A DNA stretch of 64,000 bases from Romanomermis culicivorax. Lineage: Eukaryota; Nematoda; Enoplea; Mermithida; Mermithidae. The position numbers were made by a program, and so were the translations under genes. The notes beneath the pieces are model-generated. The model saw only the letters and a list, made by a program, of their open reading frames with translations, did not search any database and had not been told where the DNA came from. Location: the NCBI GenBank assembly GCA_963922205.1, contig CAWUHX010000015.1, forward strand, positions 1,550,001 through 1,614,000. Direction: 5' to 3'. Below, one piece after another: positions 1 to 64,000 of this stretch (positions are counted from its first letter, which is position 1; each line of letters starts with the position of its first letter).

Positions 1-3000
1 AAAATAAATACAGGGGATGCAGCGCCTGTGGCAAAAAGGTACCACAGGACTGCTATTAATTTACGGCCACATGTTCGTGAGCATGTGCAAGATATGCTCA
101 AAAAGGGTGTAATTGAGCCATCAAAGTCGCCTTGGGCAGCTCCGTTATTCCTGGTAGGTAAAAAGGATGGTACCAAGCGACCAGTAGTGGACTTTAGGGG
201 TATAAATGACGTTACCAAGGATGATAAGTATCCCATTCCTAGAATGGATGACTATCTAGACTGTTTAGGTAAAGCCAAATTTTATACTACCCTAGATCTC
301 AAATCAGGATATTGGCAAGTGCCAATGGATGAAGAAAGCAAGGAAAAAACTGCTTTCATATGCCAAGAAGGGCTTTATCAATTTAAAGTCATGCCCTTTG
401 GCCTAAAAAATGCGCCAGCCGAATTCCAGCGTATGATGGAAAGAGTTTTGCATCCATATGTTTGGAAAATCTGTCTAGTCTATATAGACGATATAATTGT
501 GTTCTCAAATACGTTTGAAGAACACATAGTTAATCTAGAGCTAGTCCTGCAAGCTCTAAGAAAGGCTCATTTGACCTTGAAGCCGGAGAAGTGTGAATTC
601 CTGCCTGAGAGAGTTCATTTTTTAGGACATATCTTAAATTCGGATGGAGTTTCCCCCGATCCGAAAAAGGTCAAAGCTATAAATGATTTCCCATTCCCAG
701 AGTCTAAACGTAAACTGCAAAGGTTTTTAGGTATGTTGCAGTGGTGTAAAAAGTTCATACCGGGTTTGGCTAAACACGCTGAACCGTTGTACAAACTAAC
801 TGGGAAGAACTGTGTTTGGGAAGTCACGGAGGTTCACCATCAGGCTTTTAGGAGCCTGAAAGAAGCACTATTGTCTGTGCCATTCCTTAGGTATCCGGTT
901 TTGGACGGGTCTGCGGACTTTGTCCTTCAGACAGATGCCAGCGGAACGGCACTAGGAGCAGTCCTTTACCAGGAGACCAAGTCAGACCGCTGGGTAATTG
1001 CTTATAATAGCAGAATTTTAAAAGCGGATGAGAAAAAGTGGTCAGCCACGGAAAGGGAATGCTTGGCAATTGTGTATGGCTTGAAGTTATACAAGCACTA
1101 CTTAGTAGGTCATAAAGTGATCATAAGAACTGATCACAAACCTTTATTATCTATGAAGGTCAATGCTATGACCAATGGTAAATTGAAGAGATGGTACTCA
1201 TTCATCTCTCAGTTCAACCATAAACTAGAGTATGTGCCTGGAAAACAAAATGCCATGGCAGACTTTTTGTCAAGGATGGATGAACCAGACGATCAAGCGG
1301 AAAAAATACCGCCAAAATGGGAACACATGTTCTCAGAGGGTAAACGAGAGTCCGAAAATCTGAAAGATCTTGAGGCAAAGCTTATTGAGAAAAAACATCT
1401 CAATTTGGTGAAGAGATTCAGAATTCTGACAGATCGGAATCCTGAAGACGGTACTCCGTTATATCCGGAGCCAAAAGGTAAGAGTAATCAGAGGACTGAA
1501 ATAAGTCCGAGATTCACCCAAATTTATCCAGAGGATTCTGAGGGTGATCCAGAATCAAACTCGCCTGCAGACTTGATAAATGCCGTAACTACAAGGAGCA
1601 TGGCGAAAGAAGCGGACAAGAATAATCAGGCTCAGATCCAGCCTGATAGCAATCAGGTCAAAGATAAGGTAAGTAGGGGAAACCAGGACAAAGGTAAGGA
1701 AAAAAGAGTAACCTGGTTATACCCGGAAAAGGAACAGGAGTTTACTTTGGCAGACCCCAAAGAAGATGAATTGCCAAAAGGGCTAATTAGAGATGATCTC
1801 ATGGCCCTCTTGCAGAGAAAAGATGAGGTACTACAACCATACTTTGATAGATTGGGTCCAAATGGGACAACCAAGTATCATAGTGGATTTTATATCCAAA
1901 ATGAAGTGTTATACCGTGAAGCCGGACAGGGAGCGGATGATCAGGTGGTCATCCCATCCTGCCTTAGGGACAATACTTTGCACCAGTACCACGGTGCCGT
2001 GATGATGACTCATCAGGGGTTCAAAAGGACCCTTGCTATGATTAAAAAACGGTTCTGGTGGCCTGGAATTGAAAAGGATGTCAGGCACTGGATCAAATTT
2101 TGTCCAGTTTGTCAAATGGCTAATCAGGGAAACACAGAAATTCCGCCACTGATACCAATAATTCCACAAGGTCCTTTTGACATAGTATCAGTGGATATCG
2201 TGGGTATTTCTCCACTCAGTGGGAAGAGACCATATGTCATAGTCTTTCAAGACTATTTTACAAAGTGGGTTGAAGCTGAACTGATCCCGGATCAGTCAGC
2301 TAGCACCGTTGTAGATACTTTTCTACAAGCTATTGTATTTAGGCACGGGACTCCACGGAGACTACTCAGCGATAGAGGAGGTTGTTTTACCTCAGATCTA
2401 ATGAAGGAGATCTGCAAGTTATTGGAGTGTCAAAAAATTTTTACAACAGCCTACCATCCACAAGGAAATGGTATGGTAGAAAGGTTTAACCAGACACTCA
2501 TCAAACAGCTCAGAAAGGTGGCCATCGAGGAGAAGGATAACTGGCCAAGATACTTGAGAGCCGTGGTGTTTGCATATAATGCCACACCACATGCAGCCAC
2601 GGGGCAATCCCCATTTTCGTTGCTTAGAGGTCATGAGGCAACCTTCGGGTTAAACTTATCGAAAGCATACGATATTGTAATGCCGGACAGCAATGCTGAG
2701 GCATACAAATTTGTGTTGACAAATCATTTAGTCAACCTTTACGAGGATATTGCCAAAAATATCCAGAGTGCTGCCGAAAAATCGAAGAAATACTTCGATA
2801 AAAAGTCCAAACAAAATGGATTTAAAGAAAAGGATTGGGTTCTGCTCAAAGTAGATAAGCAGAAAAAACTAGGACTACCATGGTCCAGTCCGTTCATAGT
2901 TACGGACATTTCGCGAGAAGCAGAGAACGTTGTCACCATTGTACATTGGGACAACCCGCTAAATCGCCAAACTGTTTCAATCAGCAGGTTGAAACATTTT

Positions 3001-3174
3001 CGTTACGAGACCACTAGGGTCTTGCCGCGAATAGCGCGAGCCAATCAGGACGCGCCACGTGACGAAAATATGTCACTTTCCAATATGGCACAAACAGTTA
3101 CGACTGGAGCGCCGATTCAAATGAAATCATTTGAAAATTCGCTCAAGGCGAATCTATGCGCGATCTCGCGCTGA
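1..3174 (+). CDS. pol: Ty3/gypsy Pol fragment: reverse transcriptase, RNase H, integrase
   Basis: The reading frame is open from base 1, so the protein is cut by the window edge; about 1057 residues remain. It copies the element RNA into DNA and integrates it. RT comes first, with the YIDD catalytic motif at 481-492. RNase H follows (LQTDASGTALGA, ATERECLAIVYG, RTDHKPLL). A charged, low-complexity linker of roughly 170 residues precedes integrase. Integrase has an HHCC zinc finger (H..H...CPVC near 1980-2120) and the D, D, E triad at about 2194, 2371 and 2479, then a GPY/F-like C-terminal patch (GLPWSSPFIV). All catalytic residues seen are present and the frame is unbroken, so the element is young or under selection. 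The stop lies at 3172-3174. No chromodomain was recognised. Confidence 0.95.
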   Translation, partial: KINTGDAAPVAKRYHRTAINLRPHVREHVQDMLKKGVIEPSKSPWAAPLFLVGKKDGTKRPVVDFRGINDVTKDDKYPIPRMDDYLDCLGKAKFYTTLDLKSGYWQVPMDEESKEKTAFICQEGLYQFKVMPFGLKNAPAEFQRMMERVLHPYVWKICLVYIDDIIVFSNTFEEHIVNLELVLQALRKAHLTLKPEKCEFLPERVHFLGHILNSDGVSPDPKKVKAINDFPFPESKRKLQRFLGMLQWCKKFIPGLAKHAEPLYKLTGKNCVWEVTEVHHQAFRSLKEALLSVPFLRYPVLDGSADFVLQTDASGTALGAVLYQETKSDRWVIAYNSRILKADEKKWSATERECLAIVYGLKLYKHYLVGHKVIIRTDHKPLLSMKVNAMTNGKLKRWYSFISQFNHKLEYVPGKQNAMADFLSRMDEPDDQAEKIPPKWEHMFSEGKRESENLKDLEAKLIEKKHLNLVKRFRILTDRNPEDGTPLYPEPKGKSNQRTEISPRFTQIYPEDSEGDPESNSPADLINAVTTRSMAKEADKNNQAQIQPDSNQVKDKVSRGNQDKGKEKRVTWLYPEKEQEFTLADPKEDELPKGLIRDDLMALLQRKDEVLQPYFDRLGPNGTTKYHSGFYIQNEVLYREAGQGADDQVVIPSCLRDNTLHQYHGAVMMTHQGFKRTLAMIKKRFWWPGIEKDVRHWIKFCPVCQMANQGNTEIPPLIPIIPQGPFDIVSVDIVGISPLSGKRPYVIVFQDYFTKWVEAELIPDQSASTVVDTFLQAIVFRHGTPRRLLSDRGGCFTSDLMKEICKLLECQKIFTTAYHPQGNGMVERFNQTLIKQLRKVAIEEKDNWPRYLRAVVFAYNATPHAATGQSPFSLLRGHEATFGLNLSKAYDIVMPDSNAEAYKFVLTNHLVNLYEDIAKNIQSAAEKSKKYFDKKSKQNGFKEKDWVLLKVDKQKKLGLPWSSPFIVTDISREAENVVTIVHWDNPLNRQTVSISRLKHFRYETTRVLPRIARANQDAPRDENMSLSNMAQTVTTGAPIQMKSFENSLKANLCAISR

Positions 3175-3598
3175 TTTTTTTTTATTTTATGTACATATCT
3201 CGCGCCTGTAAGTACTAATTTTAATTAAAATTGTATTAATTTGTAATATTTATCGCGTTTATGTAGTATTCGTATTAATTTTGTAAATTTTTCATATTAA
3301 TTTCAGACTTTGGGAAAAATTCTTCGGAATTTTAGACCAAAGTGACAACCCAAAAAATTTCCGACATTTTTTCTAAAAAATTAAATTTCAAATTTTTCAT
3401 TTTTTCCAAAAACAAACTATAGCTGCCCCCGCGTATCTGAATTCTAAACTTCCATCGGAAGGAAGAAGTAAAACATTCCCCGAACCGTGATAAAAAGGAA
3501 ATTAGCAGAACTGCTAAATTAAACTTTTTCAGCGTTCAAAATTTTTAATAAATTTATCAATTTATTATTCGAAAACAAAAATTTCGAAAAGAAAAGAG
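3175..3598 (+). other. AT-rich spacer between pol and exonuclease gene
   Basis: No reading frame of note. The stretch is AT-rich with runs such as TTTTTTTTATTTTATG just after the pol stop. It could hold the promoter or leader of the downstream gene, but no clear TATA box was singled out. Confidence 0.5.
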
Positions 3599-6500
3599 AT
3601 GGGAAAGGGCGCGCGGAACCGCCAACAAGCTCCGACGCGCGAGTGGTCGCACACAGAGCACCACGTTGAATATGGCAGGGCCCAGCACCGCCAAGACAAT
3701 CGTTTTTTCTTTATCGACGGTAAGTTTCGAACTTATTTTTATCAAATATTCTTGGAAACCGCAGGTAATGCCCAGAAGTCACTGGAAGACCAGCTCGGCG
3801 CCCCAAAGGGCAGACGAGGTTAGGACTTAGAGGGAACGAAAAACGGGAGTACTGAGAAGCGGAAGCTCGAAGCCAAGCAGGGAATTTCCAATTTGGAAAT
3901 ATACCTGATACCACCGAGAGCTATACGATTCAAGGGAAACCTAGAACCTTGGGTTCAGCCCGTTTTAAAGTTTTATCATTCAAAAATTTATCAAAAATTA
4001 TTTATTTTCAAATCAAATCAAATCATATCACTTTTTCGATATAAAATTCATTAAAAATTATCAATTTCGAGCGCTATAAAAATTGTAAATACAGCGCCAT
4101 AAATAAAGCGTAGTTGGTCGCTCAAGCAGCTGGTCAGAGATTGGTGTCCGATCAAGTGGTGGACAATCGGATCAGGTCTACCCTCCCCAACATATAGAGG
4201 TAGCAAGGGTAAGATTTGGTAAGGTGTTAGTTGCCTACCAGCTCAATGTTTGTATATCAGTGGCTCACCTAACAACCTGCACTAAACTTAATTTTCTGCG
4301 AAACTTAACCCGCTTGGTGTTGTGGTGCTGGTGTAGTATAGACCCGAAAATGCGCTGAAAAAAGGGGAATAAAACACTAAAATTAATAGTACTTTATGTT
4401 TAGATTATAACGTCAAATGGGCCGTACGAATCCACGAACTGGATCAGTGGTTTAAAGCCACATTTGGGTACTGGCCGGCCAATCCCAAGGAACCTCGAAT
4501 GGTAGACATCGGGAAGGTCAGCCAGGTACTCCATTTTATCCGAGAAGTGTCAATCTTCAGAGGACAACCAGTTTGTGGCTTCGACATTGAAAAAGTAAAC
4601 CAGGATAAGGTCGCCGCCTTGTTCAAAACAAGGGAGGTCGACAATCCAATGGGAAAGCAGTTTGCCCGATACATCAGCTTCGCGCTAACGAATGGTCAAA
4701 CTTACGTTATTGATACAACGTCGATGATGATCAAAGAGTGGACCAGCCTCCACGATTTCTTGAACTCCGACATGCTCTTCGCCGGATATGCCGTGCTGGA
4801 AGATCTGGTGAGTATCTATAACGTTTGTGGCGCAGGGCGAGATAATAAGGACAGGGACAAAACTGTCCCCTTACGGGAATTTCTAAGAAAGACCAAAGGT
4901 CGATACTTTGACTTAGACCGTTTCGCCCTCACCATGGTAGGAGTAAACCTGGAGAAAAAATGCTTTCAGACAGGTATATGTCCCGAAACCTTTCGGTTAA
5001 AGGGACTGTTCACGGAATTTTATTTGATAGACGTGGGCCCCTACCAATATGACTTTTCGTTAAAAGCGAACCATGATCGGTTTGCCAAAAGGGGTATATT
5101 GCCGGAAGAGCTCAGATACGCCGCTCTAGACGCATACTACTCCTTATTGGTCATGTTTGCCGCCATTCACTATGGCATGGCCGATCAACTGCTTATGCAA
5201 ATGCAGATTTTCGACCATGACAAGGTGGATCCCAAACAGATCAACACCATTGCCCTGCATTTTTATCAGCAATATCTAATGATTCCGGGCAATGTGAACC
5301 GAGAAATGGGGCTAGGTACCCCAGTTATGGAAACCGATCAGGTTCAACCAAATATGGTCTATCACATGATGAAATGTGAGATGTATAACCGTTGGGCGGT
5401 GCAGATGCAGGGAAATAACACAGGTTATTATACCGCGCCCACGGAGTGTAATCCAGTCCGTCCGCAGGGAGTTCAGTTGCCAAGTGGTTTCTACCCACTA
5501 CTTCCAAGAGATAACAAACCAATGAAGGATGACGGATACACCACAGATAGTGATCCCGACGAAATCCAGGACGTCCAGATACCAGACTGGGTTAATATTT
5601 CAAAAGATATCCTGGAAAATCTCAAGTCAGGCGGAGCCTACTGGGATTTAGACGGGAAAATTTCTTTAACTTTATACGAAAACGCCAAGCTATACTGGCA
5701 ACAAGCCGGGAAGCCCGATACCATTCCACAAGAGGTGTTTTCCTCTAATAACCACTACCCAGTGGGTATTGAGGGCCATAGACAGGCCTATAAGACCAGT
5801 TTTTATACGCCGAATTTGGCAAAAATTTCAGGTATGCTGGATGAGCGAAACTTTCCAGAGTTAGAGGTCATCTGCAAATTTATGCCATTGGCCTATCATT
5901 TGGCATGGCCTCATTCCAGAGCAGAGTGCGACTATGAAACTAGCGCTCTGCTAAACTATAACTTTCTAAATAGTTATACTAAAGAAGGCCAGGAAATGAT
6001 AAAGAAAATGTCCTGGAAGTCAGGCGACCGCCTGGCTTACTATTTAGAGTTAGCAGCGACGCTACCGCCGTCGGAACCCCGCTTTCCATCTAAAAAAGGG
6101 GTATACGCATGGCAGAATCGGTTCGGTTTTGTCCCGCTACGATTTCGAGAAGCCGAGGAGATCCTACAAATTGGCGACAACAAATCGTTATTGAAGGACG
6201 GAGCCTACAAGGTAAATCCTTATTTCTATGTAACTTTTTACTACGTAGGCTTCGAGACTTTAACGCCGGGACTGCGGTATCCCATGACGGAAGACGCATC
6301 GCCAACCGACTACCCGATTACCTACGCACCGAGAAATCCGCTCGAGCTCAGACCGGAGTTTGTCAGCAAAAGCTTCCGGGAGAGAACAATCGCTTCGGAA
6401 ATGCCCGGGTATACACTTACATATACCCCAGCCGGTGAGTTAATATCAAAGGTACCGTTAAATCGTCCCTCAACTTCCCAAACGGCGCAAGCCGGAGGGA

Positions 6501-8932
6501 CGGGACAGGTCAAAACGCAGCCGCAGGTGCTAGCGCCAGTGGCCAAAGCTACACCAGCTTTGGACACTGCTGCTACGCAGGCAGCTGCAGTAGTTGTCGT
6601 GGTGCCGCCGCCAATCCAACCAGCGGTTGCACAGCCGACTCAAGTACCTCAAGTACAACAACCGGCCGAGCCTGAGCCAGAGGTTGTCACCATAATGCAA
6701 TCAGTACCTCCAGCACCAGCTGTTTTGCCAGCTAAAGTAAAACAGCTATTGCCGAAGATACGAAATTCAGACTCTGAGTCCAGTTCAGAGGAGGATGTAG
6801 AAGAGGAAGAAGAGGGTGAAATCCTCGAATCTGAGGGCCAGACATCAGAGAATAAGGATGCGATGGAGGCCAAAACTCAGAAACAGGCTCTTGAGGAGGA
6901 AAAAATCCAGACTCAAATCGACGAAGCAGTCACTAAAATGTCGGGAATAGATGTCAGACTGGAGAAGATGCAGGAAGCATCCCAGGAGATACCTGTGAAG
7001 GCCAAAGATCCTAAGGATCATGACCGCCAAGCGAAGCAAGAGGCCTTACAGGCCAAAATTCAAGAACAGAGAAGGCTGACGCAGCAGGAATTCCTGCGTC
7101 AGAGGGCAATCCAAAGAAAGCTGAAGGAGCAGGCACTAGCCGATGATAGCTCAGATTCAGCCATTGCAGCGACAGAGCTGATGCGGAGGGGAAGAATTGC
7201 CGAGGAAGGTATTCCTGGAATTTATTCCCCAGACAAAGTTCAGCAGATGTTAGCTGAAGGGATGTCGGAAAAATTCATCCGGCACCTAGCCAAAGAAAAG
7301 GTAAGGCGTAGAAAGAGAATAGGTAAGGCCAAGCGACGCAGACTTGCAGCTCAAGGACAGCAGCAACAAGGAGCGGCCGCCACCGGATCTGAAAATGACG
7401 CCTATGATACGGCCGAAGAAACGACGACCCCACAATACTCGACGAGCCAAAAGTCGAGATCGGAGACTTCAAAGAGTCAGACGAGAACGGAGACTTCAAA
7501 AAGTCAGACGCGAACGGAGACCTCCATAGGCCAGACAAAATCGGATAGGACAACAGGGTCCACTGCAACAACATCGTACACTCAGACGCGAACGGTATCG
7601 AAAACCGGCGGAGAGGTTAGTACTTCTTCTGGCAAAAGTAAATCCGTGCCCTCCAGCTATACCGCAAGAAGTAGCAAACCTGCGGGAAGCGTATTGGTGA
7701 AGCCCGATCTTGAATCGGAGGAAAAATTGATCAAGAAGGTCAAACTGAATGTGGTAGCTAATAGACCCGAAAGGGAACCACAGCAGTTTGTCACTCCTGG
7801 TCAATTAGCTGAAACTCTGATTGATTATTGGGAGTGGCAACGGGAACAAAGGCGTTTAATTGGGCCGATCTCATTTGAAAATCCGGAGGTCGCCAATTAT
7901 TTCGCCTTTGATCGGCAAGAACGGCCGATAATTTACAGAATGGTCAATGACGCTATGGCCGAAATCCATGAAAATTACCGCCAGCAATTTGAAATGCAGG
8001 GCGGATTTATGTTTGACGGAGAGCGCATCCCTGAGGAGATCTGGGAATGGATAATTTTAATTCTCATCCCCAGATGGCTTCAGGATTACGATGCCTCAGA
8101 CGTCTTTACAGCCATTAGGTATGTGACCCTAATGATTTTTCTTCAGTTGGACTTCGCTCCGATCACGCCAACGGCAATTGGTAGGTGGTATGCCCAGGCG
8201 TGTTCATTCGCGAACAGACAACTAGTCGTTGAGGCCCAGGGAAACCGCGTAGACGATGTCTACATTGCAGCCTTTAATCAGTATATTTTTATGGGCTCGC
8301 AAAGGTTAAACCAGATGGGTGTTAAGAGGAAGGCACCAGGCGATGACAGGTCGCAAGCTGATAAATATCAGCGAACGGCTGCCAAGAGCCCAAGTAAGTT
8401 CAAGGTGCCTAGACTCCCTCGGGCTAAGAAACAACCACCGATGATACAACAATCATCGGCTACGACCAGCCAGAGGTCATATAGTGAAGCTGCTAGCACT
8501 TCTTATAAAAGTCCGCTCTCTCGATCAAAATCAATTTCATCAAAATCTCTTAATTCAACTTATCGGACACAAAAACCGCAGCGTAGCAGCTCCACTAGCA
8601 GTGGTCAAAGGCAGCAGGGGAGAGACGATATGTTCTCAAACCCGGCCCCGTACAGGGCTAGACCGGGGTATGACCAAGGTCAACCCAGGGGAGGCTTCAG
8701 AGGGCGCCCTCAGCGACCTTACAGAGGCCGAGGAACCTGGCAACACCAAGGTCAAGACCCGGATGCTCAATTCCATAATCCGAATTTTATTCCGCTAGGT
8801 AGACGCGGCGGAAGCCAACAAGGCCAAAATAGAATCCAAGACGGAGGTCAAACCCGAGGCCAACCAGGTCAGAGGGGGTACTATCAAGGTAGACCCCGAG
8901 GAGGCTACCGAGGCGGCGGGCAGCAGCAGTAA
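3599..8932 (+). CDS. Spliced retroelement ORF: DEDDy 3'-5' exonuclease domain plus RGG-rich tail
   Basis: Exon 1 is 3599-3719 (ATG, 40 codons plus one base). The intron is 3720-4403 (donor GTAAGT, acceptor TTTAG). Exon 2 is 4404-8932. The join keeps phase, and upstream of the first exon-2 ATG (4499) the frame is open and coding-like back to the acceptor. From that ATG, the DxE of Exo I is D29/E31, the Exo II Asp is D102, and Exo III is Y207-x3-D211. That is the RNase D/WRN-type DEDDy set. Beyond it lie a Pro/Ala-rich stretch, an acidic patch, a Gln/Glu-rich probable coiled coil, a basic [15 protein letters not shown] segment, Ser/Thr repeats and an RGG/RGRP-rich C-terminus. Predicted role: RNA or DNA 3'-end trimming in a ribonucleoprotein. 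It may instead be a divergent gag-like protein or a captured host gene. Confidence 0.75.
3720..4403 (+). other. Intron of the exonuclease gene, with TATA-like and AATAAA motifs
   Basis: The donor is G|GTAAGT and the acceptor TTATGTTTAG|AT. The upstream exon leaves one base and the downstream exon supplies two, giving an uninterrupted frame. In-frame stops at 4334 and 4370 show that the unspliced frame cannot extend further 5'. The intron holds TATAAAA (4075-4081) and AATAAA (4102-4107), which might be an internal promoter or decay of older LTR sequence. Confidence 0.6.
4583..5131 (+). other. DEDDy exonuclease core motifs
   Basis: This span runs from the first catalytic Asp (in GFDIEKV) to the last (in [11 protein letters not shown]). 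The order Asp-x-Glu, Gly-x5-Asp, Tyr-x3-Asp matches the DEDDy branch (RNase D, WRN, EXD2 and Nibbler relatives). Spacing of about 180 residues between first and last Asp is usual for the fold. Confidence 0.75.
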
Positions 8933-9680
8933 ATAGCCGCATAATTTTGGCCCAAAAATTTCTTTTTCGTACATATATTTTCTACTTATTTCATAAAATA
9001 TAAAACCCAAAAACACTAATAAAATCACAAAAAATCCAAAAAAAATCAAAAAACAAAAAATCCAAAAACATTATTTTCGGTGCTGCTGGCCATCAAAAAT
9101 CTCTTTTTTCACAAAACCGGTGCAAAAACGCAACCGTAAAAAATATTTTAACTTTTGGCCACATTCTTGCTCAAATTTTTTAGCGCATTTTAAAAATTTT
9201 GTGATATCCGTACATTCCCGCGTCGTCTTTTTGTATCGTCATATAATCTCGTATTTTAGTTTAATTTAGAAAAAATAGAGACGCGGGAAGTCGATTTGCA
9301 TGCGGTTAGACCCACGGCCAACGAATTGACACAGCATGCAGACCGAGCGGCCGAGCCCGAAGCCGACCACACATCCGGCACCGACGTTTACGTCATACTC
9401 CTTAGGGCAGGAGGTCATTCCATCAATGCCGAGGTCAAAATGGACGTCACTTGCCAGCCATTGCGGCGAAGCCCTTGGTATTCGTTGTGTCCAACGACCA
9501 GCACAGGAGTTCTATTAGGACAGACTGTGAAACGGGAGTCCGGTGAGACAAACTGTTTATCAGGAGTCAGCCAGAGTTGTAGATTTTTTCTTTTTTTTGA
9601 TTAATTCTTTTAATGCCGGGGTAACCCGGCCAAAAGTTTTTTTTTCTACCTCCCGTAGGTCGGTTTCGACGCGCGAGGGA
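8933..9680 (+). other. 3' untranslated stretch of the retroelement ending in a purine tract
   Basis: An A-rich stretch (8940-9270) gives way to a GC-richer part (9280-9560) with small overlapping frames of about 60 and 102 codons that match no family I know. A short CCGGG..CCCGG hairpin lies near 9616-9632. The last ten bases (GCGCGAGGGA) precede the LTR and may serve as the polypurine primer. Confidence 0.45.
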
Positions 9681-10243
9681 TGTTGGGCACCCTGTTGATG
9701 CCAATTTCGTGTGGGGAAATCGACATGCAAATCGACGACAGGGACGACCAGCGGCGCAGACATTTGCATAGAATGGAGCGCCACCAAAAGACCAAAAAGA
9801 TAGTGAAAAATCATTGTTCACTATATTTCGATTTTTATTATATTTTCGTTACTTTGCTGGCGTCCCTAAATAAAGTTCCCAGCAATTCGTCTTTATTTTG
9901 CATACATTTCTACTGTGGTCAATCCACATTTTTTATTATTGCATCGGAAATATTGATTTACATATTTGTTGTTTATTATTTAGGATATATTACCGAACGT
10001 CGAAGGCGGAGGGCCAAAGGCCCAGGCGCCAGCTTACATCAAGTGAGTGTTGGGAAACCCCTTTCGGGTTATACCCAAGTAAGTTTATCCCTGAGGGGAT
10101 TCCTTGTCTCATCTAGGAGACTGCGGAGGTCTTTGGTAAGGCCCCCGTATTTAGAACAAAGTTTATCTTTGTTGTTGTAGGTCTGGGGACAAACGGACTG
10201 TTGCACAGATCACCGAGGCTTAGCCAAGGTATCAGTTCTAACA
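9681..10243 (+). repeat. Putative 3' LTR of the first retroelement
   Basis: It starts TGTTGGGCACCC and ends TCTAACA, so the ends are TG...CA with a short imperfect inverted repeat. AATAAA lies at 9869-9874, and several short hairpins follow (for example around 10050-10075). The partner LTR is outside the window, so ends are inferred. A diverged copy of its first ~110 bases occurs just to the right on the other strand, which supports the left boundary at 9681. Confidence 0.6.
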
Positions 10244-10391
10244 GGTCAGTTCAGACCCAATCTTTTCTTACGCCTCTTAAGGAAAGACCTGCACAACACT
10301 TCTATGCAAATGTCTGCACCACTGGTCGTCCAATTTGTTGATTTGCATGGCGATTTCCTGATGCAACTTGCCATCAACAGGGTGCCCAACA
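10244..10391 (-). repeat. Inverted, diverged LTR fragment of a related element
   Basis: Read on the minus strand from 10391 it begins TGTTGGGCACCCTGTTGATG, the same as the LTR start at 9681, then shares a string of blocks (for example GCAGACATTTGCATAGAA) at roughly 80 percent identity by eye. It is cut off where the plus-strand LTR ends, consistent with one element having inserted into another. Confidence 0.65.
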
Positions 10392-11014
10392 TACACGGGC
10401 CAAGAAACTTACGTCCACACTCTCTACGAAGAAAGATATTGGGAGTTTTTCCTGGTCGGTGAATGCTTCCTGGAACAATACGAAGATCAGTTGATGGTCG
10501 CTTGAAAATAGAAAAAAACATTCTTCCTCCCTCCGAATCTTATGATACTTACACGATTGTTAATTTTTTCGCGTAGTTTTCTTCGAAATATTTTTACATA
10601 GTTTTTCAAGTTTGTCTGTTGTTCTTTATTTGCACCAACATCTCTTTTCTTTCCGAAGCTCATTTGGAAAAAGTGGACTGTAGTTTTTGTTTTTACTATG
10701 TTTGAAATCGTTGTTGCTCTTTTTTTTGTTGGACAACGAATGAGCAGCCTTATTTTCTGTATTCGACTATTGTCGTATTATATAGATCCTATTGTGGAAT
10801 TATGGTAGCTTTAATAATTTTTGGCGGTGAATAAACGAGCAGTGATCATGAGCAGATTTTACTTCTTGAAGGCTAGAAGAGTGAGGTTTCAGAAACTTTA
10901 TTTGTCGTAGTCTTTGGGAGAGAAGTCCAAGCCTTAGAAGAGGGGTGAATTTCCAAGACGATTTTACTCGACCAATTATGGGGCGAAAAATTCGAAAGGA
11001 AAACCCATCGGAAG
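10392..11014. other. Non-coding stretch, no gene recognised
   Basis: Mixed-composition DNA without a convincing reading frame or splice structure. It may be decayed internal sequence of the minus-strand element whose LTR fragment ends at 10391. Confidence 0.4.
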
Positions 11015-12110
11015 GCGGAATGAGTTATTCTCAATTCCCAATTGAGCGATTGCCATGTGAACGATTTTTAAGTGATCGCATTCCCAAATTAACGAATTCC
11101 CTATTGGACGATTTTCAAATGAGCGATCCAGAATGTAATAACACTTTCTTCACATTTTGCTTCTTTATCTCATCTTATCTATTTTATTCTTTATCCCTGT
11201 ATGTATTTCTTTTTTCCTTCGTTTTCAGTGTGTGTTGCTTATTTTTTTATTTATGTATATTTTAATCTCTTCATCTTGTGTCTCCGCTTTCTTTTATTTT
11301 ATTTTTTCTTGTCATCAACTTTTTTTTTATTTTTTTCCCCTGAAACAATACATTACAAGCTTTTATTCTGAATAATTATAGTCTCCCGTATACAATTCTT
11401 ATACAATTTGGCATGCCGTTTTTTCGACAATGTTCTCATTTTGATTTTTTCCTTCTCACTTTACTATTAAGTTTAGTCTTTTTGATTTTATTTCTTCATT
11501 TTTCTGTTTTTCTAACCCTCCTGCTTCTTTATTTTTTCGTTCTTTTTTCACATTTATTTTCGTTCATGCTGCTTTCTCTATGTTGTTTTTTCTTTCATGC
11601 CCCTTTTATTCATTTTTCTTTCTTTTTATAATGCTTTTCTACCTATTTTCACTTATCCTTATTCCCTTCAGTTTTTGCATGTTTTCTTTTTCTTGATCGT
11701 TTGTTTCTTCCAGAATTGTTTTGTTTATGTTTTTATGAAGATTTTCACACTACAACTATGAAACACTTATGCATGCCGAACCGTATACGGGAGACTATGG
11801 TTATTTAAAACGGCAATTTGTAGTGTATTGTTTCATTAACAAAAAAAGAAAAAAAGAAAAGAAAAAAGTAGATGACAAGAAAAAACATACATAAACAAAA
11901 ACATAAGCAACAGACACACACACAAAAACGAAAGAAAAGAGAAATACATACAAAAAAAATGAAAGATAAAAAAGGAAAATACGAGTATGAATATGAATAT
12001 GAAGAAAGTGTTATTAGATTCTCGATTGCTTATTTGAAAAATGCTTAATCAGAACTTCCCTCATTTTGGAATGCACTCATTTGGGAATTGCTCACTTGGT
12101 AATGGACACG
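11015..12110. mobile_element. Fold-back element copy 1
   Basis: The two ends are imperfect inverted copies. The left block GTAATAACACTTTCTTC (near 11144) mirrors GAAGAAAGTGTTATTAGA (near 12000). Outside these lie tandem, degenerate ~16-17 base units built on GAGCGATT/GAACGATT and their complements. The interior is a long pyrimidine-rich stretch on the left and purine-rich on the right, so the whole can form a giant hairpin. Frames inside the T-rich arm are compositional. The right end reads TGGACACGC, shared with two other copies. Confidence 0.6.
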
Positions 12111-12958
12111 CAGAATAAGCCGAAGGATAAGCCCAGCAGAAAATGAGTTGTTCCAGTTCGGGGTACGTATGCAATGTAAAAAACCAATGCAGCATAATGG
12201 CGATTCAGACGAGCATTTTTAATGTTCACGAGAAGTGATCGGAGTTATCCCATCTGGCCGAAGGCCCACTGTACACCAATAAATTTGAAAGGATCAATGG
12301 AGCAGTCTGAGTTTTGGCGAAACAGCATCACTAGAGATCGGAAAACCGATTTCGATAATGTTGAAATCCATCAAAAGCGTCATAATCAAAGATTCTGTAT
12401 CATGATGAAAAATTCATTGAACAGAGACTACTAGCCTCCCATACTTTTGGATAGAAGTTTGGCTGCGAACTCGCTGCATCGATCATTTCAGATCGAATGG
12501 AGTATAATGACTAGAATGACGTTTGATCACGAAAGGTCAAAATAATCACTCAATTTTGTTCACAGACTGAATGCCAGGATACAAAATCAGAATTTTGCAT
12601 GCTCAACTTGCACGCACCTTGAGTGAACTTGCAGGACCGATACTACTGTCCCAACCTGGTGCATTGCAGGAATAGAAAAAGCTATCCAAATCGTGGAAGC
12701 TTCATCGCATGCTGCAGAATATTGGCATGCATCAGAAAGAGGAACAATAGAAAATTCAACAGGAATTCAGTTATTCGAAGATGCACATTTCGCTTGTCAT
12801 GTTTCCTATCTCAATGAACAGTTTTCAACATACTCATATATTGTTGATCGAAATGGGAGTTTTATAAGCAATTAGTGCTTTCAGTCTTTGAATTCCTGCA
12901 TTTGTGCAAATAACAAGAAGCCAAGGAGAGTTTTGTGAAAAAGAGAGGTTAGGACGCC
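12111..12958. other. Intergenic DNA between fold-back element and UGT gene
   Basis: The plus strand carries a degenerate, stop-interrupted coding-like stretch at about 12620-12875. I do not recognise it and no start, splice site or domain supports a gene; a decayed transposon remnant is likely. Confidence 0.35.
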
Positions 12959-12964
12959 TTTATT
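12959..12964 (-). promoter_or_regulatory. Polyadenylation signal AATAAA of the UGT gene
   Basis: AATAAA on the minus strand starts on the base after the TGA stop, leaving a very short 3' untranslated region. Confidence 0.5.
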
Positions 12965-15900
12965 TCAATCACTTTTTGATTTTCTACTATTCCTTAAACA
13001 TTTTGAACGTATAAACTTATAACACATCAGCATAAATGTCAAATTTAACGTCAAAATTAGCAGAATCACGCAAACCAATATGTCGATCATGAAATATTCG
13101 ATCAAATTCAGTTGTTGGCCTTTGGGCGATAGTTGGCTCAAATCTTGAAATTCGGCTAGAAATTCTACCCATTCGACGGCAGCTTGTTTAGAGGAATGGG
13201 GTTTTTTGCGGATCATTTGGCCCAAACGTCTGGCGTTGTATTGGATACTAAGAAAAAACTTACAGCTCCATTGGAATAAACAGCGAAACATGGCAAAATA
13301 ATTCGAAAAGTTGACTCAGAGCTAGAAGAAATGAAAGCACCATGCTAGGAAAAATAACTGAAATGGAATATTTGAGAGAGAAAGAAACCAAGTCGTTAGA
13401 AACACAGATGCAAGAACTGCAGTTCACTCCCACACACTTGAACAAAGCAAGTTTCTCCAAAGTTGAAACGGGTAAGCATGACTATTTTTATGATTTTGAC
13501 GTCCCAATCGATGCAAAGACATTGGATATTACAGAAATAACAAGTTCAAATACGTTTACATGATAGTCACTGCGAACATTACTTGGAAGACAATGAAGCA
13601 CAGAAATGCGAACAAGATTCTACAGTAGGATAACATTTTTGAAACTGAACACTTGCTGGTGCAAACTTTTGGCAAAATTCTTATAATGTATTTTTCGAGA
13701 AATGCTTGTGAATCAAAAAATGGCAAAAAATACAGTCCGCTATTCTTCAAATGATTCTAATCATTGAAAATGTAAAACGACTACTCTATCATTTTTTTAC
13801 AATATTTTTGAAGGCCATGTCACTTATTATTGAAAATTTGTGAACATTCAACACTTTTAGTAACTTTTTGAAGGAATTTGAAAAGACAGTTCGAATTTTC
13901 GTTATTTTTTTGTTTTAGAAGCGTTTTATAAACACACAGACTGTAGTGTTTGTTAACATATACAGACTATATGTTTCATGCTTACAACTATACAGAGAAT
14001 GGGACGTTTCGGGTCAATTTTAACTAAAAAAAAACACGAGAAAATGTCAGATTTCGCGGCTTTTTCATGACCATAGAATTTGTATATGACGAAATCTACA
14101 TCACTCAAAAACACCCAACATGAGCCGCATCGGCCAACGCATATGTAATCGCCTAAATCGTGAATACTCAATAAGAACAATGAGAAAAAGTATAAAGGAT
14201 AGCGGAAAATCCATATGAAAGTTTCTCGTCAAAAAGTTCATCCCTGCTATACCTTCCGAGACACAAAGCCATAAAATTGAGTCTAAAATTGAGAAATTAT
14301 GGAAAATCTGAGCATTATCCTGGGAAGCCATCTTGATATCGACTACAACGTTATACACGCTTGTGTCTTTTGCTATTCCTGAGATTCAAATTGCAGTATA
14401 AACTGGTTGTTTGACCATAAAGACTTAAATTCGGCATTTAAATGTTAGAAAAGTTCCCTTGGATAATCTGGAATAATATGTAATGCAGGTTTTAAAATTC
14501 ACTCCTGGAGATCTTTCTTTCATTAGTGCAGTTTTAAGCGTGATAGCTTTCAAAAAGTGAACATAATTACCATTACTCACGTCTGGTTATTGATTACAGT
14601 ATCCAATGCTTCGTATACACTCTCTTTCGTTATATTATTTCGATTTAAAGTCACACCCACGTTCAGTCTTTCCACACGTTTACAGTTTGAATGCTGGTCG
14701 CCGAATAGGGGCATCATAATCAACGGTACACCCATGTAGGTGGCCTCGGTCAAACTATTGTACCCGCCGTGAATAATGGCAGCTTTGACTTTTGGATTTG
14801 CTGGAAATGAAGCACAAATGACTTAGTATTCAACAACGGTCGCTAAATTTTTTTATAGTATATTTTTTACTCTAGCTCAGCAGAGTATGTTCACAAAATT
14901 TTTGTTTCAAAAAATCACGAAAATATAAAATTGAACTTGCATTTCACTTACTATTTATTATTTATAGCCTGTTTTTTATAAAATGCTTCCAAATAGAAAA
15001 GTGACACAGATCAGTAGTGTCGTCAAAATCGTTTACACAAAGTTCTTACTGTAAAATTTTTCACTTGAAAATTGCTAAAAGTTAGGTCAGCACGCTCACA
15101 AATTTCCAGTCCTACACGATATTTTGCTTATCAGAAAATCACAAAAATCTGAAATACTACTTGCTTTCCACTTTCATTATTTAGAAGCATTTCAAGAAAA
15201 ACAGACTATAGAGGCATTCTAAAAAGGAAAATTGACTATATATTACTCAATTATACCTAGAAGATCGCGCTGTGGAATCCAATCCGCTACGACGATGTTA
15301 GGAACCCGTTGGGCCATACTGGTATCGCCTTCCAGACGCCAAATGACCGTCTGTTTGATTTTCTTGAAAGCTTCGATGAAACTCATCTAAATGAAACTCA
15401 TAAATACAGTTCCACAAAGATGAAACTCATAAATACAGTTCCACAAAGATGAAACTCATAAATACAGTTCCACAAAGATGAAACTCATAAATACAGTTCC
15501 ACAACAAGGAAACCAAATCATTGATTTTATTCCGGAGACATACTGCTATTTTGATCTGAAGTGCGTGTAAATTATGAAACTAAAAAACAAGTGTGTACTA
15601 TTTCATGTTCTTGATATTTTCGGTTAGTTCGGAAAAGTTTTGTAGAAAACATACCATCAAATGTGGAAAATCATAAGGGTCACAACAGAAAAAATCTGTA
15701 CATGTATGGTTCTAGGATCCACAATGGGGCGATAGGGTGGTCAAAAAACATGCTCAGGTTTTTTTGCTCGGATATCCTATCTACTATAATTTTTCAATTC
15801 AAAATTTTATGTCGATATCTACAGTATATCATCATTCAGCGGTATTCGGTATTGTAACGTAATCTGACCCGGAAAATGAACATACTAAATTGTAGACATC

Positions 15901-18900
15901 TTTTTACAGAACCAAACTCGTTTTTTGGTAACCGTGAGCAAAAGCACTGTTACGAATTTTTTAAAATGGACTCGTCAAATGAATGACTATGTTCATTGAA
16001 CACGAAGTTAGGCGTAATTGGATGTTACCGCATCAATTATTGTTACGAAAATTACTTCATTTACCTTCCATTCGAGCGGCATGAAAGATGTGTTGGTAAC
16101 AGATCCCAGTGAAAAAACGACAATACCGTGTTCCGCCGAATCGACAATTTCTTGCCATTTCTGAATAAAAACATGACCATCTCTAAATGATTCTATCCAC
16201 AAAAATGAAACAAATCTTCGAGGTGATGGATTTTTCAAGTTTCGGGAAAATACGACACAGTTTTTGATCATGTAATACTGCTTGATTAAATTGAGAACAC
16301 AGTCTATCAAACTGTCCATGAGAAATTATTAAAGATGATAACTTCTCGAGGACGGTTCGACAAACCGTATATAAGGTATCTTTGAAGCGTATCCTAGTTC
16401 TAAGAAACTAATTTCACGCTGTGTTATTCTCTGAAATGGTGTGAAAGACTTTGGAACTCTAACCTTCCAAGGACTATTAACTTGTCCTTCTAGCTTGCTG
16501 CGTAAATTATTTGATCGGCTTAAAATATCTGCGAAGTTCTGACGAAAGACTTTATGTGAAAACTTAATAGAAACGCACTGCGTTTGCACATCCTCTATTC
16601 TGCCCTACTTCGGCTATGATTATTCTTGCCGAATTTTGTCCGTATACTGTGAACCCCTAATTAATGATGCTCCTGCAGTGATGAACAATATGTCCAAAAA
16701 CGCCAAAAAACAGGTTTAAATTTGATGTGGCTTGCTTAAAATATAATCTGTTTTCTTTAAATTGGAAATCAAATGTTATATCGTATTTTAAGATTTTCTC
16801 CCAAAACCATAGGTCACATAGGACTGGAAGTTTGTGAGCTTAATCAACAAAAATGTATAATACCAACGTGCAGACGTGAAAATTTTTCTAATGACGTCCT
16901 TTTCATGCATGTTCTTGGGAAGGCTTGCTGGGGGTCTTGAATTCAAAATCTTACTTGACTGCGCTCATTATATAATAAAAGACAAACAACTCCTGCTGTA
17001 TATAAAATATGAACACAGGTGGAAAAAATCCGTGCCCCATAACTAAACCACCTGTAGATTTTTACCTATTGTGCGCATGGTTCTGACTCATTACAACTTT
17101 AATCCACATCGAAATTCTGGCAGTGCAACATGAATTTCAACGTACCTAGAACAAAATACGAATCCGAAATCTAGCAAAATTTTATGTCATTTTTTACTAA
17201 AACCTGCCTGTGTTTTATTTTGGATGATTTGACAAGATCTTCCATTGTATCCGAGAAATATTCATCTCTTCAATATACTGGATTGAAAAAGTGCAATCAA
17301 TTTTCTATATATTAATTTGAAGAATATTAAGTCATCAGATTAAGTTCACCTGATGGGCAATCTCCGAGCATCATACAATGTTCTCTGATGTAAAATTCTA
17401 AATATCGATTGTTTTTTAGGGCTGCAGAAGCACCAACGATTATACCTTGATCATGAGATTCTACAGTATGTCAGTCAAAATTATTAATTCGCAATAGCAT
17501 ATGGTTCGCTCTAATAGTGAGGAATGAACTAAATGAATTGTGCAGCCAGAATCATATTTTAAAACTGTTCTTTATAGAATGACAAAAGTTATTTCCAACA
17601 TTAAAATCGTTTAAATTAACTTTAATTATAGAATTTTTTCTCGAAAATGTTTTGAAAGTTATTTGAATGTTTACAATTTTCCAGTTCATTGGATGACATA
17701 CGATTCATCAGAAAATAAGATGAAATAGTCTCGCTTTCTATGTGATTAGGAGCATGTAACATTTCATTTTTGGATTAGAGATTGTTCTGATTTTGTGCAC
17801 AATTTTCGCGCCATCCTATATTTTATAGAAAATTCAGCCACATCAAGTTCCCTAGCGTTTTAGTATATGTTAGTCTCTGCAGAAGAAGCATGGTTTTCTT
17901 CACAAGCACCGAGCTTAGACTAGAATGATAGATACACAGATCATATCAGCTTTCTATGAAGATTGTTGCACGTGAAGTTCTTCGGAATCTCGCAGATATC
18001 CTAAGCATATCAAAATCTCTTCAAGACAATGTTGACAAGATATGCATGACTTTTACGTCCACGTGAGGCCTTTTGTCTCAAAAATATGCATCCCTTTTGC
18101 CTAATATTTTAGACATGTCTTTTTCATTAAAAAGTTATGTTTTAAGACACAAGAGCGTCAAGATACACTTTTCAGGAATTTTAGAGACCCATTTTCGAGC
18201 AACGTCTTGAGATATTCTTTATCCTTGGACATTTCCTTATCACGAGAAAGACATGTCGTGAGATATAGCCCTTCAAGACACTATTCAAAAAGCCACCTGA
18301 TTTAGTGGTTCCGGATTCTCCATGGTCAGCCCGCCGACGTAAATCATTTTGTGCAAAATCGGTCGCGGGTATTCGAAAAACGGATCGCTATTGATAAAAT
18401 GCAGCTGCGTTTTATGCAAAAGTTGACCGAAACTCGGGAAATCCGGGCCGAATTTTTCTTGAAAGATTTGCGTATACGTTCGTACAACACCGTATTGAAA
18501 AACCGTATTTATCAAAAGGAAGTTGAATGCGTTCCACAAGCGATCCACAAAACCAGTTCCGGGCATAGGGTTTGGGCCGGCCGGTACGTAACTTACGGGC
18601 GTTGGGGCGCCGGCGTACCAGGACATGAAGTCGATAGAAAAGGCTGTGCTCATCCATATGGTTCCTGGAATTGACGATCATGAAAATAACGGTCTTGCCT
18701 GACCCAAAGCAGACGCCAATTACGAAATTTTTGTAGAGTCATTGTATAATAGTTGAATAGTCATAGCTTGTTTTGCTTTCATCAAAAATTCGCTTTAATA
18801 TTAATAATTATAGTACTTCAAAAGAAATTACGCATCGCCATTTATATTGCTAAGCTTTTTCTTCCAGAGAATTTTAAACTGAGGTTATCGTATAAATTAA

Positions 18901-21207
18901 TTTTTCAAATGAGCCTAAGAAAAAACGCAAACAAAAAACTCATTGTTGTTAAATTCGTGAAGATGTGCTAATGCCAAAATTTTCTAAATCCAACTTTTTA
19001 AGATCAAAAATTGAGCTTACGTCCTCGTCGAGATCTATCCAAAAAATATGATCTTGAAAAATGTACCTTCATTTTTGGACAAGAGATAACTGGCTAAACT
19101 TCGTTGACGTATACATTTTCTTTGCCATAGAATTAATGTAACACGAAATTTTCAAGAAGAGCTTTTTGAGATTATTTCAAATATATGAGTTGCACTACGA
19201 TTTTGAATTATGCAAATGGACACGATTTCAGAATCTGATATTGCGTCACAAGTGAAAAACTTGTTAATTAGAAAAGTTTCATTGGATGGAATGAATTGTT
19301 CTAATTGTCAACATGTTGGCCAAGATTTGGAAGAGTGTTGGGACACTCCGTTCCATGGCTTTTTACAGAAATTTATCAAATTTCGGTTTCCGCAAAAAGT
19401 AAAAAGCCTCGAGTGCTTACGGCTGCTGTAACAACTGTAGGAGCAAATCAATGTTTTTCTAGTGCACAGTTGATCAATAGCGAATGAACTATTGTTTCTG
19501 GGACACACTGTTTATACGGAATTTGATGTTATCACAGATTTTCGCGGTGATCTGAAAGACAAATGAATGCGACTTACCCGTGACGTTAAACCTATGCGCT
19601 AAACCGAACGAACAATAATCGGCCAGATGTATGACGTAGACGTCGAAATTACCGTTTTTCAGTTTTTGGTAAGCTTCGGAACTTTCGTCGGCCAAAAAAT
19701 TCCGACAACTATTGGACAATTGACCGAAAAATTGGCGAATAACGGTAATATTGGCGAATGCTAGAGTGGTATTCCAGGCGTTATTTTGCAATCCTAGACG
19801 CACTTCTTCTCGAATCTAGGCGAGATTTCAAGTAAAAAGGAAACCATTTAGCTATCAGAAAAAAGGCGCATTTTCTTCAGATAATTTCACAGAAAGAGAA
19901 CATAAACGTCACCTTAATGTATATCAAAAGTTCGTCTGAGGTCATGCTAGATATTAAAAAACTGGCCAAGATTCGATATACACGTTTTAAGTGATCGAAA
20001 TTCGGCAAATTGGATACAAATTTACTACACTTCGTTCATTTTGAAATGATCGATGCAACGAGATCGCAGCCAAACTTTTATTCAAAATTATAGAAGGCTC
20101 GTTGTCTTTAATCAATAAATTTATTCTTGATGATACAGGGTCCTTGATGACCTTTTTTCTCAATCATTTCAAGATTATCGAAACTGATTTCTCGATCTCT
20201 AGTAAGGCTGCGTTTGCCAAAACTCCGCCGGCTGCATCGATCATTTCAAAATAAATGGAGTATCGACATACTTTCACAGATGATAGGTGTGATGACCATA
20301 CATGCACGTGGGGGGAGGGTTTGGGGGGGGGGGTTTTGACTCCCAACAGACTTTTATTGACCCCCAGCAGATTCTTGCTGACCCCCAGCAGATTTGAATT
20401 TTCCAGCAATTATTGAGAAGATGACGAAGAAAAATGAGCAAGAGAGAAGAGAAAGTCGAGATAAAAATGGAAATGATGCTGTAGTTTGACAATTTTTCTA
20501 AACAAATCATACTTGATTAAAAAAAAGTAACATTAAAACTTGAAATAGTGCTGTCTAAGCAAGTAATTTAACATATGTGACTAATATACTCGTACATTGA
20601 AAAATATGCTGCTTGGATGTTAGAAGACTTTCTGAGACCTTTCTTTTCGTTATCAAGAACGAAAAAAAAATTTTGTATACCACCCCCTGTCCTGGCTGAC
20701 CCCCAGCAGAATTTCTGTGCTGTGCATGTATGGTGATGACTCCATGATATTCAACTCGAAATTAAAAATCAATGAGGTATCTTTTCGATCAACTCAATGC
20801 TAAAGTCAAAATTTTAAATTTGCGGACGACTTCTTCATTCTTTCAAGTTCAAAACAGCAGATTCCGCGTTCAAAACAGCAGATTTGTTTGTCGATTTCAC
20901 ATGGAGCAATCAGGACTACCAAGGAAATACTTATCAATTTTTATACCTCTGGATCAGGAATTACTGTATAGCTAATTTGATCTTTGACGAATTTTAATTT
21001 CGGCGTTTTAACTTGTTCGAAAACGTCGGCTTTCAAAACGGTGACCCGGTGTCCACGTTCGGCCAAAAGATCGGCCAAACGGTACATGACCAAATTTTGG
21101 CTGGCAGCTACGGCTACGGTCGAAACCAAAATATTGTAGGTCGACGCGCATTTGAGCGAAAAAAATTGCAAAATTAAAGCGCTAAAAATGCTGAAATTGA
21201 CACGCAT
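12965..21207 (-). CDS. UDP-glycosyltransferase (GT1 family), seven exons, complete
   Basis: Exons, 5' to 3': 21207-20947, 19815-19578, 18664-18297, 16160-16065, 15386-15257, 14800-14581, 13247-12965. All joins keep phase and give 531 residues, normal for the family. UGTs transfer sugar from UDP-sugar to small lipophilic acceptors in the ER lumen. The protein shows an N-terminal signal segment, the acceptor half (LADLLAERGHRVT; FDVYVIHLADYC), VVFSLGSV, WIPQRDLL, the nucleotide-sugar signature (HGGYNSLTEATYMGVP, then GDQHSN), and a C-terminal membrane helix with a short basic tail. The residue normally His for catalysis (SH before the LA..L..RGH motif) is Gln37 here, so activity is doubtful or atypical. 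AATAAA (12959-12964) directly follows the stop. Introns carry MITEs and a minisatellite. Confidence 0.93.
13248..14580. other. UGT intron 6, non-coding
   Basis: An antisense frame at 13342-13563 and a few short frames are present without domains. The end of a MITE-like repeat (ACAGACTGTAG) is seen near 13935. No separate gene is supported. Confidence 0.4.
14963..15210. mobile_element. TATAGTCTG MITE copy 1, in UGT intron 5
   Basis: The left end TATAGCCTGTTTTTTATAAA is mirrored by the right end GAAGCATTTCAAGAAAAACA followed by GACTATA. Length is about 248 bp with no ORF. TA at both borders suggests a Tc1/mariner-type target site, which is inference. Related copies lie at 21395, 24026 and 58737. 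Confidence 0.55.
15388..15506. repeat. 29-bp minisatellite, about 4 copies, at an exon border
   Basis: The unit GATGAAACTCATAAATACAG + TTCCACAAA repeats about four times. Its first 12 bases copy the exon 5 end (exon 5 starts at 15386 on the minus strand), so the array grew out of the exon-intron junction. The real acceptor (TTTAG) is kept only next to the exon. Confidence 0.8.
16161..18296. other. UGT intron 3, no other gene seen
   Basis: About 2.1 kb of AT-rich DNA. Short frames occur on both strands without domain or splice support. Confidence 0.45.
20297..20732 (+). mobile_element. hAT-like non-autonomous element copy 1, in UGT intron 1
   Basis: Terminal inverted repeats are CATACATGCAC and GTGCATGTATG. 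A perfect 8-bp direct repeat, GTGATGAC, flanks it (20289-20296 and 20733-20740), as expected for hAT-superfamily insertion. The 436-bp body has G runs near the left end and several CCCCCAGCAGATT-type units; no transposase. Confidence 0.85.
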
Positions 21208-21394
21208 TTTGGCAGAAAAATAAAGTTATCGTCTATATTATCGATTTAAAAATAATAAAATGTTTTTTTGGTTAGGACAGAAACAAGTTTGTCTTATGGA
21301 CGGAAGATAAAGAGCGAAAGCAAAAATATTTGTTTGGAAAGCATTTGGCCAAGTTATTAACAGTTGTCAATTCACCCGATTCCCTTTTGTTAAT
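21208..21394. other. Presumed UGT upstream region
   Basis: AT-rich DNA directly upstream of the UGT start codon. A promoter is expected here but no clear core element stands out. Confidence 0.35.
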
Positions 21395-21638
21395 TATAGT
21401 CTGTCTTTCATAAAATCCTTCCAAATAATTTGGAAAACAAGTTTTATTTTATATTTTCAGCATTTTCTGCTAAGCCGTACGTCATATCGAAGTGAAATTT
21501 TGCGACGACACTCAACTAACAATTAGAAATTTTTTGAGTGAAAAAATGAACAGTAGAACCTTCATTTACATGATTTTCAAGTCATCTAATATTTGTGTCA
21601 TTTTTCAATTTAGTAGCATTTTATAAAAAACAGACTAC
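21395..21638. mobile_element. TATAGTCTG MITE copy 2
   Basis: The left end TATAGTCTGTCTTTCATAAA mirrors the right end GCATTTTATAAAAAACAGAC + TACA. About 244 bp, no ORF. Confidence 0.6.
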
Positions 21639-22009
21639 AGTAGTGCATTTTATTCTTTCTTTATATACTCTTTTACACAACTACTACAACCTCAAAAAGC
21701 GACTGATGAAGTAATACTGATTTTTTATGATTTTGTTTTTGCATACGAAATTATATAATGTCAGGCGCCGAACTATCGTGGACCGAATTTAACTTTGTGA
21801 GTATGTGGTCAAAGGATCCTGCGGTAACATAATGGAGTTGGACCAATGACACTCATATTTTGACTCGACCTAAGACGCCATTTCGGCTCTGAATGAGTGT
21901 CAACTTCATTATGTTAGTCCTGACTGTTACAGTCAATCTAAGCTAAAAATCAGCCACGTACGTAGACAGTTTATTATTTGCATGACCATCTCTTTCTTTT
22001 CTGAGACTA

Positions 22010-23364
22010 GGGCGGTAAGTTTGTTGGCCGATTAAAGGCCGATTATAGTAATCGGCGATTAAACGTCGCTTTCATACATGCACGTGGGGGGGGGGTTGGG
22101 GGTTTTTGACCCCAGCAGATTTTTATTGACCCCCAACAGATTCTTGCTAACGCCCAGCAGATTTGACTTTCCCAGCAATGATTGAGAAGATGACAAAGGA
22201 AAATGAGCAAAAGAGAAAAAAAGTCATAAAAATGGAAATGACGTTGTAGTTTGACAATTTTTCTAAACGAATCATACTTGATTCCAAAAAAGTAACATCA
22301 AAACTTTGAAAAGTGCTGTCTAAGCAAATAATTTCACACATCTGGCTAATATAGGTTAAATAATATGCTGCTTGGATGTTAGAAGACTTTCTGAGACCTT
22401 TCTTTTCGTTATCAAGAATGAAAAAAATGTATTCCACCCCCTGTCCTGGCTGACCCCTAGCAGAATTTCTATGCTGTGCATGTATGCTTATAATCCAGGA
22501 TTAAATTTTTTTCGTAAGTTTGTCCGCCGATTAAACGTCGATTAATTTAATCCAGGATTAAAGCAATCGGTAAGTTCGTCAGCTGATTAAAGCTCAATTA
22601 TCATAATTGGCGATTATAATAATCTGAGTTTTCAATCCTGCCCCACCCCAGGTTTAAAAGGCCGATTATATCTGTTCTTGCGATTGCATAGTCGGTTTAA
22701 TAGGTAAAAAATAACTGTTGTTGATTTTTTGGACGATCTAAATGAGGTTGAGGCAGAAAATCAAGTTTAAACGAGAATGAAACAGAAAATCAAGTACAAA
22801 TTCGTCATTTCCTGGACAGATCGAATCCGATGGAAGCATGTTCAAATCAGAAGTTCTGATCGCGATTTGAATTATCTAAGGACAGTGCAAGAGAGCTAAT
22901 TGAATAAAAAAATAATAAAAATAAAAAATAAACAAGAAAATTTATTTAAAAACGAAATTTTTTAAATAAACATTCTATAAAAATTTTTTATAAAAAATTT
23001 AAGCCCTACAGTAAATGGTTTTGTTTAATTTCCTTTAAAATAATTCAATTTCTTCAGAATCAAAATTAGTGGTTTTCTAGGGACACGTGGATTTTGAAGT
23101 GGATATCACGAGCAAAATTGATAACGATAAATTCATGACGTACACCTACATAGTAGACAGTATACGTTGTACAGTTTTCAATCAGCAATTATACTTTTAA
23201 TCCTGGATTATATGATTTTAATCGGCGATTACGTAATCGTCCTTTAATCGGCTGACGAACCTACCAATTATTTTAATCGCCGATTTAATTTTAATCGATG
23301 ATTACATAATCGGGGATTAAACGTAATCCTGGATTATTTTAATCGGCCAACAAACTTACCACCC
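22010..23364. mobile_element. Fold-back element built of AATCGGCGATTA-type units
   Basis: The left end GGTAAGTTTGTTGGCCGATT is the exact inverse of the right end AATCGGCCAACAAACTTACC. Both arms consist of repeated, alternating words such as GGCGATTA, GGCCGATTA, AATCCAGGATTA and their complements. The left arm is split by a hAT-like element (22073-22486), so this element is the older of the two. No coding capacity. Confidence 0.7.
22073..22486 (+). mobile_element. hAT-like non-autonomous element copy 2, nested
   Basis: Same ends (CATACATGCAC / GTGCATGTATG) and same body as the copy at 20297, 414 bp. It lies inside the left arm of the fold-back element. No matching target duplication could be seen, perhaps because the repetitive target has drifted. 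Confidence 0.75.
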
Positions 23365-24025
23365 GGACTGACAAAAAAATTCAAAAAGATTAAACGAATG
23401 ACTGCGAAATCGGGCCCATACGTCTGACTATTGAAAAATTGAGCATACTTATGATTTCAAAGAAGATCCATTAATTCAACTTCGAGTTTATTTCGCGGCC
23501 CAGTGGTGTCGTTCATTACGAGCCTCTAGGAGTAACACTTAAGCATGCTCCTTGTCTAACCAGTTTAGACTAGGGATCGGCATGGGTCGGAGTGCGGCCC
23601 GGCCCGACAAAACAAATTCTTCGGCCCATGCTCGACCCGGCCCATCAACGGCCGAGAAAAAATGCCGGCCCAGCCCATAGAAGTCCATTTTTCAAAACTT
23701 AAAATACTATGACTTGATCGTTTGGTCACATACTCACAAAGTTATATCAAAATTTGAGAACCCTTGAACGTGTCACAATGAAACAGGGGAAAAATCATTT
23801 TTCAATTATTCTTGTCCGAAATCGTTATCCCATACATGGGAAATTATGCAAAGTGAAGCATATTTTAGATGTTGTTGAAAAATTTCACATGCAAATTTGT
23901 TTACCATTTAGTAAAAATGTCAATAATTCAATTAATTCAAGCCGAAATTGACAATGTTGCAGCCAGAGCATTCGGCTGCATACCCATAAGTCTTATAAAA
24001 ATATCCATATCCATTATATACTAAC
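23365..24025. other. Non-coding stretch with GC-rich patch
   Basis: A GC-rich patch at about 23575-23690 (TAGGGATCGGCATGGGTCGG, then repeated GGCCCGGCCC words) resembles one end of a hAT-type element, but no matching second end was found. Confidence 0.35.
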
Positions 24026-24268
24026 TATAGTCTGTTTTTCTTGAAATGCTTTTAAATAATGAAATTGGAAAGCAAGTAGTATTTCAGATTTTCGCGATTT
24101 CCTGATAAACAATATACCATATAGGACTAGAACTTTGTGAGCATACTGAATTAACATTCAACATTTTTTCGAGTGAAACAGTAAGAGCTCTATGTGAACG
24201 ATTTTGATGACAGTACTCATTTGTGTCACTTTTCTGTTCGGAAGCATTTTATAAAAAAACAGATCATA
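24026..24268. mobile_element. TATAGTCTG MITE copy 3
   Basis: Ends CTATAGTCTGTTTTTCTTGA and GAAGCATTTTATAAAAAAAC + AGATCATA mirror each other. About 243 bp. Confidence 0.55.
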
Positions 24269-26249
24269 AATGCAAACATTTTAGTGGTAGACTAGGACAG
24301 AAATTTGTAAAAATACGGATAATAGTGGATCCTATTCGGATAATAGGACCTCTAATATTTTTGTTGTCATCTTTTTATGATATTTACGAAATATCTTGGT
24401 TCTACACCCATATTAATCACATGCACCCCCTGAAATGTAGTTAAATTATGAGAAAAATCATCAACTATCGAATAAGGCAAAAGTCTATAAACTGGAAATA
24501 TTTTTAAACTGTACATAGATGAAAATGGTCGATATTTAACTGCTGAAAAATTAATCAGATGTGTTATGACAGATAGATAGGTCAAGAAAACATCATTTGT
24601 CAATGATAATCTAAAAATTAAATCCAAGAAGATGGATTTTGAGACAGATGGTATCAGAAGATATTTCAATTCCTAGTTCACATCCAGTGAAATCAGGGCA
24701 ACCATAGCCCACATGGTTTTTACAGCAGGCATATTTAAAATGAAAATATGGACACTTAACATCAGCTTGAAATTCGTCATGTGATTCATGAAGATCAGCC
24801 AGAGGTTCACATCATTTCAAACATCAAAGTTCTGGATTGCTATTGATCCAAAAATCACACCCAGACAAGTAGAACCTGGACATCTTGCACCTATTATTAC
24901 TGTGAGCCATTTAAAATTGAAAGCAATGCCTTCAACTGCCTTAAAGAGAGCTGGACAAGGGCCCAACTTTTAGCAACATCTAGTTTTGGGTAACCTCGAG
25001 CTAATTCTACAGTGAACAAGTTTGGGTGATATGGCAATACAAAGCTGTAGCAAAAACTGAAAAGTGTTCGATTGACCTCGGGCTTGTCTGAGGTTAGAAA
25101 AGCTTTGCAGTTTTTTCCGTGAAGCAAACTCATTTGATGTTATGGAAAAAGGTTGGGCTTTAACGAAGCATAGGAGATCCTTGGCCGAAAAACAACGTCA
25201 ATTTTTACTGAAAAAGTACAGCCTACCGTAAAAATTCAATGGAGGAGTTCTCGCTCAGGAAATGAGGAAAAATCCGTTATTTGCTAGAAAGCCGACTTTC
25301 TCATAAAGTAACAAATTTCTGGATTCTTGGCTTGGGAAATCAGTCATTGTTGAGAAGAGGCCACTACATGCTGGCAAGCAAGCATTTTTTGGGTCTACTG
25401 GGATGCTGACACCGGGCAGTATCCTGGCTCACCCTCGACAGAATTTTGGCTGACTCCCTGAAGTATTTCTTTTTTTTTTTTGATGTTCACACCATGAGAT
25501 ATAGAAGTAAATTTTTTCGTGAATCATCATTGTAACATAGTGTCATGAAAATACTTGCATTTACCGTGCTGACATACTCTCGAATCGACTTGTTGCAAAG
25601 GATTCCTAGGATCCACTAAGAATATAGACGGGGCTTTAGTGTTACAAACAATTGTATTAAATATAAAATAAATATAATTTTAAAACAGTTCAGTGATTTT
25701 TTAACACTACAACATGTATAGAGTTGAAAATTTATTGTGGAAATTTTGAAAATTGTATAGAAAAGTTATTTCTTGATGGTGATGGTATATAAAAAGAACG
25801 AGTTTTATTGCGAAAAACATAATGGTACTACAACGGAATTATTTGCATATGCGAGTTTTGGACATTCTACCCAACAGAAGCTCAATGAAATAAAAATTTT
25901 GTGCGAAATGCCTATCGGATTCGATAGTAAGGTACAAGGTCACTCATCTCCGGGCCGGAGAGAAAACTCTGTCAACATGGTCATTATAGAAACTAATTGA
26001 TATGACATCATTGGCAATCATGGTTTTGTCCAACGTATCATATTGCCTTTAGAACATTAGTCTAAACGTTTCAATATTATTTTGTTACAAGAACAATCTA
26101 TTCCGTGAAAATCCCTCTTTTCTAGTAGAGAGTTGACGATTGCATGAAAGTGTAAATTGGTTGTGCTACAATAAACTGAAAACCAGAGTTTTACGATTTT
26201 TTGTCGATACGCCGCATTTTCTTTCATTTTATACCTATTTTTGTTCAAA
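24269..26249. other. Intergenic DNA, no supported gene
   Basis: Short frames only. A plus-strand stretch near 24885-24975 reads faintly like part of a C-type lectin fold (YYCEP...FNCLKESWTRAQ) but is isolated and soon meets stops. Confidence 0.35.
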
Positions 26250-26351
26250 TATGTGTCATGAATTCTGTTCAATAGTTAGTTGAAAAAAATATGTGTCAGG
26301 AATTCTGTTCAATAGTTAGTACAATGTCCTGAATTCTGTTCAATAGTTAGG
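26250..26351. repeat. Short tandem repeat, three degenerate copies
   Basis: GAATTCTGTTCAATAGTTAG occurs three times in about 100 bp, preceded in two copies by ATATGTGTCA. Spacing is uneven (about 40 and 31 bases). Confidence 0.75.
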
Positions 26352-26789
26352 GTCAATCAGCAACATGGTTTGCACTAAAATTCGTCGTATGTAGTTTTGA
26401 TTTTTTAAAGAAAAAAATGATAATTTTCATAGTAAAAAGTATGCCATCACGCCATGTCCAGCGAAGCAACAAGAAAGATTTCTGCAGTGTGTACTTTCAC
26501 CAAGATGACGGCACATCATGTGGAAATATCACGAAAAAACTCGATACCAATAGGGCATCCAAACATTAAAAATGTGTCTTTGGGTTTTTCATAACAAAAT
26601 CGTATCACTTTTGACAATCCAAATTGTACAGCCAGAAACGGCATCGGAGTACGGTTGTAATAAGCTATAAAAAACCTACCATTAATACACAGTGTGCCTC
26701 TAAATGAGAGCAAGCAAAGCTTTATAGTGAAGTGGTCTAAGCAACTGAAAACAGATACCCGAAAAAACATATTATTAATTTTGTTTCGT

Positions 26790-27908
26790 TCATTTCCAAG
26801 TGAGCGAATCCCAATTGAGTGACTTCCTAAATCAACGAATTCCCTATAGAGCGATACCCATGTGAGCGAATTCCCAACTGGACGACTCTAAACGATTGAC
26901 AGAGAATTTAATAACACTTTTCTTCAATTTTTCCTTCTATACCTTATATTTTTCTTTCTACATATTTCTTTTTCCTTTCGTTTTCTGTGTTTATTGTTTA
27001 CGTTTTCGTTCATGCATGTTTTTGCATTTTCATCTTTTGTCTCTGCTTTCTTTCGTTTTCTTTTCTTGTAATCTACTTTTTCCTTTTTTTGCTCATGAAA
27101 CAATACATTACAAGTTGTCATTTTTAACAGGCATTGTCTCCCATATAATTATCATACAATTCGGCATGCTCCTTTTCCAATTTAAAGTTATCCTTTGTGA
27201 TTTTTCTTCATTCTTACTTATTTTTCATCTTAGTTTTTTGCTTTTACTTCTTTATCTTTCTCTTTTTCTATTCTAATTCTTTCTTTTCTTGTTATTTTTT
27301 CACATTATTCTTCCTTTCTTCTTTGCTGCTTTCTCTATCTTGCTTCTTCTATCTTGTCACTTTTTTCATGTTTTTTCTTCTTTTTCTAATGCTGTTCCAA
27401 ATATTTTGACTTATTGTTAATATCTTCACTTTTGTTAACGTTTCATTTCTCTTGATGTTTTGTTTCTTTCAGCATTCTTTTGTTTATGTTTTTATGAAGA
27501 TTTTCACACTTACAATGATGAAAGACTCAAGCATGCCGAACAGTAAAAGAATTATACAGGAGACTACGGCTATTTAAAATGAAATTTTGCGATGTGTTGT
27601 TTCATGAGCAAAAAGGAAAAAAGTAGGCGACAAGAAAAAAGAAAATGAAAGAAAGCAGATATAAAAGGCTAAAAGTAAAAATATACATAAACGAAAACAT
27701 AAGCAATACACACAGAAAACGAAAGGAAAGAGATACATACAACGAAAAATATAAGGTAAAGAAGGAAAATAGGAAGGAAGTGTTATTACATTCTCTATCG
27801 CTCGTTTGGAATCGCCCAGTCAGGTATTCGTTCAGTGGGGAATCACTCAATTGCAAATTCGTTCGCTTGGGAAATCGCTCACGTGAGAACACGCCGTTGG
27901 ACACACCT
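26790..27908. mobile_element. Fold-back element copy 2
   Basis: Same plan as the element at 11015: outer arms of degenerate ~16-base GAGCGAAT-type units (left, e.g. GTGAGCGAATTCCC; right, inverse), inner block TTTAATAACACTTTTCTTC against GAAGTGTTATTACATTC, then a pyrimidine-rich left and purine-rich right interior. Right end TTGGACACACCTGTC. Confidence 0.6.
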
Positions 27909-28214
27909 GTCAAAGTTTTGCATGAATTGATTTTTCGCTTTAATATGTCGGTTTAAAGTTGCGTAAGCACCTAGAAAATTATGACATCTGACTGCGTTTC
28001 TTACTTTTGCCATAGCTTAACGTATATTTCACGTTGTTGCTCTTTAATTTATAAGAGATACCCAAAAAGACCAATCTGTGTAAATGACGAACACAGAATT
28101 CGAGAATGTCTAAAATTAATTTCGAGAAAACTATAAGTCCGACAAAGAATGTCTTCTTAAAGTTGTTAACGAGAAACGGGCAAAGAATTTACTGTAGGTA
28201 CTGCTATGTCCGAT

Positions 28215-29407
28215 AATTCCACCCCTATTCAGCGAAACACACAACAGCGAAACTCAAAATAGCGAGACTCAATACAGCGATTCTCATTACAGCGAAGTCT
28301 CAAAACAGTGATTCAAAAAGGCAAAGTCACAATACAGTGATTATCAAAAAAGCGAGACCTCAAAACATCGATTCTCAAAACAGCGAAATCTTAGAGCAAA
28401 GTCCCAAAATTGCTGATTTTCAAAAAAGTTATCTTTAGAACAGACATTGGGCCCGGGGTGGACGGTTTGGTGCATGACCTATTTGGTTCTCCATTTCTAT
28501 CTGGTGGATGCTGGTTGTATGTCACACATTTTGGTACCATCGCCATATTTCTGACACTATGGCTTTATAGCATGTGTTTTTTCGACATTACAGCTTTTTA
28601 TTCTGGATTGTTTATTATTAACATATCTGCATGCATACTTTTTGTTTCTTTTTTCCTTTATGGACTTATTTCTTTTTATATTCTTCTCATTTTGAACCAC
28701 TTTTTGTTCTCTTTTGTTTAATTTTTCAGGTTGTGTACTTTTGTTTTATTTTTTACCTGCTTTTTATTATATTATTTTAGTTTTCGTTTTTTTATTATTT
28801 GTTTTTTGTTCTGCCTTTACTGCTTAATTATTTTATTGATTTCGTCTTATTTGTTTATTTCATTTTGTTTTATTTATTTCATTTTGTTTTATTTATTTCA
28901 TTTTGTTTTATTTATTTCATTTTGTTTTATTTATTTCATTTTGTTTTATTTATTTCATTAATTTAATTTTTTTGCAATTAAGCTCCATACAAAACAACTT
29001 TAATTGAGAATCTTAATCATAATTTTTTTTTGTTTTTTTCAAACGTTTCGCGAAAATGTTTTTCTGACAGATATGTTTTTGTAATTTTGATGGTTCGTTC
29101 GTGCATACCTATCGCTACTGCAGCACAAAAGCAGAAGAAACTTAGATGGCCAAATGCGACTAAAAATAGACTATCTCAAATGGCAAAAACGATTTCAATA
29201 TGCCTACCTAATTTGCATATTTATTATAAAAATGGTGTGTGCGTTTACTCTAATGCATAGAACTTTTTACTGTTCGCTGTATTGAGATTCGCTCTTTTGA
29301 GAATCGCTGTTTCGAGACCTCGCTGTTTTGAGAATCGCTGTATTGAGATTTCGGTATTTTGAGTCTCGCTATTTTGAGTTTCGCTGTATTGGGGACACGC
29401 CTGTCCG
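28215..29407. mobile_element. Fold-back element copy 3 with clear tandem sub-repeats
   Basis: The left arm (28231-28400) is a tandem array of ~16-17 base units of the form CAGCGAnnCTCAAAA. The right arm (29270-29395) is the inverse array, TTTTGAGAATCGCTG and variants. Both outer ends share CCCCTATTCAGCG / inverse of CGCTGTATTGGGG. The middle is T-rich without domains. The plan resembles Drosophila FB-type elements, whose long inverted repeats are also made of tandem units; relationship is inference. Confidence 0.65.
28852..28962. repeat. 19-bp tandem repeat, about 5.5 copies
   Basis: The unit ATTTCATTTTGTTTTATTT repeats head to tail almost perfectly inside the T-rich interior of fold-back copy 3. 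Frames through it are artefacts. Confidence 0.9.
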
Positions 29408-29545
29408 ATCGCATCAGTGACTTCTTTGTTGGTGCAATGCATTTCGAAGCGATGAGAGACCAACGAATAAGCACAGTTGCCAGAACCCTGCTCCCTCGGA
29501 CTTTAACCATAGATGTACGGCCATGATATAAGAGAAAAATTTTCT

Positions 29546-29790
29546 TGATCATACAGCGAAGTTTACTGTACCAAAGATGTAGGGTACCCTGAAAGGAGCA
29601 ACATAAGTATAAAAACCCGGGCCTTGAAATCAACAGGGTCTCTGCAAATTTTGGAAAAACATGTAAAAATAGACAAAAACACCCCCTGGAATCTTTAAAA
29701 CTTTTGGGCCGAGAATTTAGACATTTTGTAAGGCCGAGTTTCATCGGTAAAGTTGAATAGGTTACTCTGCATGAGACGATAGTAACCCAA
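29546..29790. repeat. Left arm of an older inverted repeat flanking the LTR element
   Basis: It pairs, inverted and diverged, with 39465-39687. Matching blocks include TGATCATACA.CGAAGT, ACTGTACCAAAGATGTAGGG, CCCGGGCCTT and TCATCGGTAAA. The LTR element at 29825-39136 lies between the arms. Confidence 0.7.
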
Positions 29791-29824
29791 ACTTTGAGTT
29801 AAAATTTTCCTCTTTTCCACACTC

Positions 29825-30728
29825 TGTAACGACCAGATTTGTGTGAGGTACTTTACTTCTAACCAATTGGTCGATACGGCCGGGACAAATACGGGACGGG
29901 GGACGCGGGCGAACGGTTACAACACAACAACGGATAATCGACGGTCGCTTGAACGTCGACAATAAACGCGCTTCGAATAAAAACGGATGGGGGCCTCGGT
30001 TTAAGTGCTTTCGAATAGTCGGCCGCTTGCAAATATATAAAGACGGGGCGAGCGCGGAAAAAACACAAGAATAAGAATCAGAATCAGAATCCGAATCAAT
30101 GATCAAAATCACGCTTTGCTTCTTCTTTTATACGGCGATTCTGGCCACTCCCTGGACGCTGCGGGAGGTCGAGCTTCTGTCCATCTTCTTCCGCCAATCG
30201 TCGTTTCCGGCTACGCTTCTTATGCTTTCTTAGTTACGCCTCTCTAACGCTTTTCTGGTACCGTATGCTTTCTGTGCTTCACTTGCTTTCTACGGTGGGC
30301 TTGGCCACACCTCTGTGCTTCTGTGCATGCTTCCTGTATCGGTTTCTCTGTATACACACGTTTTGTGGGGCCGCCGCTACTGTTACACTTGAGACTACTG
30401 TACGGCGGGGCTTCTACGCATTTTACTGTGTGCAGGTGTTGTTTACGATTTTTACGGGGGATTACGGTAGCTGTGGAATGTGTAGTTTAGTGTAGGTTCT
30501 AGGGGAACAGCTGCCGTTTGTGCAAATTAATTAGGGCATCTTAATTGGGCTACCGGGGTGTGAACGGATCAAAATAAAGTACTTCACGTAATTTTGTAGG
30601 AATGTTTGGGTGTGAATCCCAGACATCCTTGAGACGATAAAATGTGAAAAATAAAATAATATCTAATAAATGTCTGTTACATACAGTATGCTACATGTTT
30701 ACAGTACTGCTTTAGCAGGTACGTTACA
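29825..30728 (-). repeat. 3' LTR of the gag-env-pol element
   Basis: It matches the 5' LTR except at about three sites (for example near 30110 and 30235). Short frames in it are duplicates of those in the other LTR and are not genes. Confidence 0.97.
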
Positions 30729-30741
30729 TTTCCCTCCTTCC
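30729..30741 (-). promoter_or_regulatory. Polypurine tract
   Basis: Read on the minus strand, GGAAGGAGGGAAA abuts the 3' LTR, the expected primer for plus-strand DNA synthesis. It lies within 20 bases of the polyprotein stop. Confidence 0.85.
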
Positions 30742-30759
30742 GGAGTTGAACGTCCTCGT

Positions 30760-33700
30760 TCAAGGCTTTCGAGGTTGAGGAGGGGTGGGGGTAGATGCGA
30801 TAGTTGCTTTCCGAGGGTAGAAAGGGGTTGTCTCGTTTACATGCACCGTGAATGTAATATTCTTATGGGGGTGTTTGAGTGTAACGTTGGGGTACATGAA
30901 GTTTGTAACTGTATAGGGCCCGTTTTGGCGAGGGAGGAATTTGGGAGTCAACCCTTGTTTACACGAATGATTTTTATAAAGTATAAGATCACCTGCCTTG
31001 TAATGTATGTTCTGAGCATGCTTGTTATACTGACGGGTATAGTGGGCTTGGGCTTTTTGCAAACTTTTCTGCACGGTTGAGAGTGCTTCTGTAAAATGCG
31101 ATTTTACACGAAGGGCGTAATCATCTAAATCAACCATGTAGGACGTGGGGAAAAAATTTAAAGCTGTATCTGACGGCAGATTGGCTTGCCTACCGTGGAG
31201 TAATTCAAATGGGGGATATGAAGTGCTATCATTTTTGTGAATGTTGATCGAAAAAACGGCGTATGGGAGATAAGTATCCCAATCAGTGTGATTTGAATTG
31301 ATGTACATGCGGATACAGGTGGCTAGGGTTTGGTTGCAACGCTCAACTTCTCCATTGGCAATGGGATGGTATGGGGTAGTATGAATTTTCTGAGTATTGC
31401 ATAAACTGGTGATCCGTGAGAAAAGATCGGATACGAAATCGGTGCCACGATCACAATGGATGATTTTTGGGGACCCATGACGACAAACAATTTTGGTTAC
31501 GAATAACTTGGCAATAGTGGCTGCGGTGATGTCAGGGGTCGGGAATGCCTCTACATACTTTGTGAAATAATCGATGAAAATGACAATGAATCGGTTGCCG
31601 TCTTCAGTGAGGGGTAATGGTCCCATGCAATCAACACCAACTCGATCAAATGGGCCAGTTGGCTGAATTGGTACCAAATTTGCATGCACCTTGTGTCGGA
31701 GGGCTTTCTGTGTCTGGCATGGGTGGCAAGTTTTGCAGTAACGTTTGATATCACGGCTCATTTGGGGCCAGAAGTATTTCTGCCTGAGCAAGTGTAAAGT
31801 TTTCCTGGCCGCGAAATGGCCTGTGAACTTGCTGTCATGATGGGAGGCGATGAGATGCTGGACTTGGGACTTGGGAATGTATAGTTTTGCCTGTTTGTCG
31901 ATTATACGGAAGAGAATGTTTTGATGCACTGCGAATTTGATCAGAGTGAGGGGGTGTTTTTGGGCGATTTTTGCTAATATGCTTTTGACAGTTGGATCAG
32001 TGCGTTGGAGTTCGGCAAAATTTTTCTGTTGCTCTTCTTGTTCAGTTGCTTCGGCTTCCAAAACTGAATTGATAGTTGATATTTCGGGGCGGGTTTCTAA
32101 TTGTTCAATATCAAAGGATTGCTTTGCTGTCTGTGAGGGGAATCGAGAGACTGCATCTGCATTGCGGTTAGCAGTGCCTTTCTTGGGTCGAATGTCTAGC
32201 TGAATACCGGAGAGGGCTAATCCCCAACGGGCAATGCGAGGGGACGGGTTTTCCTTTTGTAAGACTGCCTGAACTGCTGTGTGGTCAGTGTGTACAATAA
32301 CATGTTGCTGGAAAAGATAGGGGCGGAAATACTTGACAAATTCGACTACTGCAAGGGTTTCTAACTCAGTGATCGGGTAGTTGCGTTCTGCGGGTTTTAG
32401 TGTTCGGCTTCCAAAAGCAATGGGGCGATCCTGACCTTTACTATCTAGCTGACTGAGAATGGCGCCGATTCCGAGTTTCGAGGCGTCAGTTTGCAGAATA
32501 AATGGTTTTGTGAAATCGGGATGCTGCAGTATTGGGGCATGGATGAGTAATTCTTTGAGCTTAGTGAATGCATTTTGCTGTTCAGGGCCCCAGGAAAATT
32601 CGGAATTCTTTTTGAGTAGCGATGTGAGTGGGCTAGAAACTTGAGAGCAATTTGGGATGAATCTGCGATAATATGAGGGTAGGCCAAGGAATGATTTAAC
32701 TTCTTTTGAGCTTTTGGGTGTGGGTATGTCATAAATGGCCTGTACCTTGTGGGGATCTGGTGAAATGCCTTGCTGGGAAATGACGTGGCCTAAGTATTGG
32801 ACTTGGGGCTGGCAGAATTTGCATTTTTGTATGTTTAGCTTAAGGCCTGCTTGTGAGAATCGGGCAAGAATAGTGTCTAAACGTTCCAGCATTTGGGCAT
32901 GGGAGTCTGCGAATACCAAAACATCGTCGAGATACACAAGGCATGTGTTCCATTGCAGACCCGAAAGAATAACATCCATCAACCTTTGGAATGTGGCCGG
33001 GGCATTGGTGAGTCCAAAGGGGAGGTAATTGAATTGATACTGGCCGGCTGAGCAATTGAATGCAGTTTTTTCTCTGTCTGCTTGTGCTATGGGAATGGAA
33101 TAGTATGCATTGGATTGGTCAAGGGACGTGAAATATTTCATTCCATGTAGGGTGTCTAAAATTTCGTCTATGCGAGGCAGGGGGTATGTATCTTTTTTTG
33201 TGACTTTGTTGAGGCCTCTAAAATCAATGCATAAACGATGGCCTCCATCTTTTTTGGGAACTAAAACTGTGTTGGTACACCATGGGGAATTGCTTTGGCT
33301 TATGACACCTGCTTTTGCGAGTTGCTCAACTTCTGCTTGTATGATTTGCTTTTCTTTTGGGGAAGTCCGATAAAGTTGTCTATGTACGGGTTGGGAGCCA
33401 TTAGTGTCAATTGTATGTGAAACAAGGGTGGTTCTACCTACATCCATTTTGGATTTAGCATATAATGTAGGATACTTCGATAGGGCGCGTAAGAGTTGCA
33501 TTTTCTCGGTTTCTGTGAGGTCACTGGAGGTTAAATTGACATTTCCTTTTAACCATGTGAATGTATCAAAACGATTGGGCTGGTTTTGCGTTGAAGGGGT
33601 TAGATTGGTGGGAGCATTTTGTTTTGCGATGTAACATGAGACTGTACCAATGCATGTTCCAGGGTAAAGGATTTGAGCTGTTTCTTGTGTGTTTAGGACG

Positions 33701-36700
33701 GATATGCGTATGCGACTGTTTTGATTTTCAGAGATAGAAGCTGCGAAATGGACTTTGGGATTCTGTTTGGATTTGGGGGTGAATTCAAGCTGTTTGACCT
33801 GTAAGTACGATTTGGGCAAGGGGACAGTAAATTCGGTTACTGTACGGGGTGGTAATTCTAATTTCTCGTCTAGATAAGTTCCACCACGGGTTGAAAGAGG
33901 GCTATATTCTAGGCCATCACAAGGTAGTATAACATTGCCAAATTTGACCTGTGATTTTTGATTGTTGATAGTGTATTCCGAAAATCGACTGAGAAAGTTT
34001 TTGCCTAGAAGGATGTCTGCTGTGCAATCTTTTTGGACATGGACCATGATTGTTTCCTGGATTGTTTGGGCTGTCACTGTGACAAAAGTGGTTCCTACAA
34101 AGTGAATCGGAAGATTATTTGCTGCTTTTGCTTGGACTAGCGGGGGTTTCATGTCTAACTGTAGGATTTGAGCGATTCGGGAATCAATGAGTGAGTAAAC
34201 TGCACCAGTGTCAATCAAGCCTTTTGTAATTAATTTGCCGTTAAGTGTGATTGGAATATGAGGGGTATGTTTCTCAGGTACGTTTTGGGGTGGCTTATTT
34301 GATGCAGATTGCTGAATTTGATTAATGAGTTGGATTGCAGGAGTTCGGGGGGTATCGATATCGACAAGGACGTATTTCTGCTGCGTTTGTGCCCCACGAC
34401 GATTAGCTAATTCTAAGAGAGCATAGCCGAATGATGGGGGTATGGCCTCATGTAAATGTCTGTTGTTTGAAGGTATTTCGTATGCATGTTCGTTTGTGGC
34501 ATGATGCTTTGGGGAGGGGAAGTATTTTCGAAGAACGAGAGACGAATAAAAGACGCCTGCAATAACTACAGTAATAACGGCGAGATTGATAATGATTTGC
34601 AGGGGTCCTTTGAGTAAATTGTTTAATCCATCTGTGAGACTTTGGGTGGTACCGGTAATTACATGTTCTATGCCTTGACCGGCGCCAGAGAGTGTATTTC
34701 CGAGTGCTTGGCCAGTGCCTGAGATCATGGTGTAAACTGTATCGGAATTGAGAGACATTTGGGCGGTGTAATTGACGAGTTTTTTGACAATGTTTTCAAG
34801 TGTGTGAGTTTTATAAATGTATTGTTTCAAAAAGAGTAAGTTTGTCGAAATTGTTGCAAGTTGATCATGGAAAATTGCGGGTGTATTAAAATGGAAAAGG
34901 GAAAAATTTTGGTTCCAGACAATTTCTAAGGGTAAGTTTGTAACATGTGGGGATCCTGTTTCACTGACCCATGTATTATTCTGTTTGTAAAGGGCTACAT
35001 GCATGTGATGGCAGTCAACGGTTTGTGAGAAAGGGGTCAAATCGTTGCCTCCTGGATTTGAAAACATGAGTTCGGTTCCTACGAGAATGGGCAAAAGTTT
35101 GTAGCATGTTTGGTTGATTTTATGGTTGTAAAAGACTTTGGATGCGTTTACTTGTTTGCAGGGCCAGACTGTGAGGGCTTCTCCTGTAAATTCTGCTATG
35201 ATGTCGGTTCTCTGTAGGAATGCACGTGCTCCAAGGGTTGCGTCAAGACGTAAAATTTGCCATACGAGATCAAGGTGACGCTGTGCCTGTCTGCATAATT
35301 CACTCCATACGTTTTTGAAATTTTGAATTTCGAATTCCTGTATTTTGTCCGCTAGATAGTTTAGTTTTGCATTGATGGGTTCAAAATCATCAAAATCGTA
35401 TAGTGTAGTATGAGTTTCGTTGGTTTTTGGGGTTAAAAATGCATTACGATGTGGGGTGCTTTTGTCTAATTGTACAATAATGCCTTGTTCGGTTAGAATG
35501 CTGTCTTGGATTTCTGGGCAATTGGGGTTCGAAAAAACTGTATTTTTAACCGAGAATGCACCTTGTAGCTCTTCTATTATCATGTGTGTTTGCGTGAGTT
35601 TGATGGGATGTGTATTTTTGTATTCGAAAGGGCATAAGTTTTCAAATGCTGTTTCATTCCAGATAATGGATCCGTCGGCTGTGACACAATGACCTGATGT
35701 TGGTTTGCATGACCCTAGGTCGCCTAATGTACCTGTCATAGATTTTCCATTCCAAGATGCTATTTGTCCTATTTCTATGATGACGTTAGTGACCGAGGTA
35801 CAATGGTCTGTACAACACCATGTGTATTCTACGCTTAGGGAGTTATTTGTTGACCAAAATCCTGGTTGAGTTTCGTATAATTTTTGACCGTTGTGTTCTT
35901 TGTCTATAACGACTGCCTTACAAACATGTGGGGTTAGATTTTGCATTTCGGTTTGGTCGAAGACAATACCTTTTGATCCAAAAAATCCTGTATTAGTACA
36001 AATTTTGCATTTGCGAACACTGCATTTGTATGCGTCTGTAATGTGGGGCTTAGTGGAGGGGATATAGATTTTTCCGAATGTTTGTACGGGTTTGTCTACT
36101 GTGGAAGGGGGCATGCATGATACAAGTTTTGGTATGCTGACTGAGTGACCGCTCAATGAAGTTCCACACATCTGAAATTGGGCACTACACGATGTGGGGA
36201 TTATTATACATAAAAATATACAATACAATGGCCAATGTAGTGGTTTAGTGGAGGCGGCGGGGTACTGTATATTTTCGTTCTGTTCGATTTGGCGTGGCGG
36301 TTTTTGGTGTTGTCGTTTTGCGATTTTGGGCTGGGGGGGTGGCCGGTTTGAAATCTGAACGGTCTGTAAAACTTTAGAAGTTGAGTTATGGGGTGGGGTT
36401 TGGACTTGCTTACTTGCGGGGGTCGGTAGCAATGTTTGGCGGGGGCGAATATGGTAGGGTTCAGGGGTCAGGCCGTGTAAGAGGGACAATAAGTTGCGAC
36501 CTGTTTTCGATGGGGTTTCTGGGGCGGTGGGCGGCGTTGTGTCTTGCTTTCGGGGGATCTTGTAGCCTACGGGGATGGTGGGCGGCGATTTTTCGATTTT
36601 TTCGGCTTCAGGCATGGGGGGTGGTGACATGGCGCACCAATCGGGTACGTCCAGATCAAGGACGTATTCGTCACTACGGCGGTGGGTGTTGGGCATGATA

Positions 36701-37989
36701 GTTCCTAAAGTAGTCTGAGGGCCGTTAGTTATGGCGGGTAATTTTGAGTAAAATGCGGGGTCATCAATGTCCATGAGGGGTTGGGGTTGCCTGTACTCAA
36801 TGCAATTTTGAATATTACGACTCTGCTGATTTGGACAATACCTGCTTGTATGACCTCTCTGCTTGCATATAAAACATTGAAAATTGGAGTAGGGTTTTGA
36901 AGGGCAGTTATCTGATCTATGTCCTGTTTGGGAGCAGTGGATGCATGGGCTTTTACAATCACGTGTACTGTGATTATTACGGAAACAGATTTCACATGAT
37001 TTTCGGGTGCCTACTGATTTACAGTTACGAGCTACGTGTCCGATTTGTCCACACTGGAAGCATGTGGGTTGCCTGGGGGTGGTATTGTTCCTGTAAGCAT
37101 TATTCCTGCTGAAAGTGTTGTTACTGAAATTGTTGTAGCTACTCTGTTGTGGGGGTTGAGGTTTTTGTTTGATCTGCAACTGTAAATCTTTTACTTGTTG
37201 TTCTAACTGATGCAAAAGATCCTGTTGGTCTGTATTTTTGGTTAGGGAAAAGATGGGTTCGGGTTTTGGGGGTATGAAGGGAAGGACATTAGATTTTAAC
37301 TCATTTCTAAGGATTTGTTGTTCAATGTAAGCTGCTTCGTCTGACATTTCTTTTAGAGTTGCGAACCTTCTATACTTAATTGCTTCCCTGATTTCGTTTT
37401 GCATGCCTTCTACAAAGAGGGGTTTTATGATCATTTCTCGTGCGTCTGTGTTAAAGTTAGGGTAGGCGAGGGTTGCGAGATGTTCTAGATCAAATAAGAA
37501 TTCCGTTACTGTTTCTGATCGCTTTTGTTTTCTTTCGCGTAAGAATTGTTGATGTAGCTCATTATCTCTATTGTTTGGGAAAAATGCCTGTAATGCGACT
37601 TTATACTGCTCGTATGTGTGGGGAGGGTTTTCGGAATTTGCTAAACTTTTGAATTTTGCTAACGCGGCTCCTCCTAAATGAATTTCTAAACATGCCAACT
37701 TTAACTGTACGTCTGTATCTTTCATGCCTTGGAGTGCCATGAATTGTTCTAATCTTTTGTTCCATTCACCAAAATGTTGGGTCACGCCGCCCGTGAATAC
37801 TGTAGGTTTCGCGTAGAAATTGTTTGCCATGTTATTACGAATGTTTGCTGTTCTTAGATCGTCTATTAGGGTAGGGTTTACTGTATTCTGATTCAATTGT
37901 GTGCGTAGGGTACGAAAATGTTCTGAAAATAAATCGTTTATCTGTTCTCTAACGATTTCTCCTAAATGATCTTGCGTTTGGTGGGTCAT
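30760..37989 (-). CDS. Gag-(envelope-like)-Pol polyprotein of the LTR element
   Basis: The first in-frame ATG after the LTR is at 37989; the open frame reaching into the LTR has no ATG. About 2409 residues. In order: retrotransposon-type gag; four CCHC zinc knuckles (about 36840-37065); a hydrophobic leader (near 36180-36240); a Cys-rich ectodomain; a membrane helix (IIINLAVITVVIAGVFY, near 34545-34600); an aspartic protease with DTG (near 34200); RT with YLDD (32923-32934); RNase H (LQTDAS, TELET, TDH); integrase with an HHCC finger and D, D, E residues (VDCMG, CDRGTDF, NGEVER). No stop or frameshift breaks the frame, so the element could be competent. Fusing a membrane glycoprotein inside one ORF implies cleavage, splicing or re-initiation to free it. 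The viral origin of the glycoprotein is not resolved. Confidence 0.93.
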   Translation of the reverse strand: MTHQTQDHLGEIVREQINDLFSEHFRTLRTQLNQNTVNPTLIDDLRTANIRNNMANNFYAKPTVFTGGVTQHFGEWNKRLEQFMALQGMKDTDVQLKLACLEIHLGGAALAKFKSLANSENPPHTYEQYKVALQAFFPNNRDNELHQQFLRERKQKRSETVTEFLFDLEHLATLAYPNFNTDAREMIIKPLFVEGMQNEIREAIKYRRFATLKEMSDEAAYIEQQILRNELKSNVLPFIPPKPEPIFSLTKNTDQQDLLHQLEQQVKDLQLQIKQKPQPPQQSSYNNFSNNTFSRNNAYRNNTTPRQPTCFQCGQIGHVARNCKSVGTRKSCEICFRNNHSTRDCKSPCIHCSQTGHRSDNCPSKPYSNFQCFICKQRGHTSRYCPNQQSRNIQNCIEYRQPQPLMDIDDPAFYSKLPAITNGPQTTLGTIMPNTHRRSDEYVLDLDVPDWCAMSPPPMPEAEKIEKSPPTIPVGYKIPRKQDTTPPTAPETPSKTGRNLLSLLHGLTPEPYHIRPRQTLLPTPASKQVQTPPHNSTSKVLQTVQISNRPPPQPKIAKRQHQKPPRQIEQNENIQYPAASTKPLHWPLYCIFLCIIIPTSCSAQFQMCGTSLSGHSVSIPKLVSCMPPSTVDKPVQTFGKIYIPSTKPHITDAYKCSVRKCKICTNTGFFGSKGIVFDQTEMQNLTPHVCKAVVIDKEHNGQKLYETQPGFWSTNNSLSVEYTWCCTDHCTSVTNVIIEIGQIASWNGKSMTGTLGDLGSCKPTSGHCVTADGSIIWNETAFENLCPFEYKNTHPIKLTQTHMIIEELQGAFSVKNTVFSNPNCPEIQDSILTEQGIIVQLDKSTPHRNAFLTPKTNETHTTLYDFDDFEPINAKLNYLADKIQEFEIQNFKNVWSELCRQAQRHLDLVWQILRLDATLGARAFLQRTDIIAEFTGEALTVWPCKQVNASKVFYNHKINQTCYKLLPILVGTELMFSNPGGNDLTPFSQTVDCHHMHVALYKQNNTWVSETGSPHVTNLPLEIVWNQNFSLFHFNTPAIFHDQLATISTNLLFLKQYIYKTHTLENIVKKLVNYTAQMSLNSDTVYTMISGTGQALGNTLSGAGQGIEHVITGTTQSLTDGLNNLLKGPLQIIINLAVITVVIAGVFYSSLVLRKYFPSPKHHATNEHAYEIPSNNRHLHEAIPPSFGYALLELANRRGAQTQQKYVLVDIDTPRTPAIQLINQIQQSASNKPPQNVPEKHTPHIPITLNGKLITKGLIDTGAVYSLIDSRIAQILQLDMKPPLVQAKAANNLPIHFVGTTFVTVTAQTIQETIMVHVQKDCTADILLGKNFLSRFSEYTINNQKSQVKFGNVILPCDGLEYSPLSTRGGTYLDEKLELPPRTVTEFTVPLPKSYLQVKQLEFTPKSKQNPKVHFAASISENQNSRIRISVLNTQETAQILYPGTCIGTVSCYIAKQNAPTNLTPSTQNQPNRFDTFTWLKGNVNLTSSDLTETEKMQLLRALSKYPTLYAKSKMDVGRTTLVSHTIDTNGSQPVHRQLYRTSPKEKQIIQAEVEQLAKAGVISQSNSPWCTNTVLVPKKDGGHRLCIDFRGLNKVTKKDTYPLPRIDEILDTLHGMKYFTSLDQSNAYYSIPIAQADREKTAFNCSAGQYQFNYLPFGLTNAPATFQRLMDVILSGLQWNTCLVYLDDVLVFADSHAQMLERLDTILARFSQAGLKLNIQKCKFCQPQVQYLGHVISQQGISPDPHKVQAIYDIPTPKSSKEVKSFLGLPSYYRRFIPNCSQVSSPLTSLLKKNSEFSWGPEQQNAFTKLKELLIHAPILQHPDFTKPFILQTDASKLGIGAILSQLDSKGQDRPIAFGSRTLKPAERNYPITELETLAVVEFVKYFRPYLFQQHVIVHTDHTAVQAVLQKENPSPRIARWGLALSGIQLDIRPKKGTANRNADAVSRFPSQTAKQSFDIEQLETRPEISTINSVLEAEATEQEEQQKNFAELQRTDPTVKSILAKIAQKHPLTLIKFAVHQNILFRIIDKQAKLYIPKSQVQHLIASHHDSKFTGHFAARKTLHLLRQKYFWPQMSRDIKRYCKTCHPCQTQKALRHKVHANLVPIQPTGPFDRVGVDCMGPLPLTEDGNRFIVIFIDYFTKYVEAFPTPDITAATIAKLFVTKIVCRHGSPKIIHCDRGTDFVSDLFSRITSLCNTQKIHTTPYHPIANGEVERCNQTLATCIRMYINSNHTDWDTYLPYAVFSINIHKNDSTSYPPFELLHGRQANLPSDTALNFFPTSYMVDLDDYALRVKSHFTEALSTVQKSLQKAQAHYTRQYNKHAQNIHYKAGDLILYKNHSCKQGLTPKFLPRQNGPYTVTNFMYPNVTLKHPHKNITFTVHVNETTPFYPRKATIASTPTPPQPRKP
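34510..36240 (-). other. Envelope-like glycoprotein domain between gag and protease
   Basis: About 575 residues with a hydrophobic start (YCIFLCIIIPTSC), many cysteines including CC pairs (YTWCCTDHCTS), several N-x-S/T sites, amphipathic stretches before the end, and one strong C-terminal membrane helix followed by basic RKYF. This is the plan of a class I/III-type viral membrane glycoprotein with a single anchor. The Cys pattern reminded me of glycoproteins of invertebrate negative-strand RNA viruses, but no family could be fixed. Confidence 0.65.
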
Positions 37990-38210
37990 TCTTGGTTTAC
38001 GATGGGATTTCTGCTTAAATGCTTCAATTTTTGCTTCACGCTGTATTCGTTTAAATGTATCGCTTAATGCTTCGTTGGAGGGGGTTTCCAGTTTGCTTAA
38101 TACGAATACCGTCTTACTGTAGGAAATGATTACTACTGTATTATCTAATGCTTCTAAACGCCCGGATAAGAGTACACCTAACTGGGGGCAGGGAGTTCCA
38201 CTGGTTAACG

Positions 38211-38227
38211 TAACGGTACGGTCACCA
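38211..38227 (-). promoter_or_regulatory. Primer-binding site
   Basis: On the minus strand TGGTGACCGTACCGTTA starts five bases after the 5' LTR. TGG is complementary to a tRNA CCA end. The tRNA was not identified. Confidence 0.65.
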
Positions 38228-38232
38228 AAATA

Positions 38233-39136
38233 TGTAACGACCAGATTTGTGTGAGGTACTTTACTTCTAACCAATTGGTCGATACGGCCGGGACAAATAC
38301 GGGACGGGGGACGCGGGCGAACGGTTACAACACAACAACGGATAATCGACGGTCGCTTGAACGTCGACAATAAACGCGCTTCGAATAAAAACGGATGGGG
38401 GCCTCGGTTTAAGTGCTTTCGAATAGTCGGCCGCTTGCAAATATATAAAGACGGGGCGAGCGCGGAAAAAACACAAGAATAAGAATCAGAATCAGAATCC
38501 GAATCAATGATCAAAATCACACTTTGCTTCTTCTTTTATACGGCGATTCTGGCCACTCCCTGGACGCTGCGGGAGGTCGAGCTTCTGTCCATCTTCTTCC
38601 GCCAATCGTCGTTTCCGGCTACGCTTCTTATGCTTTCTTAGTTACACCTCTCTAACGCTTTTCTGGTACCGTATGCTTTCTGTGCTTCACTTGCTTTCTA
38701 CGGTGGGCTTGGCCACACCTCTGTGCTTCTGTGCATGCTTCCTGTATCGGTTTCTCTGTATACACACGTTTTGTGGGGCCGCCGCTACTGTTACGCTTGA
38801 GACTACTGTACGGCGGGGCTTCTACGCATTTTACTGTGTGCAGGTGTTGTTTACGATTTTTACGGGGGATTACGGTAGCTGTGGAATGTGTAGTTTAGTG
38901 TAGGTTCTAGGGGAACAGCTGCCGTTTGTGCAAATTAATTAGGGCATCTTAATTGGGCTACCGGGGTGTGAACGGATCAAAATAAAGTACTTCACGTAAT
39001 TTTGTAGGAATGTTTGGGTGTGAATCCCAGACATCCTTGAGACGATAAAATGTGAAAAATAAAATAATATCTAATAAATGTCTGTTACATACAGTATGCT
39101 ACATGTTTACAGTACTGCTTTAGCAGGTACGTTACA
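38233..39136 (-). repeat. 5' LTR of the gag-env-pol element
   Basis: 904 bp, TGTAACG...CGTTACA. A TATATAAAG-type box lies near 38440-38450 in either orientation, but the true start site cannot be fixed by reading. Confidence 0.97.
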
Positions 39137-39823
39137 ACTCGTAGTTAGTTTTATTTTAAAATGAAGATATATAAAATATTGATCGTCATGAGTACTACCC
39201 ATATGCCAAAAAAGATAGTGCAGAATCCCCCAACCAGAAGTACAGAACTCTCAAACAGGTGAAATTTCGTCCTTCCCTCCAGTCCTGTGACTCAGATTTT
39301 CTGAGCCATATGTCGTGTGGCTAATAACTTTAAGCTTTCAAATTTCTACAGTAACATCAACAATATTAGGGAAATAGTGTATATTCTCATTTTGATGCAG
39401 ACCGAGTGGCAACAGCATGATTTGCAAAATCCTAAGGCAAAGGTTTAATGCAATGCCCTCTACAATGCAGAGTGGTACCCCATATCACTGAAAATTTACC
39501 GATAGAATTCGGCCCCATGAACACCTACAAAATATCTAGATTTTGGGTCCAATAGTTTTCGATATTCCAGGAGGGAGGTGTCGTAGCCTGTTTTTCCAAA
39601 TTTGCAGAAACCCTATTGATTTTAAGGCCCGGGTTTGTATGAGGGGCACCCTACATCTTCGGTACAGTGCACTTCGTTGTAGGATCATAATTAATCTTTC
39701 TTAAATGATGGCACTCCCTCTTGCACGTATGCTTGTAAATGTTGTATCAAAAAACATGGATACCGCCTGTTTATAAAATAAAACTCTTCAACACGAATTT
39801 ATACATTTCAACAAAAATCAAAT
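39137..39823. repeat. Right arm of older inverted repeat and WDR3 downstream region
   Basis: 39465-39687 is the inverse of 29546-29790. The remainder is AT-rich DNA without genes. The 3' end of the WDR3 gene lies directly to the right. Confidence 0.6.
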
Positions 39824-42800
39824 TCAACTCAAAACGTAAGCCGCCTCTATGGCCTTTCTCTTCGCTTTCTTTTGTTTTAATTTTTGCTTCGCTTCGACGA
39901 ACAATTTAGCTTCTTTCTTCTCGGTCAAGTCCATTTTCAAGAAATTTAAGGCCGCCAAATTGAATCCCAGAATATCCTAGGAAAAAACATTGAGGAAAAA
40001 TTCAAAAACTTATGTAGAAAATTATCAAAACTTTACCCGAATTTCGTTGATTTTCGGTGAACAACAATTTTTCAACTTGTCTAAAATGACAGCCGCCTTT
40101 GAAGTTGTAAGAAGCGTGCCGTGGTGGACTCTAAAATATGAAAAAATGATTAGAAAGAGAGGAATAAATAATACATTGAAAATTTGATGTGTTGTATGCT
40201 AACGTCTAAACGTAAAATCACACGAATTCTAAACATTTGACATTTTTGCTACAGCTCGAACTCTGACTGCCAGCATTTTCACAATCATTAACATTTATAC
40301 GGTATATGTAATAAAAATTTGTAAAAAATATACTTATAAAACACGAAATTACAACTATTTTACCTCAACAAGAATAGAACGCACCGGCACGCCAATTCTA
40401 CCGTATTATTTTTTGATATACATTCGCAAAGATTTTCTAAAATATCCAAAACGTAGCCGAACGGAATCATCAATAAACTTTTCTCCAGCTCGCTAAAACA
40501 GAGAAATTGAACGTAAAAAAAATTTGCAGCAACTTAACCGATGTAGTGATAAAATTTGATTTTTACATAAAATCCCTCTAGTTCCTTTCATACATGCACA
40601 TAGGGGGGGGGGTAAACTCCCTTACCTAAGACCCTGGTCACCCCCCTTGGAACAAAAAATCCTAAAACACCGCCCTGAACTTTTTCCAAGACAGTATTTT
40701 TTCATGATTTTTGTGCATATTTTGTATGAAAAATAAGCTTGCAAGAACTTTTTTGTTTTTTGCTTGCCCACCACCCACTCCCTGGATAAAATGTCCAAGG
40801 ACCCCCCCTCTTGGAAAATTCTTGCCGTGTATGTCTGTTTTCTTTTTGCCCGGAACTACTCAAGAGTTTATTCTTGTTTGTTTTCTTACCTGGATCTAAC
40901 TCGCCGAACAACTTCCATCAAAAATGACGGCAAATCTTGACAACGATATGCTTTGATCAATGGATGAACTTGATGCTCAAATATGGACAGAGAAATAAGA
41001 AATAATGCAAAATGGCATAAAAGGAGAAATTATAATTATAACTTACGACTTCGTCCTTATCTTCCATCATTCGTTCTTTACGAATTATATCAACTGCTTC
41101 AATGATATCTTCGGCGCTTTTAACCGTTTCCAGCGTTTTCCTAGCAGCTAAACCTATTTCAGTGTTTGCGGCTTCTCCAGGAACCTAAGCAATTGGCAAT
41201 TTTTGAATAAGTTTGTTATTCAAGAATGAAAAATTGCTCACGATATCTTCTTGTTCTTCCAACGATTTTTCGTATTCGGCTTCTCTTTCCTAAGAACATA
41301 TATGTATAATCGCTTCAACTTTCGCCCATAGTCCAAACATTCTAAAATCACTAACCATTTCCTGCTCTTCTTGTAAAACTAAAATTTCGTCCGTTTTCTC
41401 CCACAATCGTATAGACTTATCGTGCGAGGCGGAAACTAAAAATTTACCGCTAAAGCTCATAGCCAACGACCAAATTTCGTTATGATGACCCTGAAATGTA
41501 ATAAAAACATTAATGAATACAGTATATTTGGAACAAGAAATAATTTTACAGATAAAACGATAATTTTTTCGAATTTATCCGCGTCCCATTGTTTGATTTT
41601 GCCATCTTTACCGGCGGAGAAGAACATATGCGTTTTGGGAATGAATTTTACACTCGTAACGCTGAAAATAGAAAATCTTTACTAGGAAAAATTATAAATC
41701 AAGACTTATGGTTCCAATATTTAGTTATTAGTGTCAAAAACAAATTATAAAAAGTTTGAGGATAGATTTATAGAGATCAACATGTCAGAACCAAGCAATG
41801 CGTTACAAACGGCATCCATTTATTTACATTTTTTTCATTATATTAAAACATATGATTTCCTTTCGGAAGAGCAACAAAAAAGAAATTCTACAACTATTTC
41901 GGTTATGCATTCAATCAATTCTTTTATGGAAGTTTATAAGAATACTTAAAAACCATATCGAATTCCATGCGGTAACTACAGTCTCCGATGCAAGGTAAAA
42001 CTTCCCACGTATACAAAAGTTATATTTGAAATTAAAATATATAGACACGAGGCAGGTATATATTTGGACGGAATTGTACGTGCGATTCGGCGTTTGAAGT
42101 GTTATTAGAACCTCCTAGTCAAGGGTCATCACTTTCACATACCATGGCAGTCGTTAACTCCCCCTAGAAGGACCTGACACGATATAGTAGCTGTTCTAAC
42201 CATGTGCGTAATTTCCAAAGAGGGAAGTGCCATAAGAATCCCCTCCCCCGTCGGCTATAAAAAATATACCCAAGACAGATACCTGTAATTGAGGAGGGAG
42301 GTTGGGGGGACTCTCCCCTCTACACGGTCGGACTTAGTACTAAAATTTTGGGACCCTCCTCTTCAACTCGACATATTTGAGCAAAAAATGGCATTTTTTG
42401 ATCTTTTTTGGCAAAATTTTCGACCTACTTTCGGCTATTTTGGCGGTCCCCTCTCCAGGATTTTAAGGAAAATGGGTACCCTTACCCTACCCTACAAATT
42501 TGGATTTTACCTTCCCTCAACTGACTCGAGGTAAAACTTGTATGCCCAGACCGCGAAGCTCCGTTACATATGCTTCAAACGCCCCTGATCATACCGAAAC
42601 ATAGAAAAATTTAGATTTTCAGAAAAACGATTGACAATTTTGATCGAAAAACTGTAAAGAATGTCAAATTTGTCGGTTTGTCACGCTATAAAGAGTCATT
42701 TCATTGGCTTTCTCAGGCTTGAACATGTATTTTCGAGATATTTTTAGACATTTCGAAACCAAGGTTTGCTTTCTTTTCAATCACTGGCCATCTCCAAAAA

Positions 42801-45800
42801 ATATAGCTGATCGCCTAGCGTTGGTTACATGTATGGGCAAACTGGTATGACAAAATCCCTGGTTTTAAAACTTGATGTTGTTATTTGAACCAAGACAATG
42901 GTTATCACTAAATAAATAAGATGTATGCCAACTTCTCTTGAAAGAGAAGATATGTGTAAAACATACAGTAGCCGTTTGTACCTGTCATCATGTGCAAATA
43001 ACGATTTGTGACAATCGCCAAAATCCATGCCCCAAATTTTCACATTTTTATCCGCCGAACCCGTTACAATCAATGTACTATCCGACGAAGTATCCAAACA
43101 CAACACCGGCAACGAGTGACCGTATAAGCACAAGAAAAACTGAAGAAAAAAAGACTGTGGATGATCTGGCAAGAAAAACTATATCCTTAATGAATTTTTT
43201 TCTTTCCTACGAACATAAATAAGTTAATACTATGTGCCTGAACAATCTAGTCAATTGTCAAATTTGCGCAGTGAACTTCAACATGTGCTACACTGTAAAC
43301 ACATTTCCTTCATATCTGCAACATTACTTGCGGTTCAAGAATCAGGAACTGTAAGTTTCGGTAGAAAGTATATGAATTACATCATTATGCCGAAAATACA
43401 GTACAAGTAATCGTGTTAGTCAAACGGCATCACATAGAATGTTGCAGTCACATTCATTTTGAATCAAATAAAAATAGAGTTTGCTATTTGTAATGCAATA
43501 TTCTGTTATCAGTATAACGTTAAGCGTAATTTGGAAAAAGTGCAACATTTTGTTGCTACTAATTTGAAACAATATAAATTTTTCACCAAATTTCATCCTA
43601 ACTGTCTTTGATGAGCTTTAAATCCTAAAGTTGTGGAATTTCTCACAGATTATATTGAGAATTGTGAGAGAAACTTTACGCATCAAAGGTGAAAATAGAA
43701 ATCAATATCCAGCAGTAATACAATCTCAAGGGTAGAACCGCATTCAACCAACGTCAGTAAGATATAGAAGCTAAAAAAAGTCATTGTAGGCCCATGCGCC
43801 GAAGATTTTGTTGTTCGAAATCCTGACAAGGAACGAATGATAGGACGCTTAAGGACCGCAATTTTCATGAAAAATACCGAGTCTGATCCTGAAATTTCAT
43901 GTTATTCGGAGCCAGTTCCGGGATTTCAGAAAATTATTCCAACGAAAAAATCTAATTAACCTTCAGCGTATCCACGAAATATATTTTAGCAGTATTGTCC
44001 AATAATCCGACCGCCAGATATTTTCCGTTTTCGGTAATTTTACAGCACAGTACTTCGTCGGACAATTGTAAAGTTTTGATGTGGGATAAGGACAACTTCC
44101 TCCTAAAAATCAAAAAATCGAAATTGAATAAGGAGCATGAAGAATCACGCCTTTTCCGACCTATTCCGACTATTCTTACTTCTCGCCGTCTGACACCAAT
44201 TCGAAATCCCAAAACTTGACACTTTTATCGGCGCTGCTCGTCGCCAATCCTTTCTTGAAAAATAGGCAGATTTCAATATGAGATGGAAAATTTTTATTTT
44301 TCGATTCTAACTTGATCAGGACTAAAACACAAAGACGAAATGGAACCATTATGAGCGTCAATCTCTTCGATGATTTGACTGCTACCGATGTCGTACAATG
44401 TCAACTTTCCGGCCTAAAAATTGCACATATTAGAAAAATAATGAAGGAATAAAAACGTAAACGGAAAAAGTTGGAAAACACACGAGGGAAGGCTTCCGCT
44501 GTAAATCCAAAAATCACATGCGTTGCGTTATAGTCTATTTGATAGCCCACAGTAAATGGAGCAATTTTACACAATCATTTGTCAACGTAGGCCTTCTTTA
44601 CATACAAATTTATATAAATGTGCAAAACAATAGAAAATTGGAATATACTAAGGAACAAAAGATTACAAACATGATGGAGCTAGCCAATATATAAAGAAGT
44701 TATTCAGATAATTCAAAGCTGTCAACCTTCAATCAAATTCACAATTGCTTATTTCATCAACTATTGGAGGCAGAAGATAAATTATATGAGCCCTATTGCA
44801 GTTTCCAGGATGCTCTATGAAATTCATATTCTACGATTACGTGTGCTACAACGGTTGCTAACTGTTCATTACAGTTATGCAGATAGGAGTGTTAACGCGG
44901 CCCACATGGGGAGATTACTAGTTTAACATTAATCAGACTGGGTAAAGTAGTAGACACATACATATTGCATTTAAGTCAACTAGCAAAATCACACTGACTC
45001 GGTATACAGAAAGAAAAATGGAAAACGCAATTTTTTGGCTGCCACAAACATCTTTTGACGACCTTTGGATATGATTGAAAACAAACCTGTATGGTTGGGC
45101 CAGGAGTTGTATCAGTCTTGTCAACTAAGCTGGAAATATGGAAATCAGCCAAAAAATGATATTTTTTTGTAAACTCAAACAGAAAATGACATTAGTGTTA
45201 CTAACCAAAACATTGTGTTTTAAACAACACAGCTTAATTTTACGGCTTTGAAAATGCAAATTTGTCTCTATTTTTAGAAATTTAGTTTCTAAAAAATGAT
45301 CAATTTCATGGAAATTGTTTTCGGAGAAGACATATTGAAACCTTATTGGCCGCCAGGCAATGACGGTCGCCGACCAAAAAAGCTCCGCACGTGCAATCGT
45401 CGTCGGCGTTTCCACACGGCATCGTTCGGACGCAGGACATGGAAGCGCGATTCCAAATTTTGACGGCGCCGCGAGCCCCGCTCATAATGGCCGTATTATC
45501 GTTCGAAAACGACAAGCAACCTTGAATGTTTCCATCCGTATGACCGTGTAAGGAGAGTAAATTTTTTCGACTAGTTTCTAGATCGACGGTCAACGATTTT
45601 TCGTAGTCCGTGTTAAAAACGCATTCTTCGACGCAATTATTTTGGAGAAGAATAAGAATCTAAAGCGAAATCAAAATGGAAATTCACACCAACATATGAT
45701 TCGCATTTTTGTTTTATTGCTACAGAACGCAAACATTTAAATTTCTATGTGCATATGAATTGCAAACACATGATGACTTCTGGCAATTTTTGAATGTTAC

Positions 45801-48274
45801 GTGAATATCCACACTTGAAAACTTTTTCGACATTTCAGCTAAGCTAATGTAAGTGAAGGCATTGGAAACTTTTAGAATCGAGCGTTTCCTAAAACCGGCC
45901 ACAAAACACGAGTGAATGGCTGACTACCTTCTATAAAAATACCTTATATTGTCCAGGAATTTTGGAGGAGGCTAACATATGGCAGAAAGCGACAAATTTC
46001 GGCTTCGAAGACGCTTTGAAGTCGTTCAAACGCAAAAATCTCGTTCGTATATCTTTGGCTACACTTTCTTCATCGTACGTTACAACTTCTGATCCGTCTT
46101 CTAAAGCTCTGAATATATGCGAAGAAAATTGTGACTGGAGATAGAAGAGTTTAAAGTTGTTGAATCTGACATTAAGACTCTATAATAACCAAAGATTCTC
46201 GCAATTAAAAAAGAAGTAAATACGAAAATCGTCAAATAAGCTATACTATGCGAAAATAAAAGTTTTTTGTTGAGTAATGAATAATTCGCTTTACTTGTCT
46301 CTCTTTTTAGCCAATTTCCTTAATTTCTTTTTTATCCGTTCCTCAGTTTGTTTAGTAGTTAGAATACTGTATGCGTCGACATGCGTTCCTCCATGACCCT
46401 TGAAAAATAAATTTTACGACGAAAAATCTTACGATAGTGCATTCTTACCAAACAGAGAAGTAATTTTTGATCCGAACTCAATGTCAATTGAGTCACTCGT
46501 CCTTTGGCGTGTCGTAAAATTGTACCGAATTTCTTGATACGAAGGATATTCTGGATTAAATTTTTCGTTGAATATAAAATATGAAATGCTTTCAAGTTTA
46601 ACAACAATAAAATTACGTTAGCTTGCTCATCTTCCAAGTCCTTTATTGAATTATCATCGTCTTCTGCGTCAATTTTTGCCCTCTTTTCTTGATTTTCTCC
46701 ATCGTCGGATTCTGTTTTCTAGATATTTAAAGAGCAGTTTTTAAGAATGTATATATTACATATACATGTAAAATGTATAACGAAATTTCACTCACGATGT
46801 TAGAAGTTTGCGGTTCATTTTCATCTTGAATCCAAGTTATGTCGAAAACACGCAATTCATTTTCGGCTCCACCGGTGATCAATTGAGTTTCTGATCGTAC
46901 AAAAGCAAAGTCCCAAACCTGAGAAGTAAAATTATTAACAATTATGAGTTCGCAGTCATTTTGATTGAGAAAGTCGCTTTCAATCGTTCTATTTTCAACT
47001 AAGCTTCTCAGATTCTTTATATTAAATATCCCAACTCCTACAATCGATTAAATTTTCTTGGAAAATTTTTTTCCGCGCTTCAGTAATGCATTTCATTATA
47101 CATTTCATTATCAATGAATCGCAAATTATGTATAATAATAATTAATTTCACCTCGTTCCGATGGTCAGACAACGTATAGAAACAATGTTGAGACGACAAA
47201 TCCCAAAATTTGATCAACGAATCTTTTGAACTAAATTAAAAAATTAATGGAATTAAAACCGTCTCGACAGTGAACTTGTTTCAATGTACCTGGTAACGAG
47301 GATTGAAGACTTTCTAATTAATTTGCATTGGGTAACTGGCGCTTGGTGACCCATCAATTTGTAAAGGCCTGACTCATTCACAATATCCCAAACGATGATA
47401 ACGCAGTCCTAAAATATGATAAAAACTATACGTTTTATACGACATAGAAAATTTTTCGAATGCTTCAAACGACAACCTCCCGAATGCAGAATTGAATTAA
47501 AAATTCAGTTTTCTGAAACAATAGATTTAAAGCAAGATAAAAATTGTATGAATAACAACCAAAATTAAACGATCAAGGATCAAGGATGGATCTTTTGGGA
47601 TCATGCGGACTTTAAATATTTGGTTAATTTTGGTGATTCAAGGATTGAAAATTTAACTTTTTTCTACTTCATTAATTTAAAAATCACGCCGAATCATTTC
47701 TCAAGCACATCATGCTGCAAATAATGATAATGTCCGAAAGTTAATTTTTTTGCCAGGAGTCCATATACAGATATTACTTTTTTGTTTTTGAAAAAAAAAA
47801 CAAAATTTTTCTTTGGGAATCAAAAAATTATGTTTTAAACTCACTTTACCGCCCGATACAAGAAGTAAACCATCAGCGCTATAATCCAAGCACGTAATCG
47901 ACGATTTATGACCCGAAAAAGTCAATTTGGCATCACCCGCTTGTTTACTATCGAAAATATTGATCGTTCCGTCAGCATAACCTACCGCGAAATGCCGATC
48001 GTCAGGCGAACATCGTATCTGAACGGCTAAACTTTTGCCGCCGTTGTAGACGGCGATCTGGCAAAACAAAAAAACCGTAAAAATGAATTTTGTTAGATCG
48101 AATAGTGCATTTTTTTACCTTCTCTTCTTTCTTTAAATCCCACGCGTATACATTTTCGCAAGCAGCGACCAAACAAACTTTTGATGATAGATAGCAAATA
48201 TTACAAGAATTCGACGCGACAACGTTACATATGCCGGCGGGAACAAATTTCAAGTATTGTTTCGTAACACCCAT
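39824..48274 (-). CDS. WDR3: WDR3/UTP12 (Dip2) WD-repeat protein, 21 exons, complete
   Basis: Exons: 48274-48119, 48057-47845, 47408-47290, 47230-47152, 46918-46796, 46718-46449, 46398-46295, 46108-45943, 45659-45342, 44413-44312, 44253-44180, 44102-43961, 43139-42982, 41661-41550, 41490-41356, 41289-41242, 41184-41047, 40975-40890, 40492-40364, 40130-40037, 39976-39824. Phases agree throughout and give 972 residues, close to the animal family length. The protein is a UtpB subunit of the small-subunit processome, acting in nucleolar 18S rRNA maturation. Hallmarks: start [11 protein letters not shown], repeats such as [20 protein letters not shown] and [13 protein letters not shown], an acidic linker (exon 6), a basic stretch (exon 7), and a C-terminal Utp12 domain ending in a Lys-rich tail. 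Donors of exons 9, 10 and 12 (GTTTCA, GTTAGA, GTTAAT) are weak. Confidence 0.95.
40588..40836. repeat. MITE-like repeat related to the CATACATGCAC family, in WDR3
   Basis: It starts CATACATGCACATAGGGGGG and ends near CCGTGTATGTCTG, with G- and C-runs as in the hAT-like copies. The internal body differs. It lies in the intron between exons 18 and 19. Confidence 0.4.
41700..42940. other. WDR3 intron 13 with unclassified repeat
   Basis: About 1.3 kb between exons 13 and 14. A GC-richer block at about 42285-42540, with runs like GGGAGGTTGGGGGGACTC, looks like an inserted repeat but has no visible terminal repeats. The frame through it is not coding-like. Confidence 0.4.
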
Positions 48275-49185
48275 TCTAACTGGCTCAACTAACTATGATG
48301 AAAAAGAACAAACAGTGCGAGTTGACAGCAAGAAAAATCAAATATTTTAAAACTGTCGAGTTCACGCTTGGTATGGATTTTCAGTATTGATGAGCAAATG
48401 CCAACTAAATCATGTCATTATGCATAAGTTGGATAAACTCTTTTTTTCAGCGCGCAACTTTCCAATGTCCGAGTTTTTGCGGGAATAACTGATTTTTGAG
48501 GCTATGCAACCTCATTTTATTCGTTTTTTAAGCTTTGAAATGAAGTCTCAGTATTACGCCGCTCGAGAGGATGGTAAACATAACACCGTCCGAGCATACC
48601 CGTAATACTTGAGGTCATCTCTGTGATCAGCCAAAGTGAAGAATTATGGACTACAATTGAGTTGTCTTTCTTTCCGGCGTGTTGCGCCTAAATTTTTTGG
48701 ATTTCTATAATCTAGAGCGCTCAGAAATGAATCTTTCTAAGACTTATTCCACGATTTAAGGTTTAAATTTTCAGTCTCGAATGATGTTCAGATTAGCGCA
48801 ATGGGCTGATATCTTCAATCATTTAATCAGCTACGAAATTATCTTGTAGTCAAAGATGTTTCATAGATTCGGACGAAACAGCAAAATTCATAAATAAAGT
48901 TTCGGTCCCAAACTGTCATTGTCCCAAACTGATGATGCTCTAATTATTTGCCAAATGCAGAAAGATTACATATGTTCAGAAAATTCCAAAGCTTTCATAG
49001 ACCACAAAATGATTTTGTGAAGGTAATCGAAAAAATCTTGACTTTCGTCAAATATTAAGACGCAATATCAATGATCTGATCATAGACTAAATAATGAGAT
49101 GAGACCGTGTAGGTGGTAAAAGTAAGTGAAGTGGACATGTTAACGGTCGAGAATGAGCTGGATTATTGTAAAGAAGGATCATACG
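48275..49185. other. WDR3 upstream and intergenic DNA
   Basis: No gene recognised. Just 5' of the WDR3 start, the minus strand reads TTTTTCATCATAG, which could be a splice acceptor, including a trans-splice acceptor if the host is a nematode; this is speculation. Confidence 0.4.
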
Positions 49186-49911
49186 GAAGGGCGCGAAGCG
49201 CCGAAAAATTTTCAGTTTTTGATCTTAACTGCACCAAAATTTACCTTTCCGACTTCGTACCACCAAATTCTTTTCACCATTTGGCGAAAGAACCAAATTT
49301 TTTTTTGCGTCCCCTGATTTTTTTGCCAAACCAATCAAATGGATGACAGTTCTGGCTCGACAACAGTGTTTTTTGTTCACGGAAATTTGTGACAATCGGC
49401 GGCACAAGAGGCCAAAAAGATTTATGTCAGCGGAACAAAAAAAATTTTCTGATTAGAAACGTTACTGAAAACTGCGAAAATGTTTTCGGCCAAAAGTCTG
49501 CTAAAACACAATCAAAGGTATATTTAACGCAGTAATATAAGTAAAAATTTTCAGGTAGCCACGTCAGTGAGATAAGAAAAAACTGTGCGAGAAAACAATT
49601 TACGATTTAAAAAAATGGAATGCTGCGAAAATTAAAATCACTCTATAGAATTCGAAAGGAAATTCATATATTTAATTTTGAACTACGAATATCTTGCTAA
49701 CAACGAGGGTAAAACCCTCAACTTCGAACACATTTGTGTTGTAAACGTCTGAATTATTCGATTTGAAAGATTTTCACGTTCTGTTTTTTCCGGCAAAAAG
49801 GCTGATTTGCGTCGACTATTTTCTGAAAAAACAACGTGAACATCTTTCAAGTTGAATGATCAAGACGTTGAAACACAAATGTGTTCGTAATTAGGAACGT
49901 GTTCAAAGTCT

Positions 49912-49960
49912 GAGATTTTTTTCCTCAAATGGGGTCTTTCGAGGAAAAAATTTTGGGCAT
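49912..49960. repeat. Variable-word hairpin unit, word TTTCCTC
   Basis: TTTTTTTCCTC is followed by GAGGAAAAAATTTTGGGC. The spacer AAAAAATTTTGGGC is the same as in other units; the word is private to this copy. Confidence 0.55.
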
Positions 49961-51382
49961 GGTTATTATTGTAGAAAAATTTTGTGGAATTCAAAACCGA
50001 AAAGATGCATTTTGGTGCACTTTAAAAGGTCAAAATTTCAAAATTTTCCGGCGCTGGGTATAATAATCATCATTTTCTATTAGGCGCCGCCGTCAGCATA
50101 ATCTATATACTTCCACTACTAATTAATGCTTACCAGTTTCTATCAATCAAGTTAGTTCGTCTAATTATGTACATAGCCGTTAACAGTCAGTATTTCGCAG
50201 AAAACAGAAATTTTTCATCAATTCTCTCAAATTTTCTTTCGATGCTTGGAATTTTTTAAACGTTTGCAGCCTAAACTTTTGCGGAGATGGAAATTGAAGA
50301 CATCATTCTAGACTGCGATTTTAGAACTTCTGTTCACGAATATCTATTAGAGAGATTTATTTTTCAGCGTTTTAGAATATAAAAACCCGAAAATTTTTCT
50401 GGCGCTTCGCACCGGAATGGGGAACAAATTACACTTCATCAGTTTGATTTTAATTTATTTCTCAACGTTGTGAAGGTTTATTTTCCAGCGTTTTAGAAGG
50501 TGGAAATTCAATTTTTTTCCGGCGCGGAGCGCCGGACCAAGAACTAAATAAAATTAGATGATTCTAATCGGAACCACAGGAATGTTGATAGCGGATAAAT
50601 TCATGGAAACTCTATCGTTAAGATGCTTTACCCGCTCTTGTAGAACACCAATATATTCTTCATGAGCTCATTTTGACAACACATGTAACGGGGCCACGAG
50701 GTCTGGGGCATTGGGCGACTGCCGGGGGTTAGTAATTCCCAAAATTTAGGATGGAAGGGTCTGTCAAGGAAAAAATCGATTTTTTCACGAAAAAAGTCCG
50801 AAAAATAGTTCAAAAAATTGTATTTTTTTCTAAAAAGACCGAAAAAATGTACTCATGACGCGAGGCGCCAAGAAAATCCATGTTTTTACCATTTTTTGTT
50901 CAAAAATTGACATTTTTCATAAAAAAATTGACATTTTTCAGTATTTTTCCGACCGAAAGTATGGGAGTCCTAACAGCTACCATATGGCTAGCCATTGGAT
51001 TGGAAAATCATGAGGGGGCGGTCGCCCAATGGCTAGCCATATGATCGACGATTTCTGGGGGGTTCCCATAGCACTCTCCCCCAATTACTTGTATGATTTT
51101 GAAAAATTTTCGCAATTTTTTCTCTCATTTTTGCAGGTTTCTGACTCAAAATACAACAAAATGCTTGGGTTAGGGTATGCTTCTAAATTGCATAAAAAAG
51201 CATCCGTAGCCACATTATAAACGCTTTTAAAAATGTGGGAAATTTTTGGAAAACGAGGGAAAAAATTTTGGGTTCGGTTCTCATGTGGAAAAAATCTTCG
51301 AGGAAAAAACGGTGCAGTGAGATAAGAGAAACTGATCGGGAAAACGGTTTATATGATTCAGAAAAAAATCAAATGCTGAGAG
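49961..51382. other. Intergenic repeat-rich DNA
   Basis: It holds degenerate pieces of the 49-58 kb repeat family and a duplicated ATGGCTAGCCAT-type stretch near 50980-51045. No gene recognised. Confidence 0.4.
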
Positions 51383-52276
51383 CAGGGTGCCCCCTGACTT
51401 TTCAAAACAAAATTCCCGGTTTTTTTCGGTTTTCCCGGTACCTTTTAACAATTTTTCCCGGTTCAATATAAGCTTAAAACAATGACACAAGGGTAATGTA
51501 AACAAGAATGAAGAAGTGCAATAAAATGTTAGTATACTAATTGAAATTCTAATACATAACAATATGCAAAAACTTGTAAATTCTGGAGTCTACATGGCAT
51601 TACATTCTGGTGATTGGTGCTTTCAACCGAACTTTTCACGCGCATAATGTATTGAAATTTTTCGTACCTTAAAAGTTCGGTGGGTTGAGGCACTTTACTC
51701 ATCAAAATGTATTTCTCCCAAGAGTCTCCCCTAATATCGGGGTAAGAAGAGGGCATTGGTCAGGTTTATGATCAAATTTACATTTCGTGATGTGTAAATT
51801 TCTAGTGTCCGTTTATGACCTAATGATATCTGTAGAAGTACGACCAGAAGACAGCGAAGTCGTCGCAATGATCAAGGAATTATTAGATTCGAGAATAAGA
51901 CCTACGGTGCAAGAGGATGGCGGCGATATAACCTTCGTTGAAAGTAAGACTGTTAAGGCAACGCTGCGAAAAATTGGGATATCCTACAGATTTTCGCATT
52001 TGGTGCATTCCTCTTATGACTCAGCAACTGGTTTCATTTACAACAGTGGCAATACTTCATCTTCAATTATGTAGTTCTATAACCCTTATGTTCAGATGTT
52101 CGTAATGAAAATAAAGGCATTTGAAAAAAATTTATTCGTCAAATCACAAGAACGAAACTGATATTACGCAAAAATTCCTTACTAAGGACAAAATTCCCGG
52201 TTTTTTTCCCGGTTTTCCCGGCTCTTAAAAAAATTCCCGGCTTTTTCCCGGTTTTCCCGGTCCAGGGGGCGCCCTG
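51383..52276. mobile_element. Non-autonomous TIR element carrying an NFU1 exon
   Basis: The left end CAGGGTGCCCCCTGA is the near-inverse of the right end TCCAGGGGGCGCCCTG. Subterminal AATTCCCGGTTTT-type repeats point inward at both ends, as in the neighbouring element at 53329. CAGGG ends are common in hAT-type elements. A clear target duplication was not seen (TGAGAG left, TGAAAG right). The 894-bp body holds one exon of NFU1 with flanking intron sequence. Confidence 0.7.
51836..51943 (+). pseudogene. NFU1: Isolated NFU1 iron-sulfur scaffold exon
   Basis: The 108-bp exon is bounded by an acceptor (TATCTGTAG) and donor (A|GTAAGA). It encodes the start of the NifU C-terminal domain: [20 protein letters not shown] then TVQEDGGDI, which closely matches mitochondrial NFU1. 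The next part of the domain, with the CxxC cluster-binding motif, and all 5' exons are missing nearby. It is therefore a fragment, most simply a captured piece of the host gene inside a transposon. A widely spaced real NFU1 gene with exons I failed to see is the alternative. Confidence 0.7.
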
Positions 52277-52440
52277 TGAAAGAATTCAGATATTTTTATA
52301 GTTTGTCAGGAAGTTTATATTTTCTTAAATTTTCAGCTACGAATTTCTTCTTAACAATGGTGGAGAAAGTAAATTACGAATGTCTATAAGTCGTGTCGCG
52401 TAAATTTTGGTTGAAACATTGTGCCAACAACAGGGTTTTT

Positions 52441-52511
52441 TTCCGCACAGTGCGGAATTTTTTTGGGCTGTGCGGAAAAATTTTTGAGAATTTTCCGCAC
52501 AGAACGGAAAT
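52441..52511. repeat. Variable-word hairpin unit, word TTCCGCAC
   Basis: TTCCGCACAGTGCGGAA (52441-52457), then TGTGCGGAAA, then TTTCCGCACAGAACGGAAA (to 52511). The word and its complement recur five times; spacers are A/T runs with TTTTTGGGC. Confidence 0.8.
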
Positions 52512-53328
52512 TTTTTGGGCGTTTCTACTGCTGGCATTGATGAAACGGTGCATTTTGGTGCAATTTAAATGGTCAAAATCTCAAATTTTTCCGGCGCTCC
52601 GCGCCGGCAATGAAAATAATTTATGATATTAACTACAATTAAGCTGAAGCACAGCCAAAAACAAAATTACTTTGATTTCTCGGTTGTCCCTGATTGTTTC
52701 CATCAATCTTATATGTCTCTGCCTGAGTGAGTAAACTCGTCACTTTGTAGTGTGAATTGGAATTTTCATACGAATTTGCTGATTTTTTCCACATTTCTCC
52801 ACACATTTATTTAATACCATCATTTTTCTAGGAAAAATCTAAACCGAAAGTATTACAAATTATCTGTAGAATACATTTTCCAACATTTCAGTAGCTCCTT
52901 TGTCCAAAAATTCTCTGGTGTGACGCATCAGAAGTTAAGTGTGCATGGTTATCATGATTTGAAGTTCCTCATCCCATTCATCAATTAGTAATCTTCAGTA
53001 TTAGGTTCGGATTTTGTTGAAAATTCAGATCTAATATTGATCTTCATGAATTCTTTCTCTCACTTAAAGTTTTCTGAACTTCGTGAACACAAATTTTGTC
53101 ATTGGGAAACTACACGATTTTCGACTGAAAATGCAAACCTTTTATTTTAGAGATAAAGGTTGAAAAGGCTCATTTCACAGCATTCTAGAATATAAAAATG
53201 TAGAAATTGAATCAATTAGAAAATCAATTGAAATCTATAAATCTTCAGCTCTAATCACAGAAATGACAGCAGCAACTATTAATTTTGCTTGATCAATCTA
53301 AAATAATGTTTTTGAGCTAGAAAAACAG

Positions 53329-54525
53329 CAGGGTTGCCACCGAAATGCCAAAACGAAATTCCCGGTTATTTCCCGGTTTTCCCGGTTAGTTTTATGAAAA
53401 TTCCCGGTTGGAAATACGACAAAAATGACTATAAATTATAAAAACAATATTTTCTTTTTTCTAAGGTTATTTAGAAGCATTTCAAGAAAAACAGACTACA
53501 GCAAGCAACATAATTACACTTGGTGAATATTTTATCGGGCTGAATGGTTTGGATATACAAGCGACGTGAATATTGGATTAAGATTGAAACCTTAATACAG
53601 GACTTCATAAATAAATGAAACAAGAACGTATCGAGACTGTCATGCAAGTCATGTCATGTCACAAGAACAGGCTGTTTTATGCACAGTAAATAGTTTTTTG
53701 GCTGTGCAAAACTTTTTTGGTCATATTCTGCACTAAGCAGAAATTTGTGATCGAGAAGTTATCGAAGCCTAGGATTTTTCTACTCAGGAAATCGATAAAA
53801 AAAGGCGAATTTTTCCGGCCTTTTATCCAGTTAGAATCCCACAACTTTCTGTCGTCTTAACGTAATTTATATTTTTTTCGTTGCAATTACGGTCGTTAAA
53901 TTTACTCATCTCATTGTGGATAGTTGAATGTAAATATTATGCTTGACGTATTTTTTCATCCTTTATTCAGATCTTGTTTGCATCCTTAAAATTACTCAAA
54001 ATACTTAAAAGACCTGGAATTTCGCATACAATTATGGTTAATAGAGCTTTTTTAAAATAAAATTCCTTGACTTTTCCTGTCGTTTTCCAGGAATTTTTGA
54101 GGTTTCTCCGGGGTTAAAAATAATTCATACACTTGAGCATGTGTTTCCAACCAGCTATATAATGCCGTCAACAATTATAAAACCAAAAACATCAGTCATT
54201 TTTCATAAATTGGGTCAAAACGACAGAAATCAAATCTGTTCTGGACTGAAAAAAAGCAAATAAAATTCAGAAATCAGGCAACCAACCAAAAATTGAGATT
54301 TTTCAACCAGCAAGAACTTCTGTCGTTTCTCTGTACCGAAGAAGAGCTATAAACACGTATAACATTATGATGCAGACACGATAATAAGACATTCTATTAA
54401 ATTTGTTTTAAAATAACATTTTTACTTTTCAAAATTCCCGGTTATTTCCCGGATTTCCCGGTTTTCCCGGTTCTAAAAAAAATTCCCGGTTGTTTCCCGG
54501 TTTTCCCGGTTCGGTGGCAACCCTG
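53329..54525. mobile_element. TIR element CAGGGTTGCCACCGAA with inner CCCGG repeats
   Basis: Perfect 16-bp terminal inverted repeats (CAGGGTTGCCACCGAA at left, its complement at right) and a flanking direct repeat AACAG (53324-53328 and 54526-54530). Arrays of TTCCCGGTT words lie just inside both ends. The 1.2-kb body has no long ORF; it contains a piece of the TATAGTCTG MITE family (near 53465-53505). Confidence 0.85.
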
Positions 54526-54610
54526 AACAGATACTTTCCATTATTTTCTTGGCAATCTATAATTTTTGCTCATTTCACACATTTTTCAAATAATTTAAAC
54601 GTCGAACGGA

Positions 54611-54680
54611 AAAAATTTTCGTGTGCGGAAAAAATGTTGGGTCACTTCCGCACGGTGCGGATGAAGGCGGGCGGAAAAAA
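54611..54680. repeat. Variable-word hairpin unit, word TTCCGCAC (second copy)
   Basis: GTGTGCGGAAAAAATGTTGGG, then ACTTCCGCACGGTGCGGATG, then GGGCGGAAAAAA. Word shared with the unit at 52441. Confidence 0.75.
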
Positions 54681-54982
54681 ACCCTGGCCAACAATGTCAA
54701 TTTTTCTGTTAGAATCAGACACCAAAAAAAAATTTCGGTTCCCAATACCACTAAATGAGCATAGGAAGTTAACAATTTCGATTCATTTACCAGTAAGTCA
54801 TTGATAATCTCAAAATCTGTTGCGATAATACAAATTCAAATGAAATTCACTCGCGTTCTAGACAGAAAAAAGAAGTTAGTAATCATACCCATCAATTCAG
54901 CGCGAACCCCCAAGAAAATTTTGCGTTTTCGGCCCCCAAAATGACTAAAAATCATGGAAATTTTACCTTAGACCAGTCAAAA

Positions 54983-55075
54983 AATTTGTGCCTATTGGCA
55001 CAAACGCTCAAAAAATTTTCTGTCAATCCAAATTTTTTGTGCCAAAAACCATGTTCTGGCATAAAAAAATGGCAA
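54983..55075. repeat. Variable-word hairpin unit, word TTTGTGCC
   Basis: TTTGTGCCTATTGGCACAAA (54985-55004), then TTTTTTGTGCC, then TGGCATAAA. It is laid out like the unit at 56150. Confidence 0.75.
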
Positions 55076-55152
55076 CACTATGCAACCAATATTCATTTCA
55101 ATTTTCATTAATTTCAATTTCATCACACTCAATTTATACACTAATTCTCACT

Positions 55153-55217
55153 GTTTTTTTCCACATTTGCACTATAACGTGGAAAAAAATTTTGAGGTTT
55201 TTCCACAAATGTGGAAG
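55153..55217. repeat. Variable-word hairpin unit, word TTTCCAC
   Basis: TTTTTTTCCACATTTG, then CGTGGAAAAAAATTTTGAGG, then TTTTTCCACAAATGTGGAA. The word or its complement appears four times. Confidence 0.75.
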
Positions 55218-55830
55218 AAAAATTTGAGGTTTTCATATTGAAAAGATGCATTTTGGTGCATTTTAGGAGGTCCAAATCTCAAAATTTTCCGGCGCAACTT
55301 TAATAATCATTACTATTTATTATCAAGCTCAGGTGCGGCTTTTAGCATGTCTACCTTCACTTACCATTTAATCGTTTATAGTTTTCATCATCTTAAAAGT
55401 ATTATTTAATGTTTAATGGGCAATCTTGCATATTATATCTCTATATTTAATGAAGATCTGCATTTTTTCCTTCATAGATTTTTTTGAGAAAGATCAACAC
55501 GTCAACTCTGTCAGCTTTTTGAAGCGTTTGTTCTTTTCCTAACGTAAATTCAATTCAAAAGCTTCATGGAAGAATTTTTGTAAGATTTCTACACTTCTGA
55601 CTCATTGCTTTTCGGCTAAATTAAAGAAAGGTTAAGAACAAATTAATGGTCTTAAATCTTTCGAATGATAAATTTCTAGAAATTACGATCTATGAACACA
55701 AAATTTAAATCTAATTTTTGAGATAGAACGATTATCAGAATGCTTTAAAAAGCTCAAAAACACTTAAATAAAGCGTTTATGACTTATGATCATTTTCAAG
55801 CGAAAAACGAGGATTTTAAGACCAAAAAAA

Positions 55831-55896
55831 TTTTTTTCCACATGTGAAAAAAAATTTGACCCCTTTCCACATGTGTGGAAAGAAGTTCGTGGAAAA
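55831..55896. repeat. Variable-word hairpin unit, word TTTCCAC (second copy)
   Basis: TTTTTTTCCACATGTGAAAA, then CTTTCCACATGTGTGGAAAG, then CGTGGAAAAAAG. The spacer AAAAAAATTTGACCCC resembles that of the TTTCCCC units. Confidence 0.75.
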
Positions 55897-56150
55897 AAGT
55901 GTTTCCAATCAAACTGAATGAACAGTGGAAGTTAACTATTTCTATTCATTTTTTAGTCATTGACAATTTTAAAGTTTGTTGTGATCATACAAATATACTA
56001 TTCAAATACAATTCTTTCAGGTTCTAGACAAATAAAAGCATAACTTACTAATACTTATTGATTCGGCGCAAAGCGCCGAGAGAATTTTACGTCACCAACG
56101 CCTAAAATGACTAAAAATCAAGGGAATTCAGCCTTCGAACAGTCAAAAAA

Positions 56151-56232
56151 TTTGTGCCAATTGGCACAAAGGCCCAAAATTTTTTGTGCCATTCCAAATT
56201 TTTGCGTGCCAAAAACCAAGTTTTGGCACAAA
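56151..56232. repeat. Variable-word hairpin unit, word TTTGTGCC (second copy)
   Basis: TTTGTGCCAATTGGCACAAA (56151-56170), TTTTTGTGCC (56181-56190), CGTGCC, and TTGGCACAAA (56223-56232). Confidence 0.8.
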
Positions 56233-56689
56233 ATAAACACTGATAACATTCATTGATTCGGCGCAAAGCGCCGAAAATTTTTTGCATTTCCAGCCACGAA
56301 AACGTCTAAAATCAAGGAAATTGGGTAAATTAGGGGTGGCAGTGGCCGCCGAATTTACCCTACCTTTAAAATTTTCCTTAGGCTTAGGCTTAGGGTACAG
56401 CAGCTGCGCCTGAAGGGCGCAGCGCTGTTGAGGCTCTTCCAAATGAATAATTTGAAGAACGATGAAGAAGAAAAGGTGGACGAATATGGGGACATCATTG
56501 CATAAGTGAGGATAATGATTATGCAAATTTTTGCCATAACTTCGCTTTGGCGCTTTTCCCATGCATAATTTCACTTGTTCTTTCTTCCCTTCATCATGAA
56601 AACCCCCAAGAACCGGCGTCAGAGAAATTTCGGCGTGGCCACCGCCATCCGTAAAAATTCCAAAATTTTAAGCGTTTGTGCCAATCACT

Positions 56690-56787
56690 GTTTTTTTTTC
56701 CCCAAATCGTGCTTTTTCGGGAAAAAAAATTCGGAAAGGGGAAAAAAATTTTGGGCTCTTTCCCCATTTGGGGAAGAAAATTTTGGG
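56690..56787. repeat. Variable-word hairpin unit, word TTTCCCC
   Basis: TTTTTTTCCCCAAA, then AAAGGGGAAAAAAATTTTGG, then CTTTCCCCATTTGGGGAAG, then TTTTGGGG. It is followed by the shared AGATGCATTTTGGTGCATTT block and a CCGGCGC palindrome. Confidence 0.8.
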
Positions 56788-57627
56788 GATCGGATACAGA
56801 AAAGATGCATTTTGGTGCATTTTAGAAGGTCATAATCTCAAAATTTTCCGGCGCTTCGCGCCGATTACAACTTTAATAATCATTATTATGCATTACTAAC
56901 CCCTGGCGCGGCTTTTAGCATGTCTACTTTCATTTATCATATAATCTATAATAGTTTTCATCATCTTGAACGTATTATCTCATGTTTTCATTGGTAATCT
57001 TCAATATTTTATCATGATATTTAATGAAGATTCGCATTTTTTCCTTTTGAGAAAGATCAATACGTCAAGTCTCTAAGCTTTTTGATGCAATTATTTCTTT
57101 TCTAACGTAAAATCAATTTAAATGCTTCATGGAAATATCTTTCGGAAATTTATACTCCGCTTACTCATATATTTTCGACCAAAGTATGAGAGTTTACAAA
57201 TAAATTATACTGGTTTTAAAATTTTTCAAGTAAAATTCTAGAAATTACGACTTTTGAACACAAAATTCAAATCTACTTCTTGAAATAAACGTTCGGAAAA
57301 TTGATTTTCTAGCGTCGCAGAATATCAATACCCAAAAAATTTTTCCGGCGCATCGCGCCGGAAAGATTAACATCTCTTTTAGGTTCTCACTTGTCAACAT
57401 GGAGGACTTAACCATCGATTTCTCATGTAATTCAAAGTCATTATGCTTTTGGATAGTTTGCTTGAAAGTTTGTTCCAATGCTTGTAGATTAAACTTTGAA
57501 CTCGAAAATTTCAATTTTTTCCTCAATTTTGATGAATTAACGGGTCTAAAAACACCAGAAGGCTTGAAAAAGCCCAAAAACACGTAAATAAAGCGTCTGT
57601 GAGCATTTTTAAGCGAAAAAAACGACT

Positions 57628-57728
57628 TCGGGAAAATGGGGAAAAAAATTTTGATCCCTTTCCCCATTTGGGGAAAAGGCCCGGGGAAAAAAAAAACAGT
57701 GGTGCCAATTGGCACAAAATTTTTGTGC
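57628..57728. repeat. Variable-word hairpin unit, words TTTCCCC then TTGTGCC
   Basis: ATGGGGAAAAAAATTTTGAT, then CTTTCCCCATTTGGGGAAAA (57659-57678), then GGGGAAAA. Next come GGTGCCAATTGGCACAAAAT and TTTTGTGC. Two private words sit side by side. Confidence 0.8.
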
Positions 57729-58156
57729 TGGTCCAACATTGAATTTCCTTGATTTATAGACGTTTTAGGCGCTAAACTTTTTGTGTTCGATTGATTCAAA
57801 TCGAAAAATCGATATCGTTGATACAATGTTTCGACCAAAAATTTACCCAATTTTAGACTTTATTTTCTCTAGCCATTACATTATATAAGTAGATATTCGC
57901 AGTCGAAAATTGAATCAATTTGAACTTCCTGAACAATTCTAGAGTTATTCAAATTTTCTCAGCATTTTTTAAGTCGCCGTGAATGACTTTCTTGCAGTTC
58001 TTTCTTATTTTACTGTCGTGGTCAGCTGAAAAATAGGTTGGGCATGATTTTTACAAAAAATTAATGCGTTAAACGTAGCTTCAGTTCAAATGGGTTATTA
58101 TCAAACATTTGGCCTAAAACTTTTCCGCAGTTTTCAGTATGTTTCTTGTAGAAAAA

Positions 58157-58232
58157 AATTTTTTGTGCCACTGGCACAAAATTTTTTGGCCTCTTGTGCC
58201 AATTGGCACAAATGTCCGTCCGGGTGCACAAA
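58157..58232. repeat. Variable-word hairpin unit, word TTGTGCC
   Basis: TTTTTTGTGCCACTGGCACA, then AAATTTTTTGGCCTC, then TTGTGCCAATTGGCACAAAT, then GGTGCACAAAAAA. Confidence 0.8.
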
Positions 58233-58736
58233 AAAAAGGCTGGTTCGGCGTTCGCGCAAACCGCAGAAAATTTTTTCCTACCGACAGTACATCTTAATCT
58301 ATTGTTGATTTTATGTACTACATTTACGACTTAACTTCCGATGTCAAGTCATCAACAGCGCATTCAAGATCATTAACAGCACCAGCCATTTCGGTGCCTG
58401 TCGTTTCGATGCCGTTTTGATGTATATTTTCTAATTAATATCGTAAATAGTTAACAATGGACAAAGATATGCATGTCATGTATATTTACTGCCCAGAGCA
58501 GCATCTTGATGGTGAGAGGTGATACATGAAAGGAGCTTTTATGATCTTGTTGATCAGAAATAGCTTATCCCACATTATTGGTAGCTTTTGTTTATATTGG
58601 CCGACAAGATCGTTGATCGCGTTTTCTGCTGCCTGCAAACTTTTACACTATATTGGTGGAAATTTTCAAAAAACAAACAAAAGAAGAGGTGATGAAGGAG
58701 AGAAAGGCTGACCAGAATATTAAAAAAGTGTATGCA
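58233..58736. other. Intergenic DNA, nothing recognised
   Basis: AT-rich; short frames only. Confidence 0.4.
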
Positions 58737-58950
58737 TATAGTCTGTGCTTCTAAGTAACGAATCTAGAAAGGAAGTACTGTTTCATATTTTGTTTTTTCT
58801 GTCAAGCTGCTTGGAAGTGTAGTGACAACACTCAAAAAAATTTTTGATTGAAAAATTCTACAGTAAAAGATTCATGTAAATGGTTTTTCAAGTTACCGTG
58901 TATTTGAGCCATTTTTAACTTTAGAAGCATGCTATAAAAAAGAGACTATA
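58737..58950. mobile_element. TATAGTCTG MITE copy 4, followed by a partial copy
   Basis: The left end TATAGTCTGTGCTTC and right end AGACTATA bracket about 214 bp. The last bases overlap the start of another truncated copy (58947 to about 59025: TATAGTTTTTTTTGAAATGC). Confidence 0.5.
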
Positions 58951-59029
58951 GTTTTTTTTGAAATGCTTCTAAATAATAAAAGTGGAAAGCAAGTAGTATT
59001 TCGGATTTTCACGTTTCAGTTGTTGAGAG

Positions 59030-59669
59030 CCAATAAAACAAAAGTAATAAAGATGATGTTTAAGAAATGAAATACGGATAAATTTCATCAGTCCAGAGAA
59101 ATGAAATGGAACGCAGTAAGGACTTGTACATTACAAAGAAGTAAACACAGCAAGACAAAAGAATAGTAAAAAATAGGAGAGGAACGTCAAATAATACTTG
59201 TTTTTGATGAGAGCTGCTTTGATGAAAGCAATATGACTCGTCCTGAACCAAACTTGCTCTAGAGATAAGAACATCAAAACCAAAAATTCTTAATATATCA
59301 ATTCCAACATCAGCGTGTCACTTTTTCTTTCCATAGAAAAAAATTAATTGAAAAAAACGACCCATTCTCTGAGATTCAGTTCAAACAAACAGCAGATTAC
59401 GAAAACGCGAACGCCGAAAGGGAATAAGAAGGCATTAACTATATTTGAAAAACGTCATTTAGATATTTGTGAAGAAGAAACATTATATCATCAGTAGCAT
59501 TTATTTTTACGATTTATGTAATATCGAAATAACATAAATTTTCGAAATTAATTTTGCGATCAATCAAAAAACAAATTTCTACACAACAAATCGCAATCCG
59601 TGAAAATGTATCGCCTATATCATCTCGCTTTTTGAGTATCACATGGCCGCCTTCACCCGTAGTTTTGTT
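59030..59669. other. GPCR downstream intergenic DNA
   Basis: No gene seen. Confidence 0.4.
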
Positions 59670-59675
59670 TTTATT
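59670..59675 (-). promoter_or_regulatory. Polyadenylation signal AATAAA of the GPCR gene
   Basis: AATAAA on the minus strand about 24 bases after the TGA stop. Confidence 0.5.
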
Positions 59676-59698
59676 CAATATAATACACTGATATTGCA

Positions 59699-62259
59699 TC
59701 ACGCCGACGGTTTGTTTATTCGTTTATTGGTACTACTAGTGCTATGAAATCCATTTCTTCGTTTATCCTTTTTTGGTCGAAACGGACAAACAAACAAGTT
59801 TGTAAAACATTGTCGAAAATTTTCGCCGCAAATCATATAAATCGTAAAATTGACTGAACTATTCAAAACGACCAAAAAATTACTAATATCTACCAGATAG
59901 CTCATCGATTGACCCATATCGGCAAAATTTTCTATGAAATTTATAATCAGGCTTAACGCATTGCAAAATATGAATAAACAAACGACACAGATCAACGATG
60001 CGATGTCTGCGGAACATTCTGTGATCTGAAAATATGAGAAACCTGAATTCAAGGTACTACAGTAAGTAGTATTAATAGAGATAAGACAAAGGGTCAGTAT
60101 TTGCAGTAGCGGTAGATTTTGTACTAGTAGCAGTAGTGACGATTGTGTTGCCATAGCAACAGTTGAAATGACAACCGAAACAGTAAGTCCAATTTTGCTG
60201 CACAATTTTCACGGAGCAGAGAAGTTTATACTGTAGGAAAACGCTCAATTTTTCTTTGAATTTGGGAACGTCAAAATCATAGAAAAGCATCATGCTTATG
60301 GGCTTTTAACATTGGTAGAATGTGTCAACGCCTGTTTGCTACTCAAAAAATTTTGATCACTTTGTCAGATCATTGAAGGAAGTTGTGTTGGCCGCTCATG
60401 GACGAGGAAAGTTTCTTCATTCGCATTAATAATTTTGATAGTTTTCCTGTGTTGAACTCGTTTTCACGGGATGGCTGCACCTATCATTGCAGATTTATAC
60501 CCGGAAGTAGAGAAATCGACGGTTAGTAGTGGTGCTGATCATAAATGCACAGCATAGAAATTTTGCTGGAGGTCAGCCAGGACAAGGGGTGGGATACAAA
60601 TTTTTCGTTTAGGATAACGAAAAAAAAGGTCTTATAGGTCTTCTAACATCCAAGCAGCATATTTTTCAACTTATATTAGTCAGGTATTTTTAATTATTTG
60701 CTTAGACTGCACATTTTAAAAGTTTTAATGTTACTTTATTGGAATCAATTGTTAAACTAGCGCATCATTCTCATTTTTATGACGACTTTCTTTCTTCTCT
60801 TGCTCATTTTTCTTCGCTATCTTCTCGATTATTGCTGGAAGGGTCAAATCTGCTGGGGATCCGCAAGAATCTAGTGGGGGTTAATCATAGTCTGCTGGGG
60901 GTCAAAGCCCCCAAAACCCATCTCCCCACGTGCATGTATGGTGCTTATAATAGAATTAGGAGTAGTAGTAAATGTAGCTGTACCATATTATATTAGTAGT
61001 TACATTATTCATTTTCATGTGAGCCTCGAAATACCCCCCTCAAAAAAAACGCAAAGAGATAAATGTGCAGGTAGTAACCACTCATCGTGGGTCAAAATTT
61101 TCTTTTTTGAAGCTGTGGTCTTCACTGATACCGTCAATCTGAAAAAAGGCGCCCGTGTAAGCAGGTTATTGATTGTTTGCATGAGCATCTCCTTCCTCGT
61201 GGCTCATTTGGAAAAAATGGCGCAATAGCAGCAGTAATTAAATGCACTATATGTAGTTAGTCTGTTGGTAAATGTTTATAAAAAAACTTACTAGAAATTA
61301 GAAATCAATTGCGGTAGTCTTGAAATGATTAAAACAATGATCATCAATGAGTCTGCATCTTGAAGGAAAAATTTATCGAATAAAATGAGTCTTCCTCAAT
61401 TTTGAACAGCAGTTTCGCTGCGACTTCGACGCTGAATCGATTATTTCAAAATGAAGGGAGTATAGTAGCGGTACCAGCATTAACAGTCTTAGAAGTTGCG
61501 CCAGCAGTATCGTAACATGTTTTCGGAGAGTTGGCTAGACTCACTTGAACTATTATGACTGACTCTCAGATTCCCATACCAGCAGATTTTCAAGTATATC
61601 ATCTCAGCAAGATTTTAATTTTCAGCATAAAGTATGCGATATTCAACGTGATATTATGTGAGACAATTAGCCGTGCATTCCTTGCGTCCATTTTCGTGGA
61701 AGATTCAAGAATCTGTTCACAGAGCAAAAAATTTCTACCAAGTGATTTTTAAGAAAACATTACGTCGTAGATCCTGCGCCTCTACCCATGTAGATTTTGG
61801 TTCTTGTGCATGTATGATCGTAGTCGTAAAATAAGTAGTTAAAATTACTGTAGATCAAGTTTCACACTGTTTTTTACCGTACCTGCATAAGCGTGGATGA
61901 TTTTAATCTGTCCATTTCCTCACCTCTTCCACATTAACATCACTGTGCATAGAAATTACTGTCGTACGAGTCGAGACGGCTAATGCCTTCCAATTTCGGC
62001 GCCGATGGACAGTTTTGATCACAAATGAATTTACAATCAGTAAAATAATCAACGGTCCAATCGCCATCATCACAGTGGACATGTGCAAATGGTAGACTTG
62101 TTTGTAGACGGGATTTTGGCGCAAACTGGATTCGCAAACTTCCGAAAACGTGGCGTTTTTTAGCGAATCGAAGCAACGAATTATGCTAATTTCCATCCAA
62201 CGACTGGCGTTATAGAGCATGGCGAAAAAGATTATGCAAACGCCGACGATAAGAGCCCG
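59699..62259 (-). CDS. Peptide-type (FMRFamide-receptor-like) GPCR, 3' exons only
   Basis: Two exons are visible: 62259-61924 and 60025-59699, joined in phase 0 (acceptors TCTAG and TTTCAG, donor GTGAGG), giving 220 residues. They cover TM4 (RALIVGVCIIFFAML), an extracellular loop with Cys, TM5 (VMMAIGPLIILLIVNSFVI), a third intracellular loop, TM6 (ASLICVVCLFIFCNALSLI) and TM7 with NSSVNFTIYMICGENFR in place of NPxxY, then a basic tail. This style fits the FMRFamide/myosuppressin-type receptors expanded in nematodes. TM1-3 exons are not in the window; an LTR element begins about 430 bases upstream and probably sits in an intron. The ligand cannot be told. A hAT-like element lies in the visible intron. 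Confidence 0.85.
60540..60940 (-). mobile_element. hAT-like non-autonomous element copy 3, in GPCR intron
   Basis: Ends CATAAATGCAC and GTGCATGTATG, with flanking 8-bp repeats GTGCTGAT / GTGCTTAT that differ at one base. 401 bp, inverted relative to the copy at 20297 and sharing its body. Confidence 0.8.
60949..61923. other. GPCR intron remainder
   Basis: Short frames on the plus strand (for example 61555-61752) lack domains. No second gene supported. Confidence 0.4.
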
Positions 62260-62689
62260 CTAGAAAAAAAATTGGATTCAAAAAATCAGAAATCGTCGGT
62301 CAGATTTTGATACGAATATCTGTGATTCGAAAATAATGGTAAAAGTCAACAAATTTGACAGTGAAGCCACATAATCACGGAAACGCAGCAAATTCAATAA
62401 AAGTTAAAAAATATAGTAAAACTTTAACGATTATGACTATTTTAAGCGTGGTTTACAGTACTCTTAAAACATCTTCAAGTTTGGATTTTGAACATTTTTT
62501 AACACAATTTTTTACTTTTCAAGGTCTAAAAGACTGTCGGAACTTTACGTGGTGGGAACCTTCGCGTAACAAAATGGTAAATTTAAACTCGCACATTTAT
62601 TATTTTCGAAGAAACGGTTCGCTTAAAGGTGTAACGAATGGTTTATTCGTTGATATTCATTATTTCTCGTTTTAACTTCCTTGTACGAT

Positions 62690-63024
62690 TTTCTGTAATG
62701 TCCAATCTATCGCTTTTCCATAACTAACTTTTCTAGTTTGATTCCATGTTTTGTGTTTACTCTATCACTATAATTTTGCTATAATTAGCTATCTATCGGA
62801 GCTCGATCGTTCTAACGGGAATAATATTTACTTAGCTGTTTTACTGCTTATAAACCTTTGTCATAATGATAGATTAGAGGAGAGAGAGCTAGAGCCGATC
62901 TATCAGTGTGATTCGCCATAACTTTAGTTGCCTTACACTATATTGTAACGGCTACTCAACGTCTACGATATTGGCTTTGTATTACGGCTACCCAATAAAA
63001 GCTTAATATATCGTTATTGTTATA
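62690..63024 (+). repeat. Putative 5' LTR of a third Ty3/gypsy element
   Basis: TATAAA (62849-62854) and AATAAA (62994-62999) are spaced as in an LTR. The likely right edge is just before TGGGGGGTCATC (63025), a possible primer-binding site. The left edge is set near TGTAATG but is uncertain because no second copy is in the window. Confidence 0.5.
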
Positions 63025-63041
63025 TGGGGGGTCATCAAAAC
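63025..63041 (+). promoter_or_regulatory. Putative primer-binding site
   Basis: TGGGGGGTCATCAAAAC starts with TGG next to the presumed LTR end and 35 bases before the gag ATG. The tRNA was not identified. Confidence 0.4.
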
Positions 63042-63059
63042 TAATTATTCGAATTTTGT

Positions 63060-64000
63060 ATGCCAATTACACGAGCAATGACATTGGACGAGGTACGTAC
63101 TAATTTAGATTTGTTGCGGGAACAGGTTCGTCAGGAGCTAGGTATCCAGAATCAGCAGCTCAATGCACTCCAGACCCCGCGACCCAATCTTATTCGGTTT
63201 GAGCCAGATTTCTTTCATGGTCGGCCCACTGAAAATTTCGAGTCTTGGTTGAATCGGTTTAACTTAGTTGCACAAGCACAAAAATGGGATGAAACATATA
63301 AACGACTAGTTTTCCCAACCTTGTTGCGGGACGCAGCAGAAATAGTTTATAATAGTCTTAGTGACACCCAACGCACCCAACTTGATTTTCTAGCTCTTAC
63401 AGAGCTTTTCCGACAAAGATTTCGGCCACCACATATTAGTGACATTCGATCCACAGAGCTTCATGCTCGCCGTCAAAAATCGTCTGAAAGCGTTACAGAT
63501 TTCAGTATTGCCATACAAAAATTAGTTCTTGAATCATATCCAGGTTTGCCACCTGATGCTATAGATACGCTCTGTAAAAGATTCTTCATTAATGGATTAA
63601 ACCAGGACTTACGCCCTGATGTGATGAAACGTAGCCCCACAACATTTTCTGAAGCAGAAATTTTGGCTAGGCAGCTAGAAACCCAACTACTAATTGAATC
63701 ACAGTTGAGAGATAGAGAAAATAAGGAATGGTCAGGTTGCCACCGGGTAAATACCATAAAAACCCAGAACAGTCGACCCAATAATTATCATAGTCCAGCA
63801 GGGAATCGACATGAGAAGACAGAGAAACAAACCTGTCATTATTGCAAAAAAGCAGGTCATTTTATTTCGGTATGTCGCAAAAGGCAAAGAGACATTCAAA
63901 ATGGCACACACATGGCAGTTTCCATGGGTCAATCAGCATATAGAATGCCCAAATCCTCGCTTCCTAGAATTAAGCCTGGGAACCATAGTGTCCATGTTGC
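63060..64000 (+). CDS. gag: Ty3/gypsy Gag, runs off the window
   Basis: ATG at 63060; the frame is open for 313 codons to the window end. The capsid-like region matches the retrotransposon gag pattern (FHGRPTENFESWLNRFNLVA; LFRQRFRPP; RRQKSSESVTDFSIAIQKLV; FINGLNQDLR). One CCHC zinc knuckle follows (CHYCKKAGHFISVC, about 63835-63876). Gag assembles the particle and binds the element RNA. Protease and pol would follow to the right. It is intact as far as seen. Confidence 0.9.
   Translation, partial: MPITRAMTLDEVRTNLDLLREQVRQELGIQNQQLNALQTPRPNLIRFEPDFFHGRPTENFESWLNRFNLVAQAQKWDETYKRLVFPTLLRDAAEIVYNSLSDTQRTQLDFLALTELFRQRFRPPHISDIRSTELHARRQKSSESVTDFSIAIQKLVLESYPGLPPDAIDTLCKRFFINGLNQDLRPDVMKRSPTTFSEAEILARQLETQLLIESQLRDRENKEWSGCHRVNTIKTQNSRPNNYHSPAGNRHEKTEKQTCHYCKKAGHFISVCRKRQRDIQNGTHMAVSMGQSAYRMPKSSLPRIKPGNHSVHV

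Follow-up and report, generated by a model that had tools for sequence, protein, structure and literature searches.

An envelope gene between gag and pol in a single-frame Ty3/Gypsy-type element of the nematode Romanomermis culicivorax

The env gene of gypsy-type elements is expressed from a spliced RNA. In the Metaviridae, the ICTV profile of the family places the Env-coding region downstream of the integrase (PMC7879559). Envelope genes of negative-strand virus type are also described in other LTR elements, such as Atlas virus, reported to encode one Gag-Pol-Env polyprotein with an Env from a negative-strand RNA virus (PMC9094657), and Anakin, a BEL/Pao LTR element with a chuvirus-like glycoprotein (PMC7642597). 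A 2023 survey reports no clear glycoprotein capture by Gypsy (PMC10084718), and PMC13172572, citing Chary and Hayashi 2025, refers to gypsy elements with type III glycoproteins, so that this type of Env in a Gypsy element is probably not new. We analyse here a stretch of 64,000 nucleotides of the R. culicivorax genome (contig CAWUHX010000015.1 of GCA_963922205.1, positions 1,550,001 to 1,614,000), referred to as the window, in which an earlier note had proposed a single ORF with an envelope-like region between gag and protease.

Anatomy of the element and of its reading frame

The window contains a complete Ty3/Gypsy-type element of 9.3 kb on the minus strand (29825-39136), composed of the following features, given from its 5' to its 3' end in window positions:

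38233-39136, minus: 5' LTR, 904 bp, identical to the 3' LTR at 901 of 904 positions
38209-38227, minus: candidate primer binding site, beginning TGGTGACC, proposed from its position and TGG start only
30760-37989, minus: single ORF Gag-Env-Pol, 2409 codons plus stop
37462-37683, minus: capsid match (Pfam Retrotrans_gag, E 2.5e-5)
36835-37062, minus: four CCHC zinc knuckles (nucleocapsid), from four pattern matches, two of them scored by zf-CCHC
36181-36240, minus: internal signal peptide LHWPLYCIFLCIIIPTSCSA, predicted from hydrophobicity, with a putative cleavage site
34597-36180, minus: predicted class III glycoprotein ectodomain, with the PF24664 match at 34906-35424
34537-34596, minus: transmembrane anchor, predicted from hydrophobicity
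34255-34536, minus: predicted cytoplasmic tail and linker to the protease
33985-34254, minus: aspartic protease with DTGA motif (Pfam gag-asp_proteas)
32779-33261, minus: reverse transcriptase (Pfam RVT_1 match)
32209-32592, minus: RNase H (Pfam)
31363-31878, minus: integrase, H2C2 finger and rve core (Pfam)
30729-30741, minus: polypurine tract GGAAGGAGGGAAA, before the 3' LTR, read by eye
29825-30728, minus: 3' LTR, 904 bp; target-site duplication GAGT at the flanks, read by eye

With only 3 mismatches over the 904 bp of the LTR pair, and termini TGTAACG/CGTTACA, the element is a complete and young insertion. The minus-strand frame is free of stops from 38520 to 30763, its upper end entering the 5' LTR, and is closed by the stop codon at 30762-30760; as the leader contains no in-frame Met and the first in-frame ATG lies at 37989, the gene comprises 2409 codons. 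The intact frame and nearly identical LTRs described in the earlier note are thereby confirmed, as are the limits of the locus, which is to be read on the minus strand. The ORF was scanned against Pfam as four pieces and gave matches in the order Retrotrans_gag, zf-CCHC, Monjiviricetes_fusion (PF24664), gag-asp_proteas, RVT_1, RT_RNaseH, Integrase_H2C2 and rve, which together with the frame scan establishes the single-ORF order gag, env, protease, RT, RNase H and integrase that had been proposed. Between the knuckles and the protease, only two hydrophobic segments were found, the signal peptide and the transmembrane anchor.

The Ty3/Gypsy features comprise the PR-RT-RNase H-IN order with Gypsy-type domains in Pfam and the TG..CA LTRs with a short target-site duplication. 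None of the four ORF pieces matched a BEL-specific Pfam model at an E value of 0.1 or below, and the RNase H and integrase are Gypsy-type. The errantivirus feature of an env downstream of the integrase is absent.

The window also carries a second Gypsy pol on the plus strand (28-3174), with RT, RNase H and integrase, followed at 4499-8932 (plus) by an ORF of 1477 codons that has no Pfam match and an RGG-rich end. The N-terminus of this ORF displays motifs reminiscent of DEDDy exonucleases; ORF3s of this kind are described in LTR elements of bdelloid rotifers (PMC5408684).

Copies, families and relatives beyond the genome

Copies were searched for in the 359-Mb assembly, whose 36 Wnt matches indicate an animal host; Chitin_bind_4 found no match there, nor did its controls. 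With PF24664, 68 of 2320 candidates were scored, all 68 over the cut-off and 13 within frames that run for 2000 codons or more without a stop, and 40 of these 68 places were read. In these 40 copies, gag lies upstream of env without exception, protease downstream in 39 and RT downstream in 38, and the three are all in order in 38 of the 40 (exceptions L014 and L044). This recurrence of the same order on many contigs, together with the relatives outside the genome, refutes the view that the env region results from misassembly or from the recent entry of a viral glycoprotein gene into a single Gypsy copy, an explanation left with practically no probability; the insertion unique to this locus that the earlier note had considered as an objection is ruled out on the same grounds. 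A knuckle, env, protease and RT share one open frame in 12 copies, from families A, B and C (L013, L017-L021, L025, L026, L028, L033, L041, with a partial RT, and L047), and the other 28 present a stop or shift somewhere in the knuckle-RT span.

The 40 copies belong to families A (that of the window element), B, C, D and E, the last with L009 as its sole copy, for which one frame is not shown. The Env DNA of A, B and E is 64-69% identical in best local matches, and only short stretches of C and D Env DNA match the other families. Pfam recognised gag and knuckles in family B, the capsid match falling below the cut-off in C and D, and protease (over or below the cut-off) and RT follow env in B, C and D. 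A search with the Env of family D returned 80 matches (77 of 4047 candidates scored), of which 13 lie in uninterrupted frames of 2000 codons or longer; this count omits three further long frames with an internal stop. Three further families, D2-D4, with Env at 62-68% to the D Env, were read at the two junctions only; each presents exactly one stop-free frame from knuckle to signal peptide and one from the transmembrane segment onward, and the protease match narrowly exceeds the cut-off in D2 and falls short of it in D3, while in D4 only the DSG motif is visible. The gag-env linker of L016, a family D copy, is interrupted by a stop; a conserved gag-env stop in this family was considered and rejected, as the two sister copies L023 and L029 lack it.

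Several local observations accompany these searches. One of the three long frames omitted above, of 24354 codons around the env match at G000:C371:149115, is implausible and probably due to masked bases taken as open. Three env matches at G000:C180 (404, 8769 and 17134) are spaced by exactly 8365 bases and share the same stop, as in a head-to-tail array of elements or an assembly repeat. The PR-RT interval of L016 (3860-5899) gave a weak dCTP deaminase/dUTPase-like match (E 0.009, below the cut-off), a dUTPase between PR and RT being described in bdelloid LTR elements (PMC5408684). In L049 and L051, the linker before the signal peptide displays basic stretches with RSRR, RPRR and RSKR, on the predicted cytosolic side.

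Five distinct relatives were found in a protein collection. In P0003, env follows an apparent BEL integrase tail (DUF5641, E 0.015, below the cut-off), P0004 and P0005 are env only, and a single protein, P0006, unites env, PR, RT and RH (36% identity across 917 columns). The first 500 residues of P0007 match Gag (family A, E 1.4e-15; 102 bits against a profile of four Gags, versus 1.2 for the reversed-sequence control) and are followed by a signal peptide, Env, a transmembrane segment and a final tail, Pfam naming the Env part alone. Both junctions therefore exist outside this genome, Env-PR-RT in P0006 and Gag-Env in P0007; a complete Gag-Env-Pol protein was not seen among these five relatives. 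P0007 does not reach a protease, so that not all relatives have Pol in the fusion; its Gag-Env frame stops about where a protease would start (residues 1075-1186), and translation of its Pol may depend on a frameshift or an independent start. The viral contig and genome contig collections searched returned no confirmed relatives.

The Env and RT distances are correlated (r=0.90, 15 pairs from six lineages), which argues for an old gag-env-pol arrangement, and the Envs of the lineages compared differ at 40-66% of sites. In the Env tree and in the RT tree, the latter built from the families of this host, P0006 and the second Gypsy element of the window, B pairs with E and A is the next to join; the deeper Env forks are weak. 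The RT of P0006 groups with A, B, C and E to the exclusion of D (98/96), the other Gypsy of the window forming a long-branched outgroup. The arrangement is thus older than the families and also present beyond this host.

Class and conservation of the glycoprotein

At the level of sequence, the PF24664 match (E=7.7e-19, 67.5 bits for a cut-off of 27) places the ectodomain among the class III fusion glycoproteins. The structural comparison with viral glycoprotein classes suggested in the earlier note points the same way, with modest confidence, as the predicted model is closest to herpesvirus gB and to G proteins of negative-strand viruses. The model retained was built from 6 sequences (pLDDT 58.4), a 5-sequence model (pLDDT 45.2) being too poor and set aside, and a sequence search of solved structures gave no match at E 1. 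The ectodomain contains 12 invariant cysteines and a small excess of sequons (8, 8, 6 and 5 for 5.8, 4.6, 4.0 and 2.8 expected); sequons are also in excess in the Gag of family D (11 versus 7.3).

Codon comparisons between families show strong purifying selection on Env. Differences at the three codon positions range from 0.34/0.21/0.59 (A-B) up to 0.52/0.39/0.64 (D-E), with dN of 0.31-0.72 for a dS of 2.3 or saturated. Env is also better conserved than Gag and protease in the six family pairs for which all were compared (6/6); between A and B, identity is 57% for env, 41% for gag, 41% for PR and 66% for RT. These data bear on the alternative that Env is translated but is no longer a fusogen, serving as an intracellular membrane anchor of the particle in an element that spreads within the genome only. 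The presence of more than 100 copies in one genome is compatible with germ-line retrotransposition alone, but the whole ectodomain with its 12 invariant cysteines has been kept under purifying selection, and better than Gag or protease in all six pairs, which makes this alternative improbable. The view in the earlier note that the design appears to work rests on old, constrained copies in multiple families.

Expression as one chain and comparison with known systems

With env in the middle of the chain, the product would have to cross the membrane and then return before the enzymes are made. Each readable family representative has one signal peptide and one transmembrane segment, an even number of membrane segments, which would bring the chain back into the cytosol and leave Gag and Pol on the same side. 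We favour, with moderate confidence, an old Ty3/Gypsy-type lineage with a class III Env between Gag and protease, whose single RNA would be translated as a Gag-Env-Pol polyprotein threaded through the ER. The internal signal peptide would direct the ribosome to the ER and Gag would be freed by signal peptidase; the ectodomain would enter the ER lumen until transfer is halted by the transmembrane anchor, and protease, RT and integrase would then extend the Env tail on the cytosolic side, to be cut off later by the element's own protease. The element may be infectious. Comparable cutting occurs in the structural polyproteins of some positive-strand RNA viruses.

The nearest Met before the signal peptide lies 125 residues away in A, 35 in B and 71 in C, which argues against a simple start of env on its own in these families. 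Family D speaks against the polyprotein, with Met at 4 and 9 residues ahead of its signal peptide, as do the linker stop of L016, the donor-like sites of the linker, strongest in A and D, the lack of Pol in P0007, the single copy of family E, the small sequon excess of the ectodomain and the modest confidence of the Env model. The main difficulty is the awkward ratio of Gag, Env and Pol, fixed at 1:1:1 in such a chain; the linkers and ectodomains of A-D contain no NPGP motif for 2A-type skipping, and the same holds for L049-L051.

Splicing would resolve the problems of both stoichiometry and topology. The same element would then produce one RNA from which env is dropped in frame, giving Gag-Pol, and another joining the 5' leader or the start of gag to env, the long frame being partly a by-product. 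A 3' gene of Cer1, cerv, is described as expressed from a spliced mRNA (PMC10309623). From leader to RT, a splice scan found one donor of at least 7 bits, for about 3.9 expected from block shuffles, and no acceptor, for about 0.3 expected, using a matrix that may not fit host splicing, which makes this a weak test. That sole donor sits in the gag-env linker (36413), where the best donors score 8.0 in A, 5.6 in B, 6.9 in C and 10.3 in D with the same matrix, and a leader site, ACA|GTAAGA, scores 5.3. However, the linker donors occupy differing places among A-D, the best acceptors before the protease reach only 1.3, -1.1, -2.1 and 1.8 in A, B, C and D, the linkers are open in A, B, C, D2, D3 and D4, and relatives outside the genome again show Env-Pol and Gag-Env fusions. 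We consider this alternative unlikely, while giving it some weight; env as an intron, an objection foreseen in the earlier note, is likewise not supported by this weak scan, donor-like sites being nevertheless present.

A broader form of the polyprotein reading is offered more tentatively: a deep lineage of Gypsy-type retroviruses may have replaced gag-pol-env by a one-chain gag-env-pol, in which Env would be a membrane-spanning middle domain rather than a separate product and Pol a cytoplasmic extension of a trimerising Env, so that the incorporation of Env, the packaging of Pol and the activation of the protease would be coupled. The recurrence of gag-env-pol in one frame across divergent lineages indicates that a different order of genes can be maintained and spread, and documents a class III glycoprotein diversified alongside a Gypsy polymerase. 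It also poses a testable question: is one chain, with Gag and Pol cytosolic and Env luminal, cut by signal peptidase and a viral protease?

No report of env between gag and pol was found in the literature searched, and the internal position of Env appears new to that extent; a study of envelope-carrying metazoan gypsy elements by Chary and Hayashi (2025, eLife 108449) may already show it. In the design described in the earlier note, the unusual part is the internal position of Env, an Env-bearing polyprotein as such having a precedent in Atlas virus (PMC9094657).

The Metaviridae, errantiviruses included, share with this element the LTRs, Gag, PR-RT-RH-IN order and, in some members, an env, but their Env follows the integrase, whereas here it stands between Gag and protease and shares their frame. 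Belpaoviruses such as Atlas virus likewise join Gag, Pol and a negative-strand-virus Env in one polyprotein, but with a BEL/Pao polymerase, a class II Env and Env last in the chain. Anakin is described with a related type of glycoprotein in an LTR element, and its Pao polymerase is unlike the Gypsy-type polymerase found here. Troyka elements are animal LTR elements with a single-frame Gag-Pol (PMC12440569), which differ by CG..CG termini, 3-bp target-site duplications and the lack of an envelope, compared with TG..CA termini and a 4-bp duplication here. Rhabdovirus- and chuvirus-like G proteins and herpesvirus gB are class III relatives of this Env, which differs from them in being an internal domain of a retroelement polyprotein.
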